DNA of 64,000 bases from an uncultured Pirellulaceae bacterium. GTDB lineage: Bacteria; Planctomycetota; Planctomycetia; Pirellulales; Pirellulaceae. Made by a program: the position numbers and the translations under genes. Below the pieces are notes generated by a model. It saw only the letters and a list, made by a program, of their open reading frames with translations. It ran no database searches and had not been told where the DNA came from. Position 1 is the first letter of the stretch; every line of letters begins with the position of its first letter. The stretch covers positions 1-64,000 of the forward strand of contig CALFWR010000060.1 of assembly GCA_937928555.1 (NCBI GenBank), in the 5' to 3' direction. Below are positions 1 to 64,000 of this stretch, piece by piece.

Positions 1-40
1 GCTGTTTTCGTAGTTTGGCTTTCACTCGAAATCCGTTCTT

Positions 41-86
41 GAGTTTTTGCGTTGTTTTTCGTTACTACAACTCAACCGCAAAAACT
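41..86. repeat. Inverted repeat in left-edge spacer
   Basis: Arms at 41-54 and 73-86 pair over about 14 bp with a one-base bulge, leaving an 18-nt loop. The right arm is followed by a T-rich stretch, so it could be the terminator of a gene lying left of the window. Function is inferred only from shape. Confidence 0.4.
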
Positions 87-190
87 CGAGGCGGGTTTCG
101 TTTTATTCTTCCTTATCAATAATTCCACGCTGGTTTGAGGCCTAGTGCAACGAGACAGCTTGGAATTACGGTTGGCAACGACGTGGCTCG

Positions 191-290
191 CCTCTCCGAG
201 GCTGTGATTTTTTGGATCACCCTCCCATCTTGGAGGGTCGGCGGCTCACCGCCGGGGAGGGTTGCACGCGTCTTACATTGGCAAAGGACA
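191..290. repeat. Interspersed hairpin repeat (family R2), copy 1
   Basis: The stretch starts with CCTCTCCGAGGCTGTGATTT, runs into a single ACCCTCCCATCT segment that pairs with the following GGAGGGT, and then has the palindrome CGGCGGCTCACCGCCG. The same order of blocks recurs at 15635-15830, and the outer block recurs at 48282-48330. This marks a dispersed non-coding repeat. The short open frames across it on both strands are not credible genes. Confidence 0.7.
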
Positions 291-360
291 TTGGGCATTT
301 CGGCGACTGAGCGCGGACTACCGGCTAGAAGCCTGTAGGTTCATTAAATCGGGATCGCGA

Positions 361-644
361 CTGAATTCGCTGCCCGATTTATGCATCGCGAAAACCGCCT
401 GCCGTAGGGCCGGTTCCTACCGGCCATCTTTGTTTCGATAACGACAGGAGACGATCGCCGACGCAGGGCAGTAAAATTGGCCGGTGGAACCGGCCCTACA
501 CCTTGAATTCGATGCCCGCTTTATGCATCGTGAAAACCACTTGCCGTAGGGCCGGTTCCTACCGGCCATCTTTGTTTCGATGGCGACAGGAGACGATCAC
601 CGACGCAGGGCAGTAAAATTGGCCGGTGGAACCGGCCCTACACC
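361..644. repeat. Tandem duplication of a 142-bp unit with internal inverted repeats
   Basis: Units 361-502 and 503-644 are near-identical, with only a handful of substitutions. Each carries perfect 14-bp inverted arms, GTAGGGCCGGTTCC and GGAACCGGCCCTAC, at 404-417/486-499 and 546-559/628-641, enclosing a 96-bp segment. Each arm also overlaps a smaller GGCCGG/CCGGCC palindrome. The array ends three bases before the ilvC stop codon, so it is the 3' flank of that gene. It looks like a REP/MITE-type element duplicated together with its flank. Confidence 0.8.
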
Positions 645-647
645 CTC

Positions 648-1646
648 CTAAGCGTCTTTTTGCAGCCACGAGAAATGCTTTCGCAGCTCCTTGCCGCAGA
701 CTTCGATCTTGTGCGCACAATCGGCGTCGTACTGCTTTTTGAAATCGGGATAGCCGTTGGCGTGCTCTTCCTGCCAACGCCTGGCAAAGCTCCCATCCTG
801 AATTTCTGTCAGCAATTCCTTCATCGCCGCACGCGACTGGTCGCTGATGACTCGCTTACCGGCAACGAAATCGCCCCAGGCCGCGGTGTCGCTGATGAAC
901 TCAAGCATCCGCTCGATGCCGCCCTCGTAAATCAAATCCACGATCAGTTTAACTTCGTGCAGACACTCAAAGTAAGCCACCTCGGGCTGGTAGCCGGCGT
1001 CAACAAGCGTCTCCCAACCGGCGACGATCAGTTCGCTCAGCCCACCACAAAGAACAGCCTGTTCGCCAAAGAGATCCGTTTCTGTTTCTTCCTTGAACGT
1101 CGTTTCGATGATGCCCGCGCGGGCCGCACCGACTCCCCAGGCATACGCCAGGGCAAGGTCTTTGGACTCGCCCGTCGCATCCTGATGGATCGCGATCAAA
1201 GCCGGAACGCCAGCGCCTTCTTCGTATTGACTTCGCACCAGGCCACCGGGGCCTTTGGGGGCGACCATGATGACGTTGTTCTGCGTCGGGACTTCGATGC
1301 CTTTGAAGTGAATGTTGAACCCGTGTGAAAACAGAACCGTGCCGCCGTCCTTGAGATTGGGTTCGACGATGTCCTTGTAAGTCTGCGGCTGGGTCATGTC
1401 GGGGGTCAACAGGCAAACGACGTCTGCGGCCTTGCAGGCGTCTTCGATTGTTTTCGGCTCCCAGCCATCTTTTTTGGCAGCTTCCCAGCTTTTGCCGCCC
1501 TCGCGCAGGCCCAGAACCACATTCAGCCCGCTGTCTCGCAGGTTCATGGACTGCCCACGTCCCTGGCTTCCATAGCCGATCACGGCGACGCACTTTCCAT
1601 CGAGAGCGTTGGCGTTTACGTCCTTTTCAGAGTACATCGTGGGCAT
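648..1646 (-). CDS. ilvC: Ketol-acid reductoisomerase (class I)
   Basis: Second step of branched-chain amino acid synthesis: isomerisation and NAD(P)H reduction of acetolactate/acetohydroxybutyrate to the dihydroxy acid. The 332-aa length fits class I enzymes. The N-terminal Rossmann motif IGYGSQG (residues 23-29) and the knotted C-terminal domain with ETDLFGEQAVLCGG and ECLHEVKLIVDLIYEGG (metal-binding acidic residues) are clear. The usual His after GYGSQG is Arg here (GSQGRGQSMNL), and the substrate-loop APKGPGHxVR reads APKGPGGLVR. A good Shine-Dalgarno, GGAGG, lies about 9 nt before the ATG. It is divergent from ppc with a 232-bp spacer; no leader or attenuator was recognised there. Confidence 0.96.
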   Translation of the reverse strand: MPTMYSEKDVNANALDGKCVAVIGYGSQGRGQSMNLRDSGLNVVLGLREGGKSWEAAKKDGWEPKTIEDACKAADVVCLLTPDMTQPQTYKDIVEPNLKDGGTVLFSHGFNIHFKGIEVPTQNNVIMVAPKGPGGLVRSQYEEGAGVPALIAIHQDATGESKDLALAYAWGVGAARAGIIETTFKEETETDLFGEQAVLCGGLSELIVAGWETLVDAGYQPEVAYFECLHEVKLIVDLIYEGGIERMLEFISDTAAWGDFVAGKRVISDQSRAAMKELLTEIQDGSFARRWQEEHANGYPDFKKQYDADCAHKIEVCGKELRKHFSWLQKDA

Positions 1647-1878
1647 GGTTTGGTGGCCTCCAGGCGGTTTTCGCCGATTGCTGTTGTTGATTGAAAGCTC
1701 GCCATTGTCGAAAGCTTACGCCAACGTGTCAACGAAGAAGTTCTTGGTCACGACGTTGCCGTTAACGCCAATCACCGGTGCCGTTCACTCCACACCCGGG
1801 TGGATGCCTGAAGAAGGCCCGTGCGTTACATTGTTCAACTGCCAATACCGACACGCCCTGAATGATTCGCAAACCGAT

Positions 1879-4632
1879 ATGAAAAACGAAATCAGTTCCA
1901 ACATCCGACTGCTGGGTGACCTTCTGGGCGAAACGATCACTTACCAGGAAGGCCAGGAAGCTTTCGATCTGGTCGAAGAGATCCGCGCTTTGGCCAAAGC
2001 GTGGCGAGCGGGCGACGAATCGGCCACAGACAAGCTTGCCCGGGTCATGCCCCGAATCGTCGGCAACCTGGACCTTGCCGAATCCACCCTCAAGGCTTTC
2101 CTTACCTACTTCCAACTGATCAACCTTGCCGAAGAACACCAACGCGTTCAAGTCCTCAACCAGCGAGCCGAAGACGCGTGGACGGGTGACAAACCGATGG
2201 ACGAAACGATCGCCGCGGCACTCGAAACGCTCAAAAGCGAAGGCGTCACCCCGGCGGATCTTCGAGAGACTCTCGCGTCGATGCGAATCAATCCGGTCTT
2301 CACCGCCCACCCGACTGAATCGAAACGCCAGACAATCCGCGAGCTGCTTCGCCTGGTTTCGAGTTTGATCGAAGAAGTCAGCCGCGATGGCGTGCTCTCT
2401 AAAGAACGCGATCGCCAGACCGAACTACTCCACGATCACATCACGTTGCTTTGGCAGACCGCCGAAACCCGCGACCGCCGTCCCACCGTGATGGACGAAG
2501 TCCGCAACACGGGGTTGTACTTCTTCGAGCACGTTTTGTTCGATCTGGTTCCACGAATCTACCAGGAACTCGAACAGGCCCTCGCCAACACCTGGCCCGA
2601 TGAAGAATTCGACATTCCCGACTTCCTTGGCTACGGCACGTGGATCGGTGGCGATCGCGACGGCAATCCCTATGTCACCACCGACGTCACGATCGAAGCC
2701 CTCACCGCGCAGAAAAAACTGGTCCTCACGATGTACATGCGCGAAGTCGATCGTCTGTACAAACTCCTCAGTAGCAGCGTCTCACGGACGACGTTTTCGA
2801 ATGAGCTTCTTGAAAGCGTCAAGGCCGACCGCGAGCTGGTTGATCCGTCCGAATACGAAGTCCTCGACCGTTTCGAAGGCGAACCGTATCGCCAAAAGAT
2901 GATCATGGTCTACCGCCGCCTGAGCGCCACGCGCGAACACATCGAAAACGAGTGGACCGAAGCCCACGCTCCGCGGCGGGCGTACTCCGATGTCGAGACC
3001 TTTCGCCGTGACCTTGAACTTGTCCGGATGAGCATGGTCGACAACAAAGGCTGGCGGCTGGCCCGCGGTCGGCTGGACCGGCTCATCAGAGCCACCGGCG
3101 TGTTTGGCTTTCACCTGGCGTCGATGGACATCCGTCAGCACGCTCGCGTTCACCGGGCCACCATCACCGACCTGTTCAGCTCACTTTCGCACTGTGAGAA
3201 CTATCCGGAACTCGACGAATCCGCCCGCATCGAATCGCTGACAAAATTCATCACCGAAAACCCGGAAGGAACTTTCGCGACCGCCGACGAACTCCTCGAA
3301 GACACCGTCAAACTTACGACTCTGTTTCAGACCGTCGCCCGCGCTCACCATGTGATGGGCGAACAAAGCGTCGATACCTGGATCATCAGCATGACCGAAG
3401 GCGTCAGCAACATACTGGAGATTCTGGTCCTGGCCCGTGACGTGGGCCTGATGGGAAAAATTGACATCGTGCCGTTATTCGAAACGGTCGAAGACCTGAT
3501 GAACGCGCCTCAGATCATGAAGTCCCTGTTCGCGCATCCGATTTACAAGCAGCACCTAGAGAATCGCAAGAATCAGCAACAAATCATGATTGGCTACAGC
3601 GACTCCAACAAAGACGGTGGCTTCATGAGAGCCAACTGGATGCTGTTCACCGCTCAGCGAAACCTTGCGATCGCCTGCAACGATTGCGACGTGCAGATGA
3701 CTTTGTTTCACGGTCGCGGCGGATCGCTCGGCCGCGGCGGAGGCCCCACCAACCGCGCGATTTTGGCTCAGCCTCCCGAATCGGTCCGCGGTCGAATTCG
3801 CATCACCGAACAGGGCGAAGTCGTCAGTTCGCGGTACAGTAACCCGTCGATTGCCCGCCGCCACCTGGAACAGGTTCTTCATGCGGTGCTCTGTTCGACC
3901 GGAACGCGTCCGCAGCACGAAAAAGTTGAGAAGTGGTCGGCGATCATGGACGAACTGAGCAACACGGCGTGGAAAAAGTACCGCAGCCTGATCGACCATG
4001 ATGATTTCCTCGAGTACTTCAAAACGGCGACCCCCATCGATCAAATTGGGCGGCTGAACATTGGCTCTCGTCCAGCCCACCGCCGCAAGTCGGCGACACT
4101 CGATGACCTTCGCGCGATTCCGTGGGTTTTCGCCTGGACGCAATCCCGCGCCAACGCGCCCTCGTGGTACGGCGTGGGCACGGCTTTTTCCAGTTGGCTT
4201 GCCGACGGCGACCAGGCCGAACGACTTGCGACGCTGCAGGAGATGTATCAGCAGTGGCCATTCTTCCGCACGATGCTCTCCAACGTTCACCTCGGCATGG
4301 GCCGTGCGGACATGGACATCGCGGGAATGTACGCTGAACTGGCCGACGAAAAAGTCGCAAACGTCATCTTCGGCGACATCAAAACGGAGTTTGAACTTAG
4401 CCGCCAACATGTGCTCAACGTCACCGGCGAAAGCGAAGTCCTCGACACCGAACCGTGGTTGCAACACAGCATCCGCGTCCGCAATCCCTACGTCGATCCG
4501 ATGAACTACATTCAGGTCGCACTACTCAAAGAACTTCGCAACAACCCCGACCACGAAAACGTCGACCAACTCACCAGAGCGGTTTTGCTTTCCGTCAACG
4601 GCATCGCCGCCGGCCTACAGAATGTGGGCTAA
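1879..4632 (+). CDS. ppc: Phosphoenolpyruvate carboxylase
   Basis: Carboxylates PEP with bicarbonate to oxaloacetate, an anaplerotic reaction. At 917 aa it has the usual bacterial length. Signatures seen: VFTAHPTESKRQTIRE (catalytic His), GTWIGGDRDGNPYVT, the FHGRGGSLGRGGGPT loop, IPWVFAWTQSR, and a C-terminus ending QNVG (QNTG in most homologues). The open frame extends upstream to 1609, but the protein family begins at the ATG at 1879 (MKNEISSNIRLLGDLLG); the upstream part overlaps ilvC and is unrelated in composition. No strong ribosome binding site is visible before this ATG. Confidence 0.96.
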   Translation: MKNEISSNIRLLGDLLGETITYQEGQEAFDLVEEIRALAKAWRAGDESATDKLARVMPRIVGNLDLAESTLKAFLTYFQLINLAEEHQRVQVLNQRAEDAWTGDKPMDETIAAALETLKSEGVTPADLRETLASMRINPVFTAHPTESKRQTIRELLRLVSSLIEEVSRDGVLSKERDRQTELLHDHITLLWQTAETRDRRPTVMDEVRNTGLYFFEHVLFDLVPRIYQELEQALANTWPDEEFDIPDFLGYGTWIGGDRDGNPYVTTDVTIEALTAQKKLVLTMYMREVDRLYKLLSSSVSRTTFSNELLESVKADRELVDPSEYEVLDRFEGEPYRQKMIMVYRRLSATREHIENEWTEAHAPRRAYSDVETFRRDLELVRMSMVDNKGWRLARGRLDRLIRATGVFGFHLASMDIRQHARVHRATITDLFSSLSHCENYPELDESARIESLTKFITENPEGTFATADELLEDTVKLTTLFQTVARAHHVMGEQSVDTWIISMTEGVSNILEILVLARDVGLMGKIDIVPLFETVEDLMNAPQIMKSLFAHPIYKQHLENRKNQQQIMIGYSDSNKDGGFMRANWMLFTAQRNLAIACNDCDVQMTLFHGRGGSLGRGGGPTNRAILAQPPESVRGRIRITEQGEVVSSRYSNPSIARRHLEQVLHAVLCSTGTRPQHEKVEKWSAIMDELSNTAWKKYRSLIDHDDFLEYFKTATPIDQIGRLNIGSRPAHRRKSATLDDLRAIPWVFAWTQSRANAPSWYGVGTAFSSWLADGDQAERLATLQEMYQQWPFFRTMLSNVHLGMGRADMDIAGMYAELADEKVANVIFGDIKTEFELSRQHVLNVTGESEVLDTEPWLQHSIRVRNPYVDPMNYIQVALLKELRNNPDHENVDQLTRAVLLSVNGIAAGLQNVG

Positions 4633-4696
4633 AGTAGTAGCACTCCGTGTGCCGTCCAAACGCGAGAAACGCCAGTCATACTCCGTGTGCCATCAC

Positions 4697-4883
4697 CCCG
4701 GATTATTCACGAGGCGAGGGCGGCAGAATCAGTTCCGGCAGTGATCCGCGGTTTTGATGCGCTAAAACGATCGCTGTGGTTTTCATCTATCGGATGATTC
4801 GCGATTCTTGTTGAAATTTAGCTTTTCCCTTGCTCCCGTTGGCCAGACGTAGAATCAACGCCCGTCGTTGTGAATAATCCGGG
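4697..4883 (+). mobile_element. 187-bp MITE-like element, copy A
   Basis: Begins CCCGGATTATTCACGAGGCG and ends with the inverted counterpart GTGAATAATCCGGG. The terminal inverted repeat is near-perfect for about 16 bp and imperfect to about 38 bp. It is flanked by a perfect 5-bp direct repeat ATCAC (4692-4696 and 4884-4888). It has no coding capacity. It lies between ppc and the PQQ-like gene. The rest of the 4633-5113 spacer holds two copies of an ACTCCGTGTGCC fragment and, presumably, the promoter of the next gene. Confidence 0.9.
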
Positions 4884-5113
4884 ATCACGCAACAAAACCA
4901 CAAACGTGGCTTCGCATCGCCCGTCGTGAAGCGGCAACAGGAACTGAACATCATGTCGGCGCCTGGCGACTTTCGTTGCTTTCACTCATTTTCCGTGCGT
5001 TTGCACCCACGGCTACGACCTGCCACCGGTTCGCGGTCATTAAATGTGTGCAGCTTCAAAACTTCCGCTAAAATAGTCAGCCACGCATTCGCCTTTTCTA
5101 AAGAACAGAAAAA

Positions 5114-6445
5114 ATGAAATCGTCTCAACTCATCATCGCTTTTTTGACCTGTCTTTTCCTCACTCCGATCCTTTCGGCCGACGACTGGAACCAGTGGATG
5201 GGGCCAACACGCGACGGAGTCTACAACGAAACAGGGATCATCGATTCAATTCCTGAATCTGGCCTGAAAGTCAAATGGCGCATGCCTGTTCACGGCGGCT
5301 ATGCCGGCCCTGCGGTCGCCGGCGGAAAAGTCTTCCTCTACGACTACAAAGTCCCCGAAGGTGCGACTTTTCGAAACAATCCGGGGAAACGCTCCAAGCT
5401 CAAAGGCACCGAACGTCTGGTCGCATTCGACGAAGCCACCGGCAAGGAACTTTGGGTTCACCAGTACGACTGTCCCTACAGCATTTCTTACCCCGCCGGA
5501 CCGCGTTGCACACCGACCGTCGATGGAGAACATGTTTACATCCTTGGAAGCGAAGGTGACCTGCGCTGCCTCAAAACCGCAGACGGTTCGCTCGTTTGGA
5601 AGAAAAGCTTCAAGGCTGACTTTGCCGCCGAGGTCCCGATCTGGGGATTTTCGGCTCACCCACTGATCGACGGCGACACGCTCTACACGATGGTCGGCGG
5701 GAAAGGACAAGGCATCGTGGCCTTCGACAAGTTAACGGGCGATGTAAAGTGGAAGGCTCTCGATTGCAACGCGGGCTACTGCCCACCAACGATCATTGAA
5801 AAAGGCGGCACGCGACAACTGATCGCATTCCAACCCAAAGGATGCACTTCGCTAAATCCCGCCGATGGTTCCACGTTCTGGAACGTCGCAATGGAGTCCC
5901 AGTACGACATGTCAATTGCCCGTCCGATGATCGACGGCGACTACATGTACGTCTGCGGCAAAGGCAATCAATCGATGATGCTGAAACTGAACCCCGAGAA
6001 ACCCGAAGCCACCGAAGTTTGGCGGGGCAAGCCACGAACGTCCATTTCTGCGGCCAACGCGACTCCGCTGTTCGTCGATGGCGTCCTTTATGGGGCAGAC
6101 CAGAACATGGGTAGCCTGATCGCGGCGGACGGCAAAAGCGGTGCGCGTCTGTGGCAGACCTTCGACGCCACCGACCCCAAAGAAGACCGCAGGCTTCCTC
6201 ACGGAACCGCGTTTGTCACCCGCATCGGAAAAACAAACCGTTACCTGATCATGAGCGAAGTCGGTGACCTTTTGATCTCCGAATTGACTCCACAAAAGTA
6301 CACCCCTCACGGTCGCTTTCACGTGCTCGAACCGACTGGCGAATGCTTCGGTCGTGCCGCGGTCTGGTCGCATCCAGCCTACGCCAACAAGACCGCTTAC
6401 GTCCGCAACGACAAAGAACTCGTGGCCGTCGACTTGTCCAAATAA
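5114..6445 (+). CDS. Secreted PQQ-binding-like beta-propeller repeat protein
   Basis: A 443-aa protein with a signal peptide (residues 1-21, cleavage after ILSA). The mature N-terminus, DDWNQWMGPTRDG, matches the WNQWRGPxRDG opening typical of planctomycete PQQ-like propellers. Repeated blocks such as LVAFDEATGKELW, LRCLKTADGSLVW and IVAFDKLTGDVKW are the blades. The family lacks a demonstrated enzyme activity in most members, and I see no heme or dehydrogenase active-site motif. It lies 58 bp upstream of a sulfatase on the same strand. Such pairs occur in polysaccharide-degradation regions, so extracytoplasmic glycan handling is plausible but inferred. Confidence 0.85.
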   Translation: MKSSQLIIAFLTCLFLTPILSADDWNQWMGPTRDGVYNETGIIDSIPESGLKVKWRMPVHGGYAGPAVAGGKVFLYDYKVPEGATFRNNPGKRSKLKGTERLVAFDEATGKELWVHQYDCPYSISYPAGPRCTPTVDGEHVYILGSEGDLRCLKTADGSLVWKKSFKADFAAEVPIWGFSAHPLIDGDTLYTMVGGKGQGIVAFDKLTGDVKWKALDCNAGYCPPTIIEKGGTRQLIAFQPKGCTSLNPADGSTFWNVAMESQYDMSIARPMIDGDYMYVCGKGNQSMMLKLNPEKPEATEVWRGKPRTSISAANATPLFVDGVLYGADQNMGSLIAADGKSGARLWQTFDATDPKEDRRLPHGTAFVTRIGKTNRYLIMSEVGDLLISELTPQKYTPHGRFHVLEPTGECFGRAAVWSHPAYANKTAYVRNDKELVAVDLSK

Positions 6446-6503
6446 TCCAAAGCAGGCAGCAGAGCCACGTTCAATCTTCCGATTTAATAAGTTCAGTGAA
6501 CCC

Positions 6504-7964
6504 ATGATGCGATTCGTCTACACAATGACTCTGCTGTTTCTGGTCGTCTCGCCTCTTTGCGGGGCCGATGAAAACAAGCCCAACGTCATCCTTATTATGT
6601 GCGATGACCTTGGCTGGGGTGACGTGGGCTTCAACGGCAACACGATCATCAATACGCCGCACCTGGACGAGATGGCCACGCACTCGCTCAAGTTCAATCG
6701 CTTCTACGCCCAAGCCCCCGTTTGCTCGCCGACGCGCGGCAGTTGCATCACCGGTCGCCATCCCTATCGCTACGGAATCACCTCTGCCAACACCGGCCAC
6801 ATGAAAGACGCCGAGTTCACACTCGCCGAAGCCCTCAAGCAACACAACTACGCGACCGGTCACTTCGGTAAATGGCATATGGGTACGCTCACGACATCCG
6901 TCAAAGACGCCAACCGCGGTGGGCCTCGCGGCAAAGACCATTTCGCGCCGCCATGGCAACACGGATTCGACGTTTGTTTCAGCACCGAATCCAAAGTCCC
7001 CACCTTCGACCCGATGCGGATGCCGACGGTATTTGAAAAAGGCGAAAGCAAGCGAATTGGCTGGGACGCTCTTTCGCCCGACGAAGTATCGAAACCGTTG
7101 GGCACACGCTACTGGGACCAGCAAGGAAAACCGGTCACCGAAAATCTTCGCGGCCCCAACCCCAAAGTTATTACCGACCGCGTGATTCCGTTTCTCGAAT
7201 CTTGCGTTACCGACAACAAACCCTTCCTTGCCGTCGTCTGGTTCCACACGCCCCACCTCCCCGTTGTCGCCAGCGACGAATATCGAAAGCCCTACGCGGC
7301 ATTCGATTCTCACCGCCAAAACTACTACGGCTGTATTACCGCGATGGACGAACAGGTCGGTCGCATCCGGGAGAAACTGAAACAGCTTGGCGTCAACGAA
7401 AACACAATCGTTTGTTTTGCCAGCGACAACGGCCCCGAAGGCAAAGATTCCTCCCCCGGATCTGCTGGCCCGTTTCGCGGCCGCAAACGATCGCTCTACG
7501 AAGGCGGCATTCGCGTCCCGGGTTTGATCGAATGGCCCGCCAAAGTCAAACCCGGCCAGACGGACTTTCCCGCCACCACCAGCGACTACATGCCCACGAT
7601 CCTTGCCGCTGTCGGTCACAAGCCAACCGACGCCCGCCCCGTCGACGGGATCAGCCTGCTTCCGGTCCTCGGCGGCGAAGCAACGACCCGTCCGCAGCCG
7701 ATTTGCTTTCAGTCGCGGGGCGTCGCCGCTCTTTCAGATGACCGCTTCAAACTGCTGATGCCCAATGGCGAAAACAAAACGAAAGCAAAACGCCTTGCCG
7801 CTCCGGAACTGTACGACCTTCTCGCCGATCCTGCAGAACAAAACAACATCGCCAGCGAACATCCGCAGCGGGTGAAAGAAATGCAGGCAACACTCTCCGC
7901 CTGGATCGCCTCTTGCAAAGCTTCTGCTGACGGCGGCGACTACCCGAACCGCGCCGACAAATGA
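6504..7964 (+). CDS. Type I (formylglycine) sulfatase, arylsulfatase-like
   Basis: A 486-aa secreted sulfatase hydrolysing sulfate esters. Signal peptide at residues 1-20 (TLLFLVVSPLCGA). Metal site DDLGWGD (34-40), activation motif C74-S-P-T-R in which Cys74 would be converted to formylglycine, then GKWHMG, HTPHLP and SDNGPEG of the sulfatase core. The substrate cannot be named; the size and motifs resemble arylsulfatase A / N-acetylgalactosamine-6-sulfatase relatives that act on sulfated algal polysaccharides. The start was set at ATG 6504 because it begins the signal peptide; the upstream open frame overlaps the PQQ-like gene. Confidence 0.93.
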   Translation: MMRFVYTMTLLFLVVSPLCGADENKPNVILIMCDDLGWGDVGFNGNTIINTPHLDEMATHSLKFNRFYAQAPVCSPTRGSCITGRHPYRYGITSANTGHMKDAEFTLAEALKQHNYATGHFGKWHMGTLTTSVKDANRGGPRGKDHFAPPWQHGFDVCFSTESKVPTFDPMRMPTVFEKGESKRIGWDALSPDEVSKPLGTRYWDQQGKPVTENLRGPNPKVITDRVIPFLESCVTDNKPFLAVVWFHTPHLPVVASDEYRKPYAAFDSHRQNYYGCITAMDEQVGRIREKLKQLGVNENTIVCFASDNGPEGKDSSPGSAGPFRGRKRSLYEGGIRVPGLIEWPAKVKPGQTDFPATTSDYMPTILAAVGHKPTDARPVDGISLLPVLGGEATTRPQPICFQSRGVAALSDDRFKLLMPNGENKTKAKRLAAPELYDLLADPAEQNNIASEHPQRVKEMQATLSAWIASCKASADGGDYPNRADK

Positions 7965-8023
7965 GCCACACGGCGGCAACTGCGTTTCGCGGTCACGGCT
8001 CTGGCGTCAATTCGGCACTTAAG

Positions 8024-8210
8024 CCCGGATTATTCACGAGGCGTGGGCGTTAGAATCAGTCCCGACAATGATCCGCGACTCTGATGCGATGAAACGATCG
8101 CTGTGGCTTTCACCTACCGAATGATTCACATTTCTTGTTGAAATTCAGCTTTTCCCTTGCTCCGGTTGGCCTGACGTAGAATCAACGCCCGTCGTCGTGA
8201 ATAATCCGGG
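8024..8210 (+). mobile_element. 187-bp MITE-like element, copy B
   Basis: Full-length copy, CCCGGATTATTCACGA ... TCGTGAATAATCCGGG, in the same orientation as copy A and flanked by a perfect 5-bp direct repeat TTAAG (8019-8023 and 8211-8215). Its last ~130 bp are essentially identical to copy C, including private variants shared only by B and C (CTCCGGTTGGCCTGACG). The remainder of the 7965-8358 spacer shows nothing recognisable. Confidence 0.92.
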
Positions 8211-8358
8211 TTAAGATATCAAGAAAAAGCTGCTTTGATCCCGGCTCCAAAAAAGGCACTGAACCACCTGTTGGCATCGCCAAGTGAGAGCTCGTGCTTT
8301 TCCATCACCATCTTCGTTTGCAAGCTGGCGACAACCAAAATGTCCGCTGCCGGGCCGA

Positions 8359-10632
8359 TCAGGGCAAGACAAATTTTTCTTCATCTTTACGATCCCGATT
8401 AAGAAAATCTACCATCTCAATCCAACCCAACATCACCTTGCCAACTTTACCCAGAGAATCCGGCGAGCATTTATCAGGTGTATCGGCGGTTGTATGCCAA
8501 TAAGATCGCGCATCGCGGTTGGGGTAATTTGGATCAATAAGTAGACAGACAGGAATCGAAGCGACCGAGGAAAGTGGAAGATGGTCATCCTCAATTTCGG
8601 AAGCCCGTACATTGGAAAACTCCTTTACTCCAAGTTCATATGCTTGATCCCATAGCCCTCTCATAATTGAACGGCCATGCTTGCGGCTTTTCTCTTCCAT
8701 GACGATTGACAAATCCTTGTCTCCGATCATGTCCACAACAATCGCAGCTTTATAGTTGAACCCACGCGTTTTACTGTCTTTGTAATTCCTAGCAAAGCGA
8801 ATGGACCCTGAAAGCAATCTATCTCTGCTCGTGAACACGAACTCTTCGGCGTCGAAAAAAACAAAGTCGATTCCAAGCTGAACATCACTCTTGGCCAGAA
8901 CATTCGCCAATTCGCAAAGTAACGCAACGCCGGAAGCACCATCGTTAGCGCCGATGAATTCTCCAGTTGGATTTGTCGAATCGTTCGAGGGAAATGGTAA
9001 AGTGTCGTAGTGGCAAGCTAACAGAACTCGATCTTTGCATTCAGGGTTCAACCTGCCTGTCAGATTGGCGCACTCAGCGTCGTGACCCGAGTTTGACTTC
9101 ACCTTAAACTTTTGAGCGTCAAATTTCAGCTCGGAATTCAAAAAATGCGAACGGATGTACTGCTGAAGCTTTCTTGAACCGTCAGATCCTGCCGGCCTTG
9201 GGCCGATGTCACACACCTCTTTCAGGTAACCAAAAGAACGTTTCTGATTGAAGCAATGCGGGAGTCTCAGTTTTTTTTCTTCAAGCTCAAAATTGACGCT
9301 CTTCGTCTCTACAAAATGACGAGCATCAGCATCGTCAATCACAATATGCAATGGCGACGCAGGAAACTCGCAAAATGTCGCATCTGCATTCCACCACCTT
9401 CCGTTTACGTAGATCTGATTCCACGCATGCCACCCCAAAGAATCCTCACGTTCACCAGCAAGCCCACCCACGGTCCTGCAGGGATAGCCTAATGCTCTTG
9501 CCAAAGTGTTGAACAACGCAGCATGAGTGGTGCAATCACCTTTTCTGTCTCGTATCGCAGTAAGAACATCTGCCTTGACACCCTCATCGTCGATATAGTC
9601 GGAAACAAATCTAACGAGGCTCCCAACCTGCTTCAGCCCTTTGTTTCTCTTTGAGAATTTTTCAGCTATTTGCACAACTTTATCGGATGTCTTCGGGAAT
9701 TCTTTCGTACCAAGAAGGTACTTCTCATTTGGCGCTGCATGCTTTTCAGGATCATACGGATATAACACCAGTCGATAGTCCTCACCATCCTTGATGATTC
9801 GTTGTCCCGAGGGGTCATCCCGCAACCCAATCGCAAATTCATTGCCGATCCGAGCCGTTATCGCTCGACAATCTTCAACTTCAAGGAGATTTACTTCCGA
9901 GTTGACTTTGACTGATTCGATTTTCCAGATCAAATCAGAGTCTGGTTTTGATTCTGTTTTCTTGGCAGATGCAAACCCCATAATTCCATTCGCTGATGCG
10001 ACACTTCCATTGGAGTCATACACCCAAACCCCAATGTCCTCGCCTTCAGTGTCCTTTACGCTTACGGTGTACTGTGGCCGTTTCTCAATTCTTTTAACCT
10101 CCGTCAACTCCCATCTTTCTTTGGACACGGAAAACGTTTCGATGTCAAACGTTGCAATTTGCGCCACGTCCCCAACACTCGGATTTGTCATCAGGAACTG
10201 GTGTCCTGAGAGGTGTTGCTCCAAGGTGTATTCGAGAGTCTGTTTCTCCTTTTTTCCATTGCCGAGGACGACAAGATATTGGTTGCCTTCAGTCAATTCA
10301 AAACGTATCTCGTTAACTTCGTCATCTGTCCTCTCGATCATGACGCCAGATAGTAGCCGATGGGGTTGTGTGCTGGAAAAGTTTAATTCTGTAGTTGTCG
10401 TCAAGCTCATCTTTAGGCCAAAGGACTCAACCACAGCTGAAAAGCTATCCCGAGATACGACACAGTCATTTTCTTTCTGATTCTCAAATGTCGATTCAAA
10501 GCTTCCAATCGCTTGCGACCCAACGCTAACGGTTAAATGTGTGTCTGCGGGCAAATCCAGAACTTGGCCTTGCGCCACAAAAGCATTCAAAGCGACGACC
10601 AGATTGACCACCAGAAAAAGCGGCGTGTCCAT
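8359..10632 (-). CDS. Secreted transglutaminase-like / M28 peptidase fusion protein
   Basis: A 757-aa protein with an N-terminal signal peptide (residues 1-22). Residues ~25-310 are not recognised. Residues ~320-420 form a transglutaminase-like domain with the triad C367 (GDCTTHA), H402 (WHAWNQ) and D417 (NADATF). Residues ~465-745 form an M28-type zinc domain, close in style to glutaminyl cyclases, with H541 (CHYDT), D564 (GANDGASG), E596/E597 (FFDAEE), D634 and H713 (YWHTTADTPD). Both active sites look complete. The gene is visibly AT-richer than its neighbours and sits between MITE copies B and C; the start codon is 20 bp from copy C. The substrate is unknown; processing of peptides or protein cross-links outside the cytoplasm is inferred. 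Confidence 0.85.
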   Translation of the reverse strand: MDTPLFLVVNLVVALNAFVAQGQVLDLPADTHLTVSVGSQAIGSFESTFENQKENDCVVSRDSFSAVVESFGLKMSLTTTTELNFSSTQPHRLLSGVMIERTDDEVNEIRFELTEGNQYLVVLGNGKKEKQTLEYTLEQHLSGHQFLMTNPSVGDVAQIATFDIETFSVSKERWELTEVKRIEKRPQYTVSVKDTEGEDIGVWVYDSNGSVASANGIMGFASAKKTESKPDSDLIWKIESVKVNSEVNLLEVEDCRAITARIGNEFAIGLRDDPSGQRIIKDGEDYRLVLYPYDPEKHAAPNEKYLLGTKEFPKTSDKVVQIAEKFSKRNKGLKQVGSLVRFVSDYIDDEGVKADVLTAIRDRKGDCTTHAALFNTLARALGYPCRTVGGLAGEREDSLGWHAWNQIYVNGRWWNADATFCEFPASPLHIVIDDADARHFVETKSVNFELEEKKLRLPHCFNQKRSFGYLKEVCDIGPRPAGSDGSRKLQQYIRSHFLNSELKFDAQKFKVKSNSGHDAECANLTGRLNPECKDRVLLACHYDTLPFPSNDSTNPTGEFIGANDGASGVALLCELANVLAKSDVQLGIDFVFFDAEEFVFTSRDRLLSGSIRFARNYKDSKTRGFNYKAAIVVDMIGDKDLSIVMEEKSRKHGRSIMRGLWDQAYELGVKEFSNVRASEIEDDHLPLSSVASIPVCLLIDPNYPNRDARSYWHTTADTPDKCSPDSLGKVGKVMLGWIEMVDFLNRDRKDEEKFVLP

Positions 10633-10651
10633 TGCGTGTCTCCCAAGTTAG

Positions 10652-10838
10652 TCCGGATTATTCACGAGGCGTGGGCGTTAGAATCAGTTGAGACAGTGAT
10701 CGGTTTCTCTAATGCGATGAAACGATCGCTGTGGCTTTCACCTACCGAATGATTCACATTTCTTGTTGAAATTCAGCTTTTCCCTTGCTCCGGTTGGCCT
10801 GACGTAGAATCAACGCCCGTCGTCGTGAATAATCCGCG
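10652..10838 (+). mobile_element. 187-bp MITE-like element, copy C
   Basis: TCCGGATTATTCACGAGGCG ... GTGAATAATCCGCG, same orientation as A and B. Flanking 5-mers GTTAG (10647-10651) and GTAAG (10839-10843) differ at one base. It lies 20 bp upstream of the minus-strand transglutaminase/M28 gene, so it must contain or displace that gene's promoter. The remaining spacer (10839-11089) has no recognised feature. Confidence 0.88.
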
Positions 10839-11089
10839 GTAAGATCTCAATAAATCGCCAAGCCGCCGGCCATCGAATGAGCTCTCCCCGAAGCAGGATC
10901 GCCTCCGGGTCCCGCTCTCGACAGAGATTCTGTTGGCACATTTTCACAATTAAATTTTAACGCAAACAGGCGATCAACTCCAAGCCTTTCGAATTGTTTT
11001 AGGTCTTCAGTTCTTCCATTTTCCGGCAACAATGTGCGGCTTACCCGACCCGGGCAATTGATTGCCGCTGGAAGCCACGACCGCGAACC

Positions 11090-12280
11090 ATGAACATCGA
11101 CCGATCCGCTACCTCGTTCCCGATCAAGAACAATTTCAACTTTCTTGCGCACTGTAGCATCTCGCACCTGTATTCGCCTGCCGCTGCCGCGTCCAACCAT
11201 GTCCTTGAACGTCAGGTCCAGGCGGGGCGACAGTCGATCTTTGAATTTGCCGGCGACGCCAATATTGGACTCAAGTTCAAAAAGGGCTTCGGCGCGATGA
11301 TGAAGACCTCCGCCGACAACATCACGATGACCACCAACACCTCGGAAGCCATCAGCATGATCGCCAACGGCTACCCCTGGCAGCCCGGTGACCAAATCCT
11401 CAGTTACACGCACGAGTACCCCGCCAACCACTACCCGTGGGTTGTGCAAACGCAGCGACACGATGTGGAACTGGTGCTGCTGTCCGATGCGGCCTTCCCA
11501 CAAACCGACCACGCCAAAGCCGCCGAAGTCCCCGAATCGTTCGCCCGCGGCTGGTGCTTTGACCAGCTCATCTCCAAAGTCACCGACCGCACCCGCGTGA
11601 TCGCGATCAGCCACGTGCAGTTCACCAGCGGATTCGCGGCGGACATGGAAAAGCTTGGCCAGTTCTGCACCGACAAAGGCATCGACCTGGTTGTCGACGC
11701 GGCGCAGAGCCTCGGTTGCTTGCCGGTTTATCCCGAAACGTGGAACGCTGCTGCGGTTGCGTCTGCCGGTTGGAAGTGGATGCTGGGACCGATCGGCACC
11801 GGTGTGATGTACACCCGGCCTGACTTTCGCGACAAGATCGCCATCACCATGTCCGGTGCCGACCACATGAAACAGGACACCAACTACCTGGACCACAGTT
11901 GGGCTCCGCACACGACCGGCCAAAAGTTCGAATACTCGACCGTCTCCTACGCGGTGCTTGCCGGCCTGGCCACGAGCGTGACAGAGCTATTTGGCCAGAC
12001 CACGATGGAAGCCGTCCGCGATCACAATTTTGCCTTGCAAGACCTGCTGGTCGAACACCTCGACGCCACCAGGTACCAGCCCGTCCTGCACGTGCCCAAG
12101 CATCGATCCGGGATCCTCGCCCTGATTCCGCTGACTCAATCTGACAAACAGGTTTGTGCGGCGCTTGAAAAAGAGAACATCATCGTCACGCCTCGCGACG
12201 GCTACGTCCGCGTCGCGCCGCACTTGTGCAGCACCGAAGACGAAGTCATGCAAGCCGTCGAGGCGTTGAATCGTGTTTGA
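11090..12280 (+). CDS. Aminotransferase class V family PLP enzyme
   Basis: A 396-aa fold-type I PLP enzyme of the cysteine desulfurase / isopenicillin N epimerase-like branch. Seen: TTNTSEAI (phosphate-binding turn), VDAAQSLG (Asp contacting the PLP pyridine nitrogen), and SAGWKWMLGPIG with the Schiff-base lysine. There is no obvious cysteine loop of a true IscS/SufS, so it should not be called a desulfurase without further evidence. The ATG at 11090 gives an N-terminus (NNFNFLAHCSISHLYSPA) that fits the family start. Substrate unknown. Confidence 0.85.
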   Translation: MNIDRSATSFPIKNNFNFLAHCSISHLYSPAAAASNHVLERQVQAGRQSIFEFAGDANIGLKFKKGFGAMMKTSADNITMTTNTSEAISMIANGYPWQPGDQILSYTHEYPANHYPWVVQTQRHDVELVLLSDAAFPQTDHAKAAEVPESFARGWCFDQLISKVTDRTRVIAISHVQFTSGFAADMEKLGQFCTDKGIDLVVDAAQSLGCLPVYPETWNAAAVASAGWKWMLGPIGTGVMYTRPDFRDKIAITMSGADHMKQDTNYLDHSWAPHTTGQKFEYSTVSYAVLAGLATSVTELFGQTTMEAVRDHNFALQDLLVEHLDATRYQPVLHVPKHRSGILALIPLTQSDKQVCAALEKENIIVTPRDGYVRVAPHLCSTEDEVMQAVEALNRV

Positions 12281-12378
12281 CAGTCCCACCGATCCTGCAA
12301 CAGAAATTTCGAGACGTTTTCTGGACGATAGATTCAACTTGCGAGTCTCCTGCTCAAGGAAAAGCTCATGGAAAACCA

Positions 12379-12981
12379 ATGTCGAAGATAAAGCTATGGC
12401 TGTTGCTGATCCCCGCAATCGCGATCGCATTGATTGGCTGGTTTGTCTTTTCGAAGCTCTCGCACCACAGTGCGCGACTCGGGATGACGCAGCCCGCTTT
12501 GGACGTGACCAATGGCACGCTGGGAGACCAGACAATGCGCAAGGCAGCTGGCGAATCTGTTGCGAAACTGAGCGCGTTTCGGCACTCGCCGATCGCCTTT
12601 CGAATCATGCCAGGCCGTGGCCGATACATCGTGAATGTTTATTGGGTCGGACATGAGAAACAGGCGGACGGCATTGAGATTACTTACTCGGACGACAAGA
12701 AGCTCCTGGTCGCTTTTTCAAAAGACACCGGCATGAAATTCAACGACCCCTATTTCTATTGGGCCGCAGCTTTCAGCGAAGACTTCCCTGAAGGCTTCAA
12801 CGAAAACACGCCGCAGCTTGTCTCCACTGTCACGCTGACCCAAGCCAAAGAGCCTTGCTCAAACACCGTATCGATCACGGCCGGCGGACAAAACAGCGAC
12901 ATCTGGACCAAGGCCATCGGGGCCAACGTCAATGACGACTTTTTCCTCTGGGGTTTCGAGAAGCCGCCGGAGCAGAAATAA
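12379..12981 (+). CDS. Membrane-anchored protein of unknown function
   Basis: About 200 aa. The N-terminus (MSKIKLWLLLIPAIAIALIG) is one hydrophobic segment suited to a signal anchor, followed by a soluble domain outside the cytoplasm. I recognise no domain. The ATG at 12379 was preferred over an upstream GTG in the same frame, which overlaps the aminotransferase gene and has no signal-like sequence. It lies 98 bp after the aminotransferase and 19 bp before the EEP-family gene on the same strand, so the three may be co-transcribed. Confidence 0.65.
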   Translation: MSKIKLWLLLIPAIAIALIGWFVFSKLSHHSARLGMTQPALDVTNGTLGDQTMRKAAGESVAKLSAFRHSPIAFRIMPGRGRYIVNVYWVGHEKQADGIEITYSDDKKLLVAFSKDTGMKFNDPYFYWAAAFSEDFPEGFNENTPQLVSTVTLTQAKEPCSNTVSITAGGQNSDIWTKAIGANVNDDFFLWGFEKPPEQK

Positions 12982-13000
12982 CAAACGCGGCGCAGTGACG

Positions 13001-13984
13001 ATGCCGGGAAGGGCTCAGTTCGTGAAAAAAGTCAAACGCTGGATCAAGTGGCTTGTTCTGCTGACCCTTTTGTTGCTGCTTACACCCTTCCTTGTCAGCC
13101 GCTGGCAAGCTTCCGGCAACAGGATCCGATTGCTCAATGACGAACCCGCCACCCCAATCGCAAACGCCAATTCCTTTCGCATCGCGTGCTACAACATCGC
13201 GCATGGTCGCGGTCTTGCTGACACCAACTGGAGTGGCGGCGATCCGCAAACTCGCATCGCAAGACTCGACGAAATCGCGGCGTTGCTCAGTGAGATCGAT
13301 GCGGACATCGTGGTACTGAACGAAGTCGACTTTGATGCGTCGTGGAGCAACAACGTCAATCAGGCCCAGTACCTTGCAGACAAATGCGGCTACCCTCACC
13401 GCGTCGAACAGCGCAATTTGGACTTTCGCGTTTTGTATCGAACATGGCGTTTCGGCAACGCGGTGCTGTCAAAGCTTCCGCTTTCCAACGCGGCCCTGAT
13501 CGACCTTCCCTCGTACAGCCCATGGGAAACAGCCGTCGCGGGAAAGAAACGTGCCTTTGGCGTTGACGCACAAATCAGCGAAGGACGGTCCGTCCACGTC
13601 ATTGCGGCTCATCTTTCGCATCGCAGCGAAGACCTTCGCGAACGCTCAGCGGATTCGATCATCCAACACGTTCGCAACCAGCGACTTCCCTGCCTCATCG
13701 CCGGCGACATGAACTCATCGCCTGTTAACTTTCCCCGCCCCAACGTGACGCCGGACGCGCGAAACGCGATGGAGACATTTGCGAAATCCCAACTGTTTCA
13801 CCGCAGCCAGATCACGCCGCCGACGGCCCGTTCGCATTTCACTTTCCGTTCCGACAATCCTGACATCGTCATCGACTGGTTCCTGGTCACAGAGGAACTG
13901 TACTTCAAATCCTACGACGTCATCGATTCGCAGCTTTCCGACCACCGTCCGATTGTGGCCGACATCGCCGGCGGAAACGACTGA
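13001..13984 (+). CDS. Endonuclease/exonuclease/phosphatase family protein, membrane anchored
   Basis: A 327-aa member of the EEP fold (DNase I / sphingomyelinase / inositol phosphatase superfamily). A single N-terminal transmembrane helix (residues ~15-33, WLVLLTLLLLLTPFLVS) precedes the catalytic domain with YNIAHGRG, LNEVD (metal-binding Glu), GDMNSSP and the terminal SDHRPI catalytic His. The substrate may be a nucleic acid or a phosphodiester/lipid; the sequence does not decide. The start was placed at ATG 13001, just before the membrane segment. The 302-bp spacer that follows (13985-14286) shows nothing certain. Confidence 0.85.
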   Translation: MPGRAQFVKKVKRWIKWLVLLTLLLLLTPFLVSRWQASGNRIRLLNDEPATPIANANSFRIACYNIAHGRGLADTNWSGGDPQTRIARLDEIAALLSEIDADIVVLNEVDFDASWSNNVNQAQYLADKCGYPHRVEQRNLDFRVLYRTWRFGNAVLSKLPLSNAALIDLPSYSPWETAVAGKKRAFGVDAQISEGRSVHVIAAHLSHRSEDLRERSADSIIQHVRNQRLPCLIAGDMNSSPVNFPRPNVTPDARNAMETFAKSQLFHRSQITPPTARSHFTFRSDNPDIVIDWFLVTEELYFKSYDVIDSQLSDHRPIVADIAGGND

Positions 13985-14286
13985 ATCACCGCAGCGCTGA
14001 CCATGCCGGCACTTCCGTGACAGGATCCCGACGGCTTGAGCCTACAATCGACGATCCCGCGATTTGCAGCCTCTGAGTGGATTCGCCGGGGCGAGTTACC
14101 CCGTCGATCTCGCTACGACCCACATTTTCGCGATTGCCAGAGCCCAAGCTCGACAAGGTGTTGAAAAATACGGGACTTTCGTGCAAAATGGGCGATTCTC
14201 AAGGGCGGTGAGGATGCGATATATCGCCCATTGGCTGAGCTTTCGTTTGGCCAACCCAATTGTTTACTCTGCGCGGAGATTCCTTC

Positions 14287-15618
14287 ATGGCTCAAATGCC
14301 CGAAGTACAACCACAACTTAAAGACGTTTTGCTGTCCAACAGCTCATTCGGTCCTAACGAAATCAAGTTCGTCGCCGAGCGCATTTGCAACGACTTTTCA
14401 CAATTCCCGCAACTCAAGGAAGTCACCCGGGAACTTGAGTCGCAGCCCGCACGCACTCCCGCCAGTTCGGTTCGTTTGGGCGTTTGCCAGTTCATGCTGG
14501 GCCGCTACTCGGATGCCATCCGGACTCTCGAGAACGCAGACGGCGGTGCCCTTGCACAGTTCTACCAAGGCAAGTCTCATTTTGGTTTGGGTGCCTACGA
14601 TCGTGCGACCCAGTGTTACGAAGCCGCCAAAGCCGCAGGCTACGATGGCGACATTTGCCAACTGGCGGTCGCTGAATGCAATCGACACAAGCGAGACACC
14701 GCTGGCGCGATGGCGATTCTCGACAATATGTTTGGCCCGATCGAACAAACGGCCGAGTACCTTTATCAGCGTGGCGCGACGATCGCTGCCAACACCGACA
14801 ATCCCGACGAAGTCTGCAAACTTTACGAGCGGGCCGTCGAACTGGACGAACAACACGCGGGTGCACTTTTTGGGCTGGCTCTCGAAAATGACCGCCGCGG
14901 TAACGACGAAAAAGCCATCGAGCTTTACCAGCGTGCTGCCGCAGTATTCCCGACCAACGTCGGCGCGCTGCTGAACCTTGGTTTGCTCTATGAAGACCAC
15001 GAGCAGTATGAGCGAGCCGCTCGCTGTTACGACCGGATTCTCGAATCGTATCCAGCTCACGATCGTGCGAGCCTTTATCGCCGTGACGCCATCGCTTCGA
15101 TGGACGAAAAGTACGATCACGAACGGGAGATGATGAAGCAACAGATCGCAGGCGTGATGAGCATTCCGATCGCCCAGTTTGAGCTTTCGGTTCGTAGCCG
15201 CAATTGCCTGCAAAAGATGGGCATCCTGATGCTTGGCGACCTGACCAAGGTTTCCGAATCGGAACTGCTCAACAGCAAGAACTTCGGCGAAACGTCGCTG
15301 GTTGAAATTCGCGAGATGATGGCCAACAAAGGCCTTTCGATCGGTCAGTTTTCCAACGCGACCGAAGTTGAAGACGAGCCGATGGATGTCAGCCATCTTT
15401 CGCCCGATGAGCAGGCGCTTCTCGACCGCCCGATCTCGGACCTGAACCTGTCGGTTCGCGCTCGCAAGTGCATGACGCGATTGGGCCTGGCAACGATCGG
15501 CGAACTGATTCGCAAGTCACCCGACGACCTGCTGGAGTGCAAGAACTTCGGCGTCACAAGCCTGACCGAAGTCCGCGAAAAGCTGACTCAGGTCAGCCTG
15601 AAACTTCGCGGCGAATAG
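14287..15618 (+). CDS. TPR protein with two C-terminal RNA polymerase alpha-CTD-like domains
   Basis: A 443-aa protein. Residues ~60-285 contain TPR-type helices (for example AIRTLENADGGALAQFYQGK, LYERAVELDEQHAGALFGLA, AIELYQRAAAVFPTNVGALL). Two helix-hairpin-helix alpha-CTD modules follow at ~295-357 (LSVRSRNCLQKMGI ... NFGETSLVEI) and ~382-443 (LSVRARKCMTRLGL ... NFGVTSLTEV). The Arg matching E. coli alpha R265, which contacts UP-element DNA, is present in both; the adjacent Asn is kept in the first (NCL) and is Lys in the second (KCM). No alpha N-terminal domain is present. A role in transcription or DNA binding is inferred. The ATG at 14287 has GGAG about 10 nt upstream. Confidence 0.9.
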   Translation: MAQMPEVQPQLKDVLLSNSSFGPNEIKFVAERICNDFSQFPQLKEVTRELESQPARTPASSVRLGVCQFMLGRYSDAIRTLENADGGALAQFYQGKSHFGLGAYDRATQCYEAAKAAGYDGDICQLAVAECNRHKRDTAGAMAILDNMFGPIEQTAEYLYQRGATIAANTDNPDEVCKLYERAVELDEQHAGALFGLALENDRRGNDEKAIELYQRAAAVFPTNVGALLNLGLLYEDHEQYERAARCYDRILESYPAHDRASLYRRDAIASMDEKYDHEREMMKQQIAGVMSIPIAQFELSVRSRNCLQKMGILMLGDLTKVSESELLNSKNFGETSLVEIREMMANKGLSIGQFSNATEVEDEPMDVSHLSPDEQALLDRPISDLNLSVRARKCMTRLGLATIGELIRKSPDDLLECKNFGVTSLTEVREKLTQVSLKLRGE

Positions 15619-15634
15619 TGAATAGTAGAAGGCA

Positions 15635-15830
15635 CTCCGAGCCTGTGATTTTTTCGATCACCCTCCCATCTCGATCACCCTCCCATCTCGACCACCCTCC
15701 CATCTCGACCACCCTCCCATCTGGGAGGGTCGGCGGTTCACCGCCGGGGAGGGTTGCCCGCGACTGACATTGCCAAAGGAAGAGCACCGGCAAAGGAAGA
15801 GCTTGCGGTGAACAAAATCACAGCCTCTCC
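15635..15830. repeat. Interspersed hairpin repeat (family R2), copy 2, with a 17-bp tandem array
   Basis: Outer blocks GCCTGTGATTTT (left) and AAAATCACAGCC (right) are inverted relative to each other. Inside are four tandem copies of a 17-bp unit CGAYCACCCTCCCATCT (15655-15722), then the complementary GGGAGGGT and the palindrome CGGCGGTTCACCGCCG. Copy 1 at 191-290 has only one unit, so the array has expanded here. There are no unique spacers, so it is not a CRISPR. Confidence 0.8.
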
Positions 15831-15863
15831 GTGTGCCGTCCTCGCGCGATAAATCGAACCACA

Positions 15864-15890
15864 AGCCGCATGTTCTGCATGCGGCTTTTT
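15864..15890 (+). terminator. Rho-independent terminator-like hairpin
   Basis: Perfect 9-bp stem AGCCGCATG/CATGCGGCT with a 5-nt loop TTCTG, followed by TTTTT. It lies downstream of the TPR/alpha-CTD gene and the R2 repeat. A plus-strand terminator is the simplest reading, although it is about 245 bp beyond the stop codon. Confidence 0.6.
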
Positions 15891-15988
15891 CAATTGTGTC
15901 GACCGTTCGGGGCTTCTTAATTGCCGCAACAATCGTCCACTACAACGTGCCGCCCTCTGGGGCAAAAATTTGGCAACGGTTCAACGGT

Positions 15989-16672
15989 TCAACCTTCCGA
16001 CATCACCGCGATCGCCAGCGGACACTTCTCCAGGTCCACCTTCATCCCTTTGCGATACTTCCGCAACAACTCCTGCGATTCCCTGGCCAACATCCGGCGA
16101 ACTTCGCGACGCTTGCCCTTTACTCGCGGAATCCTCATATGATCGTAGGCCGTCGTCTGGTGACGCATCCAGGCAATCACGGCAGACGCCGCGCGGCTTT
16201 CGATCGATATACGCTGAGTCCTAGCAACCGTTCCGCTGCCTACCGGCGTCGCATGTTTACTAACCGCTTCCGCCAAACGCGCCGCAAGCGACGAATACTG
16301 TTGGTCAAAGTTCAAAAATTGAACAATCGAATCTGTAAAATCTTCAACATACTGCGTCTGCTTCTTCTCACGCGACCTTGCAGCGGATGCCTGCTTTTTC
16401 CGGTAAGCCTCCGTGCTGCGTTCGGCCTCGAATTCGGCCTTCACTGCCGCAATGCGATCTTTCGGTGCCCAGACCCCTCGCGAGAAAGTGCGACGGCCTT
16501 TTTTCTCTTTGACCGTCCAGCTTGGCCCACGAGTCTTCACCCGCCGCGTCACTCCGGCGTCCCCCGGCGGCAGCAGCTCCCAACCCTTGGGGACTTTGAG
16601 AATTTGTCCGTCGTCGGTTTGTACCGTGCGCGGTTCTGGCCCGGGCGATACCGTTAGTGAGTCGTTTGGCAT
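15989..16672 (-). CDS. DUF2293-type protein
   Basis: A 227-aa basic, mostly helical soluble protein. The C-terminal part (residues ~150-200: RISIESRAASAVIAWMRHQT followed by TAYDHM) matches the DUF2293 pattern, a helical domain with an R-A-xx-A-xx-A-xx-RH-xT-xY signature. The N-terminal ~80 residues (PKGWELLPPGDAGVTRRVK) resemble the companion region seen in the family. Molecular function is unknown. The start at ATG 16672 is the last good methionine before the conserved region. It is divergent from the M1 peptidase gene, with 117 bp between the starts. Confidence 0.75.
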   Translation of the reverse strand: MPNDSLTVSPGPEPRTVQTDDGQILKVPKGWELLPPGDAGVTRRVKTRGPSWTVKEKKGRRTFSRGVWAPKDRIAAVKAEFEAERSTEAYRKKQASAARSREKKQTQYVEDFTDSIVQFLNFDQQYSSLAARLAEAVSKHATPVGSGTVARTQRISIESRAASAVIAWMRHQTTAYDHMRIPRVKGKRREVRRMLARESQELLRKYRKGMKVDLEKCPLAIAVMSEG

Positions 16673-16789
16673 AATGGGCAGGAAAATCAATGGTGCAGGT
16701 CGTTTCGGCGAATTATCGACAAAACATCCTCTGTGCGACAGCAAAGCCACCAATTTTTCGCGGCGGCAATTTTCGGATAAGCTAACCGC

Positions 16790-18460
16790 ATGAAAATTCC
16801 ACACACGATCCTGATTTTTGCACTCGCCGCCCTGTTCGCATCGCCACTACAGGCAAGGCAAAACAACCGACCCGGCGGCCAAGGAAAAGTCGATCCCGAG
16901 CGGGCGGCGATTCTTCGCGGGTCCATCACGCCCGAGCGTCAGTGGTGGGATCTGCTGCACTACCACCTTTCGGTACAAATCTTCCCCGAACAAAAAAAGA
17001 TATCTGGCTCCAACGAGATCACGTTCCGAGTCCTTGAAAATGGTCGCAAGATGCAAATTGATTTGCAGCAACCGCTGGAAATCTCATCGATCACCCATGG
17101 CAAAACGGAACTGAACTTCCGCCGCGTCGGCAACGTCTACTGGATTGAATTCGCACAGGACCTCGTCAAAGGCGAACAACACAAAATCCTCATCGAATAC
17201 AGCGGCAAACCGAAAACCGCCAAACGGCCACCATGGGACGGCGGCCTCGCCTGGGACGAAGACGAAAAAGGCAACCCGTTCATCGCGACAGCCTGCCAGG
17301 GAATCGGCGCAAGCATCTGGTGGCCTTGCAAAGACCACGGATACGATGAACCGGACGACGGAATGCGAATCAGCATCACCTGTCCCCAGGAACTTACCGC
17401 CGTCTCTAATGGTCGATTGGAAAAGACCGACGCCAACGAAACCGAAAAAACGAAAACGTTCCATTGGGTTGTGACGCAGCCAATCAACAACTACTGCATC
17501 AACATGAACGTCGGCAACTACGTGAACTTTTCCGACAAGTACTCCGGGAGATTTGGCGAACTGGATCTGGACTACTGGGTGCTTGAACACCAACGCGAAA
17601 CAGCGGTCAAACATTTCCGCGAAGTCCCCCGCACGATCGAAGCTTTCGAGCACTGGTTCGGCAAGTATCCGTTTTATGAGGACAGTTTCAAGATCGTCGT
17701 GGTTCCGTATTTGGGCATGGAGCACCAAAGCAGCGTCACCTACGGCAACGGATTTCAAAACGGGTACAACGGCACCGACCTGAGCAACACCGGAGTCGGG
17801 CTCAAATTTGACTTTATCATCGTTCACGAATCCGGCCACGAGTGGTGGGGCAACAACGTTTCGATGAAGGACGCCGCGGACATGTGGATCCACGAAAGCT
17901 TCACCAATTACTCTGAGAACCTGTTCGTCGAATATCATTTTACACAGGCCCAAGCCGAGGACTACGTCGTCGGCTGTCGACGGCGAGTCCAAAACGACCG
18001 ACCCATTATTGGCACCTACAACCGCAACAAAAGCGGCTCTGGTGACATGTATTACAAGGGCGGCAACATGCTGCATGCCATCCGCCACATCATCAACGAT
18101 GATGAAAAATGGAAAAGCATCCTGCGTGGCATCCAGCAGGATTTTTGGCACCAGACGGTCACGACGCAACAAATCGAAGACTACATCAGCGAAAAATCAG
18201 AAATCGATTTTGGCAAATTCTTTGACCAGTACCTTCGCGGCACCGCCATTCCGGTTTTGAGCTACCATATCGACGGCGATTCGCTGACCTATCAATACAC
18301 CGACGTTGTCGAAGGATTCAGCTATCCGCTTCGCGTGAAAGTCAACGGCAAAACCATCACACTAACACCCACCGGCGACTCACAGACTTTGACCGCCGAC
18401 GCCCCCATCGAAGCCTTCGAACTCGACCGCAACTTCTACGTCCTTTCGCGTAACAAGTAG
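16790..18460 (+). CDS. Secreted M1-family metallopeptidase (aminopeptidase N-like)
   Basis: A 556-aa zinc peptidase. Signal peptide at residues 1-23. The exopeptidase loop reads GMEHQSSVTYGN (in place of GAMEN), and the zinc site is HESGHEWWGN followed 18 residues later by Glu in WIHESFTNY. The N-terminal beta domain (residues ~50-220) is present, but the large C-terminal helical domain of full-length aminopeptidase N is missing; the protein ends soon after residue 480 with a short beta region. This truncated build is common in bacterial exported M1 enzymes. It would remove N-terminal residues from peptides outside the cytoplasm. Confidence 0.92.
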   Translation: MKIPHTILIFALAALFASPLQARQNNRPGGQGKVDPERAAILRGSITPERQWWDLLHYHLSVQIFPEQKKISGSNEITFRVLENGRKMQIDLQQPLEISSITHGKTELNFRRVGNVYWIEFAQDLVKGEQHKILIEYSGKPKTAKRPPWDGGLAWDEDEKGNPFIATACQGIGASIWWPCKDHGYDEPDDGMRISITCPQELTAVSNGRLEKTDANETEKTKTFHWVVTQPINNYCINMNVGNYVNFSDKYSGRFGELDLDYWVLEHQRETAVKHFREVPRTIEAFEHWFGKYPFYEDSFKIVVVPYLGMEHQSSVTYGNGFQNGYNGTDLSNTGVGLKFDFIIVHESGHEWWGNNVSMKDAADMWIHESFTNYSENLFVEYHFTQAQAEDYVVGCRRRVQNDRPIIGTYNRNKSGSGDMYYKGGNMLHAIRHIINDDEKWKSILRGIQQDFWHQTVTTQQIEDYISEKSEIDFGKFFDQYLRGTAIPVLSYHIDGDSLTYQYTDVVEGFSYPLRVKVNGKTITLTPTGDSQTLTADAPIEAFELDRNFYVLSRNK

Positions 18461-18867
18461 CAACAAGTAGGCCGGATCAAGGTCGCCGAACCAGCTCAAC
18501 CCCACCGCTGTACCGACAAGCTTTGCGCCAACGAAAACTCATCCAACCTCAGAGTGCGTCCGCCGCTCCGGCAACGCTTCTTCTCACGCGTGCAAACTCC
18601 CAAACGCAACACCAACATCCTCAACCCCAACCAGCCCGGGGAAGCATCGCTATTGCTGGAGCATCGGACGCAAACAAAAGGATGCCCAACCACAAAAAGG
18701 CCTCAACATGGATCACCTCATCTGGCCGGTTCCACAACTTTTGCGTCCTCGATCCGGCCTACTTCTTCTTCGACATGTTCCTGATCTTCTGCCACGCAAT
18801 GCCTGCATCGCTTGCCGGATCATTGGACCGTCCCGAAAACCGACCGCAAAACGAAGACTTCAACACC

Positions 18868-19354
18868 TCACCGAAATGAAATGATGCCGCTGCTCGTTCT
18901 CAAGCAGCGTACGTTTTCCGTGATTTGCATGAAACAGTTTTTGATCGGATGAAACACCTTTCGCGTCGCATCAAGAGCAGGCATCAGAGCGTTTCTCGCT
19001 GACTCGGGACAATGATTGAACTCGTCCAGAAAAACGAGGTATCGCTTGCGCCGATTTTCGCTCGCCTGCTCGAAGGCTTCGAGCACATCGGTCTTCACAA
19101 AATCCGTCACCGGTGTCCCGGCCTCGGAGGCACGAATTTGGATCGAAGCAAAAAAGTCCGACGGGTCGATGACCGCACCACAGTTGAAAAACACGAACTC
19201 CAAACCCAGCGAATCGGCGATCGAACGGGCAAGGACTGTCTTTCCGCAGCCTTGCGGACCGTCTGAAAACTTCCCGCCGCGTCAAAACCCGGTCGTGGAA
19301 GGCTTGCCAAGGCTTGTCAACTTCGCCGCCTCGTTTCATAATCTGGTGCTTCAT
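18868..19354 (-). pseudogene. Remnant of an AAA (MoxR/dynein-like) ATPase gene
   Basis: In one frame the complement reads GPQGCGKTVLARSIADSLG (Walker A), VFFNCGAV and YLVFLDEFNHCPESARNAL (Walker B and the following helix), an AAA_5/MoxR-type core. The upstream continuation (WQAFHDRVLTRREVF) lies in another frame, so a frameshift falls near 19255-19285. Downstream the frame drifts and stops about 110 codons later, before sensor 1 and the arginine finger. No intact partner is nearby. The 18461-18867 stretch to its left holds nothing I can support. Confidence 0.6.
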
Positions 19355-19365
19355 TTCGCCAGCCG

Positions 19366-20841
19366 ATGGGGCACTTCATGCAAGACAAAATTCGCTACCA
19401 GGCCATCACGTTCGACGATGTCCTTATTGAACCACGTTACAGCGAAGTCATCCCCGCTCAGGTCTCTGTCGCGACGCGACTGACCAAAAATATCAATATC
19501 AACATCCCGTTGATCTCCAGCCCGATGGATACCGTCACCGAATCGGCGATGGCGATCGGATTGGCCAAAATGGGCGGCATCGGCATCATCCACAAGAATA
19601 TGCCGCCAGAGATCCAGGCCGAAGAAGTCTACAAAGTCAAAAGGTCCGCCAACGGCATCATCCGCGACCCCGTCACGCTGCCTCCCGACGCGACCGTCGG
19701 CCACGCCAAAGAAATCATGCACCAGCACAATGTCTCTGGCGTCCCGATCACGCTAGCAGATGGCACTTTGACAGGAATTCTTACCCGTCGTGATCTTCGC
19801 TTTCTTGAGACCACCGAAATCGCTGTTTCCGAGGTAATGACCGCAGATCCGTTGGTAACGGCTACGGGAAATGTAACGCTTGAGGAAGCTGAGAAAATTT
19901 TAACGGCAAAAAAGGTGGAGAAGCTTTTACTGATTGACGAAGAAAGGAAACTGAAGGGCCTGATTACGATCAAGGACATCGACATCATGCGTCGGTTCCC
20001 CAACGCCTGCAAGGATTCCCAAGGAAGACTTCGCGTTGGAGCCGCCGTCGGAGTACACGACCTCGAAAGAGTGGCTGCACTTATTGAAAAAGACGTCGAC
20101 GTGCTGGTGGTAGACAGTGCTCATGGTCACTCGAAAAACGTCATGGAGACGCTTCGGGAGATCAAGCTGAAATTTGACATCGATGTCATTGCCGGCAACG
20201 TCGCCACGGCCGAAGGCTGTCACGCGTTGATCGAAGCCGGCGCAGACGCGGTCAAGGTCGGAATCGGCCCGGGCAGTATCTGCACCACGCGAGTGGTCAG
20301 TGGCATTGGCGTACCCCAAGTTTCGGCAGTTTACGAGGCAGCCAAAGAGGCTGACAAACACGACATACCGGTCATTGCCGACGGAGGCATTCGTTACTCG
20401 GGAGACATCACCAAAGCCATCGCTGCTGGCGCAAGCTGCACGATGATCGGTGGACTGTTTGCCGGGTTAACCGAAAGCCCCGGGGACATGATCCTGTATC
20501 ACGGAAGAAGCTTCAAAGTTTACCGTGGAATGGGATCGTTAGGTGCGATGGCCAAAGGGTCGAGTGAACGATACCGACAATCCGGATCAGGCACAGGAAA
20601 ATTTGTGCCCGAGGGTGTTGAAGGTCGCGTTCCGTTCAAGGGGGCTTTGAGCGATTTTGTTTACCAGTTGGTTGGTGGACTGCGTGCCGGTATGGGCTAC
20701 TGCGGGACACAAACCATCGAAGAACTGCGTAGGGATGCCATGTTTATTCAGGTGTCTCCCGCCAGTGTAAGAGAAAGTCACCCCCATGACATCGCAATCA
20801 CACAAGAAGCACCCAACTACAGCACCGAAGCGGGAAGCTGA
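19366..20841 (+). CDS. guaB: Inosine-5'-monophosphate dehydrogenase
   Basis: Oxidises IMP to XMP with NAD, the committed step of GMP synthesis. A 491-aa TIM barrel interrupted by two CBS domains (residues ~95-215; [12 protein letters not shown] and [18 protein letters not shown]). The catalytic Cys lies in [18 protein letters not shown], and the flap motif is MGSLGAM with SSERYRQ. The first ATG (19366) and a second at 19378 ([16 protein letters not shown]) are both possible; the second fits the family better. The stop overlaps the next gene's ATG region by 56 bp. Confidence 0.96.
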
Positions 20842-22957
20842 TTCCTCCGCTGTCAAAGCGTTCAACGCCGTGCGACACGGTCGGCTGGCCAAAGCCACAC
20901 TCGCTCTGGCGATCGCTTTCTCATCAACCGCCGCAGGCCAGCAGAATGGCCACTACGCACCGCCGGTTCACATCCAGCCACAATCGTATTCCGTTTTCGA
21001 ATCGCCTGACCAGCCCACTGCCACTGCCACTGGCATCGCTCCGCCAACCCAAATCGGCAGCAATCCTCAATACAACCGCCAAGCCAACGTGCCGGAAATG
21101 GATCAGGCGACTCGAATCGCCATGATGGCTGATTACATGCGGCGTCAAAACGACACCGTCAAGTACGCTCGCGACGCTCAAGTCAACGCCGCGTTGCAGC
21201 AAAAAGACGGCGGCTTTTACAACCCTTCCTACGCTGCACCAGCGGTCCGCCAACACGCTCACCCAACGCCACCAGCGCAAGGGGTCTACCAGCCTCCAGT
21301 CGCCCGAACCCGGCCGACTGCCGCGGCACAGACACGAACTTCCTCTGCCCAAGCTCGGCAACGACGTGTCGCCACCCAACAACGGCAATCTGCCCAAAGC
21401 CAAACGCAGCCTTCACGTCAGCAACCTTCCGGTGCGTCGCGTCAAGTCGGGCTTCAGGAACGCATTTCCGGTGTCTTCCGACGCCGACCACAAACCGCCA
21501 CTCCGATTCCCGTAGCTCCTGTTCCCGTGGCAGCCACTCCAACAGTTGCCCATCGCGAACCCGAGATGACGGTTGAAAACGTCGTGCAGGAATTGCGACA
21601 GCCCATGCCGCGAGCACGCCAAGCACAACCGGCACCGCGACGAAAATCACCAACCCGCGCAATCGCGAAATCTCCAGATCGCGCAACAACTCGAATACCA
21701 ACTCGATCGAGCGAGCCTGTCGCCCTTGTCGACCACATCACCGGCAACAGCAAAGGCCGATCCAGCGAGACAGTCATCCCCGGGTTCATTCCGCAGGACA
21801 CACCCGAAGTTGACTTGCCGGCATTTGATTTTGAAGACTACACCGCTTCGCAGGCAAGCGAAATTCAGTTGGCCGCCAAACAGGAGGCTGTCGGCTCCGG
21901 CGTCCGGCCGGCTCAAAGAGCACCAGCAACCGGCGAACGCCCCTCTTCGAATCAACTCGATGACTACGTTCCGCAGAACCCGCCGCCTCGATTCGCTCGT
22001 CGGCAAAGAGAAGCCTCCGTTTTCGACCAATCGCCGCGTCGCCTTCCGGCTCGCCCGGTTGCGGTCAACCAGCAACCCGCCGAAGGCTCTCCCTTTTCAA
22101 CCGTCCCAAAAACGCAATTCCCCGAACAGGAAAACGAACTGCCGGGACGCGACAAGACATCACTGACCGACGTTCAGGATCGCGACTCTGCGGAGGAAGC
22201 TCGTCGGGCTCGAGAAAAGAGGCTTGATTCACTCACAGAAGACGACCTTGGGCTCGGAGACGATGATGATTTTGACGACACCGAGATCGAGGAAGATGAT
22301 GAAGACCTCGGCCCACCGGTCTTTGACGATCGAGGCTGCGAAGAATTCCGCAGCTCGCTGTTGGACAAATCCATCCGCGACATTTCCCTCGACATCAGCC
22401 CTCCGGGCAGTTACCGGTCGGCGAATAAAGCGCAGATCTTCCGGACATGGACTGATAGTGCCGGCAACACCCTTGCCACCGGGACCATGGTCGACCTGCG
22501 ACGCGGTTACGTGATCCTCGACAGTGGCCAAAAGCTCGCCTATGCAAAACTTGGCAAACAAGACTGGGAAGCGATCGAAGAATTCTGGTTGCTACCATCG
22601 TCCTGCACCATCGGTGATCGCGGCAACCTCGCTCGCAATTGGTCTCCGCAAACGGTCACATGGCACGCGTCGAACCTCTGTCACAAACCGCTGTACTTTG
22701 AAAACGTCCAACTGGAGCGTTACGGCCACTCGCATGGACCCTTCATGCAGCCGATTCAAACAACATTCCACTTCGTAGGAAGACTGCTCACCCTGCCGTA
22801 CCAAACGGCAATCCACCCGCCGAATGAATGCCAGTACTCACTGGGATTCTACCGTCCGGGCAACTGTGCTCCGTGGCTGCTGGAGCCGATCCCGTTCTCG
22901 CGGGCCGGCATTCGCAGGCAAACCCTCGTCTCGCTAGGCTTGGCCTTCATCCCCTAG
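20786..22957 (+). CDS. Secreted planctomycete protein with SHD1-like domain and low-complexity linker
   Basis: A 723-aa protein. A signal-like hydrophobic stretch (residues ~36-50, [13 protein letters not shown]) follows a basic N-terminus. Residues ~50-470 are Pro/Gln/Ala/Arg-rich and likely disordered. An Asp/Glu tract around 480-515 precedes an SHD1-like module (~550-600; [11 protein letters not shown] ... [21 protein letters not shown]). The C-terminal ~120 residues ([36 protein letters not shown]) match a cysteine-containing tail common in planctomycete exported proteins. Role unknown, probably envelope-associated. The ATG at 20786 lies inside guaB; a later GTG ([11 protein letters not shown]) would remove the overlap and keep the signal peptide. 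Confidence 0.75.
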
Positions 22958-23018
22958 CGTTCCACGTATCACGATTCAACACCCAATTTGGGACTTCATG
23001 TCTCGAGGGCGATTGGTA

Positions 23019-23052
23019 GGCTGCGGAAGCTTTGCTTCCGCAGCCTTTTTTT
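23019..23052 (+). terminator. Rho-independent terminator
   Basis: Perfect 12-bp stem GGCTGCGGAAGC/GCTTCCGCAGCC with a TTT loop, followed by seven T residues. It is placed 62 bp after the stop of the SHD1-type gene, as expected for its terminator. Confidence 0.9.
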
Positions 23053-23056
23053 GCGC

Positions 23057-23158
23057 ACTCCGCACACAGTACACCGCACTCCGCACACAGTACACCGCAC
23101 TCAGTACACAGTACTCAGTACTCGGTACTCGGTACTCGGTACTCAGTACTCAGTACTC
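23057..23158. repeat. Microsatellite: 21-bp and 7-bp tandem repeats
   Basis: Two copies of a 21-bp unit ACTCCGCACACAGTACACCGC (23057-23098) grade into seven copies of the heptamer RGTACTC (23110-23158). The heptamer on the opposite strand, GAGTACY, is the unit of the longer array at 44602-44717. The open frames with Q-Y-S-V-L-G-T repeats across it are artefacts. Confidence 0.9.
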
Positions 23159-24518
23159 AACCTCCCAAAACACCAATCACCCCTCTCACCGCCACACCCC
23201 CGATCGCCACCACACTCACCCAAAACGCAACCTCAAACCCCCGCCCGGTCTTCAATCGTGAATTCCCCCTTCGGTACCTGAAATCAATCGCCGCATAAAC
23301 CACCAACAGCAAAATCACCGTCGTAATCACCCCTCCGATAATCACCATGAAAGCCGGTGCTTCAAACGTCAGATACAAAACACTCCACAGCGCCGGAAAC
23401 ACCCACGAGAAAAACGCAATCGCCCGCCGACGCTGCCTTGCGTCGTGAAAGTCATACAACCCAATCTGGCTAAACGCATCCCCGAACAACCGACTCCACG
23501 CAGCAAGGGCCGCAAAGAGCGTCGAATAAAGCACAACAAACGCCCCGATCAGGAACACAACTTTCGCCTGCGGCCCAAGCGTTTCGGTATATAAACGCGA
23601 CAACGTCTCCACCACCTGGGTGCTTTCTGGCACCAGGCCCCGCGAATGCAAAATCGCCGCCCCCAGCAGATAAAACGCCGCCGTCACCACCGTGTAAACC
23701 ACCATCGACAGCAGCGCATCGATGTACATGATCCGTATCCACCCCCGCGCTCGTCTCGCCCACTGCTCACTCCCGTCGTCCGAACCGGTGTACCGCGCGT
23801 AACCTTTCTCGATCAGCCAGTAGTTGTAAACCATGATCTCATCACCCCCGACACCGGTGATTCCAAACGCGCCCAACACAATCAACATCGCGCCTTCGCT
23901 GAGCGGAAACTGGAACGACAAACCAGTTGCCAAATTCTCAACTGTTAACGCGTTTTCGGTGAACTGAAGCATCAGCAAAGACGTCAGCGTCAGCAACGTG
24001 AACAAACCAATCATCACAATCGCCGTTCGCTCGATTAGCAAGTAGTACCCCAGTGAAACCAGCAACGACACCGAAACCGCAAGGCACACCAGGAACACCC
24101 AAATCGGCACACCGGGAAAAACCACCAACAGAATCAAAGCAACTCCACCGACAATCCCGCCAACCTGAACGCTTTTGACCAGCATCAGCACCAACCACGT
24201 CCACACCGACCAATTAGCCTTGCCAAATTTCGGCCCCGGTAACCGATTGAACGCTGCCATCGTCGTCTCGCCGGTTGCGATCGCGTGCCGACCAAACTCA
24301 AGCTGAATGGCGACCTTCACCAAACAACTAACCAGAATCACCCACAGCGCCACAAAACCCGCCTCGGCTCCCAGTCGCGTCGTCGCGATCAATTCCCCCG
24401 ACCCTACAATCGAAGCAGAAAGAATCAGGCCCGGGCCAAGGTACCTCGCGCTTGCCCAAAATGTCCTCGGAGGCTCGACCACCGCGTCGGCAGAAAGCAC
24501 ATATGGATTTTCTTGCAT
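23157..24518 (-). CDS. Nramp-superfamily divalent-metal transporter-like membrane protein
   Basis: A 453-aa polytopic inner-membrane protein with about 11-12 helices. TM1 (LGPGLILSASIVGSGELIATT) aligns with the Nramp TM1 region, and TM6 (GAFGITGVGGDEIMVYNYWL) with Nramp TM6. The metal-binding motifs DPGN in TM1 and MPH in TM6 are both absent; acidic residues (GSGE, GGDE) stand near these positions. Substrate is therefore uncertain: it belongs with Nramp-related outgroups rather than canonical Mn/Fe transporters. The start was chosen at ATG 24518; the longer frame overlaps the divergent HNH-like gene. Confidence 0.8.
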   Translation of the reverse strand: MQENPYVLSADAVVEPPRTFWASARYLGPGLILSASIVGSGELIATTRLGAEAGFVALWVILVSCLVKVAIQLEFGRHAIATGETTMAAFNRLPGPKFGKANWSVWTWLVLMLVKSVQVGGIVGGVALILLVVFPGVPIWVFLVCLAVSVSLLVSLGYYLLIERTAIVMIGLFTLLTLTSLLMLQFTENALTVENLATGLSFQFPLSEGAMLIVLGAFGITGVGGDEIMVYNYWLIEKGYARYTGSDDGSEQWARRARGWIRIMYIDALLSMVVYTVVTAAFYLLGAAILHSRGLVPESTQVVETLSRLYTETLGPQAKVVFLIGAFVVLYSTLFAALAAWSRLFGDAFSQIGLYDFHDARQRRRAIAFFSWVFPALWSVLYLTFEAPAFMVIIGGVITTVILLLVVYAAIDFRYRRGNSRLKTGRGFEVAFWVSVVAIGGVAVRGVIGVLGG

Positions 24519-24581
24519 GGAATTCGCATCAGGAACCGCAGACTGTAATCCTGATACTATAAGCCGATCTAGGAGAAAAAG

Positions 24582-24866
24582 ATGGCCACCGAGAAGCGCT
24601 GTGAACTTTGCGGCAGATTTACCAAACGCGGCACCACCGAACACCACCTGATCCCGCGCCGCTGCCACCGCAACAAATGGTTCAAAAAGAACTTCACACG
24701 CGAGCAGATGCGGGTAACGGTTTCACTTTGTCACGATTGCCACGCCGCCTGCCATCGCTTCGTCCCGCGAGAAAAAGAACTTGGGCGGCACTTTCATTCG
24801 CTTGAACTACTACTCAGCCACCCGGAAATTTCTAAATTCGTCGCGTGGGTCGCAAAGCAAAGGTAA
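24582..24866 (+). CDS. Small HNH-like zinc-finger protein
   Basis: A 94-aa protein with CELCG near the N-terminus, TEHHLIPRRCH (HH pair as in HNH nucleases) and a second knuckle CHDCHAACH. The C-terminal half is helical (LELLLSHPEI, FVAWVAKQ). The layout C-x2-C ... HH ... C-x2-C-x3-H fits a compact betabetaalpha-metal fold. Nuclease activity is possible but not shown. It starts 63 bp from the divergent transporter start. Confidence 0.8.
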   Translation: MATEKRCELCGRFTKRGTTEHHLIPRRCHRNKWFKKNFTREQMRVTVSLCHDCHAACHRFVPREKELGRHFHSLELLLSHPEISKFVAWVAKQR

Positions 24867-24890
24867 CCGGCCAATCAGCAGGATCGCGCC

Positions 24891-25487
24891 TCAATTTGCA
24901 CCGCCAAGCACCTTGGGCCAGTACTTGCAAGGCAGAACCATGATCGAAGGTGTGTCCCGATGAGTCAGAATCGGCATGAATCTACTGGTAATTGTTCCGC
25001 CAGGAAGATGCTTACGCTCAAACTGAATGACTGACATTTGGCACGCAATATTGCCCGTCAATCTCGACGGCACCTCCATGCCCAGTGGCCGACTGAGTTC
25101 ATTCTGCAAACGATCCGCAAACGCTTGCAACGCCGGGTCGCCCAGGTTTTTCTTGCCCTTGTACGAAAACAGTCCCGCAGCACAATCGGTCAGTAGCGAT
25201 GGCCGATCATCCATCCGCAAATCCGTGGAAAACAGCATCGCCCCTGGAAGATTCCCACGTCCGGGCTCGAACATCAACGCATTGGCCTGAACGATTGCCC
25301 CCCAGACGATTTGGCCTTCGGAGAACAGCAGCTTTGCTTTGGCGACCTGCTGGGCAAGTTCTTTGTCGAACATCTTTTGCAGAAACCCAAGACGAACTTT
25401 ATGCTCGGACTTGAAACGTCGCGGGCATCTCCCGGCCGCAATTCGTGTCTGCTCAATGAGACTTTTGAAGTCCGGATTGTTAGCCAT
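24891..25487 (-). CDS. Conserved-looking protein of unknown function, coupled to the selenoprotein gene
   Basis: A 198-aa soluble protein beginning MANNPDFKSLIEQTRIAAGR. I recognise no domain; there is no signal peptide or membrane segment. A mid-region (EGQIVWGAIVQANALMFEPG) and a C-terminal strand-rich part are visible. The ATG (25487) overlaps the end of the upstream SelW-like gene (stop at 25480-25482) by 8 bp, indicating an operon and likely translational coupling. A longer frame reaching 25700 is rejected because it runs across the SelW-like gene out of frame. Confidence 0.7.
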   Translation of the reverse strand: MANNPDFKSLIEQTRIAAGRCPRRFKSEHKVRLGFLQKMFDKELAQQVAKAKLLFSEGQIVWGAIVQANALMFEPGRGNLPGAMLFSTDLRMDDRPSLLTDCAAGLFSYKGKKNLGDPALQAFADRLQNELSRPLGMEVPSRLTGNIACQMSVIQFERKHLPGGTITSRFMPILTHRDTPSIMVLPCKYWPKVLGGAN

Positions 25488-25713
25488 GCAATTCCCTGAG
25501 CTTTGCCACCACAACACCCTCTTCGGGAAACTGGTTCCCGTTCGCATGGCGAGAGTAAACCATCTCATCGCCCAGTTTGATGTCGTAGATCCCCCCGCCA
25601 CCGCGAATGACCTCGCACTCGGCTTCCGGGAATTCCTTTTTAATTTCTTCCACCAGACCGGTGGCTCTCGGGAGAAAGTTTCATTCTCCGCAGTACTCAA
25701 TCGAAATTTTCAT
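25480..25713 (-). CDS. selW: SelW-like selenoprotein (Rdx family), UGA-encoded selenocysteine
   Basis: A 77-aa Rdx/SelT-SelW-SelH-type thioredoxin-fold protein. It reads MKISIEYCGE, then an in-frame TGA at 25681-25683, then NFLPRATGLVEEIKKEFPEA and on to FPEEGVVVAKLRELHG and TAA. The TGA falls exactly at the second redox position of the family CxxC/CxxU motif (C8-G-E-U11; vertebrate SelW has CGAU). The frame after the TGA keeps family features: LPRA, FPEAE, the GGGGIYDI strand and the late FPEE. A Shine-Dalgarno (AAAAGGA, 6 nt spacing) precedes the ATG. A bacterial SECIS-like hairpin follows the UGA. It is 17 bp after the Lon-domain gene and overlaps the next gene. A standard gene caller would miss it. 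Confidence 0.85.
25650..25680 (-). promoter_or_regulatory. Bacterial SECIS-like hairpin for UGA recoding
   Basis: Starting 16 nt after the UGA, CCACC-GGUCU-GGUGG forms a 5-bp GC-rich stem with a 5-nt apical loop (25650-25664 on the minus strand). The loop contains the GGUCU also found in the E. coli fdhF SECIS apical loop, where G and U contact SelB. The loop GU sits about 23-24 nt after the UGA, within the range used by bacterial SECIS elements. Function is inferred from position and shape. Confidence 0.7.
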
Positions 25714-25730
25714 AACGGTCCTTTTCGCAA

Positions 25731-26438
25731 CTAGTTCAAACTGAAATCTGGTGGAAACTCACGTCCTTCACCAGTTGAATCTTCGATCGCCGAATCCTCC
25801 GATGGCAGCGCATCCAACGTGCCCAACACCAGCTTCACGCGGCGCAGCACATCGGTCATCGAAAGCGCCGCCTGCTGCTGCTCCACCGGCGCGCCCGACG
25901 CGTAGCATATCAAATCTGCCAACTGACCCAACTCAATTTCGTCGCTCAACAGGTGCTTGACTGATTCCCGGTCGAAAGACTCGTCCAACTGCCGGTGCTT
26001 GATAAATCCATCAAGCAACTTCTTTCGAAGAATCGAATCCGACGGCGCAGCATCGTGGATATCATCCAGCAACTCGACCCTTGCCTGTCGGTAGGGTGTC
26101 CTGACATCCAACTCCTGAACGATTTTCGCCCGCCGCATCCCGGCCAGCAAAAGGTTGTATCGCCCGTCTTCCAACTGCGAGTGGGTCATTACTTTGCCGA
26201 TGCAAACCGTCGGATAAATCTCCGGATTCTCGCGGGAAAGATTCTGGGAATCGGGTATCGAAAGCGCCGTTGTGATCAGGTCGTCATCGATCAAACTGTC
26301 TTCAATCAACTGCAGATATCGGGGTTCGAACAAATGCAGCCCCTGCACAACCCCCGGAAACAGCACCAGATTGGGCAGCGGAAAGAGCCGAACAATGCCG
26401 GAGAAGGAATCTGGAAGTTGAAAATCCGCTGTAGCCAT
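25731..26438 (-). CDS. Lon substrate-binding (LON N-terminal) domain protein
   Basis: A 235-aa stand-alone LON/PUA-like domain protein without ATPase or protease domains. Seen: VRLFPLPNLVLFPGVVQGLHLFEPRYLQLI at the start (the typical Lon-N opening), CIGKVMTHSQLEDGRYNLLLAGMRRAKI in the middle, and a helical C-terminal part (~150-215). Such proteins are widespread and their role is unclear; substrate or adaptor binding is the usual guess. It is the first gene of a minus-strand operon with the SelW-like selenoprotein and the unknown 198-aa protein. Confidence 0.88.
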   Translation of the reverse strand: MATADFQLPDSFSGIVRLFPLPNLVLFPGVVQGLHLFEPRYLQLIEDSLIDDDLITTALSIPDSQNLSRENPEIYPTVCIGKVMTHSQLEDGRYNLLLAGMRRAKIVQELDVRTPYRQARVELLDDIHDAAPSDSILRKKLLDGFIKHRQLDESFDRESVKHLLSDEIELGQLADLICYASGAPVEQQQAALSMTDVLRRVKLVLGTLDALPSEDSAIEDSTGEGREFPPDFSLN

Positions 26439-26579
26439 AACTCAATTCACTGATCCACGTCGCAACTAACAGTAAAGGCATTTCAGGAGACCGTCAATCA
26501 GCTCGCTGGTTGACAGAATCACCGTACCGACACAAAATTTTGCCTCATCGCATCCCCCGACTCCATCGCTGCTCCGCCC

Positions 26580-27149
26580 ATGATTCTGTCCGGACAAGAA
26601 ATCGCCAACAACCTCGGGGACAACATAAAGATTGACCCGTTCTGCCCGGAAAACCTTAACCCAAACAGTTACAACCTTACACTTCACCAGGACATCATGA
26701 CCTACGAAGAGGTCGTCCTGGACATGAAGAAAAGCAATCGGGTTCGACGAATGAAGATCCCCCAGTCGGGCATGGTTCTGGAGCCCAATCGCCTTTATCT
26801 GGCTCGAACGATCGAGCATACCGAAACCCACAATTTGGTTCCCATGATCGAAGGCCGCTCTTCGATTGGCCGTTTGGGCCTGTTCGTTCACGTGACTGCG
26901 GGGTTCGGCGACGTGGGCTTCAAGGGATTCTGGACGCTGGAAATGTTTGCCGTTCAGCCGGTTAAAATCTACCCCGGTGTCGCCATCGCCCAGATCTTTT
27001 ACCACCAGATCAATGGCCAAATCAAAGAGTACGTCAGCAACAAGTACCAGAACAACACCGATATCCAACCAAGCCTCCTCTACAAGGAGCTTAACCCCGA
27101 CGGCGTCACCGAGGACGATGACCAGATGACACTGGGATTCAGAAAGTAA
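26580..27149 (+). CDS. dcd: dCTP deaminase
   Basis: A 189-aa trimeric dUTPase-fold enzyme deaminating dCTP toward dUTP. The signature EGRSSIGRLGLFVHVTAGFG and the following GFKGFWTLEM (catalytic Glu region) are clear. The N-terminus MILSGQEIANNL and the NPNSYNLTL block fit the family. The C-terminus is slightly longer than E. coli Dcd's core motif end. Whether it also has dUTPase activity cannot be decided here. The 288-bp spacer downstream shows no feature. Confidence 0.92.
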   Translation: MILSGQEIANNLGDNIKIDPFCPENLNPNSYNLTLHQDIMTYEEVVLDMKKSNRVRRMKIPQSGMVLEPNRLYLARTIEHTETHNLVPMIEGRSSIGRLGLFVHVTAGFGDVGFKGFWTLEMFAVQPVKIYPGVAIAQIFYHQINGQIKEYVSNKYQNNTDIQPSLLYKELNPDGVTEDDDQMTLGFRK

Positions 27150-27437
27150 CTCCTGCACCGCCTTGATCGCGAATCGCCCGATTGTCGCGCCACCTGCCAA
27201 ATGCGTTGGAAAGCTGCCTTCCCTAGCAGTCGCTACCCCGCGATTGGTTCTGCTGCCAGTATCTACCTGTCAAACTTTTCTGGCAGTGCGGATCGTATCG
27301 CGGCACACTCTCGAAGCTTTTTCATTTTTCTGATATCGCTAAAGTTCGCGCTTGTTTGCCAGCGGTGTGGTTGTAAATTTTCCGTTGTCGGGAACGAGAT
27401 TTCTTCCCCATGGCAATCCACAACCCGTTTTTGATTC

Positions 27438-27989
27438 ATGAGCGACGTCGACTTACTTCTTCAAAACGCAAGGCTCCGCGACGAGATTGAGCCCTACATG
27501 GACGAGTCCGTGTACCTTGTCGATCTTGATCGCATGTCCGTTGACAATGAAAACGAGTTTCTCCGCTCGTTGCTGGACTGGGAAAAAGCTCCCGTGCTAC
27601 CGATCTCGAAATGGTTCGAGCCCGAATTGACCCTGCAGCCACACCATGGGCTGGATGACCACCAGCTTCGCACCAGCCTCTATCAGACAATCAAAAAGCT
27701 TCACCAAAAGCGGATCGTGCTCGAGTACACCGGGCACCTCTCCGAAAGGCAACTGTACTGCCTTGTGATTCGGGATATCCTACCGGCGCAGGAAAAACGG
27801 GTCTCGTTGAGAGGCACATGGCTGCGTTGGCAGTGCATCGACATCGTCGAAGACGAAGAATCGTGGTTGCGGTTTTACGCCAACGACGATGAACGCGACC
27901 TGTGGCAATCCGAAAACCTGCTTCCCTTGCCTCCAAAGCAGCAACTTCCCTTCGATCGTGACTTGCCTGGCACAAACACTCCCCAGTAG
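27438..27989 (+). CDS. Protein of unknown function
   Basis: A 183-aa acidic soluble protein with no signal peptide and no membrane segment. It contains charged helical stretches (ARLRDEIEPYMDESVYLVDLD, SLYQTIKKLHQKRIVLEYTG). I recognise no domain. Codon usage matches neighbouring genes and the frame is clean, so it is taken as real. It is followed 37 bp later by MITE copy D. Confidence 0.7.
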   Translation: MSDVDLLLQNARLRDEIEPYMDESVYLVDLDRMSVDNENEFLRSLLDWEKAPVLPISKWFEPELTLQPHHGLDDHQLRTSLYQTIKKLHQKRIVLEYTGHLSERQLYCLVIRDILPAQEKRVSLRGTWLRWQCIDIVEDEESWLRFYANDDERDLWQSENLLPLPPKQQLPFDRDLPGTNTPQ

Positions 27990-28025
27990 CTGCCCGCTTC
28001 AGTCCCGCCAACAGAGATCCACCAG

Positions 28026-28212
28026 CCCGGATTATTCATGAGGCGTGGGCGTCAGAATCAGTACCGACAGTGATCCGCGACTCTGATGCGATGAAACGAT
28101 CGCTGTGATTTTCATCTACCAGACGATTTACATTTCTTGTTGAAATTCAGCTTTTCCCTTGCTCCCGTTGGCCAGACGTAGAATCAACGCCCGTCGTCGT
28201 GAATAATCCGGG
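28026..28212 (+). mobile_element. 187-bp MITE-like element, copy D
   Basis: CCCGGATTATTCATGAGGCG ... GTGAATAATCCGGG, same orientation as copies A-C. Flanking 5-mers ACCAG (28021-28025) and ATCAG (28213-28217) differ at one base. The right flank includes the TGA stop (28214-28216) of the polysaccharide deacetylase gene, so the element sits directly against the 3' end of the exopolysaccharide operon. Confidence 0.9.
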
Positions 28213-28213
28213 A

Positions 28214-29248
28214 TCAGGAAGTCGCTGAAGATTTCGCGATGTCAGGAGCCGCGCCAAGTGGTGCCACTGAAACGGTGCTAGCCGGAATCTCGCGTTGACG
28301 AACCAATTCCACATGGTCCCTCATGCCGACGACCTCGAAATCTTTTTGCAGTATTTCCATGCATTCAGTCATCAGCAGCATTTTCTTTTCCCGTGGCTGA
28401 TCCATTCCGGGAAAAAACGACAGATCCTGATCGTCGTCATAGCCCATGAAATCCAAGGGATGCATAAGCAAATGGGGCTCCACCGACATCAACCGGCAGA
28501 GCTTGACCGCCATCCAGAAATAGAGCTTCGCCAGGGTGGTCGAAAACCGTCCCAGAAACAGGAGATAGCTACCGTGAATCGGCAGCCTGAAGATCGGCAT
28601 GGTTGTGACGGGCATTTCCACAAGTTCACGGCCGCGCCAACTGAACTTCCACGGATTAAGTGACTTGAACCCGTCAGTGAAACGACCGAACAGCTCCTTG
28701 CGGTCTTCTTTTTCTTCCCGTGACAATCGAGAGCTGAGAAAGTAGTAAAGCCTCGCAACGGGCCCCAGAAAAGTTGGAAACGTGGTTCCATCGTAAACGT
28801 AGCCTCGCCGCATCAAAGTCCGTAGCACTTCATCAGAGAGACTGAAGCCCGGGCCACGAAACCCCCTGGGTATCTGACCGGTTGCGTTGTAGATGCTTCG
28901 CTCGGAACGCTCGAACTCTTCCTCCAATTTTTCTGGTGGATAAAGGTGAAGCCATGGCTCATGTCGAAACGAATGATTGGCGACTTCGTGCCCACGTCGC
29001 GAAATCGAATCCAACGCTGCGAGATTGCCTTCGTCTTCGGCGTCCTGACCAACGATAAAAAAAGTGCTGCGAATCGCCCGCTGGTCCAGCCAGTCAAGAA
29101 TGCGCGGAACGATCATCGGAAGGTAACTGGGCATTGACTCCCAGTTCGGATCACCGTGGGCTTTCAAATACGCCCATTTATTATCCAAGTCGATCGAGCA
29201 ACTGGCAAAATGTTTCGTCATCGGCGTAAACCCGCGAATCTGGTGCAA
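28214..29248 (-). CDS. Polysaccharide deacetylase (NodB-type)
   Basis: A 344-aa carbohydrate esterase family 4-like protein. CSIDLDN near the start is the metal/catalytic Asp region, STFFIVGQDAED the following strand, and GHEVANHSFRHEPW the metal-binding His pair; RGFRGPGF is the third motif. It probably N-deacetylates a polysaccharide or lipid-linked glycan. It is the last gene of the minus-strand exopolysaccharide operon, 11 bp after the GT4 gene. An alternative start is M10 (29221, MTKHFASCSIDLD), which fits homologues slightly better. Confidence 0.88.
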   Translation of the reverse strand: MHQIRGFTPMTKHFASCSIDLDNKWAYLKAHGDPNWESMPSYLPMIVPRILDWLDQRAIRSTFFIVGQDAEDEGNLAALDSISRRGHEVANHSFRHEPWLHLYPPEKLEEEFERSERSIYNATGQIPRGFRGPGFSLSDEVLRTLMRRGYVYDGTTFPTFLGPVARLYYFLSSRLSREEKEDRKELFGRFTDGFKSLNPWKFSWRGRELVEMPVTTMPIFRLPIHGSYLLFLGRFSTTLAKLYFWMAVKLCRLMSVEPHLLMHPLDFMGYDDDQDLSFFPGMDQPREKKMLLMTECMEILQKDFEVVGMRDHVELVRQREIPASTVSVAPLGAAPDIAKSSATS

Positions 29249-29259
29249 ACTTTAATTTT

Positions 29260-30462
29260 TTAAGGAGAACTTTTCGATGCAACGGTCCGCACAACCTCTA
29301 ACATTTTGTCTGCCGAAGTTTGCGGTGTGACATGGGCCACGGATTGCCGAGCATTTTGGCCCATCTTCGCAAGGTCGTCAGCGGAGGTGCAAAGCGCACG
29401 ACCAATCGCGGCAACCATATCCTGCTCGTCCAAAGGATCGAACTGCCAACCATTATGACCTTCAAGACAACAGGTTTCCACCGACTGCGCGTACTTGCTA
29501 CCGAGCACCGGCAAGCCCGAAGCCATCGCTTCGACAGGCACCAACCCCCACTCGTCGGCAAGCGTGGGAAAGACACAGATATCGGATTCGCCGTACGCCG
29601 ACCCAAGCTGCCCGGTGTCGCAATCGCCCAAAAAGTTGATTTTCAGGTTTTCACCGCCCAACTCCGCGACCTGTTCCTGTAGCGGTCCACTGCCAGCGAC
29701 CATGAACTCAACCGATGAATCGCGATTGGCTGCAGACCAGCGTTTGAGCGCGTTGGTGAACTGAAGAATACCCTTCCGCTCGCTGATCATCCCGCAGAAA
29801 AGCAATTTGACCGGATCGTCCCCGTTTTTCTTCGCTCGCGGTCCCGAATAAACCGTGTCCCAGTCAATGCAGTACGGCAAATGGAACAATCTTTCATCCG
29901 ACACGCCCAGCGATTGCAGGTACGACCTACAGCTCGGGCCGTTGTAAGTGAGATAGTCAACGCCCTTGCAAACCAATTTGCGAAACACCCGTCGCAAGGG
30001 GCCGCGTTCCTGTTCAATATGTTGGGACATGTTCCCCACCATCACCAGCGGGACGCCTCTGCGCATGCGCCGATAGACGACCGAAAGAAGCGTCCTCATG
30101 CCCATCTCGTAAGACATCACCACATCGGGCCGAAGCTCACGCAATCGCTTGAGCGTATCGACCGGAACATGAATGAAGTTGTCTTCCTTAAATCCGGATG
30201 AGTGCCGCCAATTCGCGGTGAACATCCAGCTCTTTTGAACCGCCACATCGAGATCCTGCCATTGAGCCTCCCAACTACGGTCTGGTTCCATGGGAATGGA
30301 CAGCAGGATCGTCAACTTGCCGACGCGTTTGGAAAATTCACGCAAGGCAGCAACGTGATGCCGACGAAGATAGTTGATCAAAACCACGACATGGCCATCA
30401 TAAAACTCGGGCAATGTCTCTCCCGGCGCCGGCGCATGCTGACTGTCCAACATCGTGCTCAT
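29260..30462 (-). CDS. Glycosyltransferase family 4
   Basis: A 400-aa GT-B glycosyltransferase. The C-terminal domain shows FCGMISERKGILQF (nucleotide-sugar binding strand), YGESDICVFPTLADEWGLVPVEAMASGLPVLGS (the E-x7-E motif of GT4) and the closing helix. It transfers a sugar in exopolysaccharide repeat-unit assembly on the cytoplasmic face. The start codon overlaps the stop of the O-antigen ligase-like gene by 4 bp (ATGA-type), confirming the operon. Confidence 0.88.
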   Translation of the reverse strand: MSTMLDSQHAPAPGETLPEFYDGHVVVLINYLRRHHVAALREFSKRVGKLTILLSIPMEPDRSWEAQWQDLDVAVQKSWMFTANWRHSSGFKEDNFIHVPVDTLKRLRELRPDVVMSYEMGMRTLLSVVYRRMRRGVPLVMVGNMSQHIEQERGPLRRVFRKLVCKGVDYLTYNGPSCRSYLQSLGVSDERLFHLPYCIDWDTVYSGPRAKKNGDDPVKLLFCGMISERKGILQFTNALKRWSAANRDSSVEFMVAGSGPLQEQVAELGGENLKINFLGDCDTGQLGSAYGESDICVFPTLADEWGLVPVEAMASGLPVLGSKYAQSVETCCLEGHNGWQFDPLDEQDMVAAIGRALCTSADDLAKMGQNARQSVAHVTPQTSADKMLEVVRTVASKSSP

Positions 30463-31844
30463 TGAGAACTTTCGAGTCTGAGAAACTGCCCGGTCGGACC
30501 ATCCGATTCAGTTTTGATTCCACGACTGCCGTGAGTTACCGCAGGATCGTCAGCCATCAGGGGCCAGCACAAAGCAACGATCCAGATCATTGTCGGCATG
30601 CCCGCGAGAATGGAAAAAATGACGTTCTCAAAGATTCCATTGACCACGATGAATACGATCACTGAATCCGCCAGTGGGTGGCGGTTGAAAAAAAGCGATC
30701 TCAACCTTCCGAGGATCATCAACACACATGCCAACCCACCAAAGATTCCCGAGCTAAACGCAACGTTCAGAATCAGATTGTGCGTGTACTGGGAGTACTG
30801 CTCGAGGAAAAACACGGACGTCGTCGCACCGTAGCCGGTCAGTGGTTGCTCTGAAATCAGGCGCATCGAATAAGCCCAGATCTCCGATCGGCCAGTGGCA
30901 GTTGTCAGCTCTTCGGTGTCACCGGATTTGGAAAGGAACGCCAGTTTGTTCATCAGCTGTTGCTCAATGTCGCTTTGCGTGCTGGCCAACAACACCACCA
31001 GCAACCCAACGAATCCGGCAATGAAAAAGTATTTGAAGTAGGCGGGCTTGAAAATCACATGCCGGTATCCGACTGCCAACGCCACGACCGTCGCCAACAC
31101 GGAAGTTCGCGAGAGGCAGTTCACCAACGCCCCCAACGCCAGCAGGCCAAGAAAAATCAACCACCGCGAGCGGAACTGATACGTGGAAACGATGACAACA
31201 ATCAAAACCAGTGTCAGCCCCGAGTACTGTCCAAGCGTGTTGGCGTGAGCCAAACCGCTCATGCGATAGGCAAATTGTCCTTCCGGAAGCGGTTCGACAA
31301 GAATTCCAATCGACGGCACAAAAAAGTAAACCAGCCAGGATCCAACAATGAACAGAGCCATCCCGGTCACGATCGCCGTCAGGACTTTCATGACTCCCAG
31401 ATGATCAAGCGCCGTCACTGTCAGTAGCAGCACGCATAGAATCGAGGATGCGGAAACAAACGATTTCAGTGGCGTAATCGAATTCGGAACCGCGAGAAAA
31501 TAGAAGAAGGTGATTACCACCATCCAAAGAATCGGAAACGATCCGATGAGCTTCTGCACTCTCTGGCGGGTCGTCAGGCCAAAGAGCCCGTAAACTCCGG
31601 CGAGCCCGACCAGTCCCAGCTTGACCAACACCTGCCCGTCCAGCCCGACTTCGTCTTTACCTACCGTAAAGTTCGCCAGATTCATGAACGTACAGCCGCA
31701 AATCAGCGACCAGCCCAGCAGCGAAATGATCGACGTGTCACCGAGAGACCGGATTCGCTCCGACATCGTTACGTCTTTAATTCGTGGAGAATCGCTGTTT
31801 TGTCCAATCGAAACACCCGCCATCACTGAACCTCCAGCGGGCAC
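30459..31844 (-). CDS. O-antigen ligase / Wzy-like polymerase
   Basis: A 461-aa polytopic membrane protein, about 11-12 hydrophobic segments, with a long periplasmic loop region (SKSGDTEELTTATGRSEIWA, then LTGYGATTSVFFLEQYSQYTHN). The conserved GR-x-IW and TGYG...HN motifs belong to the Wzy/WaaL superfamily. Which of ligase or polymerase cannot be decided from sequence; within an exopolysaccharide operon, polymerase is likelier. Internal starts at M27 (31766) and M8 are possible; the first ~25 residues look unlike a membrane protein N-terminus. Confidence 0.82.
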   Translation of the reverse strand: MPAGGSVMAGVSIGQNSDSPRIKDVTMSERIRSLGDTSIISLLGWSLICGCTFMNLANFTVGKDEVGLDGQVLVKLGLVGLAGVYGLFGLTTRQRVQKLIGSFPILWMVVITFFYFLAVPNSITPLKSFVSASSILCVLLLTVTALDHLGVMKVLTAIVTGMALFIVGSWLVYFFVPSIGILVEPLPEGQFAYRMSGLAHANTLGQYSGLTLVLIVVIVSTYQFRSRWLIFLGLLALGALVNCLSRTSVLATVVALAVGYRHVIFKPAYFKYFFIAGFVGLLVVLLASTQSDIEQQLMNKLAFLSKSGDTEELTTATGRSEIWAYSMRLISEQPLTGYGATTSVFFLEQYSQYTHNLILNVAFSSGIFGGLACVLMILGRLRSLFFNRHPLADSVIVFIVVNGIFENVIFSILAGMPTMIWIVALCWPLMADDPAVTHGSRGIKTESDGPTGQFLRLESSQ

Positions 31845-31907
31845 GCGAACCGACGCTCTGCATCTCGCAAGACCACCAACAGGACAGCTTCCATCTCGGG
31901 CACCGCT

Positions 31908-33200
31908 CTATACAGACCCACGATGCCGAACAACGATCCATGCCGTTTCGCCGATCAATCGTAAATCATGGATCAAACCGCGCTGACGAATGTACTCCAT
32001 ATCCATTCGCATCCACTCGTTGAATTTGGTATTCCTGCCGCCACGGGCCTGCCAAATACAAGTCAACCCCGGTAGCACGGCCAATCGTTGCCTCTGCCAC
32101 GGCTCACAAGCAAGCGACTCGTCGACCGGCAACGGTCGCGGCCCTACCAGCGACATCGTTCCGGTGAGAACGTTGACCAGTTGCGGCAGTTCGTCGATAC
32201 AGGATTTACGAAGGTACTTTCCAATCACGGTAACTCGGGGATCATCCGTCAACTTGAACGCCGGACCATCCTGCTCGCTCAACTCACGAAGCCCCGCCTT
32301 TTTTGCTTCGGCGTCAGGAACCATGGTGCGAAATTTGAGAATGTCGAACAGCTCGCCGTCTTTTCCTTCGCGCCGTTGGCGAAAAAATACCGGACCCGGT
32401 GACGACAATTTGATCGCGGTCGCTGCTGCGATGAAAACTGGCGACAGGACTAGCAAACCCGCTGCGGCACCGGCAACGTCAACAGCGCGTTTCCAGACAG
32501 GAGTTGCTCTCGCAGAAGCAAAAAGGTACCGCGTACCGGTCCCCTGAGCTTGAGGCTGGGCGACGACCTGATGTTTTACCTTTTCGCTTTTTGCAATTTT
32601 TGGAGCCGTCAACGTTGCCACTGCCCCGTGGCCGTCATCATAACATTTGACCACATCATTGCCCCCGCATGGACCATCAATACGAAACTGCAATTCCTCG
32701 CCATCGGTATAGCTTTTGTTGTCAGTCGGCGGTCTATCCTGCCAATGCCGGGTCAGCCCGGTGAATTCCCCGATAACAATGTCGTCCCATGGATAAATCG
32801 AAATCGAGGACTCGAGTTTGATGCCTTTGGAGGTCGCAAGTTCGTCCAAAGAATCAACGACAAGTGTTGCGCCGTCCTTGCCAGTCTCAGGAAGCAGAAT
32901 CGAAAGCTTCAATTGATGCCAGCCGATGGTATCCGAAACACGCAAGCGGCCACGAAACGATTCAATCAGTTCGTCAAGTTCGGTGTCGTTGACTTTGAAA
33001 TCACAAAAGTCCAACGAGACAATGGCAAACTCGGGGTTATTACTTCTTCGATTGGAGCGATCAATCTCTTTGTTGACCTCTACCTGAAACCGCTCCGACG
33101 AAAGAACGTGGCGATAACCGGGAGGGGGAGTCAGCGTTGAGATCGGACGCAGTAGCGTCCTAAGCAATGATTCGCGTTTTCGGCGGTTCCGAATGATCAT
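31908..33200 (-). CDS. Polyprenyl-phosphate sugar-1-phosphate transferase with N-terminal GGDEF-like region
   Basis: A 430-aa protein. Residues ~235-430 are a bacterial sugar transferase (PglC/WcaJ-type): KRAVDVAGAAAGLLVLSPVF (re-entrant helix), GPVFFRQRREGKDG, LKFRTMVPDAE, KYLRKSCIDELPQLVNVLTG and SLVGPRPLPVDE. It initiates repeat-unit synthesis by transferring a sugar phosphate to undecaprenyl phosphate. Residues ~30-145 resemble a worn GGDEF domain: the frame SDTIGWHQLKLSILLPETG replaces the usual ARLGGDEFAILLPET, so no cyclase activity is expected. The usual multi-pass N-terminal membrane region of WcaJ is absent. Confidence 0.88.
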   Translation of the reverse strand: MIIRNRRKRESLLRTLLRPISTLTPPPGYRHVLSSERFQVEVNKEIDRSNRRSNNPEFAIVSLDFCDFKVNDTELDELIESFRGRLRVSDTIGWHQLKLSILLPETGKDGATLVVDSLDELATSKGIKLESSISIYPWDDIVIGEFTGLTRHWQDRPPTDNKSYTDGEELQFRIDGPCGGNDVVKCYDDGHGAVATLTAPKIAKSEKVKHQVVAQPQAQGTGTRYLFASARATPVWKRAVDVAGAAAGLLVLSPVFIAAATAIKLSSPGPVFFRQRREGKDGELFDILKFRTMVPDAEAKKAGLRELSEQDGPAFKLTDDPRVTVIGKYLRKSCIDELPQLVNVLTGTMSLVGPRPLPVDESLACEPWQRQRLAVLPGLTCIWQARGGRNTKFNEWMRMDMEYIRQRGLIHDLRLIGETAWIVVRHRGSV

Positions 33201-33278
33201 TGTTCAGTAATTCCGTGGGAGTAAAACAAGGAGGAAAACAAGGAGGAAAACAGGGAGGAGGTGTCGTCGCAACAAGGC

Positions 33279-33965
33279 TTACTGCTTGTTGATGACAAGT
33301 CCAATAATGGGAACACCAAGGCCTTGCATCAGTTGGCGAAACCGTCCGATGCGACGGTGGTCGATCTGGTTGGCTTCGGCCGCGAGGATCACGCCATCAA
33401 GATGGGGCACAATGGAATAACAGGCCGTCAAATGATTAGCCAGAGGAAGATCAAAAATTGCATAACGATAGTCGAGGAAACTACGGTTGATCGTGGCCGG
33501 CAGCAAGTCAAAAGGAAGCTCCATCGCAACCTGATCGGTGACCTGACCGGGGCCCAGAAGATCAAGGCCGACGATCGGTGTTTCGGTGACCGACGCTTCC
33601 ATTTCAGCCATCTCGACCAAAACATCACTTAACCCGGGCTTTCTGGACTGTCCGAGGCGGCGAGTCAGAAAAGGTTTGCCAAAGTTCGATTCGACAAGCA
33701 GCGTCCGAGAACGGGAAAGTGAACCAATGGCGACAGCAAGGTTGTACGCAATCGTGCTTGTACCGGCCTTGGCTTGCATCGAGGTAACTCCGACGGTCCG
33801 CACGGGCCGGGTCACATTACCGTTACCGCTACCGTCAAACCAGTGACGGGTCTGCCGAGCCAAAGCCAAAAAATGACGACGAAGGCTTGAGCTGGGCGCT
33901 ACACCCATTCGCTTGGCACGCTGCAAATCTGTCTGTTCGCGACTTCGAGCATTCTCAATCATCAA
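33279..33965 (-). CDS. CpsD/CapB-like P-loop protein with degenerate nucleotide site
   Basis: A 228-aa protein of the MinD/BY-kinase fold, the cytoplasmic partner of Wzz/GumC-type proteins. The P-loop region is VTSMQAKAGTSTIAYNLA (residues ~60-77), where the BY-kinase pattern would be VTSxxPGEGKSTxxxNLA; the Walker A Lys is Thr69. Walker A' (normally DADLRRP) is ESNFGKP. Walker B (YAIFDLPL) keeps its Asp. No C-terminal tyrosine cluster is present. It is probably not an active kinase; a scaffolding role is inferred. The start overlaps the upstream Wzz-like gene by 4 bp. Confidence 0.8.
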   Translation of the reverse strand: MMIENARSREQTDLQRAKRMGVAPSSSLRRHFLALARQTRHWFDGSGNGNVTRPVRTVGVTSMQAKAGTSTIAYNLAVAIGSLSRSRTLLVESNFGKPFLTRRLGQSRKPGLSDVLVEMAEMEASVTETPIVGLDLLGPGQVTDQVAMELPFDLLPATINRSFLDYRYAIFDLPLANHLTACYSIVPHLDGVILAAEANQIDHRRIGRFRQLMQGLGVPIIGLVINKQ

Positions 33966-35509
33966 TTCACCATGTTTCTGCTGGAGTAAACGCGGGGAAG
34001 CGTAACAAGAATGGGCATCTCCAAAATTCCCTCAACTTCTGTCTCATTCAACGAACCACTCAAGTGATTTCTCTCGCAGAACAGAGCCGTGGCCAGTCCG
34101 GCGAGCAAACCAAGCATCACCCCGACGGGCAAGAAAAGACTCCCCTTGGGGCTGGCGTGCTTGAGGATGAATGATGGCTCCTGCGCCACCACGAGCGTGG
34201 AAAGGTTACTTTTGTCAAGGCTCTGATTCGCTTCCGCTTCACGCCCCTTTGTCACATACATTTCCCAGTCGGCACGCGTGGTGTTGATCAGCCTCTGCAA
34301 TCGATCGCCAACGATCTCATCGTGATTGAGTACCAACAGCTTCTTGTGAGATTCCTGTAGCCGGGATTCGATACTCGCCAACCTTGCCTTTGCTCCGGCA
34401 GAGGTCGCCTCGGCACGGACCAATTCTACTTTCAACTCTTCGTGAACATTATTGATCTGGAACGTCTTCTGTGTTCGGTCGTCGTCCATCGCGTCAAGCT
34501 TCGACTTCATCTTGCGAATCCGGTCATCGATTTTGACAACTTCCGGGTGTGTCGGCTGATAAATTCCTAGCAATCGAGTTCGCTCATCCTGCAAACTGAA
34601 AAACGCTACCTGGGCATCATCACCAGACTTTCGCTCGACACCGGTCGTCTCGACCATGATCCGCTCAGGAGTCCTTTTCAGTTCTGTATTTAGGCGAAGG
34701 ATCTTTTTTTCCAACTGAGAAACTTCGACCGAAGTATCCACGATGTCTTTTTCCAAACTGGAAATGATGTTCTGAAGCGAACCCCTCGCGGCTTCCACAG
34801 AAAGCATCTCCCGTTCTCCGCGAAACTTCTCCTGCTTTGCCATCGCATTCTCGAGAATCTCAGCCGACTCCTCGACCTTCTCTCGGAAGAAAGCCGATGA
34901 TCCTGGGACGGCGTGAACTTTGGAATGAATCCGTCGGACTTCGTTGAAGATCTCATTGACGGTTCGCTGAGCCAGCCGGGGAGAACTCGCATTGACGTAA
35001 ACCGAAATGACGGATGTCTTTTTCTGATTGAAGATGACTACCGAATCTTCCAGCTGTTTGACCGCAGCCTCGATCTTCTTCAGCCGCTGGTACTCCTTGG
35101 CATCCAGTTTGTCGTCGCCGAACTGACCCTCGGAGCTACCGCCCAATGAAGGGAACTTGATCGAAGGAAGCAAGCCATCGAGCGGACTCTTGAGGAATTC
35201 GTCCGGGCCGATCTGTTGCACAACCGCTTCCAGAACGACGCGGCTTCTGATCAGTTCCTCAACCGATTTGATCTCTGTTTCACGCGTATCCTGGATCGAG
35301 ATTCCAACAGATTGCGATGTTGGCGAGATGTTGGTTTCGTTACGGCCAACCTGAACGTAAAGTTTTCCTTCAGAACCGTACTTTTTGGGCCAAATCAGGA
35401 ATAATCCCACCACCATGGCCGCGACAGACGCGAACACGATGAAACATTTGGCTTTATGGCTCAAAACAGCCGCAAAGACTTGGGATAATGTGAGTTGGGC
35501 GTTATTCAT
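33962..35509 (-). CDS. Wzz/GumC-like polysaccharide chain-length / co-polymerase protein
   Basis: A 515-aa inner-membrane protein. TM1 at residues ~20-40 (CFIVFASVAAMVVGLFLIW), a long periplasmic part with coiled-coil stretches (~195-300 and ~330-410), and TM2 near the C-terminus (GSLFLPVGVMLGLLAGLATALF), followed by a short cytoplasmic tail. It is the first gene of the minus-strand exopolysaccharide operon. The 301-bp spacer upstream (35510-35810) should hold the operon promoter, but I see no element I can name. Confidence 0.88.
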   Translation of the reverse strand: MNNAQLTLSQVFAAVLSHKAKCFIVFASVAAMVVGLFLIWPKKYGSEGKLYVQVGRNETNISPTSQSVGISIQDTRETEIKSVEELIRSRVVLEAVVQQIGPDEFLKSPLDGLLPSIKFPSLGGSSEGQFGDDKLDAKEYQRLKKIEAAVKQLEDSVVIFNQKKTSVISVYVNASSPRLAQRTVNEIFNEVRRIHSKVHAVPGSSAFFREKVEESAEILENAMAKQEKFRGEREMLSVEAARGSLQNIISSLEKDIVDTSVEVSQLEKKILRLNTELKRTPERIMVETTGVERKSGDDAQVAFFSLQDERTRLLGIYQPTHPEVVKIDDRIRKMKSKLDAMDDDRTQKTFQINNVHEELKVELVRAEATSAGAKARLASIESRLQESHKKLLVLNHDEIVGDRLQRLINTTRADWEMYVTKGREAEANQSLDKSNLSTLVVAQEPSFILKHASPKGSLFLPVGVMLGLLAGLATALFCERNHLSGSLNETEVEGILEMPILVTLPRVYSSRNMVN

Positions 35510-35810
35510 GGTGAGGCTCGATTGGCCGCAGGGAGCTGCGGGAGCGGATCGTCTGGCAAAGGACGGCGGCCGCTACAATCCGACAAAATTGGCAAAGTCA
35601 AATTGAGTTGGCAGTCTATCAACGGAATCTGAATCATCAAGAATAAAAATGACGGCTCTGCCAACTTTAACAGTGTCATAACCGTATTTTAGGGTGTTTC
35701 ATTTCACGACGACCCTAAACCGACCTTCAGCCATACTCGGCGTCACAAATACACCAAACTACGTACTTTCAAGGGGCCAAAGCTTCGTCAGGGTCTGAAC
35801 TCCCTGCCAC

Positions 35811-36506
35811 TTATCGGTACTGTTTCAAACGATTAGGGGATTTAAGGGTGTCCAACCAAGCATCGGCACGCTCCAGATTCTTCAATTGCATATCCGGTCC
35901 AGACGTTGCAAGCAGTTCCGATGACTCTCCCCCGGTTTCCACCGCAAGTGCTTTTGCGTTGATCGATCTGGCACATCGAACATCGTTTCGCGTATCTCCA
36001 ATGACCCAAATTTTTTCAGGATCGAACTTTTTTCCGAGATAGTTCCTAGCCGACACCCAGGCAGCGGAAGCCACATCGTTCCGGTCCGCATGCTCGTCAC
36101 CGTATCCACCAAAATGAAAATATTCGCGCAACCCAAAACGATCCAGTTTGATCTCTGCAGCGCGCCGCACGTTTCCTGTAAGAATCCCCAAGGCAACATC
36201 CGGATCCTGGTCAAGGATCTCCAATACAGGCTCAACTCCGGGCAGCGTGTATCCTTCTGAATTCACGATCCATGCTTCGAGCCTCTTGCAGTAAGCTCGG
36301 TAAAAACTGGCGATATCGCCTTTGAGTGGCATTTGGAGCGTTTCGAAAATCTCGCCAATAATGCCACGGTCGGTACGACCGTGAACCGAAATGTCGGGAA
36401 CATTGACGTCTCCATAGAGCTCTCGAATGGTTTGCCCCATCGCGCCCATACCGACGCCTTGGGTTCGTATAAGCGTGCCGTCGATATCAAACAGGATTGT
36501 CCACAT
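35811..36506 (-). CDS. HAD-superfamily hydrolase (phosphoglycolate phosphatase-like)
   Basis: A 231-aa haloacid dehalogenase-type phosphatase. Motif I FDIDGTLI (nucleophile Asp), motif II GILTGN, the conserved Lys in AEIKLDRFGL, and motif IV WVIGDTRNDVRCA. The helical cap between motifs I and II is of the C1 type. Substrate unknown; 2-phosphoglycolate is a common annotation without proof. The start was placed at ATG 36506 (MWTILFDIDG); the longer frame overlaps the divergent gene. Confidence 0.88.
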   Translation of the reverse strand: MWTILFDIDGTLIRTQGVGMGAMGQTIRELYGDVNVPDISVHGRTDRGIIGEIFETLQMPLKGDIASFYRAYCKRLEAWIVNSEGYTLPGVEPVLEILDQDPDVALGILTGNVRRAAEIKLDRFGLREYFHFGGYGDEHADRNDVASAAWVSARNYLGKKFDPEKIWVIGDTRNDVRCARSINAKALAVETGGESSELLATSGPDMQLKNLERADAWLDTLKSPNRLKQYR

Positions 36507-36593
36507 AGTTCTTCCGTCGTTCAACTTTCGCTCGAATCGAGCCAATTGGCTACAATGGGTCCGGTACACGAGAAATCCACTTCGGCGCGGGCC

Positions 36594-37847
36594 ATGCCAC
36601 AGAATCCACTCAATTTGATCGTCATTGTTACGCTCTTTCTTTGCTTTTCCGCTCCAGGTTTGGCCACAGAGCAGGATTCGACACGCCAGCGGGATTCGAC
36701 GCAAAAACCGCAGTCGGCGCGGGAGCTTGTCCAGTCGCTGTCGAGTCCGGACGAGGACACGCGGATCAAATCCGAAAAGGCGCTACTGGAGATTGGCTTG
36801 TCCGCGAAACAGGACCTCGAAGATGGCTCTCGAAGCGTAAACATCGAAATCAGCTCACGCTGTCAACGAATTCTTGGCCGCATTGTCGAAAAGGACCAAA
36901 AGCAAAAGCGAGCGGCTTTCCTTGCCAACACGGGCGATTCCAACATTCCGACATGGGAATCATTCACAAGTCGTTTCGAGAACGACTCGAAAGAGGCAAG
37001 GCAACTTTTTCTCAATGTCTGCAAAACCCATTCAGATCATTTCGAGAACTGGCACCTGAAAGGGATCGACGATGATTCCGCCGAGGGCGCGGTCAGGCTT
37101 GCCCGCAAAGCCTCAACGATGCTCAACCCGGATATCTACCGGGACATCAACATTATCGTCGGCTTTTTTTTCGTCGACTCGATCGCCCAGGAGAGACTCA
37201 ATAAGTTCAAAAGCGCTCCTGAAGTCATTGCCTTTGAAAAGCAACGGCATCTGAATTCGCTAAAATCTCTCAACTACCTCACCGCAAACAAACGCATGGG
37301 TGTTGGGGTCAGTCGTGAATACCGCAAAGCATTCGAAAAGCTGACCGCCAGATGGTTCCGAGCTCTGGAAACCAGTGACTCTCCCTCGGCAGCGCAATCA
37401 AAAATGAGACTGATCTACCAGTCGTTCAACGAACTGTTGATCGACCAATTGGCAGATCGTTATAAATCGCTCCGCAACGACCAAAAACTCCAGTTCCTCG
37501 ATATCGTCCGCCACTATTCCCGCAGCGAAAAACTGCTGCGTGTAAAGATCGACCCCACCAAAGTATTCCGCTGGCTGAGGCTTGCCCTAGAAGACCAATC
37601 CACCTTGTTGACCACCAGGCTCTGCGACAAACCCTCTGCCGAAATCAAAGTAACGCCAAAACAACTGGCTCTAGCGATAACCTGGCCTTTGGTAGCAAAA
37701 TCCGATCCGGACACGCAAAAAAGCCTCCAGCGGGCCTTTGGCAGCATGCCGCTTTCGCTGTCGAGCATCAATGTATTGCAGGATGAAGCCATTCAAGCCG
37801 AGGTTATGGAAAAAGTTACCAATGCGGTAAATCCTGACGGTTCCTGA
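36594..37847 (+). CDS. Secreted protein with HEAT-like N-terminal region, function unknown
   Basis: A 417-aa protein with a signal peptide (NPLNLIVIVTLFLCFSAPGLA). Residues ~40-95 (ELVQSLSSPDEDTRIKSEKALLEIG ... SSRCQRILGRI) look like a HEAT-type helical pair seen in planctomycete exported proteins that begin with LxSxDxxxRxxAxxAL. The rest is helical without a recognised domain. The ATG at 36594 is preferred because it begins the signal peptide; an upstream ATG (36555) overlaps the regulatory space of the divergent HAD gene. Confidence 0.65.
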   Translation: MPQNPLNLIVIVTLFLCFSAPGLATEQDSTRQRDSTQKPQSARELVQSLSSPDEDTRIKSEKALLEIGLSAKQDLEDGSRSVNIEISSRCQRILGRIVEKDQKQKRAAFLANTGDSNIPTWESFTSRFENDSKEARQLFLNVCKTHSDHFENWHLKGIDDDSAEGAVRLARKASTMLNPDIYRDINIIVGFFFVDSIAQERLNKFKSAPEVIAFEKQRHLNSLKSLNYLTANKRMGVGVSREYRKAFEKLTARWFRALETSDSPSAAQSKMRLIYQSFNELLIDQLADRYKSLRNDQKLQFLDIVRHYSRSEKLLRVKIDPTKVFRWLRLALEDQSTLLTTRLCDKPSAEIKVTPKQLALAITWPLVAKSDPDTQKSLQRAFGSMPLSLSSINVLQDEAIQAEVMEKVTNAVNPDGS

Positions 37848-37984
37848 AACCTGCCAATCCGGATCTGGTACACTATAGGTGAGTTATGACCCTCCGAATC
37901 CCAACGGCAATCAGCGCACGTACTTCTTGATACTCGTCTGATAACGTGTGCCTGCCATCACTTCCACTGGCAAACGGGCTCATC

Positions 37985-38848
37985 ATGGCGACTAACAAAA
38001 GACCAGGCACCAACGCGTCTCCTGCGGCTCCGACTAGGGGTCGCCGGCTATCGCAGCGGGCAGTCTCTCCGCGCGGTACTTCGGCTGCAGCGACGGCCGA
38101 ACGCAATCGTGGTGCGAATCGCTTTTCCGCAAGATTCAACGAAATGATCATGATCAATTTCGCGGTCGATTCACGGCTGTTGAAAAAGATCACTCCAGTC
38201 GGGCTCCAGCCCGATCCTTATCAGGGAAAGTGCCACATCAGCCTTGTTGCCAAAACCGTTCGGCAACTGCGCTGGAAAAAGACCATTCCCCTGCGGGACT
38301 TTGGCTCACTCAGCCTGCAACTGTACGTCCGGGAAAACACCAATGACGGTCCCAGATTCGGCACCTGGTTTCTCAAGCACTACGCCCGCGGAAAACTACG
38401 CCCCTGGCTGATGAGCCGTTTGACCAACAGCAACGTTGACTCTCTCAAGATTACCCATCCAAAACGGAAAAGAGGCGCCAGTCCCACCACGCCACCAGAT
38501 CTTCAGTACAGTTGGCCCATTGGTCAAAAAACCAACCACATCCGAATTCGCGGTCGTAGCCGAATAAAAGAACATTCGCCCGAAAGTAAAATCGGTTACA
38601 TTCTTCGGCATTCGGACCGATACACCGTCAATAATGGACAGTTGTGGAGGTTCGAGATGACAACACCCCAATGGGACATCTGGGACGTTGCCCAAGCCAA
38701 ATTCGATTGTGACATTGCAGCCCTGTTCGGCAAGGACTTTGTCAAGCCCATGTCTGCAGCGCCCGCGTCGGTGTTCCTTTCGAGGGGGAACGTGGTTACC
38801 CTTTCAACGCCTATCCCGGTTGAAACCGTAGCGGCACAGCCGAAGTAG
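37985..38848 (+). CDS. DUF2071 (YqjF-like) protein
   Basis: A 287-aa protein. From residue ~54 (MIMINFAVDSRLLKKITPVG) it follows the DUF2071 pattern: a GLxxDxYxGxxxISLVA strand, SLQLYVRENTNDGPRFGTWF, then KLRPWLMSRLTNSNV, and a late YILRHSDRYTV ... QLWRFEM block. The basic, Pro/Arg-rich first ~50 residues may be non-native; translation could start at 38144. Function of the family is unknown. The previous gene ends 137 bp upstream. Confidence 0.7.
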   Translation: MATNKRPGTNASPAAPTRGRRLSQRAVSPRGTSAAATAERNRGANRFSARFNEMIMINFAVDSRLLKKITPVGLQPDPYQGKCHISLVAKTVRQLRWKKTIPLRDFGSLSLQLYVRENTNDGPRFGTWFLKHYARGKLRPWLMSRLTNSNVDSLKITHPKRKRGASPTTPPDLQYSWPIGQKTNHIRIRGRSRIKEHSPESKIGYILRHSDRYTVNNGQLWRFEMTTPQWDIWDVAQAKFDCDIAALFGKDFVKPMSAAPASVFLSRGNVVTLSTPIPVETVAAQPK

Positions 38849-38853
38849 CCGAT

Positions 38854-39040
38854 CCCGGATTATTCACGAGGCGTGGGCGTCAAAAACAGTTCCGGCAGTG
38901 ATCCGCGACTCTGATGCGATCAAATGATCGCTGTGGTTTTCATCTACCGGATGACTCAATTTTCTTGTTAAAGTTCAGCTTTTCCCTTGCTCCTGTTGGC
39001 CAGACGTAGAATTAACGCCCGTCGTCGTGAATAATCCGGG
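38854..39040 (+). mobile_element. 187-bp MITE-like element, copy E
   Basis: CCCGGATTATTCACGAGGCG ... GTGAATAATCCGGG, same orientation as A-D. Flanking 5-mers CCGAT (38849-38853) and CTGAT (39041-39045) differ at one base. It starts 6 bp after the stop of the DUF2071 gene and ends 40 bp before the TraB-like gene, whose promoter may overlap it. Confidence 0.9.
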
Positions 39041-39080
39041 CTGATATCAGACATTTTCCATCCGTGAACCGAGGTCAATT

Positions 39081-40037
39081 GTGAAATCCTTTTCTCCCAA
39101 ACTTTTCTTTGCGGCCACACTGCTGGCGAGCTTCTTCGTTTCAGGACTGGTGGCTCAAGCTCAAAGCAAAGCCGACAAATCGGAAAAGACAAAAACTGAA
39201 AAGAAACAGGCCAATAAGGAATCCGCACACCAAAGGTTCCTCCGCGTTCGCGTGGACCGCAAGGGCCGCCCGGTTGCGATGGAAACAAGCATCGTTCGCT
39301 ACCAGATGAAAAATGATCAGGGTAAGACCGTCACTGTCGATCTGATCGGTGCCGTGCACGTGGGTGAAAAAGACTACTACGACAAACTTAACAAGTCTTT
39401 CGAGAACTACGAATCACTTCTTTACGAATTGGTCGCTCCCGAAGGGACCGTCATCCCCAAGGGCGGCCGCGACAAAGGCGAATCAATTTCCAATCCCATT
39501 GCCGCGATGCAAGTCGGCATGCAGAGCGTCCTTGGCCTTGAGTTTCAATTGGACCACATCGACTACACCAAAAAGAATTTCGTCCACGCGGACATGACTC
39601 CCGAAGAGTTTGGCGAAAGCATGAAAAAGAACGAAGAGAGCGTCAGCGGCTACGCCCTCAAAGCAATCGGAGCCAGTATGGCGATGCAGCAGACTGGCCG
39701 CGATGGCGGATCTGCCGGCATGCTGATGGCTCTGTTTTCAAAAAACAAATCTCTGCGATTGCGACGTGTCATGGCTCAACAGATGATCGACATGGACGCA
39801 GGACTGGCAATGTTCGAAGGCAAAGAAGGGTCGACGATCATCAACCATCGCAACGACAAATGCTTGAAAGTCCTTCGCGAGCAAATCGAAGCCGGCAACA
39901 CAAGCATCGGCATCTTTTACGGTGCAGGGCACCTGGCCGACATGGAACAGAAGCTCATCAGCGATTTCCAGATGCAACCCGGCGGCCAAAAATGGCTGCC
40001 CGCTTGGAAGCTGACCAAACGCGAATTCAAACGCTAA
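39081..40037 (+). CDS. Secreted TraB/GumN-like protein
   Basis: A 318-aa protein with a signal peptide (residues 1-28, LFFAATLLASFFVSGLVAQA) and a basic linker (KADKSEKTKTEKK). The TraB/PrgY signature pieces are present: IGAVHVGEKDYY, the YELVAPEG Glu strand and GIFYGAGHLADME near the C-terminus. The GxxH/GAGH histidines and the Glu suggest a Tiki/TraB-type metallopeptidase fold. Substrate unknown. Composite MITE F lies 60 bp downstream. Confidence 0.85.
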   Translation: MKSFSPKLFFAATLLASFFVSGLVAQAQSKADKSEKTKTEKKQANKESAHQRFLRVRVDRKGRPVAMETSIVRYQMKNDQGKTVTVDLIGAVHVGEKDYYDKLNKSFENYESLLYELVAPEGTVIPKGGRDKGESISNPIAAMQVGMQSVLGLEFQLDHIDYTKKNFVHADMTPEEFGESMKKNEESVSGYALKAIGASMAMQQTGRDGGSAGMLMALFSKNKSLRLRRVMAQQMIDMDAGLAMFEGKEGSTIINHRNDKCLKVLREQIEAGNTSIGIFYGAGHLADMEQKLISDFQMQPGGQKWLPAWKLTKREFKR

Positions 40038-40097
40038 ACCACCCTCCAACAAACAGGGCTGCAAACGGTGGGGATGAAAATCGTCCTCATCTTTTAT

Positions 40098-40369
40098 TCC
40101 GGATTATTTACCACGACGGGCGTTGATTCTACGTTTGGCCAACAGGAGCAAGGGAAAAGCTGAAATTCAACAAGAAATGTAAACCGGAGTTATTCACGAC
40201 GACGGGCGTTGATTTTACATCTGGCAACGGGAGTAACTGAAAAGCTGAATTTCAACAAGAATTGCGAATCATCCGGTCGATGAAAACCAACGTGATCGTT
40301 TAATCGCATCAGAGACGCGGATCACTGTCTCAACAGATTCTGACGCCCACGCCTCGTGAATAACCTGGG
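40098..40369 (-). mobile_element. Composite MITE-like insertion, copy F
   Basis: An inverted full-length copy (40184-40369, 186 bp) preceded by an 86-bp partial copy of its own left end (40098-40183) in the same orientation. The whole 272-bp unit is flanked by a perfect 5-bp direct repeat TTTAT (40093-40097 and 40370-40374), so it behaves as one insertion. The join follows AAATGTAAA of the partial copy. Both halves carry CACGACGACGGGCGTTGATT-type termini. Confidence 0.85.
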
Positions 40370-40459
40370 TTTATCATTGATGGCCCGCTGTCGATGCAGT
40401 CTCCGCTACACGAACAGGCGTTCATCAAATGCCAGATCAAAAGTGATCGTGCCCGGGAG

Positions 40460-40639
40460 CTACGTAAGCAAACCGTTCGTCACCGCAAACGCGGTGATGA
40501 ATGCGACCGCGCCAAGTCCAAGGAGGACTTTTTGCTTTCGCAGTTTTCTGGTTTCTTCTGCGTATCTCTGCTTAAGCTCTTCAAACTGTTGCTTTTGAAA
40601 GAGCTCAAGGGTGCTTAGTTCTACAGTTGGATGTGACAT
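40460..40639 (-). CDS. Small single-pass membrane protein
   Basis: A 59-aa frame: MSHPTVELSTLELFQKQQ, a charged helical middle (EELKQRYAEETRKLRKQK), then a hydrophobic segment (VLLGLGAVAFITAFAVTN) and TAG. The layout of amphipathic helix plus C-terminal transmembrane helix, together with a GAGAGA Shine-Dalgarno-like sequence before the ATG, argues for a real gene. It lies 295 bp downstream of the RND-type adaptor on the same strand; no recognised feature lies in the 40640-40934 gap. Function unknown. Confidence 0.5.
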   Translation of the reverse strand: MSHPTVELSTLELFQKQQFEELKQRYAEETRKLRKQKVLLGLGAVAFITAFAVTNGLLT

Positions 40640-40934
40640 TATTTCTCTCTCAAAAAAAATCGCCGTTAGCTGTCAGCCGAAAAGGTAGGTCATCGAACCT
40701 GCCTGCACTGGCACGCCAGAAACGTCGGAGAAAGTTCTTCCACATTATCCAACAGCCGACCGGCAGATTCCGAATCGCCCGAATAACTCGAACGCCTCAT
40801 CGTGGGGATGGATGGCTTCCAGCGGTCTCCATGGCGCGCCTCGTGGGATGGCTCAGCGTTGGATCCACAACGCTTTGGAATCGCAGGCCTTTTGGGAGAG
40901 AAACGATTGCAGTTGGAGGCCACAACCACGGGCG

Positions 40935-42227
40935 TTACTGGTCGATTTTGACCGCTGAGCCATCGCGGAGGGCTTCCGGTGGACGGACGATGATGCGTTC
41001 GCTGCCAGTGAGGCCGTCGGTGACTTCGGTTTCGCCGTCTTTTTCTTCGCCGAGTTGAACGACGATACTTTGGGCGCGACTGTCTTTGTCGACAACCCAC
41101 ACCACCGAGTCGTTGGAATCGTTGGTGTCGATGGAAGAAGTCGGGCAGAAGATTCGTTCTTTGTCTGATTCGACGTTGTTGTCGGAGTCGGAAGGCAAAA
41201 AGAACACCGTGCCGCTCATTTCAGGAAACAGCAAGCTGTCAGCGTCCCTGATCGAGACTTTGACTTTAATCGTTGCCCGTGCCCGGTCGCCCATCGGAAT
41301 GATCATGCGGACCTTGCCGTGGTACTTTTTGTCGGGAACCGCGTCGACGGAGATTTCGGTTTCCTGGCCGTTGCTGATTCGATAGATAAAATCTTCCTGC
41401 ACATCGCATTCGATTTCGAGATCGTCCAGGTCGGCGATGGTTGCGACGCTGCCGCGGCCGGAGTTGCCGCCAAGTCCGCCGGGCATGATTGATTCACCGA
41501 CTTCGGCGTCTTTGGAGATGATGGTGCCATTGAAGGGCGCGCGGATGAACATGTTTTCGCGGATTTGCTGGGCCTGTTGCAGTTGAGCCTGGGCCAATTC
41601 CATTTCGGCGGTCATCGAATTCAGTCGGGCCAGGGCGGTTTTGTAGGCGAACCGCGACTGGTCGTATTCCGCCTGGGAGATGCTGCGAGACTTGCGCAGT
41701 TTTTGATTGCGAAGCAAATCGCCTTTGGTCTGTTCGATGGTAATTTCCTGTTCGGCCATGGCGGCTTTGGAGCGAGCCAGAGAAGCACGCGATGCCGAAA
41801 GTGATGCGTCGAGGTCTTTGTGGTCAAGTTCAGCAAGGAGCTGGCCTTTTGTGACTTTGACGCCTTCTTCGAAAAGGACTTTGTCGATCAACCCGGCCGC
41901 ACGAGCCCCGATGCCGGCCTGGCGATGAGAGCCTAGGTACCCGGTAGCAACGACGACTGCATCGCCGGAGCGGCCTTTTTTGATTTTGACTTTCTGCAGA
42001 CGGACTTCTTCCCGGTTCTGCATGATCTCGGGAACCCACTTGGCGTTGTCACCAAGGACGCCGGAGTCTGCAACATATCTGTCACAGAGGAAGTACCCCG
42101 CAGCGCCGACTACCGCAAGACAGAGGATGGCTTTCCACCAGCGTCCCGATTTGGCGGAAGCTGGCTGGCGGTTGATCTGCAGCGAGGCCAGGGCGTCGCG
42201 TTTGTTTCCTGTGGAGCTTTCGGACAT
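40935..42227 (-). CDS. RND-type efflux periplasmic adaptor (HlyD/MFP family)
   Basis: A 430-aa membrane fusion protein. One N-terminal membrane helix (ILCLAVVGAAGYFLC, residues ~33-50), then the split biotinyl-lipoyl domain (VVATGYLGSHRQAGIGARAAG and FIRAPFNGTIISKDAEVGESI), a coiled-coil hairpin between them (ARSKAAMAEQEITIEQTKGD ...), and the beta-barrel and membrane-proximal domains at the C-terminus. It would link an inner-membrane transporter to an outer-membrane duct. No pump gene is next to it in this window. The start at ATG 42227 was preferred over a longer frame. Confidence 0.88.
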   Translation of the reverse strand: MSESSTGNKRDALASLQINRQPASAKSGRWWKAILCLAVVGAAGYFLCDRYVADSGVLGDNAKWVPEIMQNREEVRLQKVKIKKGRSGDAVVVATGYLGSHRQAGIGARAAGLIDKVLFEEGVKVTKGQLLAELDHKDLDASLSASRASLARSKAAMAEQEITIEQTKGDLLRNQKLRKSRSISQAEYDQSRFAYKTALARLNSMTAEMELAQAQLQQAQQIRENMFIRAPFNGTIISKDAEVGESIMPGGLGGNSGRGSVATIADLDDLEIECDVQEDFIYRISNGQETEISVDAVPDKKYHGKVRMIIPMGDRARATIKVKVSIRDADSLLFPEMSGTVFFLPSDSDNNVESDKERIFCPTSSIDTNDSNDSVVWVVDKDSRAQSIVVQLGEEKDGETEVTDGLTGSERIIVRPPEALRDGSAVKIDQ

Positions 42228-42639
42228 AGGGTATCCGTGACAAAAGGCATTCCCGTTACCAAACACAAGGCAAAATCGGGCGACAACCGAATCGTCTGCC
42301 GGGCGATTGAATCTTTCGGCAAAAGACAACACGACTCGGCTTCGATTCGGGAATAATCGTTAAATCAGGAACTCGTCTTCAACAGGATGGGTGAGTTTTG
42401 GTTTAACTAACGTTGGTCAGGATCATCTTTTTTCTGGATTGAATCCAAGGTTTGTGTCGGGCTGACGAATGAGTGGGTGAAATGAAAGTTGATTTCATCT
42501 TATCTGGGCTCAAATCTTTCTTCGGCAGTGCCCGCGGAGTGATTATTCTGCCAACAGTCGTGAGTGAAACTCACGAAACGGTTCCTGGCGTGGCCAGGGG
42601 ACGGCTCTCATCGAAACGTCGATTTCTGGAGGACTGCTG

Positions 42640-43668
42640 ATGTACTTTGTGTTTGGACTTTTCGCAGGCATGGTGCTGTTCGGTATTCTCCGAATTGCGT
42701 TTGGGTGTCTGTACACTGTTCGCCCGGACCAGCGCGCGGTGGTGACCAGCTTTGGCGCCGCCCAAAGGCTCGAAGGCGACGGCAAGGGGCCGGCGCTGGC
42801 GTTGAGCGAAGACGAAATGGAGCGGTACGACTATCCGCAGGTTCGCGTGGTTGGCCCGGGCGGTCCGTATTTCAAATTTCCTTGGCAGCGTGTTCACAAA
42901 GTCAGCGTGGCGACGCAGACGGTGGATATCTCTTGGGATCCGACGAAGGTCCAGCACACGATCGAAGCGGTGACCAAGGACAACTTGACGACGGGCGTCA
43001 ACGGGCAGCTTCGGTATCGCATCAGCGAAAATAATCTTTACCCGTACCTGTTTGGTGTCAGCAGTCCGCTGGAGCACGTGATGGGGTATTTCGTTTCAGT
43101 GCTGCGTGAACGGATCGCGAATTTTGTCGACCCGCGTGGTGAAACGCTCGCCGCCGAACAGCAAAGCGATGATGGCGGTGAAGTTGAGATTCCACAAAGT
43201 GCCACTGCGGAACTTTCTGAAGGTGTGTCGATCAATGATCTTCGCAAGAACCTTCCGCTGATCAATCAGTACATGGAAGAGCAGTGTCGATCCACCACAG
43301 GTCGTTACGGGATCGAGCTTGATGCGGCGTTGATCACCGAGATCGATCCGCCGAAGGAAGTCGATCGGGCGCTGTCGGCGATCAACAGTACGCGGAACCA
43401 GGTGGCGGCGGACATCAGTACCGCTCGGGCTGATGCCGAACAGCAGATCACGATGAGTGCCAGGGCGGTGGAGATCGCCACCAATAACGCGCAGGCGGAA
43501 GTCGCGCCGTTGAAGGAGTTGGCGGCAACGCTGGCGACGATCAAGGAAGAAGGCGGTTCGAAGTGCCTTCGCTCGTACTTGCGCAACCTGAGGATCCCGT
43601 TGTTCGCTCGGGCCGGCAGGATTGTGCAAACTTCTGATTCAAACAACCGTAACGGAGCAAGCTCATGA
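42640..43668 (+). CDS. SPFH/Band 7 domain protein (HflK/stomatin-like), first of a pair
   Basis: A 342-aa membrane protein with an N-terminal helix (FGLFAGMVLFGILRIAFG, residues ~4-22), then a Band 7 domain: YTVRPDQRAVVTSFG, GGPYFKFPWQRVHKVSVATQTVDI, AVTKDNLTTGVNGQLRYRI. A helical C-terminal part (ARADAEQQITMSARAVEIAT) supports oligomerisation. GGAGG precedes the ATG. It overlaps the second SPFH gene by 4 bp. Such pairs form large membrane-bound cages (HflK/HflC type) that regulate proteases or membrane domains; the partner here is unknown. The 412-bp gap upstream (42228-42639) holds only a doubtful short frame and the hairpin GTGAGTGAAACTCAC. Confidence 0.85.
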   Translation: MYFVFGLFAGMVLFGILRIAFGCLYTVRPDQRAVVTSFGAAQRLEGDGKGPALALSEDEMERYDYPQVRVVGPGGPYFKFPWQRVHKVSVATQTVDISWDPTKVQHTIEAVTKDNLTTGVNGQLRYRISENNLYPYLFGVSSPLEHVMGYFVSVLRERIANFVDPRGETLAAEQQSDDGGEVEIPQSATAELSEGVSINDLRKNLPLINQYMEEQCRSTTGRYGIELDAALITEIDPPKEVDRALSAINSTRNQVAADISTARADAEQQITMSARAVEIATNNAQAEVAPLKELAATLATIKEEGGSKCLRSYLRNLRIPLFARAGRIVQTSDSNNRNGASS

Positions 43669-44594
43669 TTTGGTTAGGCGCGGGATTCATCGTGGGGCTG
43701 TTGATCATTCCCCTTGGGCTTGGTTTGGCAAGAGTGTTTGGGCTCTACTCCTGTGTCAAAGAGTGTGAAACCCATGTGTTTACGCTGTTTGGTAAAGTCG
43801 TCGGCACGATCGACAAACCGGGATTGCAGTTTCCAATTCGGTACTTTGGCCCACGGGCATTGCTGATACCGTTTTTCGGAAAGAAGTACGTTGTCAGCAC
43901 CGCGCTGCGGCAACACTACCTTCGTTCTCAAATGGTGAACTCGGAAGAAGGCACGCCGATGGGCGTCGGGATCTGGTACGAGATGCAGGTCAAGGATCCG
44001 GTGTCGTACCTGTTCATTAACGCCAACCCGGATGGGTCTTTGCAGGCCAACGTCACCAGTTCCACAATTTCGACGCTGAGTAACCTTGAGATGGAAACGA
44101 TGCTGGAAGACCGTCACAGCTTGAGTCGTACGGTTCGCCAGGCGGTTTCGCCGCTGTCGGAGAAGTGGGGTTATCAGTTGGGGAGTGTTTACATTCGCAA
44201 AGTCGCATTCACCGATGTGCTGATGGTTCAGAACATTACCGAGAAAGTTGTCAAACGACTGGTGCAGGTGACAAGTGCGATGAAGCAGGACGGGGAGAAC
44301 CGCGTTGGGCTGATCAAGAGCGAAACGGCGTTCAAGGTTTCGCAAAAGATGGCGGAGGCTTCGGCGTCACGGCCGAGCATCGTCGGCAAGGCGCTCAATG
44401 AGATCGCGAAAGATGATCCGGAGATTTTGGAAACGGTGTTGGAGGTGATGGAGATCGAAGGGTTGGTTCAGTCGGATGCTTCGGTGGACTTGTTGCCTGC
44501 TGCTGCGAATTTATTGGTACAGTTGGGCGATGGGGGGCGGAATGAGAGCGCAAGGGAGCATGTTGTGGAAGCGGTGAGGTTTACGCAGAAGTAG
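43665..44594 (+). CDS. SPFH/Band 7 domain protein, second of the pair
   Basis: A 309-aa protein with an N-terminal membrane helix (FIVGLLIIPLGLGLARVFG, residues ~8-26) and a Band 7 domain: ETHVFTLFGKVVGTIDKPGLQFPI, GKKYVVSTALRQHYLRSQMVNSEE, VGIWYEMQVKDPVSYLF. The ATG overlaps the upstream SPFH gene (ATGA). The two proteins differ enough to be HflK/HflC-like partners in a hetero-oligomer. The gene stops 7 bp before the heptamer microsatellite. Confidence 0.85.
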   Translation: MIWLGAGFIVGLLIIPLGLGLARVFGLYSCVKECETHVFTLFGKVVGTIDKPGLQFPIRYFGPRALLIPFFGKKYVVSTALRQHYLRSQMVNSEEGTPMGVGIWYEMQVKDPVSYLFINANPDGSLQANVTSSTISTLSNLEMETMLEDRHSLSRTVRQAVSPLSEKWGYQLGSVYIRKVAFTDVLMVQNITEKVVKRLVQVTSAMKQDGENRVGLIKSETAFKVSQKMAEASASRPSIVGKALNEIAKDDPEILETVLEVMEIEGLVQSDASVDLLPAAANLLVQLGDGGRNESAREHVVEAVRFTQK

Positions 44595-44601
44595 TACGGC
44601 G

Positions 44602-44717
44602 AGTACTGAGTACCGAGTACCGAGTACCGAGTACCGAGTACCGAGTACCGAGTACCGAGTACCGAGTACCGAGTACCGAGTACCGAGTACCGAGTACCGA
44701 GTACTGAGTACTGAGTA
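44602..44717. repeat. Heptamer microsatellite GAGTACC, about 16 copies
   Basis: An uninterrupted run of GAGTACC with GAGTACT variants at both ends, between the second SPFH gene and rnpB. It lies just beyond the poly-T tail of rnpB (minus strand). The reverse-complement unit GGTACTC makes up the array at 23110-23158. Peptides read across it are artefacts. Confidence 0.95.
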
Positions 44718-44743
44718 TGAATGCGGTGCGGTGTTGGAAAATG

Positions 44744-45105
44744 AAAAAAAGCTGGTCGATAAGCCGGGTTCTGTCGTGGATGATCATTTATCTGGGCGCA
44801 ACATTGCTGATGCACTCGAGCAGCCTACCCGAAAGTCATAACGCGGCGGGCCGCCACTGCTTTCTGTTTGGCCTTGCTTCGGGTGGGGTTTACCTGGCCG
44901 CGGTGGTCACCCACACACGCCGGTGAGCTCTTACCTCACCCTTTCACCCTTACCACGCAAGCGACCCTGCGATCGCTCCGTTCGGCGGTTTACTCTCTGC
45001 TGCACTTTCCCTGATCTTTCGACCGGTCGGCGTTACCGACCACCCTGCCCTGCGAAGCCCGGACTTTCCTCCCGCGAATAAACGCAGGCGATCACCTGAC
45101 CAGCT
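44744..45105 (-). ncRNA. rnpB: RNase P RNA (bacterial type A), with terminator
   Basis: The minus strand carries the diagnostic GAGGAAAGTCCGGGCT near its 5' end (forward complement around 45056-45076) and ACAGAACCCGGCTTATCGA near its 3' end (forward around 44755-44777). The ends pair as the P1 helix, AGCTGGTC (45098-45105) with GACCAGCT (44750-44757). Length of about 356 nt is usual for type A. A run of seven T follows the 3' end (44744-44750), consistent with a terminator. It is the catalytic RNA that removes tRNA 5' leaders. Confidence 0.93.
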
Positions 45106-45270
45106 GACTGCTATTGTAGTTGGAGAAGCCCGTCGGCAGAAGGTTCCTGAAAAACGGCAACAAGCCAAAAGCTCTGCGGCCTCATAAACGAGCCAGCACC
45201 AAGCACCAAAAAGGAAAGCGATTGCTTCTGCACACTCAGGGAGACTTTGGCAGTTGGCTGCAACGTCGCA

Positions 45271-45738
45271 CTACCCGCCGCTAAGCGAAGACAGGACTTT
45301 CAGGACCGAAGATCCAGAGGCGGGCTTGACCACGACGCGGTCGCCATTTTTCAAAGCGTAATCCTGCTCCGGTGGAATGTTTCGTGTTTTCGGCTCGTAG
45401 CGAACGGGCATCACCAACCCGCGGCTGGCTCCGTTTTTCTTGACCACCCGGCGAACTTCCACTTCCATGGAACGGTACTTCTTGGTCGCACCACTGGCCA
45501 TGAGGGCGTCGCTCACCGTCGTGTTTCCGTCAAGCGAGCCTTTGTAGCCCTTAATCCCGGAAAAGGAACTGTGCATCTCGACCGTGTAGCCACCAGTCGC
45601 ATCGCCGGGAGCAATCGGTTTGCCCGGAGAGCCAAGCGACAGCGTCGAGCAGCCTGAGAGGCTTATGAAAACGCCAGCCAACAGGCACAGCAGTGCGTGG
45701 CAGGAGAGAGTAGCAGAAGGAATTTGTTGGCGGTTCAT
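45271..45738 (-). CDS. Predicted lipoprotein, function unknown
   Basis: A 155-aa protein. N-terminal signal with lipobox LSGC (SCHALLCLLAGVFISLSGCS), so Cys becomes the lipidated first residue. The mature part (VEMHSSFSGIKGYKGSLDGN, VSDALMASGATKKYRSMEVE, ALKNGDRVVVKP) has the flavour of SLBB / polysaccharide-export domains (GDRVVV with a preceding tvxDALxxAG), but the match is loose. The start at ATG 45738 was chosen because the upstream part does not look like a signal. Confidence 0.7.
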   Translation of the reverse strand: MNRQQIPSATLSCHALLCLLAGVFISLSGCSTLSLGSPGKPIAPGDATGGYTVEMHSSFSGIKGYKGSLDGNTTVSDALMASGATKKYRSMEVEVRRVVKKNGASRGLVMPVRYEPKTRNIPPEQDYALKNGDRVVVKPASGSSVLKVLSSLSGG

Positions 45739-45929
45739 GAGAAAACCTGTTGATTGCGCGTTGCGATTCGGCAGCCCCCCCGCCTGTACAATCGCTATCG
45801 ACCGCGTCACCGGCAAGGTTTAACAAAAATGGGCTCAAGTCGGGAATCTCGGAGAATTTCAATGAAAAATCTCACCGGATGCTATGCTGGTCGCAGCTTG
45901 CAGCCGATGCGGTGGAAGTTTAGGAAGAA

Positions 45930-46709
45930 ATGGTTGATTGGAAAAACAAGGTGGTCGTGGTAACCGGCGGCAACGCCGGGTTGGGTGCTTCGATTGGGAA
46001 AGCGTTCTTCGACCGCGGAGCGACGGTGGTGTCGGTCTCGCGTTCGGCTGGCCCGGCAGATTCCGATCGTCGAATTTTTGTGACCGCAGATGTAACGCAG
46101 TCGTCGGATGTCAAGCAGGCAGTGGCGCAGATTGTTGTACGTTGTGGGAGAATCGACGTTTGGATCAACAACGTCGGCAAGTCCACTCGGGTCGCATTGG
46201 ACCAGTCGTCGATGGCAACCTATCGCGACCTGATGGAAGTCAACTTTTTCTCTGCGGTCGGATGTTCGATGGAAGCGTTGCCGTGGTTGGAAAAGACCTC
46301 CGGGTCGCTGGTTCAGATCGGTTCTTTGGCTTCCAAAACAGGCTGGAAGTTCGTGGCTCCTTATGTCACCAGCAAACACGCGCTCGCCGGGTTCGCTCAT
46401 CAGTTACGCGTCGAAGGGCCCGACAGCGTGCATTACCTGCTGGTCTGCCCGGGTCCGATTCGACGCGAGGATGAAAAAGTCGATCGCTATGGGGCAGCGG
46501 AAGCAGGATTGGACGAAGCGGCTTCCCAGCCCGGGGCCGGTGTCAAGATATCAGGCATCGACCCTGAGTTGTTGGCAGAAAAGATCGTCAACGCCTGCGA
46601 GAAACGAAAGCTCGAGTTGGTCGTGCCGGGCAAGTCCAGGATTCTGTTTGCGTTGCTGGCCCTGTTTCCCGCTTGCGGCGATTGGCTGCTGCGGCGGCTT
46701 GCGAAGTAA
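45930..46709 (+). CDS. Short-chain dehydrogenase/reductase
   Basis: A 259-aa classical SDR. TGGNAGLG (dinucleotide-binding glycine motif, residues 13-20), NNVG in place of NNAG, catalytic Ser in IGSLASKTG, YVTSK (YxxxK). The C-terminus has a hydrophobic stretch (ILFALLALFPACGDWLLRRL), suggesting membrane association as in some dehydrogenases of lipids. Substrate unknown. GGAAG precedes the ATG. Confidence 0.88.
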   Translation: MVDWKNKVVVVTGGNAGLGASIGKAFFDRGATVVSVSRSAGPADSDRRIFVTADVTQSSDVKQAVAQIVVRCGRIDVWINNVGKSTRVALDQSSMATYRDLMEVNFFSAVGCSMEALPWLEKTSGSLVQIGSLASKTGWKFVAPYVTSKHALAGFAHQLRVEGPDSVHYLLVCPGPIRREDEKVDRYGAAEAGLDEAASQPGAGVKISGIDPELLAEKIVNACEKRKLELVVPGKSRILFALLALFPACGDWLLRRLAK

Positions 46710-46874
46710 ACCGCCACCGAAAACAGGCAAAATTTGCCTTGTCGATTCAGCCGATGTCCCCTTGGTTTGCCTTTCGGGTAATTTGTTTCATCGTGATCAT
46801 ATTTAGGGTGGCTTGTCGATTTCCGCAGCGGTAGACTCACGGTCAATCATTCAAACCATCGTGAGCAGAAAGTT

Positions 46875-48185
46875 ATGTCAGCATTTTCGAGCATCCCCAA
46901 GATCGGTTACGAGGGCCCCGAGAGCGACAATCCATTTGCGTTTCGCTGGTACAACCCCGACGAGATCGTCGAAGGGAAGTCGATGCGGGACCACCTTCGT
47001 TTCAGCGTCGTCTACTGGCACACTTTCCGTGGAAACGGCAGCGACCCGTTTGGCATGCCGACGCTTGATCGTCCCTGGGACGACGGATCCAATTCAATCG
47101 ACAACGCGCTGAACCGAGTCCGTGTGGCGTTCGAGTTCATGGAAAAGTTGGGATGCCCCTACTACGCGTTTCACGATCGCGACGTTTCCCCGGAAGGCGC
47201 ATCGCTGGCCGAATCCCATGCGAATCTGGACCGCGTCGCGGATGCTCTGGAGCAGCAGCAGCAGCGAACGGGCATTAAATTGCTGTGGGGTACCGCGAAC
47301 ATGTTCACGCACCCGCGCTACCTGCACGGAGCGGCGACCAGTTGCAACGCGGATGTATTTGCCTACTGTGCGGCACAGGTCAAGAAAGCGATGGAAATCA
47401 CCAAGCGGCTTGGTGGAGAGAACTATGTTTTCTGGGGTGGCCGTGAGGGTTACATGAACCTGTACAACACGGACATCAAACGCGAGATTGATCACCTTGG
47501 CCAGTTCCTCAACATGGCCGTCGACTACTCAAAAGAAATTGGGTTCGAGGGGACATTCCTTATCGAACCCAAACCCAAGGAGCCGACGAAGCACCAGTAC
47601 GACAGCGACGCGGCGGCCTGTATTAACTTTCTTCGAGCCTACGGGTTGATGGATCGTTTCAAGCTGAACATCGAGACCAATCATGCGACGCTCGCTGGTC
47701 ACTCGATGATGCATGAGCTTGACTACGCCGGAGCCCAGGGGTGCCTTGGTTCCATCGACGCCAACACCGGTGACTTGCTGTTGGGTTGGGATACCGATCA
47801 GTTCCCGACCGACCTGTATCTGACGGCCCAGTCGATGATGATCATTCTGAAGTACGGCGGGCTTGGTAGTGGCGGGGTGAATTTTGACGCCAAAGTCCGC
47901 CGTGAGAGCATCGATGTGGAGGACCTTTTTCACGCTCACATCGGCGGGATGGATGCGTTTGCTCGCGGGTTGAAGATCGCTGCGGCGATCCGTGCCGACG
48001 GTGGCCTTCAGCAGTTTGTCGACGATCGCTACAGTTCCTGGAACACCGGTGTCGGAGCCGACATCGAAGCAGGCAAGCACGATTTCAATTCGCTTTCCGA
48101 CTACATGATGGAAAAAGGCGAAGTTGACGCCAACAAAAGTGGACGCCAGGAGTACCTTGAGAACTACATCAACCGGTTCATTTAG
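46875..48185 (+). CDS. xylA: Xylose isomerase
   Basis: A 436-aa TIM-barrel enzyme interconverting xylose and xylulose (often glucose/fructose too). The catalytic His lies in [13 protein letters not shown]; the metal-binding Glu/Asp residues are in [32 protein letters not shown] and [21 protein letters not shown] is the family signature. No xylulokinase gene or XylR-type regulator lies nearby in this window. The R2-type inverted repeat at 48282-48319 may terminate transcription. Confidence 0.95.
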
Positions 48186-48281
48186 CTTAGCGGAGCTCGG
48201 CAAACGCCTTTGTCAGCAACGAAGTGCCCCGTTTCGTCCCGGACTTAGGATTACTTTCTGAGTAGCACACCAAAGCAGCAC

Positions 48282-48356
48282 GCCTCTCCGAAGCGTGAAA
48301 AATCCACTCGCGGAGAGGCTGTGATTTTATCCCGGATTATTCACGAGGCGTGGGCG
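48282..48356. repeat. R2-type inverted repeat followed by a truncated MITE end (copy G)
   Basis: GCCTCTCCG (48282-48290) and CGGAGAGGC (48311-48319) form a 9-bp perfect stem followed by TGTGATTTTAT, the outer block of family R2. Directly at its TTTAT, CCCGGATTATTCACGAGGCG and six more bases (48331-48356) match the left end of the 187-bp element, after which similarity stops. The right end is missing, so it is a dead remnant at the 3' end of the radical SAM gene. Confidence 0.75.
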
Positions 48357-48385
48357 CAGCCCTAATTCTTGGCTGCCCCGGTACA

Positions 48386-49525
48386 CTACTCGTTGATCGC
48401 CCCGTGGCATCCTGAACCCGCTCCTGCGGCGCAGCCAAAGCAATGGCTGTTGGTCACGATCCTGCGGCTGTCGAGAGCTTTGATGTCGGCGCCGATGATG
48501 GACCGGGACTTGCAAGCGACTCCCAGTTCGAGCATCTGGTTGAAGTCACAGTCGTAAAGCTTTCCATCCCAGCTGACCGAAAGCGTCTCGCGACACATGA
48601 CGCCCGCAGCGGCGGCGGGGTTGTAAGCGTCGATCAGTTTCTGCATGTACGTTTCGAACTGCTCCTGTTCGAGAAGGTCTTCGAGAAACCGACTGATGGG
48701 CATGTTGGTGATGGTGAACAAGCGGGTGAATTCGATGTCGTAGCGATCGCGCAGTTGCTGACGATAGGTGGCCTCGAGTTCCGATTGGTTTCCCGGAAGT
48801 CCGGTGCCGACGGGGTTGTAGACCAGCGTCAGCGGCAGCGATTCCGTTTTGCCGTAGCCCAGGTCGTTGAGTAGCTGGAGGGCTTTGACGGATTTTTGGA
48901 AAGATCCATCTCCGCGCTGGGCATCTGCGTTCTCTTCCACGTAGCACGGCAGCGATGCCACGATTTCGACCTCGTTGTCGGCAAGGAACTGCGGCATGTC
49001 GGTGAAACCGTTGGCCAGCAGGATCGTCAGGTTACAGCGATCGATGACGTGGCAACCCAGTTCCTTGGCTTGGGTGACGAAGTAGCGAAAGTTCTTGTTC
49101 ATCTCCGGCGCGCCGCCGGTAAGGTCGATCGTCCGGATCTGGCTGTCGCGAATCAGTTTCAGGCAGGCGTCAACTGTTTCCCGATCCATGTTTTCGGCTT
49201 TGCGATCCGGGCCGGCATCGACGTGGCAGTGTCGGCAAGTCATGTTGCAGAGCTTGCCAACGTTGACCTGGAGGATTTTGACACCGGTTGCCGAGAGTTT
49301 GCCGATTCCGGATGCCTCGAGCGTCTTCGAAAAGTTGGCACCAGCGAATTCGGAAAGAATTTTCACCTGGGAACTCGCTTCAGCAAGGTCCGAGCCGCGG
49401 TGTTTGAGTGACAAAACGGGAAGGTTCACGAGTGACTTTCGTTCAGAACGGAAAAACACATTATGAGCATGGTTGGCGTAACAGTAAATTCCGGTTTGAA
49501 TTTCTTGCTTATGCCGTGAATTCAT
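48386..49525 (-). CDS. arsS: Radical SAM protein, ArsS-like (arsenosugar biosynthesis type)
   Basis: A 379-aa radical SAM enzyme. The [4Fe-4S] cluster motif is CNMTCRHC (residues ~93-100), with DLTGGAPEMN as the SAM-binding strand. The C-terminal part has CRETLSVSWDGKLYDCDFNQML and CFGCAAGAGSGCHG, the cysteine-rich DUF3641 tail of the ArsS family. ArsS is associated with arsenosugar formation in cyanobacteria; no arsM or other ars gene lies nearby here, so the substrate is open. Most likely start is the ATG at 49525. Confidence 0.85.
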   Translation of the reverse strand: MNSRHKQEIQTGIYCYANHAHNVFFRSERKSLVNLPVLSLKHRGSDLAEASSQVKILSEFAGANFSKTLEASGIGKLSATGVKILQVNVGKLCNMTCRHCHVDAGPDRKAENMDRETVDACLKLIRDSQIRTIDLTGGAPEMNKNFRYFVTQAKELGCHVIDRCNLTILLANGFTDMPQFLADNEVEIVASLPCYVEENADAQRGDGSFQKSVKALQLLNDLGYGKTESLPLTLVYNPVGTGLPGNQSELEATYRQQLRDRYDIEFTRLFTITNMPISRFLEDLLEQEQFETYMQKLIDAYNPAAAAGVMCRETLSVSWDGKLYDCDFNQMLELGVACKSRSIIGADIKALDSRRIVTNSHCFGCAAGAGSGCHGAINE

Positions 49526-49535
49526 GCACAGAATG

Positions 49536-50684
49536 CTATCGTTGGATGTCTAGGTCTTCGGCTGAAAGATACCGCATCAGGAATTGGCGAACGGTATTGG
49601 CCTGAATCGTCACCGATGCGACCCTGCTGGAGCGGGCAATATTGACGCCCTGAAACTTGCCGCCAAGATCCACCAGGGGCCCGCCGCAGCTTTCCGGATC
49701 AATGACCGAATCGTGGTGAAACGAGCCAGAGAATCCGAACCGCCGCTTGCTGAAGGGGCCGCCTCCCCAGCGGTCTCGTTTGTCGGCAATGGTCCGATCG
49801 GGAACCTTTCCGGATATCAAATCGCGGGCTCCGTTTCTGAGGATGTCGATGGTGAGCATGTCACCGACTTTGGTTGCTTTTTCGATTTCGCGGAATGCGG
49901 CCGCGGCGCTCACCGGTTTCCCGTTGACCGACTCAATCGTGTCGCCCACTCGAACTCCCAACCGGTCTCCCGCAGTTCCCGGGTAGACACGGGTGACGGT
50001 GAGCTTTTCGGTAAGCGTCAAGCCAAAGTCAACGCAGTCGACACATTCGATGGCCTTGGGTTCGATTGGCGAGCGGGTTGTGATCCCGATGGCAAGCGAG
50101 TCACCGCCGTGATCAGGAGAGACGACAACTTTTCCAAAGCCAATGGAGTTCGCGCCGGCGAACGTCACCGGTTGCAAGGGTTCTTTTTTGATATCCTGGG
50201 CGACGCTGGAAAGGGCAAAGAGCGCCATATCACTGGAGTCGTCGTAACCTACAAGTTGGCCGGTGAAGGTTTGATTTCCACAAAGGAATTGCAGTGAAAC
50301 GGTCCTGCGGTCTTTGACCAGGGAGTACTTGGTGACGATGTGGTTCTTTTTGCTGACCACTGTGGCTAGGGCAATTTGGTTCGCGTCCCGGTCGCGAATT
50401 TCGACAACACAGCGGGTGAAAGGGGCTGTCAGCGGTTTGGCTGCTGCTGCGATCGTCGGTGAGTTGCGGAAGAATTTCGGGTTGGCACCGAAAGGCGCTT
50501 TCGCGGTCGCAGCGGCACTTCCAACCGTCGGCGAGGAGGGGGCGTCGCCGACTGAAAAGTACGTCCGGTTTGTGTTGTCCACCGGTGCAACGGGATTCAG
50601 TTGGTGGGGAGTTTGCGCGGTGGCCTGTTCGGGATTTGCACTCAGGCAAGCGATGCACAGGAGTTGAAGCAGGAACGTTCGCAT
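49536..50684 (-). CDS. Degenerate trypsin-like (HtrA) protein with embedded PDZ domain
   Basis: A 382-aa protein with a signal peptide (residues 1-23). Residues ~90-190 follow the first half of an HtrA protease domain: the catalytic His position (TNxHVV in active enzymes) is S121 in VTKYSLV; D152 (SSDMALF) is kept. A PDZ domain (~220-295; VTRVYPGTAGDRLGVRVGDTIESVNG) comes next, and only then the segment of the active-site Ser, where GNSGGPL reads ESCGGPL (C333). So His is lost and Ser is Cys; proteolysis is unlikely. It lies 2 bp after an intact HtrA-like gene on the same strand. Confidence 0.75.
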   Translation of the reverse strand: MRTFLLQLLCIACLSANPEQATAQTPHQLNPVAPVDNTNRTYFSVGDAPSSPTVGSAAATAKAPFGANPKFFRNSPTIAAAAKPLTAPFTRCVVEIRDRDANQIALATVVSKKNHIVTKYSLVKDRRTVSLQFLCGNQTFTGQLVGYDDSSDMALFALSSVAQDIKKEPLQPVTFAGANSIGFGKVVVSPDHGGDSLAIGITTRSPIEPKAIECVDCVDFGLTLTEKLTVTRVYPGTAGDRLGVRVGDTIESVNGKPVSAAAAFREIEKATKVGDMLTIDILRNGARDLISGKVPDRTIADKRDRWGGGPFSKRRFGFSGSFHHDSVIDPESCGGPLVDLGGKFQGVNIARSSRVASVTIQANTVRQFLMRYLSAEDLDIQR

Positions 50685-50686
50685 GG

Positions 50687-51682
50687 CTATTTGACTCTCA
50701 CTTCGACCAGTGCGATCAGGCGAGTGCCGTATCGGTTGATCAAAACCGATACCTGCTGTCCAGCGGATTTGTTTTTGAGTGTAGAGACCAGTGTGGCAAA
50801 GTTGCTGATCGTCACACCATCGATGGATTCGATGACGTCGTCGGCCCGGATTCCAGCGAACTGCGCCGGAGAGCCGCGTCTGACGGTTCGCACCTGGACG
50901 CCGCTGGTGACAGTCTGTGCATAAACGCCGATGTAAGGTTTCTTTTCGGTAGGCGTGACGCGTTGAGGGTTGTCGAGGCTGTTGGTGGGGACCGTTGGTT
51001 GGTCGATGTCCCTGGATGCCATCATCGCTCTCCAGTCGTCCCGGTACCTTTGGATTGGAACGTGCAGGTTTTGAGTGATGTCCAGGCGAACGCTGCTGTT
51101 GAGAGCGACGATGTTGCCGTTAAGGTCCAGCAGCGGACCGCCGGAGTCACCGCCCATGATCGGGCAGTCAGTGACGATTTTGGTTTTGTATTGACCGGTG
51201 ATTCTTCCCAGTCGCGGACTGGCGACACTGTCACGCGACCACGAAAAGGGGTAGCCCAGGGCCACACACCACTGCCCTTTTTGTGCCGGGTTGCTGCGGG
51301 CGACGGTCATCAGAAACGGATAGGGCCCCGGTTCCAGCAATCGGATGGCCGATGTGTCGTTGGCGGCGTTGGAGCCAAGGGTGATGCCTCGCACGACCCT
51401 GCCATTTGCCAGGCGAACGTCGATGCCACGTCCTGCGCTGCCGGTCACGTGTGATGCCGTGATGATGATGCCTTCGGGCTTGACGATAACACCGGAGGCA
51501 GTTTCGCCAATGGACACAACCGCTGGTAAAACTTTGGGCAGCATGGCGTCAACGCGATCCTGTATTTCCTGAAGTTGTTTCAGGCCAAATTCGTTCTCGT
51601 TGGCCGACACAGCGTCCGGCAGGAAAATCTGCAGGACGCCTACAAGAGCCGCAAGCAAAATTCTTGTGGTTTGTCGGTGCAT
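50687..51682 (-). CDS. HtrA/DegP-like serine protease with PDZ domain
   Basis: A 331-aa exported protease with signal peptide (ILLAALVGVLQIFLPDAVSA). Catalytic triad intact: H78 (ITASHVTG), D109 (ANDTSAI) and S180 (GGDSGGPL). One PDZ domain at ~245-325 (GVQVRTVRRGSPAQFAGIRADDVIESIDG). It would degrade or chaperone envelope proteins under stress. Directly upstream of the degenerate HtrA-like gene; the two form an operon. Start set at ATG 51682, ahead of the signal peptide. Confidence 0.9.
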   Translation of the reverse strand: MHRQTTRILLAALVGVLQIFLPDAVSANENEFGLKQLQEIQDRVDAMLPKVLPAVVSIGETASGVIVKPEGIIITASHVTGSAGRGIDVRLANGRVVRGITLGSNAANDTSAIRLLEPGPYPFLMTVARSNPAQKGQWCVALGYPFSWSRDSVASPRLGRITGQYKTKIVTDCPIMGGDSGGPLLDLNGNIVALNSSVRLDITQNLHVPIQRYRDDWRAMMASRDIDQPTVPTNSLDNPQRVTPTEKKPYIGVYAQTVTSGVQVRTVRRGSPAQFAGIRADDVIESIDGVTISNFATLVSTLKNKSAGQQVSVLINRYGTRLIALVEVRVK

Positions 51683-51759
51683 GGGTGAAGGCCGAACATG
51701 GAGGGTAAGCAGGAACAAACGCTGCCCCATAGTCTATGTCGGTGGCCCGGGAAGGCAAA

Positions 51760-52944
51760 CTAAATTGCTGTCGGCGTGGACATTTGAGGCTTGCTGTCCA
51801 GATAGTACCGGATTGTCGCGGCGATACCTGCCAACATTGCAAACGCGAAAACACAGGCAAAAAAGCTGCAACCTGCGCTGGGCCAAAAAGCAAGCTGCGT
51901 TTGTTGTTGCCAACAGCACAGGTGAATTAGTGTTGCCATCACCACAAGAACCGTTGGGCTGGCCAAAAGCAAGGCCATCGCCCGGCATCCGACTGGAACA
52001 ATGTGTCGAACCAACAGAAAAACCGCAGCCAGACCAAGGCTTAGCAACGCCACCGAAAGAACGGACTGCCAGCCAAGGAACAATCCCACCAGAGAAAATG
52101 CCAAAAAGCAAGCTCTTGGCTTTTCCAGATTCGAGATGGACACGACTCCCGCTGCCACCAGCGACGCCCATAAACCGAGCCCCGCTGCCAGTAGTGAATC
52201 GAGACTGCCGTGGAGCCAGTTAGTCGAATTGAATTTCCAGTTTACCATTCCAGAAAAATGCGGCAGGAACAAGCTTGTGATCCCCAGTGTCGCCGCCAGC
52301 AGCCAAATCGACAGCGGGATGGGCATCTTTTCGATTCGGATAATCGCCATCGTAAACAGCAGCGACAACAGAACCAAGTGCTGAGCGAGGCTGGCAAGCA
52401 AATCCCACTGTGGATCGAAAAGTGTGTATTCGATTCCCGCGAAAGTGTTGGGAGTGCGAAAGGGAATCGGGACGCCGCCACTGATCGTTTCGCGCAACGT
52501 CAGAATCAGAAAGGCAGCCCCGAGGGTGATTTCGGCCAGCAGATAGCGTGGCGGGATCGGCGTTTGGCAGTGGACGCATTTGCCTTCGTTGCGAAACCAG
52601 CCATACACCGGCAGGTTGCTGGTAAAAGTCAACTTGTGATCACACTTCGGGCAGTGGCTCGAACCAAGAATGCTTTTGCCGCGCGGAACGCGCCACGCGA
52701 CGACGTTCAGAAAGCTGGCAAAGCAACCGCCCAAAAAAAAGATCCATGCCCAAAAAAACATCCGCATTGCCAGCGATTGCAGATGCGACACCCAATGCAG
52801 AACCTGAGCGAAATTGCCTGATGGCCAGAGGTCGAAGTTGATCAGCAGCGAGGTTGCCAGTGGCAGCACAATCAATAGCAGGAAAACCACAACGACCGCC
52901 AGGGAAAGTCCGACCCGCAACAGACGGCCTGTCCACTTGATCAT
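51760..52944 (-). CDS. Prepilin peptidase-like (A24) protein lacking both catalytic aspartates
   Basis: A 394-aa polytopic membrane protein. The N-terminal A24 domain is well kept: GGCFASFLNVVAWRVPRGKS, then two CxxC pairs (CPKC and CVHC) and PPRYLLAEITLGAAF. In the peptidase part, the first catalytic Asp region (normally ALxxIDLxxxxIP) reads MAIIRIEKMPIP, with Arg for Asp, and the GxGD motif before the last helices is missing (KPRACFLAFSLVGLFLGW). Peptidase activity is therefore not expected. Start set at ATG 52944, which begins the first membrane helix region. Confidence 0.75.
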   Translation of the reverse strand: MIKWTGRLLRVGLSLAVVVVFLLLIVLPLATSLLINFDLWPSGNFAQVLHWVSHLQSLAMRMFFWAWIFFLGGCFASFLNVVAWRVPRGKSILGSSHCPKCDHKLTFTSNLPVYGWFRNEGKCVHCQTPIPPRYLLAEITLGAAFLILTLRETISGGVPIPFRTPNTFAGIEYTLFDPQWDLLASLAQHLVLLSLLFTMAIIRIEKMPIPLSIWLLAATLGITSLFLPHFSGMVNWKFNSTNWLHGSLDSLLAAGLGLWASLVAAGVVSISNLEKPRACFLAFSLVGLFLGWQSVLSVALLSLGLAAVFLLVRHIVPVGCRAMALLLASPTVLVVMATLIHLCCWQQQTQLAFWPSAGCSFFACVFAFAMLAGIAATIRYYLDSKPQMSTPTAI

Positions 52945-53152
52945 TGTTCGCTTCGCTGGTTGTGGGTGCTTTCGGGGAAGATGATCAATCGTATCCTGTC
53001 GGAATTCGAGGGGTAGCGATGCCGGGTTTCTCGACAACACTACCCGACGTTTGGCGAGTGGATCAGGTAGCGATTCATCCGCAGTCCTTCAGTTCGCCAC
53101 AAATACGTTGATAACTTTTGATGACGCTAAACTAGCGTCGTGACCAAGGTTA

Positions 53153-53413
53153 TCAGCCTTTACGCTCTGGTTCCTGAAGCTTCTTGTGAGAGCCATCGCA
53201 GCGCGGTGCATCACCGGTCTGTTTGCAGCGGCAGAAGTAACAGGTTTCTGTCTTTTCTGCTGTAAAAACATGCGGGCGAAAGTCAGTGCTCATGTGCTTG
53301 CCATCACAGAACGGCTGGGTTTCTGAAAGCCCACAGGTGCAGTACGCGTACTTTTTGCCTTCTTCAAGTTCGACTTGTGCAGGGCTGTCTGCTGCGACTT
53401 TGGGTTTGTCCAT
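53153..53413 (-). CDS. Tandem CDGSH iron-sulfur domain protein
   Basis: An 86-aa protein with two CDGSH [2Fe-2S] sites: C25-x-C27 ... C36-D-G-K-H40 and C61-x-C63 ... C72-D-G-S-H76. The spacing C-x-C-x8-C-x3-H matches the mitoNEET/MiNT pattern in each. The 3Cys-1His ligation makes labile, redox-active clusters. The tandem form without a membrane anchor resembles bacterial MiNT-like proteins. The partner is unknown. The 112-bp and 173-bp flanking gaps show no named feature. Confidence 0.9.
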   Translation of the reverse strand: MDKPKVAADSPAQVELEEGKKYAYCTCGLSETQPFCDGKHMSTDFRPHVFTAEKTETCYFCRCKQTGDAPRCDGSHKKLQEPERKG

Positions 53414-53586
53414 GAGTTTGCCTGAGGTTGAAATGGTGGCCCGTTTCGGATCAGTCTAGCGAGAGACCGATTTTGGGGAAAGGACAGGCGGTCAGATTGA
53501 GCCACGCGTTAGCATGGTTGGATCCAAACGTCATTCGCTTGTTGGACGTTGATTTCGACGCCTTGGCTCTGCGGATCAGCCCGCGA

Positions 53587-54579
53587 TTAGAGGCTCACCA
53601 CGTCGGTGATGTCGATCAGCCCGATGGGTTTACCCTGTCGGTTGACGACCGGAAGTTCGCTGAAGTTTCGGCAGGCCAGCGTCTCGATTGCGACTTCGGT
53701 GCGGGTGCCTTTGGCGATGGTCAGCGGTTGGCAGGTCATCACGTCCGCGATCGGCTGATCAAGTTGCAGGTCCTGTTGTCGTTCAAGAAGCCTAGCAAGA
53801 TCGCTGTCGGTGAACAGTCCCGTTAGTTGGCCCTGTTCGCCGACAAGCATCACCGCGCCGCTGCGGCGAGACTGGGCCTGGTTGCGGACGTAGATCTCGC
53901 GAACAGTTAGGGAGTCTTCCGCGATTCGGCATTGCTCCAGAGGCCGCATGATGTCTTCGACCAGGGACAGTCGCAGTCCCAGCGATCCGCCGGGGTGGAA
54001 TTTGACAAAATCCTGTGGCAGAAACTGACGTTCGCGGGAAAGCGTCAGGGTCAACGCGTCGCCGATGGCGAGCATCAGCGTGGTGCTGGTCGATGGTGCC
54101 AAACCAAGATGATCGCATTCGGAGACGTTGCCGTAATTGAGCACAAAATTGGCTTGCTTGCCAAGCGTTGAACCACCGTTGGCGGTGATGGCGATGATGG
54201 GCACACCCATCTTTTTTAGCGTTGGTAGCAGCGTGACGATTTCCGATGTTTCGCCGCTGTTGGAAAGCACCAGAATCACATCGTCACTGGCCACGCGTCC
54301 AAGGTCACCGTGGATGGCTTCGGCGGGGTGCAGGAAGTGGCTGCGTGTTCCGGTAGAAGCCATCGAAGCGCTGATCTTCTGTCCGATCCAGCCAGCTTTT
54401 CCCATTCCCGTTACGATCACGCTGCCGTGGCACTGTTGAATCAGATCAATCGTCGGGTCGAAATCATCGGGAATCGACGATGCGATTCTTTCGACCGCCC
54501 TGGCCTGGCTTTGCAGAACGTCGGTTGCAAAACGAATGCGTTGCAACGAGTAGGAGATTTTGGCCGGTTCGGCAGTCAT
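53587..54579 (-). CDS. kdsD: Arabinose-5-phosphate isomerase (KpsF/GutQ family)
   Basis: A 330-aa protein: SIS domain at ~40-175 (VIVTGMGKAGWIGQKISASMASTGT, LSNSGETSEI, ECDHLGLAPSTSTT) and two CBS domains at ~200-330 (VEDIMRPLEQCRIAEDSLTV, IADVMTCQPLTIAKGT). It converts ribulose-5-phosphate to arabinose-5-phosphate, the first committed step to Kdo. The neighbouring MsbA-like transporter and glycosyltransferases support a lipopolysaccharide role. Its ATG overlaps the stop of the ABC transporter gene. Confidence 0.88.
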   Translation of the reverse strand: MTAEPAKISYSLQRIRFATDVLQSQARAVERIASSIPDDFDPTIDLIQQCHGSVIVTGMGKAGWIGQKISASMASTGTRSHFLHPAEAIHGDLGRVASDDVILVLSNSGETSEIVTLLPTLKKMGVPIIAITANGGSTLGKQANFVLNYGNVSECDHLGLAPSTSTTLMLAIGDALTLTLSRERQFLPQDFVKFHPGGSLGLRLSLVEDIMRPLEQCRIAEDSLTVREIYVRNQAQSRRSGAVMLVGEQGQLTGLFTDSDLARLLERQQDLQLDQPIADVMTCQPLTIAKGTRTEVAIETLACRNFSELPVVNRQGKPIGLIDITDVVSL

Positions 54580-56570
54580 CAGGCTGCCTCCTCGATCCCA
54601 AAGCTTCGCATCCGTTGGTAGGCGGGGCAGCGCGCCGATAGCTCTTCGTGCGTGCCGCAATCAACCACACGTCCGCCGTCCATCAGCATGATCCGGTCGA
54701 CAAGGTCCAGCGTTGACATGCGATGGGTGATCATCACCGTCGTGCGGCCCTTGATGAACTCCGATAGCGTTTCGTGAATCAGTTGTTCGCTTTCGGGATC
54801 AATCTGGCTGGTGGCTTCGTCCAGAATCAGAATGTCGGGGTCTTTGAGGATTGCCCGGGCGAGGGAAAGCCGTTGGCGTTGTCCGCCGGAAAGCTTCCCG
54901 CCGTGTTCGCCGATCTCCGAATCGTAACCGTCTGCGAGTTCCGCGATGAACTCATCGGCGTGGGCCTGCCTCGCGGCGGCGCGGACCTGTTCGATGGTGG
55001 CGGAGTCGTTTCCGTAAGCAATGTTTTCGGCGATCGTATCGCTGAACAGCATCGTGACCTGAGTGACGTAGCCGACCCGGTTACGCAGTGCCTGAACGTC
55101 GTAGTCGCGAATGTCGTTGCCGCCAATTTGAATCGAACCGCCGCCGACATCGAAGAAGCGGGGGAGCAGGTTGATCAGTGTGCTTTTGCCGCAACCGTTG
55201 GGTCCAATGATTGCCAGCGATGAACCGGCGGGAATCGAAACCGAAGTCCCGGCCAGGACATCGTTGCCAGGATCGTAAGCGAATCGCACGTCTTTGACTT
55301 CGATGTCCAAACCGCCAGAAGGAATGGCTTTGGGGTTTGCGGGCGATGTGACTTGAGGGTGCTGATCGACCAGTGGGAAGACCCGGTCCGCCGCCACAAC
55401 ACCGCCCTGAATGATGTTGTAGACGTCCGCCATTTTTCGCAGCGGGTCGGCGATTCCGATCAGGAATCCGAAAAACGCCATCACCGTTCCAAAGTCCATC
55501 GGCGTGGTACACATCCGGATCGGACCAAGGAAGCACGTTTGGTTGATCACCAGGTAACCGCCGGCAAGAACGCTAAGGGTAATCATGCCGACGCCCAACA
55601 GTTCACTGTTGATGCGGGAAAGCGAATTGTAAAACGCGATCCGCATGCCTTTTTTGTAGACGTCCCGGGCAACGGTGTCGAAACGCTGCCGTTCGTTGTT
55701 CTCGTTGGTGAAAGCTTTGACGACACGCTGGTAAGTGAGCGCCTGGTAGAGTCGATTCAGCAATCGGGCTGATTCTTCGACGGCCTTTTTGTTGGCGCGT
55801 TTGGTAAGCTTAGCAAGACGGATCATCAGGTAGGCGGCGATCGGGCAGATCAGCAACGAGAATAGTAGCAATCGCCAATTCATCCACGCTGCCCCCGAAA
55901 GGCAGACGATGGCTTTGAGTGGTTCGCGAACCGTTTTGCCAAACAGGATCGAGATCGCTTTGCCGACGGTTCCCGTTTCACCACGAATGCGACTGACGAG
56001 GTCGCCCGTTCCGCGGACGCCCAGTTCCGAGACTTCCATGTCAAGGACGTTGCGAAAGACCTGGTTCTGCAAATCCAGCACCGTCCGCTGTCCGACCCGT
56101 GCGACGGCAAGCATATTGCCCATCAGAAACAGTCCGCGCAGCACGGTGCCGAAAAACATGAACCCCATCAGCCAACCCAGAGTCGCGAACGGAGTTTGCG
56201 GCGCCCAGGCTCGAATGTAGGGCGTGAGGGCTTCGGTCCACCACTTCTTGGTGCCTTCCGACGAAATGTCGGATTCGAGGGAAGCGATTTCACGTTTGAG
56301 AGGGGCGACGGGGGCATCGCCGGCGGCGATTTTGTCTTCGAGGTCGGCGATGTGTTGCCTGTGTTCAGTGATTCGCTCATTGGAATCTTTCAGCCGCAGG
56401 TCAACCCAATCGTGAAGCGTTTTCTTGCTCATCACGACCTCGACGAATGGATACACCGCCCCAAGGTTGGCTCCCCAAAGAAGAGCCACCATTATGCTGC
56501 AGACAAATGATCCGATCAGGGACCATTTGTATTTGAGCGTCATTCGCAAAGCGCGTCGAAGGTTTTTCAT
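54579..56570 (-). CDS. ABC transporter, MsbA-like lipid/glycolipid exporter
   Basis: A 663-aa half-transporter with fused permease and ATPase. Six-helix permease (SLIGSFVCSIMVALLWGANL to PLRKMADVYNII) with an extra ~120-residue insert after the first helix containing a coiled coil (ERITEHRQHIADLEDKIAAG). ATPase: Walker A GPNGCGKS, Q-loop YVTQ, signature LSGGQRQR, Walker B ILILDEATSQ and the switch His in MITHRMST. Homologues export lipid A or other glycolipids; the surrounding genes fit that role. Confidence 0.9.
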   Translation of the reverse strand: MKNLRRALRMTLKYKWSLIGSFVCSIMVALLWGANLGAVYPFVEVVMSKKTLHDWVDLRLKDSNERITEHRQHIADLEDKIAAGDAPVAPLKREIASLESDISSEGTKKWWTEALTPYIRAWAPQTPFATLGWLMGFMFFGTVLRGLFLMGNMLAVARVGQRTVLDLQNQVFRNVLDMEVSELGVRGTGDLVSRIRGETGTVGKAISILFGKTVREPLKAIVCLSGAAWMNWRLLLFSLLICPIAAYLMIRLAKLTKRANKKAVEESARLLNRLYQALTYQRVVKAFTNENNERQRFDTVARDVYKKGMRIAFYNSLSRINSELLGVGMITLSVLAGGYLVINQTCFLGPIRMCTTPMDFGTVMAFFGFLIGIADPLRKMADVYNIIQGGVVAADRVFPLVDQHPQVTSPANPKAIPSGGLDIEVKDVRFAYDPGNDVLAGTSVSIPAGSSLAIIGPNGCGKSTLINLLPRFFDVGGGSIQIGGNDIRDYDVQALRNRVGYVTQVTMLFSDTIAENIAYGNDSATIEQVRAAARQAHADEFIAELADGYDSEIGEHGGKLSGGQRQRLSLARAILKDPDILILDEATSQIDPESEQLIHETLSEFIKGRTTVMITHRMSTLDLVDRIMLMDGGRVVDCGTHEELSARCPAYQRMRSFGIEEAA

Positions 56571-56703
56571 GTTGTCGCTTTGCTTCCCTGCTCGAGCGAT
56601 AAAGACGAAATTTTATGATCTGGAGAGGTGCTGGCCAACAGCAGTTAAGTTCAGCAACCAACAGGCCGACGGGTTGGCCGATGGTCAGCTGGAGCCTGAA
56701 TTT

Positions 56704-57585
56704 TTATGCGGCGTTTTTGTAAAACTCTCCGGCGACCATCGGTTTGCGACATTCGACAAACAGCGAATCGGGCTTGAGGATCGATGAGCCTTCGGCGTCG
56801 AGTTGGTAGCTGGCGTAGTCTTCGATTCCGCTGTCGGTCGCGGATTTGACGCGAAATTTGATAAAACCTCGCTGCAGGCACATTTCCCTTAGCGAGTAGC
56901 GGTCGTACATCCAGCGATGAATCTCGCCGCAATTGCGGAACATGCCTTCGTCAAAGGCACGCAGTCCTTTTTTTCCCATCAGCCGTCGGACGAACCAGCG
57001 AGCCAGTTTGGTGCGGGAATTGCTTCGAAAAAGTTTCCATTTCTTTTTGCGGGATTCATTGGCTGCCTCGTTTGCGGGCGCGTGTTTCTGACATCGCGAT
57101 AATTCAGCTCCCACACGCGTTTGCACGAAACCCGAATTGCGAATGTCATCGGACGACATGTACTTGCCCATCCGTCCTCCAGAATGGGTCCGCACCAGTT
57201 GGTCCAGCAGTTCCAGTTTCATCCAGTTGTAGTTGATCGCCGCTCCCGGTTCGCTGGCCCAGGCTTTGGTGTGATACTCAAGGTACAGTTTGGCGATCCG
57301 CTCAAGGTTGGGGACCACGATGCGTAGCACGCCCCCAGGTTTAAGCACACGATGGCATTCGTCCAGCAAGCGAATTCCATCATCCGGATCGAGGTGTTCC
57401 AGGACATGTGAGTGGTAAATGCCGTCATAGCTCCCTGTTTCGCACGGCAGTCCCTGAGTGATGTCGTGCTTGGTGACAGAACGATCGGCAGGCTCGAGAT
57501 CGACGTTGGTCCACGAAGAGTGAAAGCGTTGGCCGCAGCCTACGTTCAGCAGACGAGGATTCTGATTGTGGCTGTTGGTATCCAC
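56704..57585 (-). CDS. Class I SAM-dependent methyltransferase
   Basis: About 293 aa. The SAM-binding motif is LLNVGCGQRFHSSWTNVDLE, with HDITQGLP, YHSHVLEHL and GVLRIVVPNLERIAKLY following. The C-terminal half (~165-293) has a basic segment (ESRKKKWKLFRSNSRTKLARW) and no recognised domain. The start is uncertain: a GTG at 57585 begins just before the domain, while the frame continues to an ATG at 57768 without a convincing start sequence. Sitting among lipid and sugar genes, it may modify a glycan or glycolipid; substrate unknown. Confidence 0.75.
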   Translation of the reverse strand: MDTNSHNQNPRLLNVGCGQRFHSSWTNVDLEPADRSVTKHDITQGLPCETGSYDGIYHSHVLEHLDPDDGIRLLDECHRVLKPGGVLRIVVPNLERIAKLYLEYHTKAWASEPGAAINYNWMKLELLDQLVRTHSGGRMGKYMSSDDIRNSGFVQTRVGAELSRCQKHAPANEAANESRKKKWKLFRSNSRTKLARWFVRRLMGKKGLRAFDEGMFRNCGEIHRWMYDRYSLREMCLQRGFIKFRVKSATDSGIEDYASYQLDAEGSSILKPDSLFVECRKPMVAGEFYKNAA

Positions 57586-57829
57586 GGGGCGTTTGCGTCG
57601 GTTGCTGTGATTGATGGGGAGAAGGGAGCTGGAAATATTTTCGGAAGCTGGAAATATTTTCCGGTTAAATAGCAAAAGGGCTAAAGTCCGTAAATGGTGA
57701 TTGGAACCCTGAAAAGTCGGCTGTAACTTTGCCGCGATGCCGCGAGAGTCCACTCGCTGATGGCTCATCGGGAACGCTAGCAGGAGTTCCTGATTGACGC
57801 CCGGCGTTCGGATTCGTTATCACGCTGAC

Positions 57830-58810
57830 ATGATTGAGCGGATCGACACACCCATTCTGTTTTGCAACTTCAACCGACCGGCACTGACCCGGCAGGTGTT
57901 TGAAAGCATCCGGCAGCGACGACCGACGAAGCTGTTTTTGGCATGCGACGGCCCACGTCCGGGCCATCGAGAAGATCTGGAAAAGGTTGGTCAGGTGCGT
58001 GGTGTTTTGGCGGAAGTCGATTGGGATTGCGACGTACAGCATCGGTTTCTGGATTCCAACGCGGGCTGCAAGTCGGCCATGTCCGCTGCCATCTCGTGGG
58101 CTTTTGAGGATGCCGATCGGCTGATCATTCTGGAAGACGATTGCTTGCCGGATTCGACGTTTTACGACTTTTGCGGGCAGTTGCTGGAGAAGTACCAGGA
58201 CAACCGGCGCGTCATGTCGATCGGTGGGAACAACTTTCAGGCCGAACCAAGGTCTGATGCAAGCTATTACTTTTCGCGTTGGCCACACATTTGGGGTTGG
58301 GCGACGTGGCGGCAGAGTTGGCAGCAGTACGACGTGGAAATGGCGTCGTGGTCACGGGAAAGTTCGCAACGTATTCTCAATTCGATCTTTGATGATCCGG
58401 TGGCGGTCCGGCATTGGCAGGATACTTTTGCATCGCAGCACGCGGGGCAAATCGATACCTGGGACTTTCCGTGGACGTACAGCATCTGGGAAAGTGATGG
58501 CATCTGTATTTTGCCCGAAAGAAATCTTGTGACCAACATTGGCTTTGGCGCTGAAGCCACCCACACCACCGATCCGGAATCCTGGCTGGCGTCCATGAAA
58601 GCCTGGCCGGTTGAGACCCTTGTGCATCCCGGGTGTGTCAAAATCGACACCGGTGCGGATCTCTATTCGTGGGAGCACGTGTTTTTGCCCAGCGTTGCAC
58701 GCGACGAACAAATCGACAAAGGCATGCGGCGTGGGTTGTTGCGAAAAATCCGCGACAGGCTTTCACCGCGGCGGCGGCGATTGCGTTTGCAGCAGAGGAG
58801 TGCCCTGTGA
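57830..58810 (+). CDS. Glycosyltransferase (GT-A, family 2-like)
   Basis: A 326-aa protein: TPILFCNFNRPALTRQVFESI (start of the GT-A core), LIILEDDCLPDSTFYDF (the DxD-type metal site, EDDC), and WGWATWRQSW, a motif seen in this glycosyltransferase group. The tail is very basic (RRGLLRKIRDRLSPRRRRLRL). The next gene starts at a GTG overlapping its stop, so the two are coupled. Sugar donor and acceptor unknown. Confidence 0.8.
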   Translation: MIERIDTPILFCNFNRPALTRQVFESIRQRRPTKLFLACDGPRPGHREDLEKVGQVRGVLAEVDWDCDVQHRFLDSNAGCKSAMSAAISWAFEDADRLIILEDDCLPDSTFYDFCGQLLEKYQDNRRVMSIGGNNFQAEPRSDASYYFSRWPHIWGWATWRQSWQQYDVEMASWSRESSQRILNSIFDDPVAVRHWQDTFASQHAGQIDTWDFPWTYSIWESDGICILPERNLVTNIGFGAEATHTTDPESWLASMKAWPVETLVHPGCVKIDTGADLYSWEHVFLPSVARDEQIDKGMRRGLLRKIRDRLSPRRRRLRLQQRSAL

Positions 58811-60219
58811 GGGTTGGGATCTTTTCGCCTTATGCGACCGTTGCGCCGCACTTCGAAGCAGAAATGGAGCTGGCCCAGTTGCACTTGGACGCCGGCGACG
58901 ACGTTCACTATGTCGGCTGTGATGGCCAACTGACCAACTGCGATTTCAATATCGATCGCGACCCGCAACGATGCAAAAGCTGCCTTGGTCGCCGCGAACA
59001 TGGACTTGATGCCGTTGCCGGCAAGTGCCATGTTTCGATGTTCGAAGCGGGGCACGGGTTCGACGTTCCGGAGCTGCTTACCCTTGAGCAGTTGACGAAT
59101 TTTCATGTGGCAGGATTTGACGTGGGCTATGCAGCGCTTTCGTCGCTGGTGTCGGTTTGCCGTGATCCAGAACCGGACCTTGAAAAGCACGGTGAACTGT
59201 TGCGGCGGTTCATCAATTCCGCCCTAGCGACGTTTGCCCAGACGCTGGCGCTTCTCGATCGCCGACCGCTCGACCGCGTCTACGTTTTCAATGGTCGATT
59301 CGCTGCCATGCGGGCGGTATTCCGAGCTTGCCAGGCAAGAGGTGTGGATTGCTTTTTGCATGAACGTGGCAAGGACAAAGACCACTACGAACTGTTCGAG
59401 AATCATCTTCCCCATGACCTTGTCGGTGTCGAAGGAGTGATTCGAAAGCTCTGGGCTGACGCGGATCCGGTTCAGCGGGAGCGAATCGGTGCGTCCTGGT
59501 ACGAGGATCGCTTCAACCGTGTGGAAACCGCTTGGCATTCTTTCACCAAGGACCAGCAGTACGGTCGTTTGCCTGCAGGATTTTCAAGCGACCGGCGAAA
59601 CGTGTCGATCTTTTGTTCTTCGGATGACGAATTTGTCGCCATTGGTGACGCGTGGAAGAATGACTTGTATCCGAATCAGGTTCAGGCCATCGCCGCGATT
59701 GCCGGTTCGATGCGGGAGGCTGCCCCGGAAACGAGGCTGTTTCTTCGCGTGCATCCGAATCTGGCCAAAGTCGACAACGCCAGGAAACGGCAGATGATGG
59801 CATTGGACTTTCCCAACCTCGAAATCATTGCCGCTGACGCTCAAGTGGATACGTATGCTCTGCTCAAGGCCTCCGATACGGTGGCGTCGTTCGGTTCGAG
59901 CGTCGGGATGGAGGCCGTTTTCTGGGAGCGGCCATCGGTGTTGCTTGGTCCGTGCCTGTATCAGAACCTTGGCGGTCCGCTTCGCTCGCGTTCGCATCGG
60001 CAGACGGTTGAGCTTTTGTGCGATGAGCTTGAGCCGGCCGACAAGACGGGTGCGTTGATGTATGGGCACTGGTTCCAAGCCCGGGGGTATCCGTACCGGT
60101 ATTTTCAGGCGACGAACTTCTATGAAGGCAAATTCAAGGGTGAGGTATTGCACGATCGGGAAGCCGCCGGGACAAAAAAGCGAAGCTGGTTGAAGCGACT
60201 TGTTTCCACAGGGCGGTAG
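58807..60219 (+). CDS. Surface carbohydrate biosynthesis protein, capsule-transferase-like
   Basis: A 470-aa protein with a GT-B-like layout. Start GTG 58807 gives MRVGIFSPYATVAPHFEAEM and overlaps the previous stop (GTGA). An N-terminal cysteine pair (CKSC, following an earlier GCDG and NCDF) may bind a metal. The C-terminal half has FLRVHPNL, DTYALLKASDTVASFGSSVGMEAVFWERPSVLLGP, resembling capsule/Kdo transferases. The cognate sugar is unknown. A longer frame from 58633 overlaps the upstream gene and is rejected. Confidence 0.75.
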   Translation: MRVGIFSPYATVAPHFEAEMELAQLHLDAGDDVHYVGCDGQLTNCDFNIDRDPQRCKSCLGRREHGLDAVAGKCHVSMFEAGHGFDVPELLTLEQLTNFHVAGFDVGYAALSSLVSVCRDPEPDLEKHGELLRRFINSALATFAQTLALLDRRPLDRVYVFNGRFAAMRAVFRACQARGVDCFLHERGKDKDHYELFENHLPHDLVGVEGVIRKLWADADPVQRERIGASWYEDRFNRVETAWHSFTKDQQYGRLPAGFSSDRRNVSIFCSSDDEFVAIGDAWKNDLYPNQVQAIAAIAGSMREAAPETRLFLRVHPNLAKVDNARKRQMMALDFPNLEIIAADAQVDTYALLKASDTVASFGSSVGMEAVFWERPSVLLGPCLYQNLGGPLRSRSHRQTVELLCDELEPADKTGALMYGHWFQARGYPYRYFQATNFYEGKFKGEVLHDREAAGTKKRSWLKRLVSTGR

Positions 60220-60223
60220 GTGA

Positions 60224-60298
60224 ACCGGAATGATTCACGACCACGGGCGTTGATTGGCTGACTTGAGAGTCACGCCCAAGCCTTGTGAATCATCCGGG
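60224..60298 (-). mobile_element. Miniature derivative of the 187-bp element, copy H
   Basis: Only 75 bp: ACCGGAATGATTCACGACCA ... GTGAATCATCCGGG, with inverted arms of about 35 bp and almost no middle. It keeps the CACGGGCGTTGATT block of the family in the inverted orientation. ATT at the arm is changed to TGATTCAC. The flanks (GGTGA and GTAAA) do not form a clear duplication. An internally deleted relative is the likeliest reading. Confidence 0.7.
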
Positions 60299-60303
60299 GT
60301 AAA

Positions 60304-60335
60304 AGGGCCGGCGTTGGGCAATCGCCCGGCCTTTG
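60304..60335 (+). terminator. GC-rich hairpin, possible terminator
   Basis: GGGCCGGCG and CGCCCGGCC pair with one bulge around a short loop, followed by TTT. It lies downstream of the 58807-60219 gene and MITE copy H. The T tract is short, so termination is only possible. Confidence 0.4.
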
Positions 60336-60336
60336 A

Positions 60337-60393
60337 GCAACCGTCCGACTGTTGAGCTGCCGTCCGATCGTTCAGCAACGGTCCGATCGTTGA
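60337..60393. repeat. Three imperfect 19-bp tandem repeats
   Basis: Units 60337-60355, 60356-60374 and 60375-60393 share GCNNCCGTCCGAYYGTTSA with a few changes. They lie in the 322-bp gap before pseB, beside the GC-rich hairpin. They could be direct binding sites for a regulator of the pse operon or a simple repeat; the sequence does not decide. Confidence 0.6.
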
Positions 60394-60541
60394 GAAAAGG
60401 CCTGCCGAATGCAATTCTGGGAAGCAATACGGGCAATTCGGATCAGCGGATTGCCAGCACCCGGATTCGTCTTGTTGATTCGGGTGCCACTGGAATAGAT
60501 TGACGTGTCAGGATTCGGAAATTTTTCCAGCAGGGACAAGG

Positions 60542-61576
60542 ATGTTCTGGCTTAACGATGCGACGGTATTGATCACCGGTGGAACAGGCTCATTTGGCAA
60601 AAAGTGCGCCCAGTTCCTGCTTGACCACTCCGGGCTGCGGAAGCTCATCATTTTTAGCCGCGACGAGCAAAAGCATGTCGTGATGCGGCGCGATCTGTTT
60701 CCCGCAGATCGATACCCGCAGGTTCGGTACTTCGTGGGTGACGTTCGTGACGCGGATCGTTTGCGGCGCGCGATGAAGGGCGTGGACTACGTGATTCACG
60801 CCGCCGCGATGAAGCACGTCGATATGGCCGAGTACAACCCGCAGGAGTGTATTCGCACCAACATCGGGGGCGCGGAAAACGTGATCAACGCGTCGTTGGA
60901 TTGCGGCGTGAAAAAAGTAATCGCGCTTTCGACCGACAAAGCCGCCAGTCCGATCAATCTTTATGGCGCAACAAAGCTGTGCAGCGACAAACTGTTCGTG
61001 GCCGCGAATTCGCTTTCGGGAGAATGCGGTGCCCGCTTTGCCGTCGTCCGCTACGGCAACGTGTGGGAAAGCAACGGGTCGGTTGTGCCTTTCTTTCAAT
61101 CCAAAGCTGCCAGCGGAACGCTGCCGATCACCGATCCGCAAATGACTCGATTCATTATCACCCTTGACGAAGCGGTGGCGTTGGTGGTGAAAGCTTTCGG
61201 TCGCATGGAAGGCGGCGAAGTGTTTGTGCCGAAGATTCCTTCGGCGCGAATTTTGGACATCGCCAAGGCCGTCGCCCCGCAGTGCGACACCAAGGTGGTC
61301 GGCATTCGGCCCGGTGAAAAAGTTCACGAGTGCATGCTGCCGACCGATGAGGCCAGGCAGACGCTCGAATTCGAAGATCACTTCATCATTCAACCTTCGT
61401 TTCGCATGTGGTCCAGCGAACCACCGCGATACGCAAGCTATGGGACGCCCTGCAAAGAAGGTTTTTGCTACGCCAGTGACACCAACCCGGAGTGGCTTTC
61501 GGTGGAGCAGTTGCGAGCCATGATTGGGTCGGCAGAGGTGACCGGTCAGGCTTCGGTTTCAGCGAAGGTGGCGTAG
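60542..61576 (+). CDS. pseB: UDP-N-acetylglucosamine 4,6-dehydratase (inverting)
   Basis: A 344-aa extended SDR. ITGGTGSFGKK (NAD-binding), HAAAMKHVDMAEYNPQECI, the catalytic STDKAASPINLYGATK (Thr-Asp-Lys and the YxxxK) and VRYGNVWESNGSVVPFF are typical of PseB. It performs the first step of pseudaminic-acid biosynthesis from UDP-GlcNAc. Start ATG 60542 (MFWLNDATVLITGGTG); a longer frame begins with an unlikely Thr/Cys-rich stretch. First gene of pseB-pseC-pseF-pseG. Confidence 0.93.
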   Translation: MFWLNDATVLITGGTGSFGKKCAQFLLDHSGLRKLIIFSRDEQKHVVMRRDLFPADRYPQVRYFVGDVRDADRLRRAMKGVDYVIHAAAMKHVDMAEYNPQECIRTNIGGAENVINASLDCGVKKVIALSTDKAASPINLYGATKLCSDKLFVAANSLSGECGARFAVVRYGNVWESNGSVVPFFQSKAASGTLPITDPQMTRFIITLDEAVALVVKAFGRMEGGEVFVPKIPSARILDIAKAVAPQCDTKVVGIRPGEKVHECMLPTDEARQTLEFEDHFIIQPSFRMWSSEPPRYASYGTPCKEGFCYASDTNPEWLSVEQLRAMIGSAEVTGQASVSAKVA

Positions 61577-61583
61577 GAGCGAT

Positions 61584-62789
61584 ATGAGAATTCCCGGGAC
61601 ACGGCAGACGATTGATCAGGGCGACCTGGACGCGGTCACTTGCGCATTGCAGCGTGATCTGCTGACAACGGGCCCCGGCGTGGCCGAATTCGAGAGTGCG
61701 TTCGCCCAGGCCACTGGTGCGCGTTTTGCGGTTGCGCTCAACAGCGGAACCTCGGCCTTGCATGCGGCGGTCTGTGCGGCGGGGATTGGTGAATCGTCTG
61801 GCGGTTCGGCCGAAGACGAAGTCATTGTGCCGGCGATCAGTTTTGTGGCCACCGCCAATGCGGTGCTTTACCAAAATGCGAAACCCGTTTTCGCAGATGT
61901 TGAATCGAACACGCTACGAATCGACCCCGCAGACGTTCGTCGCAAGATCACTTCTCGCACCAAAGCCATTCTCGCGATGGATTATGCGGGACAGCCTTGT
62001 GACTATGCGGCCCTGCAGGAAATCGCCGACCAACATGGCGTGTTGTTGCTGGCCGATGCCTGCCACTCGCTTGGCGGAAAAGTCTCTGCCAATCATTCGA
62101 CCAAAAAAGTTGGCTCGTTGGCGGACGTGTCCTGCTTCAGCCTGCATCCTGCCAAGCAAATCACAAGCTGCGAAGGCGGAGTTGCGACGACCAATGACGA
62201 AAGCCTTGCGGCACGGATGAAAGCCTTTCGCAATCACGGGATCTCTACCGATCATCGCGCCAGAGAGAAAAGAATCACCCATCAGTATGCGATGGAATCG
62301 CTGGGATACAACTATCGATTGAGCGACGTGCAGTCGGCGCTGGGGCTGTCGCAGTTACACCGTCTGGAAAAATTTACCGCCCGACGGCAACACCTGGCAG
62401 GTCTGTACGATTCGTTGTTGGGCGAATGTGATTTTGTGGCGCCGCTGGAGTCGGATGCTGCCGACGGACATGCGAGACATCTGTATGTCGTCAAGTGGAA
62501 GCCCGAGATTGCCGGATGTTCCCGCGACCAAGCGTTCACTGCGATGCGGAAAAGTGGGATTGGTGTCAACGTTCACTACCAGCCAATTTTTGAGCAGCCC
62601 TACTACCAGCGTCTGATAGTCAAAGGTGCAATCGAGGCTGCCCGCTGCCCAACGGCCAGGCAGGTTTACAGTCAGATCCTTTCGCTGCCGATCTTTCCCA
62701 CGATGACTCAAGCCGAGGTCCACGATGTTGTCAGCAGCCTGAAGTCTGTTGCCGCGACGTGGCGACGCAAAACAGAGGTTGCTGCCTGA
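61584..62789 (+). CDS. pseC: UDP-4-amino-4,6-dideoxy-L-AltNAc transaminase
   Basis: A 401-aa DegT/DnrJ/EryC1-type PLP aminotransferase. The Schiff-base Lys is in CFSLHPAKQITSCEGG, with LADACHSLGG (Asp to PLP nitrogen) and NYRLSDVQSALG. It aminates the C4 keto group made by PseB. GGAG lies about 7 nt before the ATG; 7 bp separates it from pseB. The stop overlaps the ATG of the next gene (TGATG). Confidence 0.93.
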   Translation: MRIPGTRQTIDQGDLDAVTCALQRDLLTTGPGVAEFESAFAQATGARFAVALNSGTSALHAAVCAAGIGESSGGSAEDEVIVPAISFVATANAVLYQNAKPVFADVESNTLRIDPADVRRKITSRTKAILAMDYAGQPCDYAALQEIADQHGVLLLADACHSLGGKVSANHSTKKVGSLADVSCFSLHPAKQITSCEGGVATTNDESLAARMKAFRNHGISTDHRAREKRITHQYAMESLGYNYRLSDVQSALGLSQLHRLEKFTARRQHLAGLYDSLLGECDFVAPLESDAADGHARHLYVVKWKPEIAGCSRDQAFTAMRKSGIGVNVHYQPIFEQPYYQRLIVKGAIEAARCPTARQVYSQILSLPIFPTMTQAEVHDVVSSLKSVAATWRRKTEVAA

Positions 62790-63517
62790 TGAAAACCGTT
62801 GCGATTATCCAAGCCCGCCTGGGCAGTCAACGCCTGCCCGGCAAAGTCCTTCGTCAGATCTGCGGCAAATCCATGATCGAGCGGGTTTACGAAAGGGTTT
62901 TGCGCTGCGGGAGAATCGACGAAGTAGTGATTGCGATTTCTGATTCGGCGCATGATGACCTGCTGGCAGATTATTGCGATTCAAAGCAATGGGCTTTCGT
63001 ACGCGGCAGTGAACACGATGTGCTGTCGCGATTCGTGCTGGCGGCTCAATTCACTCAAGCCGATCGCATCGTGCGGGTGACATCCGATTGCCCGTTGGCG
63101 GATCCGGAAATTGTGGGCCAGGTCGTCGATGTGCTCGACGGTGGCATGGATTACGCCTGTAACTTTTTCCCACAGCGTCTTTATCCGCGCGGGCTTGATG
63201 CCGAAGCCTTCACGCGAGAGACGCTGAGCCGACTTGACGCACAAGCCAAATCGCCACGGTACCGAGAACATGTGACTTTGTTGGCTTATGAAAAGCCCTC
63301 GGAGTTCAAGATTGGATCTGTTTCGAATCGGATGGACCATTCGCATCTGCGTTGGACCGTCGACACCGAATTGGACCTTGAGTTGGTGCAGACGATCTAC
63401 ACTCATTTCTCCAAACTGGACCAGGATTTGTTCGGGTACAGCGACGTGATGCGGGCGCTGTCTCACAACTGGCAGTGGTGCCAGATCAATCGTGAAATCA
63501 AACAGAAGGTGGCATAG
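62789..63517 (+). CDS. pseF: Nonulosonate cytidylyltransferase (SpsF/PseF-like)
   Basis: A 242-aa nucleotidyltransferase. VAIIQARLGSQRLPGKVL at the N-terminus, TSDCPLADPEIV (metal-binding) and RWTVDTELDLELV. This SpsF type activates the final nonulosonic acid with CTP to the CMP-sugar in pse clusters. The IIQARxGSxRLPGK form differs from the IIPARGGSKR form of sialate synthetases; PseF proteins in such clusters are often of this kind. The start overlaps the pseC stop and the end overlaps the pseG start. Confidence 0.88.
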   Translation: MKTVAIIQARLGSQRLPGKVLRQICGKSMIERVYERVLRCGRIDEVVIAISDSAHDDLLADYCDSKQWAFVRGSEHDVLSRFVLAAQFTQADRIVRVTSDCPLADPEIVGQVVDVLDGGMDYACNFFPQRLYPRGLDAEAFTRETLSRLDAQAKSPRYREHVTLLAYEKPSEFKIGSVSNRMDHSHLRWTVDTELDLELVQTIYTHFSKLDQDLFGYSDVMRALSHNWQWCQINREIKQKVA

Positions 63518-64000
63518 TGGGAGCTGATGTTCTCAATGTGGTTATCCGGGCAGACGCCGGGCCGGGCGTGGGGACCGGGCACGTGATGCGGATGCTTGCC
63601 CTTGGGCAGGCTTGCGTGCGCTTGGGCGGAAGCGTCACGATGGCCGTCGGAGAATTGCCAGCGGGCCTTGTCCGTCGCATTGAGACTTCCGGGATTGAAG
63701 TTCGCCGCCTTGCCAACGACAAGGCTTGCGACCGCGACGCGAAGGAAACGCGGGAGGTGATCCGGGAGCGTAGCGCGGACTGGGTGGTGGTTGATGGCTA
63801 TGCCTTTGGAAGCAACTATCAACGCCAGCTTGAAACGAACTCGAGCTTGATGGTGATGGACGACGGGAACGTTGATCGGGATTCGCCAGCCGACCTGATC
63901 CTGAATCAGAACGCGTTCGCGAAAGTCCCGTCCTGGCGGATGCCAGCGAATTACCTTGCCGGGTGCCGGTATACTTTGCTGCGCAGCGAGTTTCTTTCTG
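63517..64000 (+). CDS. pseG: UDP-2,4-diacetamido-2,4,6-trideoxy-L-altropyranose hydrolase (partial)
   Basis: Partial at the window end. GTG start at 63517 overlaps the TAG of pseF (TAGTG). IRADAGPGVGTGHVMRMLAL is the PseG signature with the catalytic His, followed by VVVDGYAFGSNYQRQLE and DLILNQN. It removes UDP from the PseH product in pseudaminic-acid synthesis. The 3' end, and pseH/pseI if present, lie outside the window. Confidence 0.9.
   Translation, partial: MGADVLNVVIRADAGPGVGTGHVMRMLALGQACVRLGGSVTMAVGELPAGLVRRIETSGIEVRRLANDKACDRDAKETREVIRERSADWVVVDGYAFGSNYQRQLETNSSLMVMDDGNVDRDSPADLILNQNAFAKVPSWRMPANYLAGCRYTLLRSEFLS

Follow-up and report, generated by a model that had tools for sequence, protein, structure and literature searches.

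A predicted SelW-like selenoprotein gene with an in-frame UGA codon and a LonN neighbor in a marine Pirellulaceae bacterium

The stretch of DNA analyzed here (the window, 64,000 nt) sits on contig 60 of a draft genome of 4.87 Mb, which is divided into 168 contigs and is 91% complete. The host belongs to the Pirellulaceae and is placed within Mariniblastus or very close to this genus. On the minus strand of the window lies a 77-codon frame that runs from an ATG (25713-25711) to a TAA (25482-25480) and is split by a single in-frame TGA (25683-25681). The initial annotation had described this frame, with coordinates that proved exact, and had also placed a Shine-Dalgarno sequence ahead of the ATG, where an AAAAGGA is indeed found. 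When the UGA is read as selenocysteine (Sec, U), the product of the gene, hereafter selW, has 77 residues (MKISIEYCGEUNFLPRATGLVEEIKKEFPEAECEVIRGGGGIYDIKLGDEMVYSRHANGNQFPEEGVVVAKLRELHG) and carries the redox motif C8-G-E-U11. The features of the locus are collected in Table 1.

Table 1. Coordinates of the features at the selW locus (positions in the window)
Feature	Position	Strand	Remarks
SelW-like (Rdx) selenoprotein CDS, predicted	25480..25713	-	77 codons, UGA as Sec (U11), TAA stop
Predicted Sec codon, in-frame TGA	25681..25683	-	Second redox position of CGEU
Shine-Dalgarno-like AAAAGGA	25719..25725	-	5 nt ahead of the ATG; direct sequence reading
Predicted bacterial SECIS hairpin	25650..25664	-	5-bp stem CCACC/GGUGG, -8.0 kcal/mol
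Upstream gene, single Lon substrate-binding domain (LonN, PF02190)	25731..26438	-	Domain match
Downstream ORF, 198 aa	24891..25487	-	8-nt overlap of its start with the selW stop

It had been proposed that the two halves of the frame, once joined, give a full Rdx/SelW-type protein. This is in agreement with the domain search, in which Rdx (PF10262) was the only domain of the read-through product, spanning the TGA from residue 2 to residue 73 with 61.5 bits against a cut-off of 22.6. The product also exceeded the cut-off of the TIGR02174 subfamily (49.3 bits versus 34.2). With the NCBIfam equivalog NF041051 (SelTWH_Campy) it reached 73 bits, which is below the curated cut-off of 88, and it is therefore filed only under the wider TIGR02174 and not as a SelTWH_Campy equivalog. 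An AlphaFold2 model, computed from 24 sequences with Cys substituted for Sec, had a pLDDT of 92.5 and placed a strand at residues 2-8 and a helix at residues 14-27. With this model, Foldseek returned bacterial SelW-related crystal structures of Cys proteins (3dex, 2fa8, 2ojl, 2oka, 2p0g, and 2obk), which have the same fold, with TM scores of 0.85-0.90. In the alignments with 3dex and 2fa8 the redox motif is at the same position, with Cys where the window has Sec, and U11 aligns with the second Cys of CxxC in the solved homologs. Direct reading and this alignment thus confirmed that C8-G-E-U11 occupies the CxxC/CxxU site of the family, as the initial annotation had stated. The solved Cys proteins are closer to the CTQC paralog described below than to the subfamily of the window gene. 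Mouse SelW (2npb), which we take to carry Sec in its CxxU motif, is likewise an Rdx protein of the CxxU kind but differs from the window protein in sequence (20% identity; TM 0.67). In mammalian SelW, Sec is inserted by means of a SECIS in the 3' UTR. The human protein MIEN1 (C17orf37; 2ljk) has the same Rdx fold (35.9 bits, TM 0.75) but carries Cys at the second position of its motif (CEPC), unlike the Sec of the window.

A search of the host genome for the Sec machinery, which had been suggested as a check on the reading of the UGA, found all of its parts: selA (565 bits), selB (360 bits), selD (249 bits), and a tRNA-Sec (70 bits) with the anticodon tca. All four are on contigs other than that of selW. 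The selD of the host forms the C-terminal portion of a 730-aa ORF (L011, 1390-3582), the N-terminal part of which presumably resembles a pyridine nucleotide-disulfide oxidoreductase. UGA remains a stop codon in the host, since TGA terminates 15 of the 43 long ORFs that were selected mechanically in the window and prfB is present (463.6 bits). The marks of a UGA-reassigned code, namely, UGA unused as a stop and prfB lost, were not found in the host.

A hairpin follows the UGA, with a 5-nt loop, GGUCU (25659-25655), 21 nt after it. The bSECIS model described in PMC13188914 prescribes a loop of 3-9 nt, a stem of 4-16 bp, G in the first two loop positions, a distance of 16-37 nt from the UGA, and an MFE of -7.5 or lower, and the window hairpin falls within each of these limits. 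Taken by itself, this hairpin is only moderately unusual compared with synonymous variants of the window gene, of which 3.8% have the stem and loop and 2.5% have an energy as low. Across the order, the hairpin loop and the full stem are conserved far beyond coding constraint. The 67 segments from the order align without gaps, and, with the T of TGA counted as 1, columns 20-24 pair with columns 30-34 around a loop at columns 25-29. The loop motif is present in 64 of the 67 order genes, compared with a mean of 8.7 and a maximum of 17 in 1,000 synonymous draws; the full stem (5/5 pairs) is formed in 30 of the 67, compared with a mean of 5.5 and a maximum of 14 in 1,000 draws; and the mean hairpin energy of the 67 genes is -8.8, compared with -4.6 in 100 synonymous draws. 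The loops read AGUUU (53 genes), AGUCU (10), AGCCU (2), AGGUU (1), and, in the window, GGUCU. The last is the commonest loop among the TGA genes from the phylum draw, where 16 of 36 have it (a count that leaves out 3 of 39 loci, L150, L167, and L170, which the pattern missed and which are TGA forms when read). Over the loop, 63 of the 67 genes use the codon AGT, although AGT makes up 593 of the 4,952 Ser codons of the flanking ORFs. A six-pair helix is formed in 81.8% of cells, a share that none of 500 shuffles reached (76.4% after shuffling), and the covariation score is 0.279 compared with 0.158, again with 0 of 500; neither proportion is a probability for related sequences.

RNAalifold gave no consensus pairs on the 67-row alignment, a result that we counted against a SECIS; the count of the named structure, the synonymous-codon null, and a control with Cys homologs were therefore used instead. 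In this control, the loop motif was present in 0 of 32 Cys homologs versus 64 of 67 TGA genes, and at least 4 stem pairs were formed in 4 of 32 versus 59 of 67. The control leaves out 2 of 34 loci (L023 and L037), which the pattern missed and which both read as the CxxC paralog, and 31 of its 32 members are a distinct paralog, which we counted against the hairpin evidence. The hairpin is lost in the close Cys ortholog L248 and likewise in L124 (CGGC). Also counted against a SECIS were the failure of the outer two stem pairs in 27 and 25 of 66 rows and the number of doubly changed cells, which was 31 in a control with the partners slid by +3 versus 17 in the real structure. Rfam gave no match up to an E value of 1 in positions 24400-27000.

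To see how widely the TGA form occurs, we turn to the relatives of the gene. An Rdx match was found in 93 of the 396 genomes of the order. Exactly one stop, always TGA, interrupts the frame at 68 places in 67 of the 396 genomes, and at all 68 a Cys stands three residues ahead of U. Sixty-seven of these places belong to the subfamily of the window gene, and one (L117, CPKU) is of a second type and is absent from alignment A1, which has 67 rows. Of the 67 sequences, 40 are in protein alignment A2 and 24 in A3, with the window sequence as P0001 or L120, and C8 does not vary among the 24 rows. Since the 68 places were selected for having a stop, the informative part is the places without one. The 30 top-scoring of these (L021-L050), together with G355:C152 (L259), are a distinct CxxC paralog (e.g., CTQCRWLLRA), L118 is CLPC in another context, and L119 is not clearly Rdx; the reading leaves aside G294:C4 and the profile-end fragments G010:C368, G364:C830, and G282:C147. 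Because the no-stop places read are the paralog, CLPC in another context, or unclear Rdx, no Cys form of the window subfamily was seen among the places read in the 396-genome set. Of the 28 genus genomes, 24 have an Rdx match, in each case with a TGA form. In the phylum draw, 143 of 392 genomes have an Rdx match, and among the matches listed there are 11 places without a stop, all other places having one TGA.

The TGA gene goes together with the Sec machinery in the order. A selA over the cut-off is present in 59 of the 67 genomes with a TGA gene versus 55 of the 329 others (Fisher p 1.6e-29). Among the 8 TGA genomes without a selA over the cut-off, 7 have a selB and 7 a tRNA-Sec that exceed their cut-offs, and each has at least one of the two. 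We counted against the Sec reading the 55 order genomes that have a selA over the cut-off without a TGA gene, as well as G339, one of the four genus genomes without an Rdx match, which has a strong selA.

Named genomes were scanned with two patterns that lie at least 27 residues 3' of the Sec codon, the codon itself being excluded. The alignment behind the scan comprised five genus sequences downstream of the Sec codon, so that neither TGA nor TGC was favored. The scan yielded 150 candidate stretches that encode a relative, of which the best 80 were kept. These have TGA at the Sec codon in 79 cases and TGC in one, L248 from a Nitrospinaceae MAG, and the UGA is thus conserved or exchanged with Cys in the best 80 of 150. 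Of the 79 TGA relatives, 76 are in register and 3 have a one-residue insertion after the TGA; 74 of the 76 have 4 or 5 of the five stem pairs, and 64 of the 76 have the loop motif. The records include Planctomycetota, Acidobacteria, Myxococcota, Gemmatimonadetes, Krumholzibacteriota, Calditrichota, and Actinomycetota, and four of them (G285, G335, G347, and G365) overlap the order set. The initial annotation had pointed to Cys at this codon in orthologs and to disrupted ortholog frames as evidence for and against its reading, respectively. Near orthologs almost never have Cys (1 of 80, L248, with L124 in addition), distant structures do (CTQC in 3dex), and the ortholog frames are open on both sides of the TGA. 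Judged from the codon in the best 80 of 150 named relatives (79/80), the subfamily is predicted to be almost wholly Sec dependent, and its presence should therefore be a good indicator that Sec is in active use.

The coding stretch 3' of the TGA is under purifying selection in the genus relatives, with pn lower than ps in 61 of 61 pairs at 55-98% identity. No pair includes the window gene, which is too distant from the genus relatives (nearest relative 49% identical, ps 0.65, pn 0.33). This selection bears on the possibility that selW is a pseudogene with a nonsense mutation at the TGA, or that the TGA is a sequencing or assembly error, a suspicion raised by the fact that the TGA alone splits a short ORF and that the genome is a draft. 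We consider the chance of this to be negligible, as the suspicion is already contradicted by the recurrence of TGA at the same codon in the 67 order genomes and in 79 of the best 80 of 150 named relatives, and the purifying selection downstream argues against it as well.

It might also be considered that the UGA is a true stop and that the functional product is a 57-aa protein without the redox site, a hypothesis which is based on the presence of an ORF of this length downstream of the TGA that starts with a GTG at 25653. However, the N-terminal segment that holds the first Cys shows in-frame conservation, both in the spacing from C to U at 68 of 68 TGA places and in the invariance of C8 in the 24 rows, and the hairpin loop tracks the TGA forms; such a short product is therefore very improbable. 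We find it just as hard to believe that the UGA is reassigned or suppressed to another residue, such as Trp, or that Cys is inserted there. Although distant homologs carry Cys at this position, UGA serves as a terminator of long ORFs in the window, prfB is present, and the genome has complete Sec machinery together with a SECIS-like hairpin in the gene. The three readings were rejected on the recurrence of the TGA, on the conserved N terminus, and on the UGA stops with prfB, respectively.

We are thus highly confident that the whole is best explained by a chromosomal SelW-like selenoprotein gene, the UGA of which would be decoded as Sec11 through SelB and the hairpin to give a redox product. 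The gene of this marine planctomycete is almost certainly read through with selenocysteine, as predicted from its sequence, and the initial annotation, which had read the UGA as Sec, is supported by the machinery, the open frames of the orthologs, and the conserved SECIS-like hairpin. From the frame, family, machinery, hairpin, and conservation, all of which were shown by computation, we infer the following course of Sec insertion. SelB with Sec-tRNA(UCA) would bind the hairpin directly 3' of the UGA during translation, and selenocysteine would enter at residue 11 in place of termination. The 77-residue product would fold like thioredoxin, its Cys8-x-x-Sec11 motif lying partly at the end of strand 1 and partly in the loop preceding helix 1. 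It is probably a thiol/selenol redox protein, which would form and resolve a selenenyl-sulfide with a partner protein or a low-molecular-weight thiol, both the redox chemistry and the partner being predictions. Stop-aware annotation easily splits or loses selW, and the counterparts in the phylum are likely to be split or lost in the same way.

SelW-like CxxU selenoproteins of bacteria were described by 2005 at the latest (PMC1088965), where they are given as the commonest selenoprotein family of the Sargasso Sea set, with 48 genes, and where the function of bacterial SelW is called unclear. In the GOS set, 427 SelW-like proteins were counted (PMC2398784), very few or no Cys homologs were reported in Sec-containing organisms (PMC1794560), and SELENOW-like PF10262 proteins with CxxU are listed as a high-confidence prediction (PMC13188914, 2026). 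Selenoproteins and Sec genes have also been described in two planctomycetes (PMC4807772); SelW as a term is absent from the main text of that paper, and its supplementary candidate table may list SelW. The family kind is therefore already known. The window gene has the same family, motif, and single Sec as the published proteins (PMC1088965, PMC2398784, PMC1794560, PMC13188914), as well as the same downstream bacterial-type SECIS and scarcity of Cys forms (the latter in PMC1794560), but the passages on SelW-like CxxU proteins in these papers name no planctomycete SelW. The present analysis adds a census in the Planctomycetota draws and the LonN neighbor in the genus. Our literature search found no paper joining Mariniblastus with selenium and none joining selenoprotein W, Lon protease, and operon.

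The initial annotation had described selW as wedged without gaps between two operon partners. Of this description, the upstream partner stands, whereas the absence of gaps does not: 17 nt separate the stop of the LonN gene from the start of selW on the same strand, and the downstream ORF overlaps selW (Table 1). In all 22 genus loci read, the window included, LonN is located 5' of selW and shares its strand, with the end of the LonN match within about 150 nt of the selW start. With G355 included, the pairing extends to 23 of the 24 TGA-form genomes of the genus, the 24th, G790, being outside the count. The window protein is 36-49% identical to its five nearest genus relatives after the Sec codon. 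Outside the genus, LonN is beside selW in 1 of the 57 TGA genomes of the order (G349), a count in which contig ends cut several of the stretches. In other families outside the genus, selW tends to sit near Sec genes; selA and selW are on one contig in 12 of the 59 genomes that have both, 11 of them within 20 kb by a comparison made by eye, and selB lies inside 7 of the 70 stretches analyzed.

The LonN pairing across the genus is the least ordinary feature of the locus. Gene order and spacing suggest that selW is probably co-transcribed with the upstream LonN gene in the genus. It is possible, though we think it rather unlikely, that the Sec-containing SelW and LonN form a functional pair in the Mariniblastus-type Pirellulaceae, in which a Lon-like substrate adaptor would have SelW as its selenium-dependent redox partner. 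For the function of bacterial SelW, the pairing offers a concrete lead. The downstream ORF has no Pfam or NCBIfam match, and a homolog was found in 4 of the 28 genus genomes, its own included, one of them with an internal stop; it is therefore not a firm operon partner and appears to be orphan-like. Its homologs in G347, G780, and G783 are on different contigs from the selW of these genomes.

Further Rdx genes were seen beside the TGA form. The genus also has an Rdx gene of another type that is interrupted by a TGA in frame. It is found at L117 (G365:C54:5006-5170), which reads CPKU and has a hairpin with the loop AGUUA, and a predicted further copy is located at G784:C278:14914-15081. Seven genomes of the phylum draw have a second Rdx-like gene (L151-L157), in which the Sec position is occupied by Gly (6 genes) or Ala (1 gene). 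The motifs are CVPG, CEVG, and CELG, and in L157 the sequence EYSEPA also lacks the first Cys; most of the seven have EIFYH near the C terminus in common. These genes look like redox-dead paralogs. All seven genomes list a TGA form as well, of which six were read (L158, L166-L170).

Elsewhere in the window, a small Cys/His-rich ORF (24582-24866) gave a sub-threshold match to the HNH nuclease-like HlpB (39 bits versus a cut-off of 130). A unit of 142 bp occurs in two tandem copies with 94% matches at 362-644, a heptamer array of CAGTACT lies at 23088-23159, and another heptamer array, with about 17 head-to-tail copies of CGAGTAC, is found at 44600-44717.
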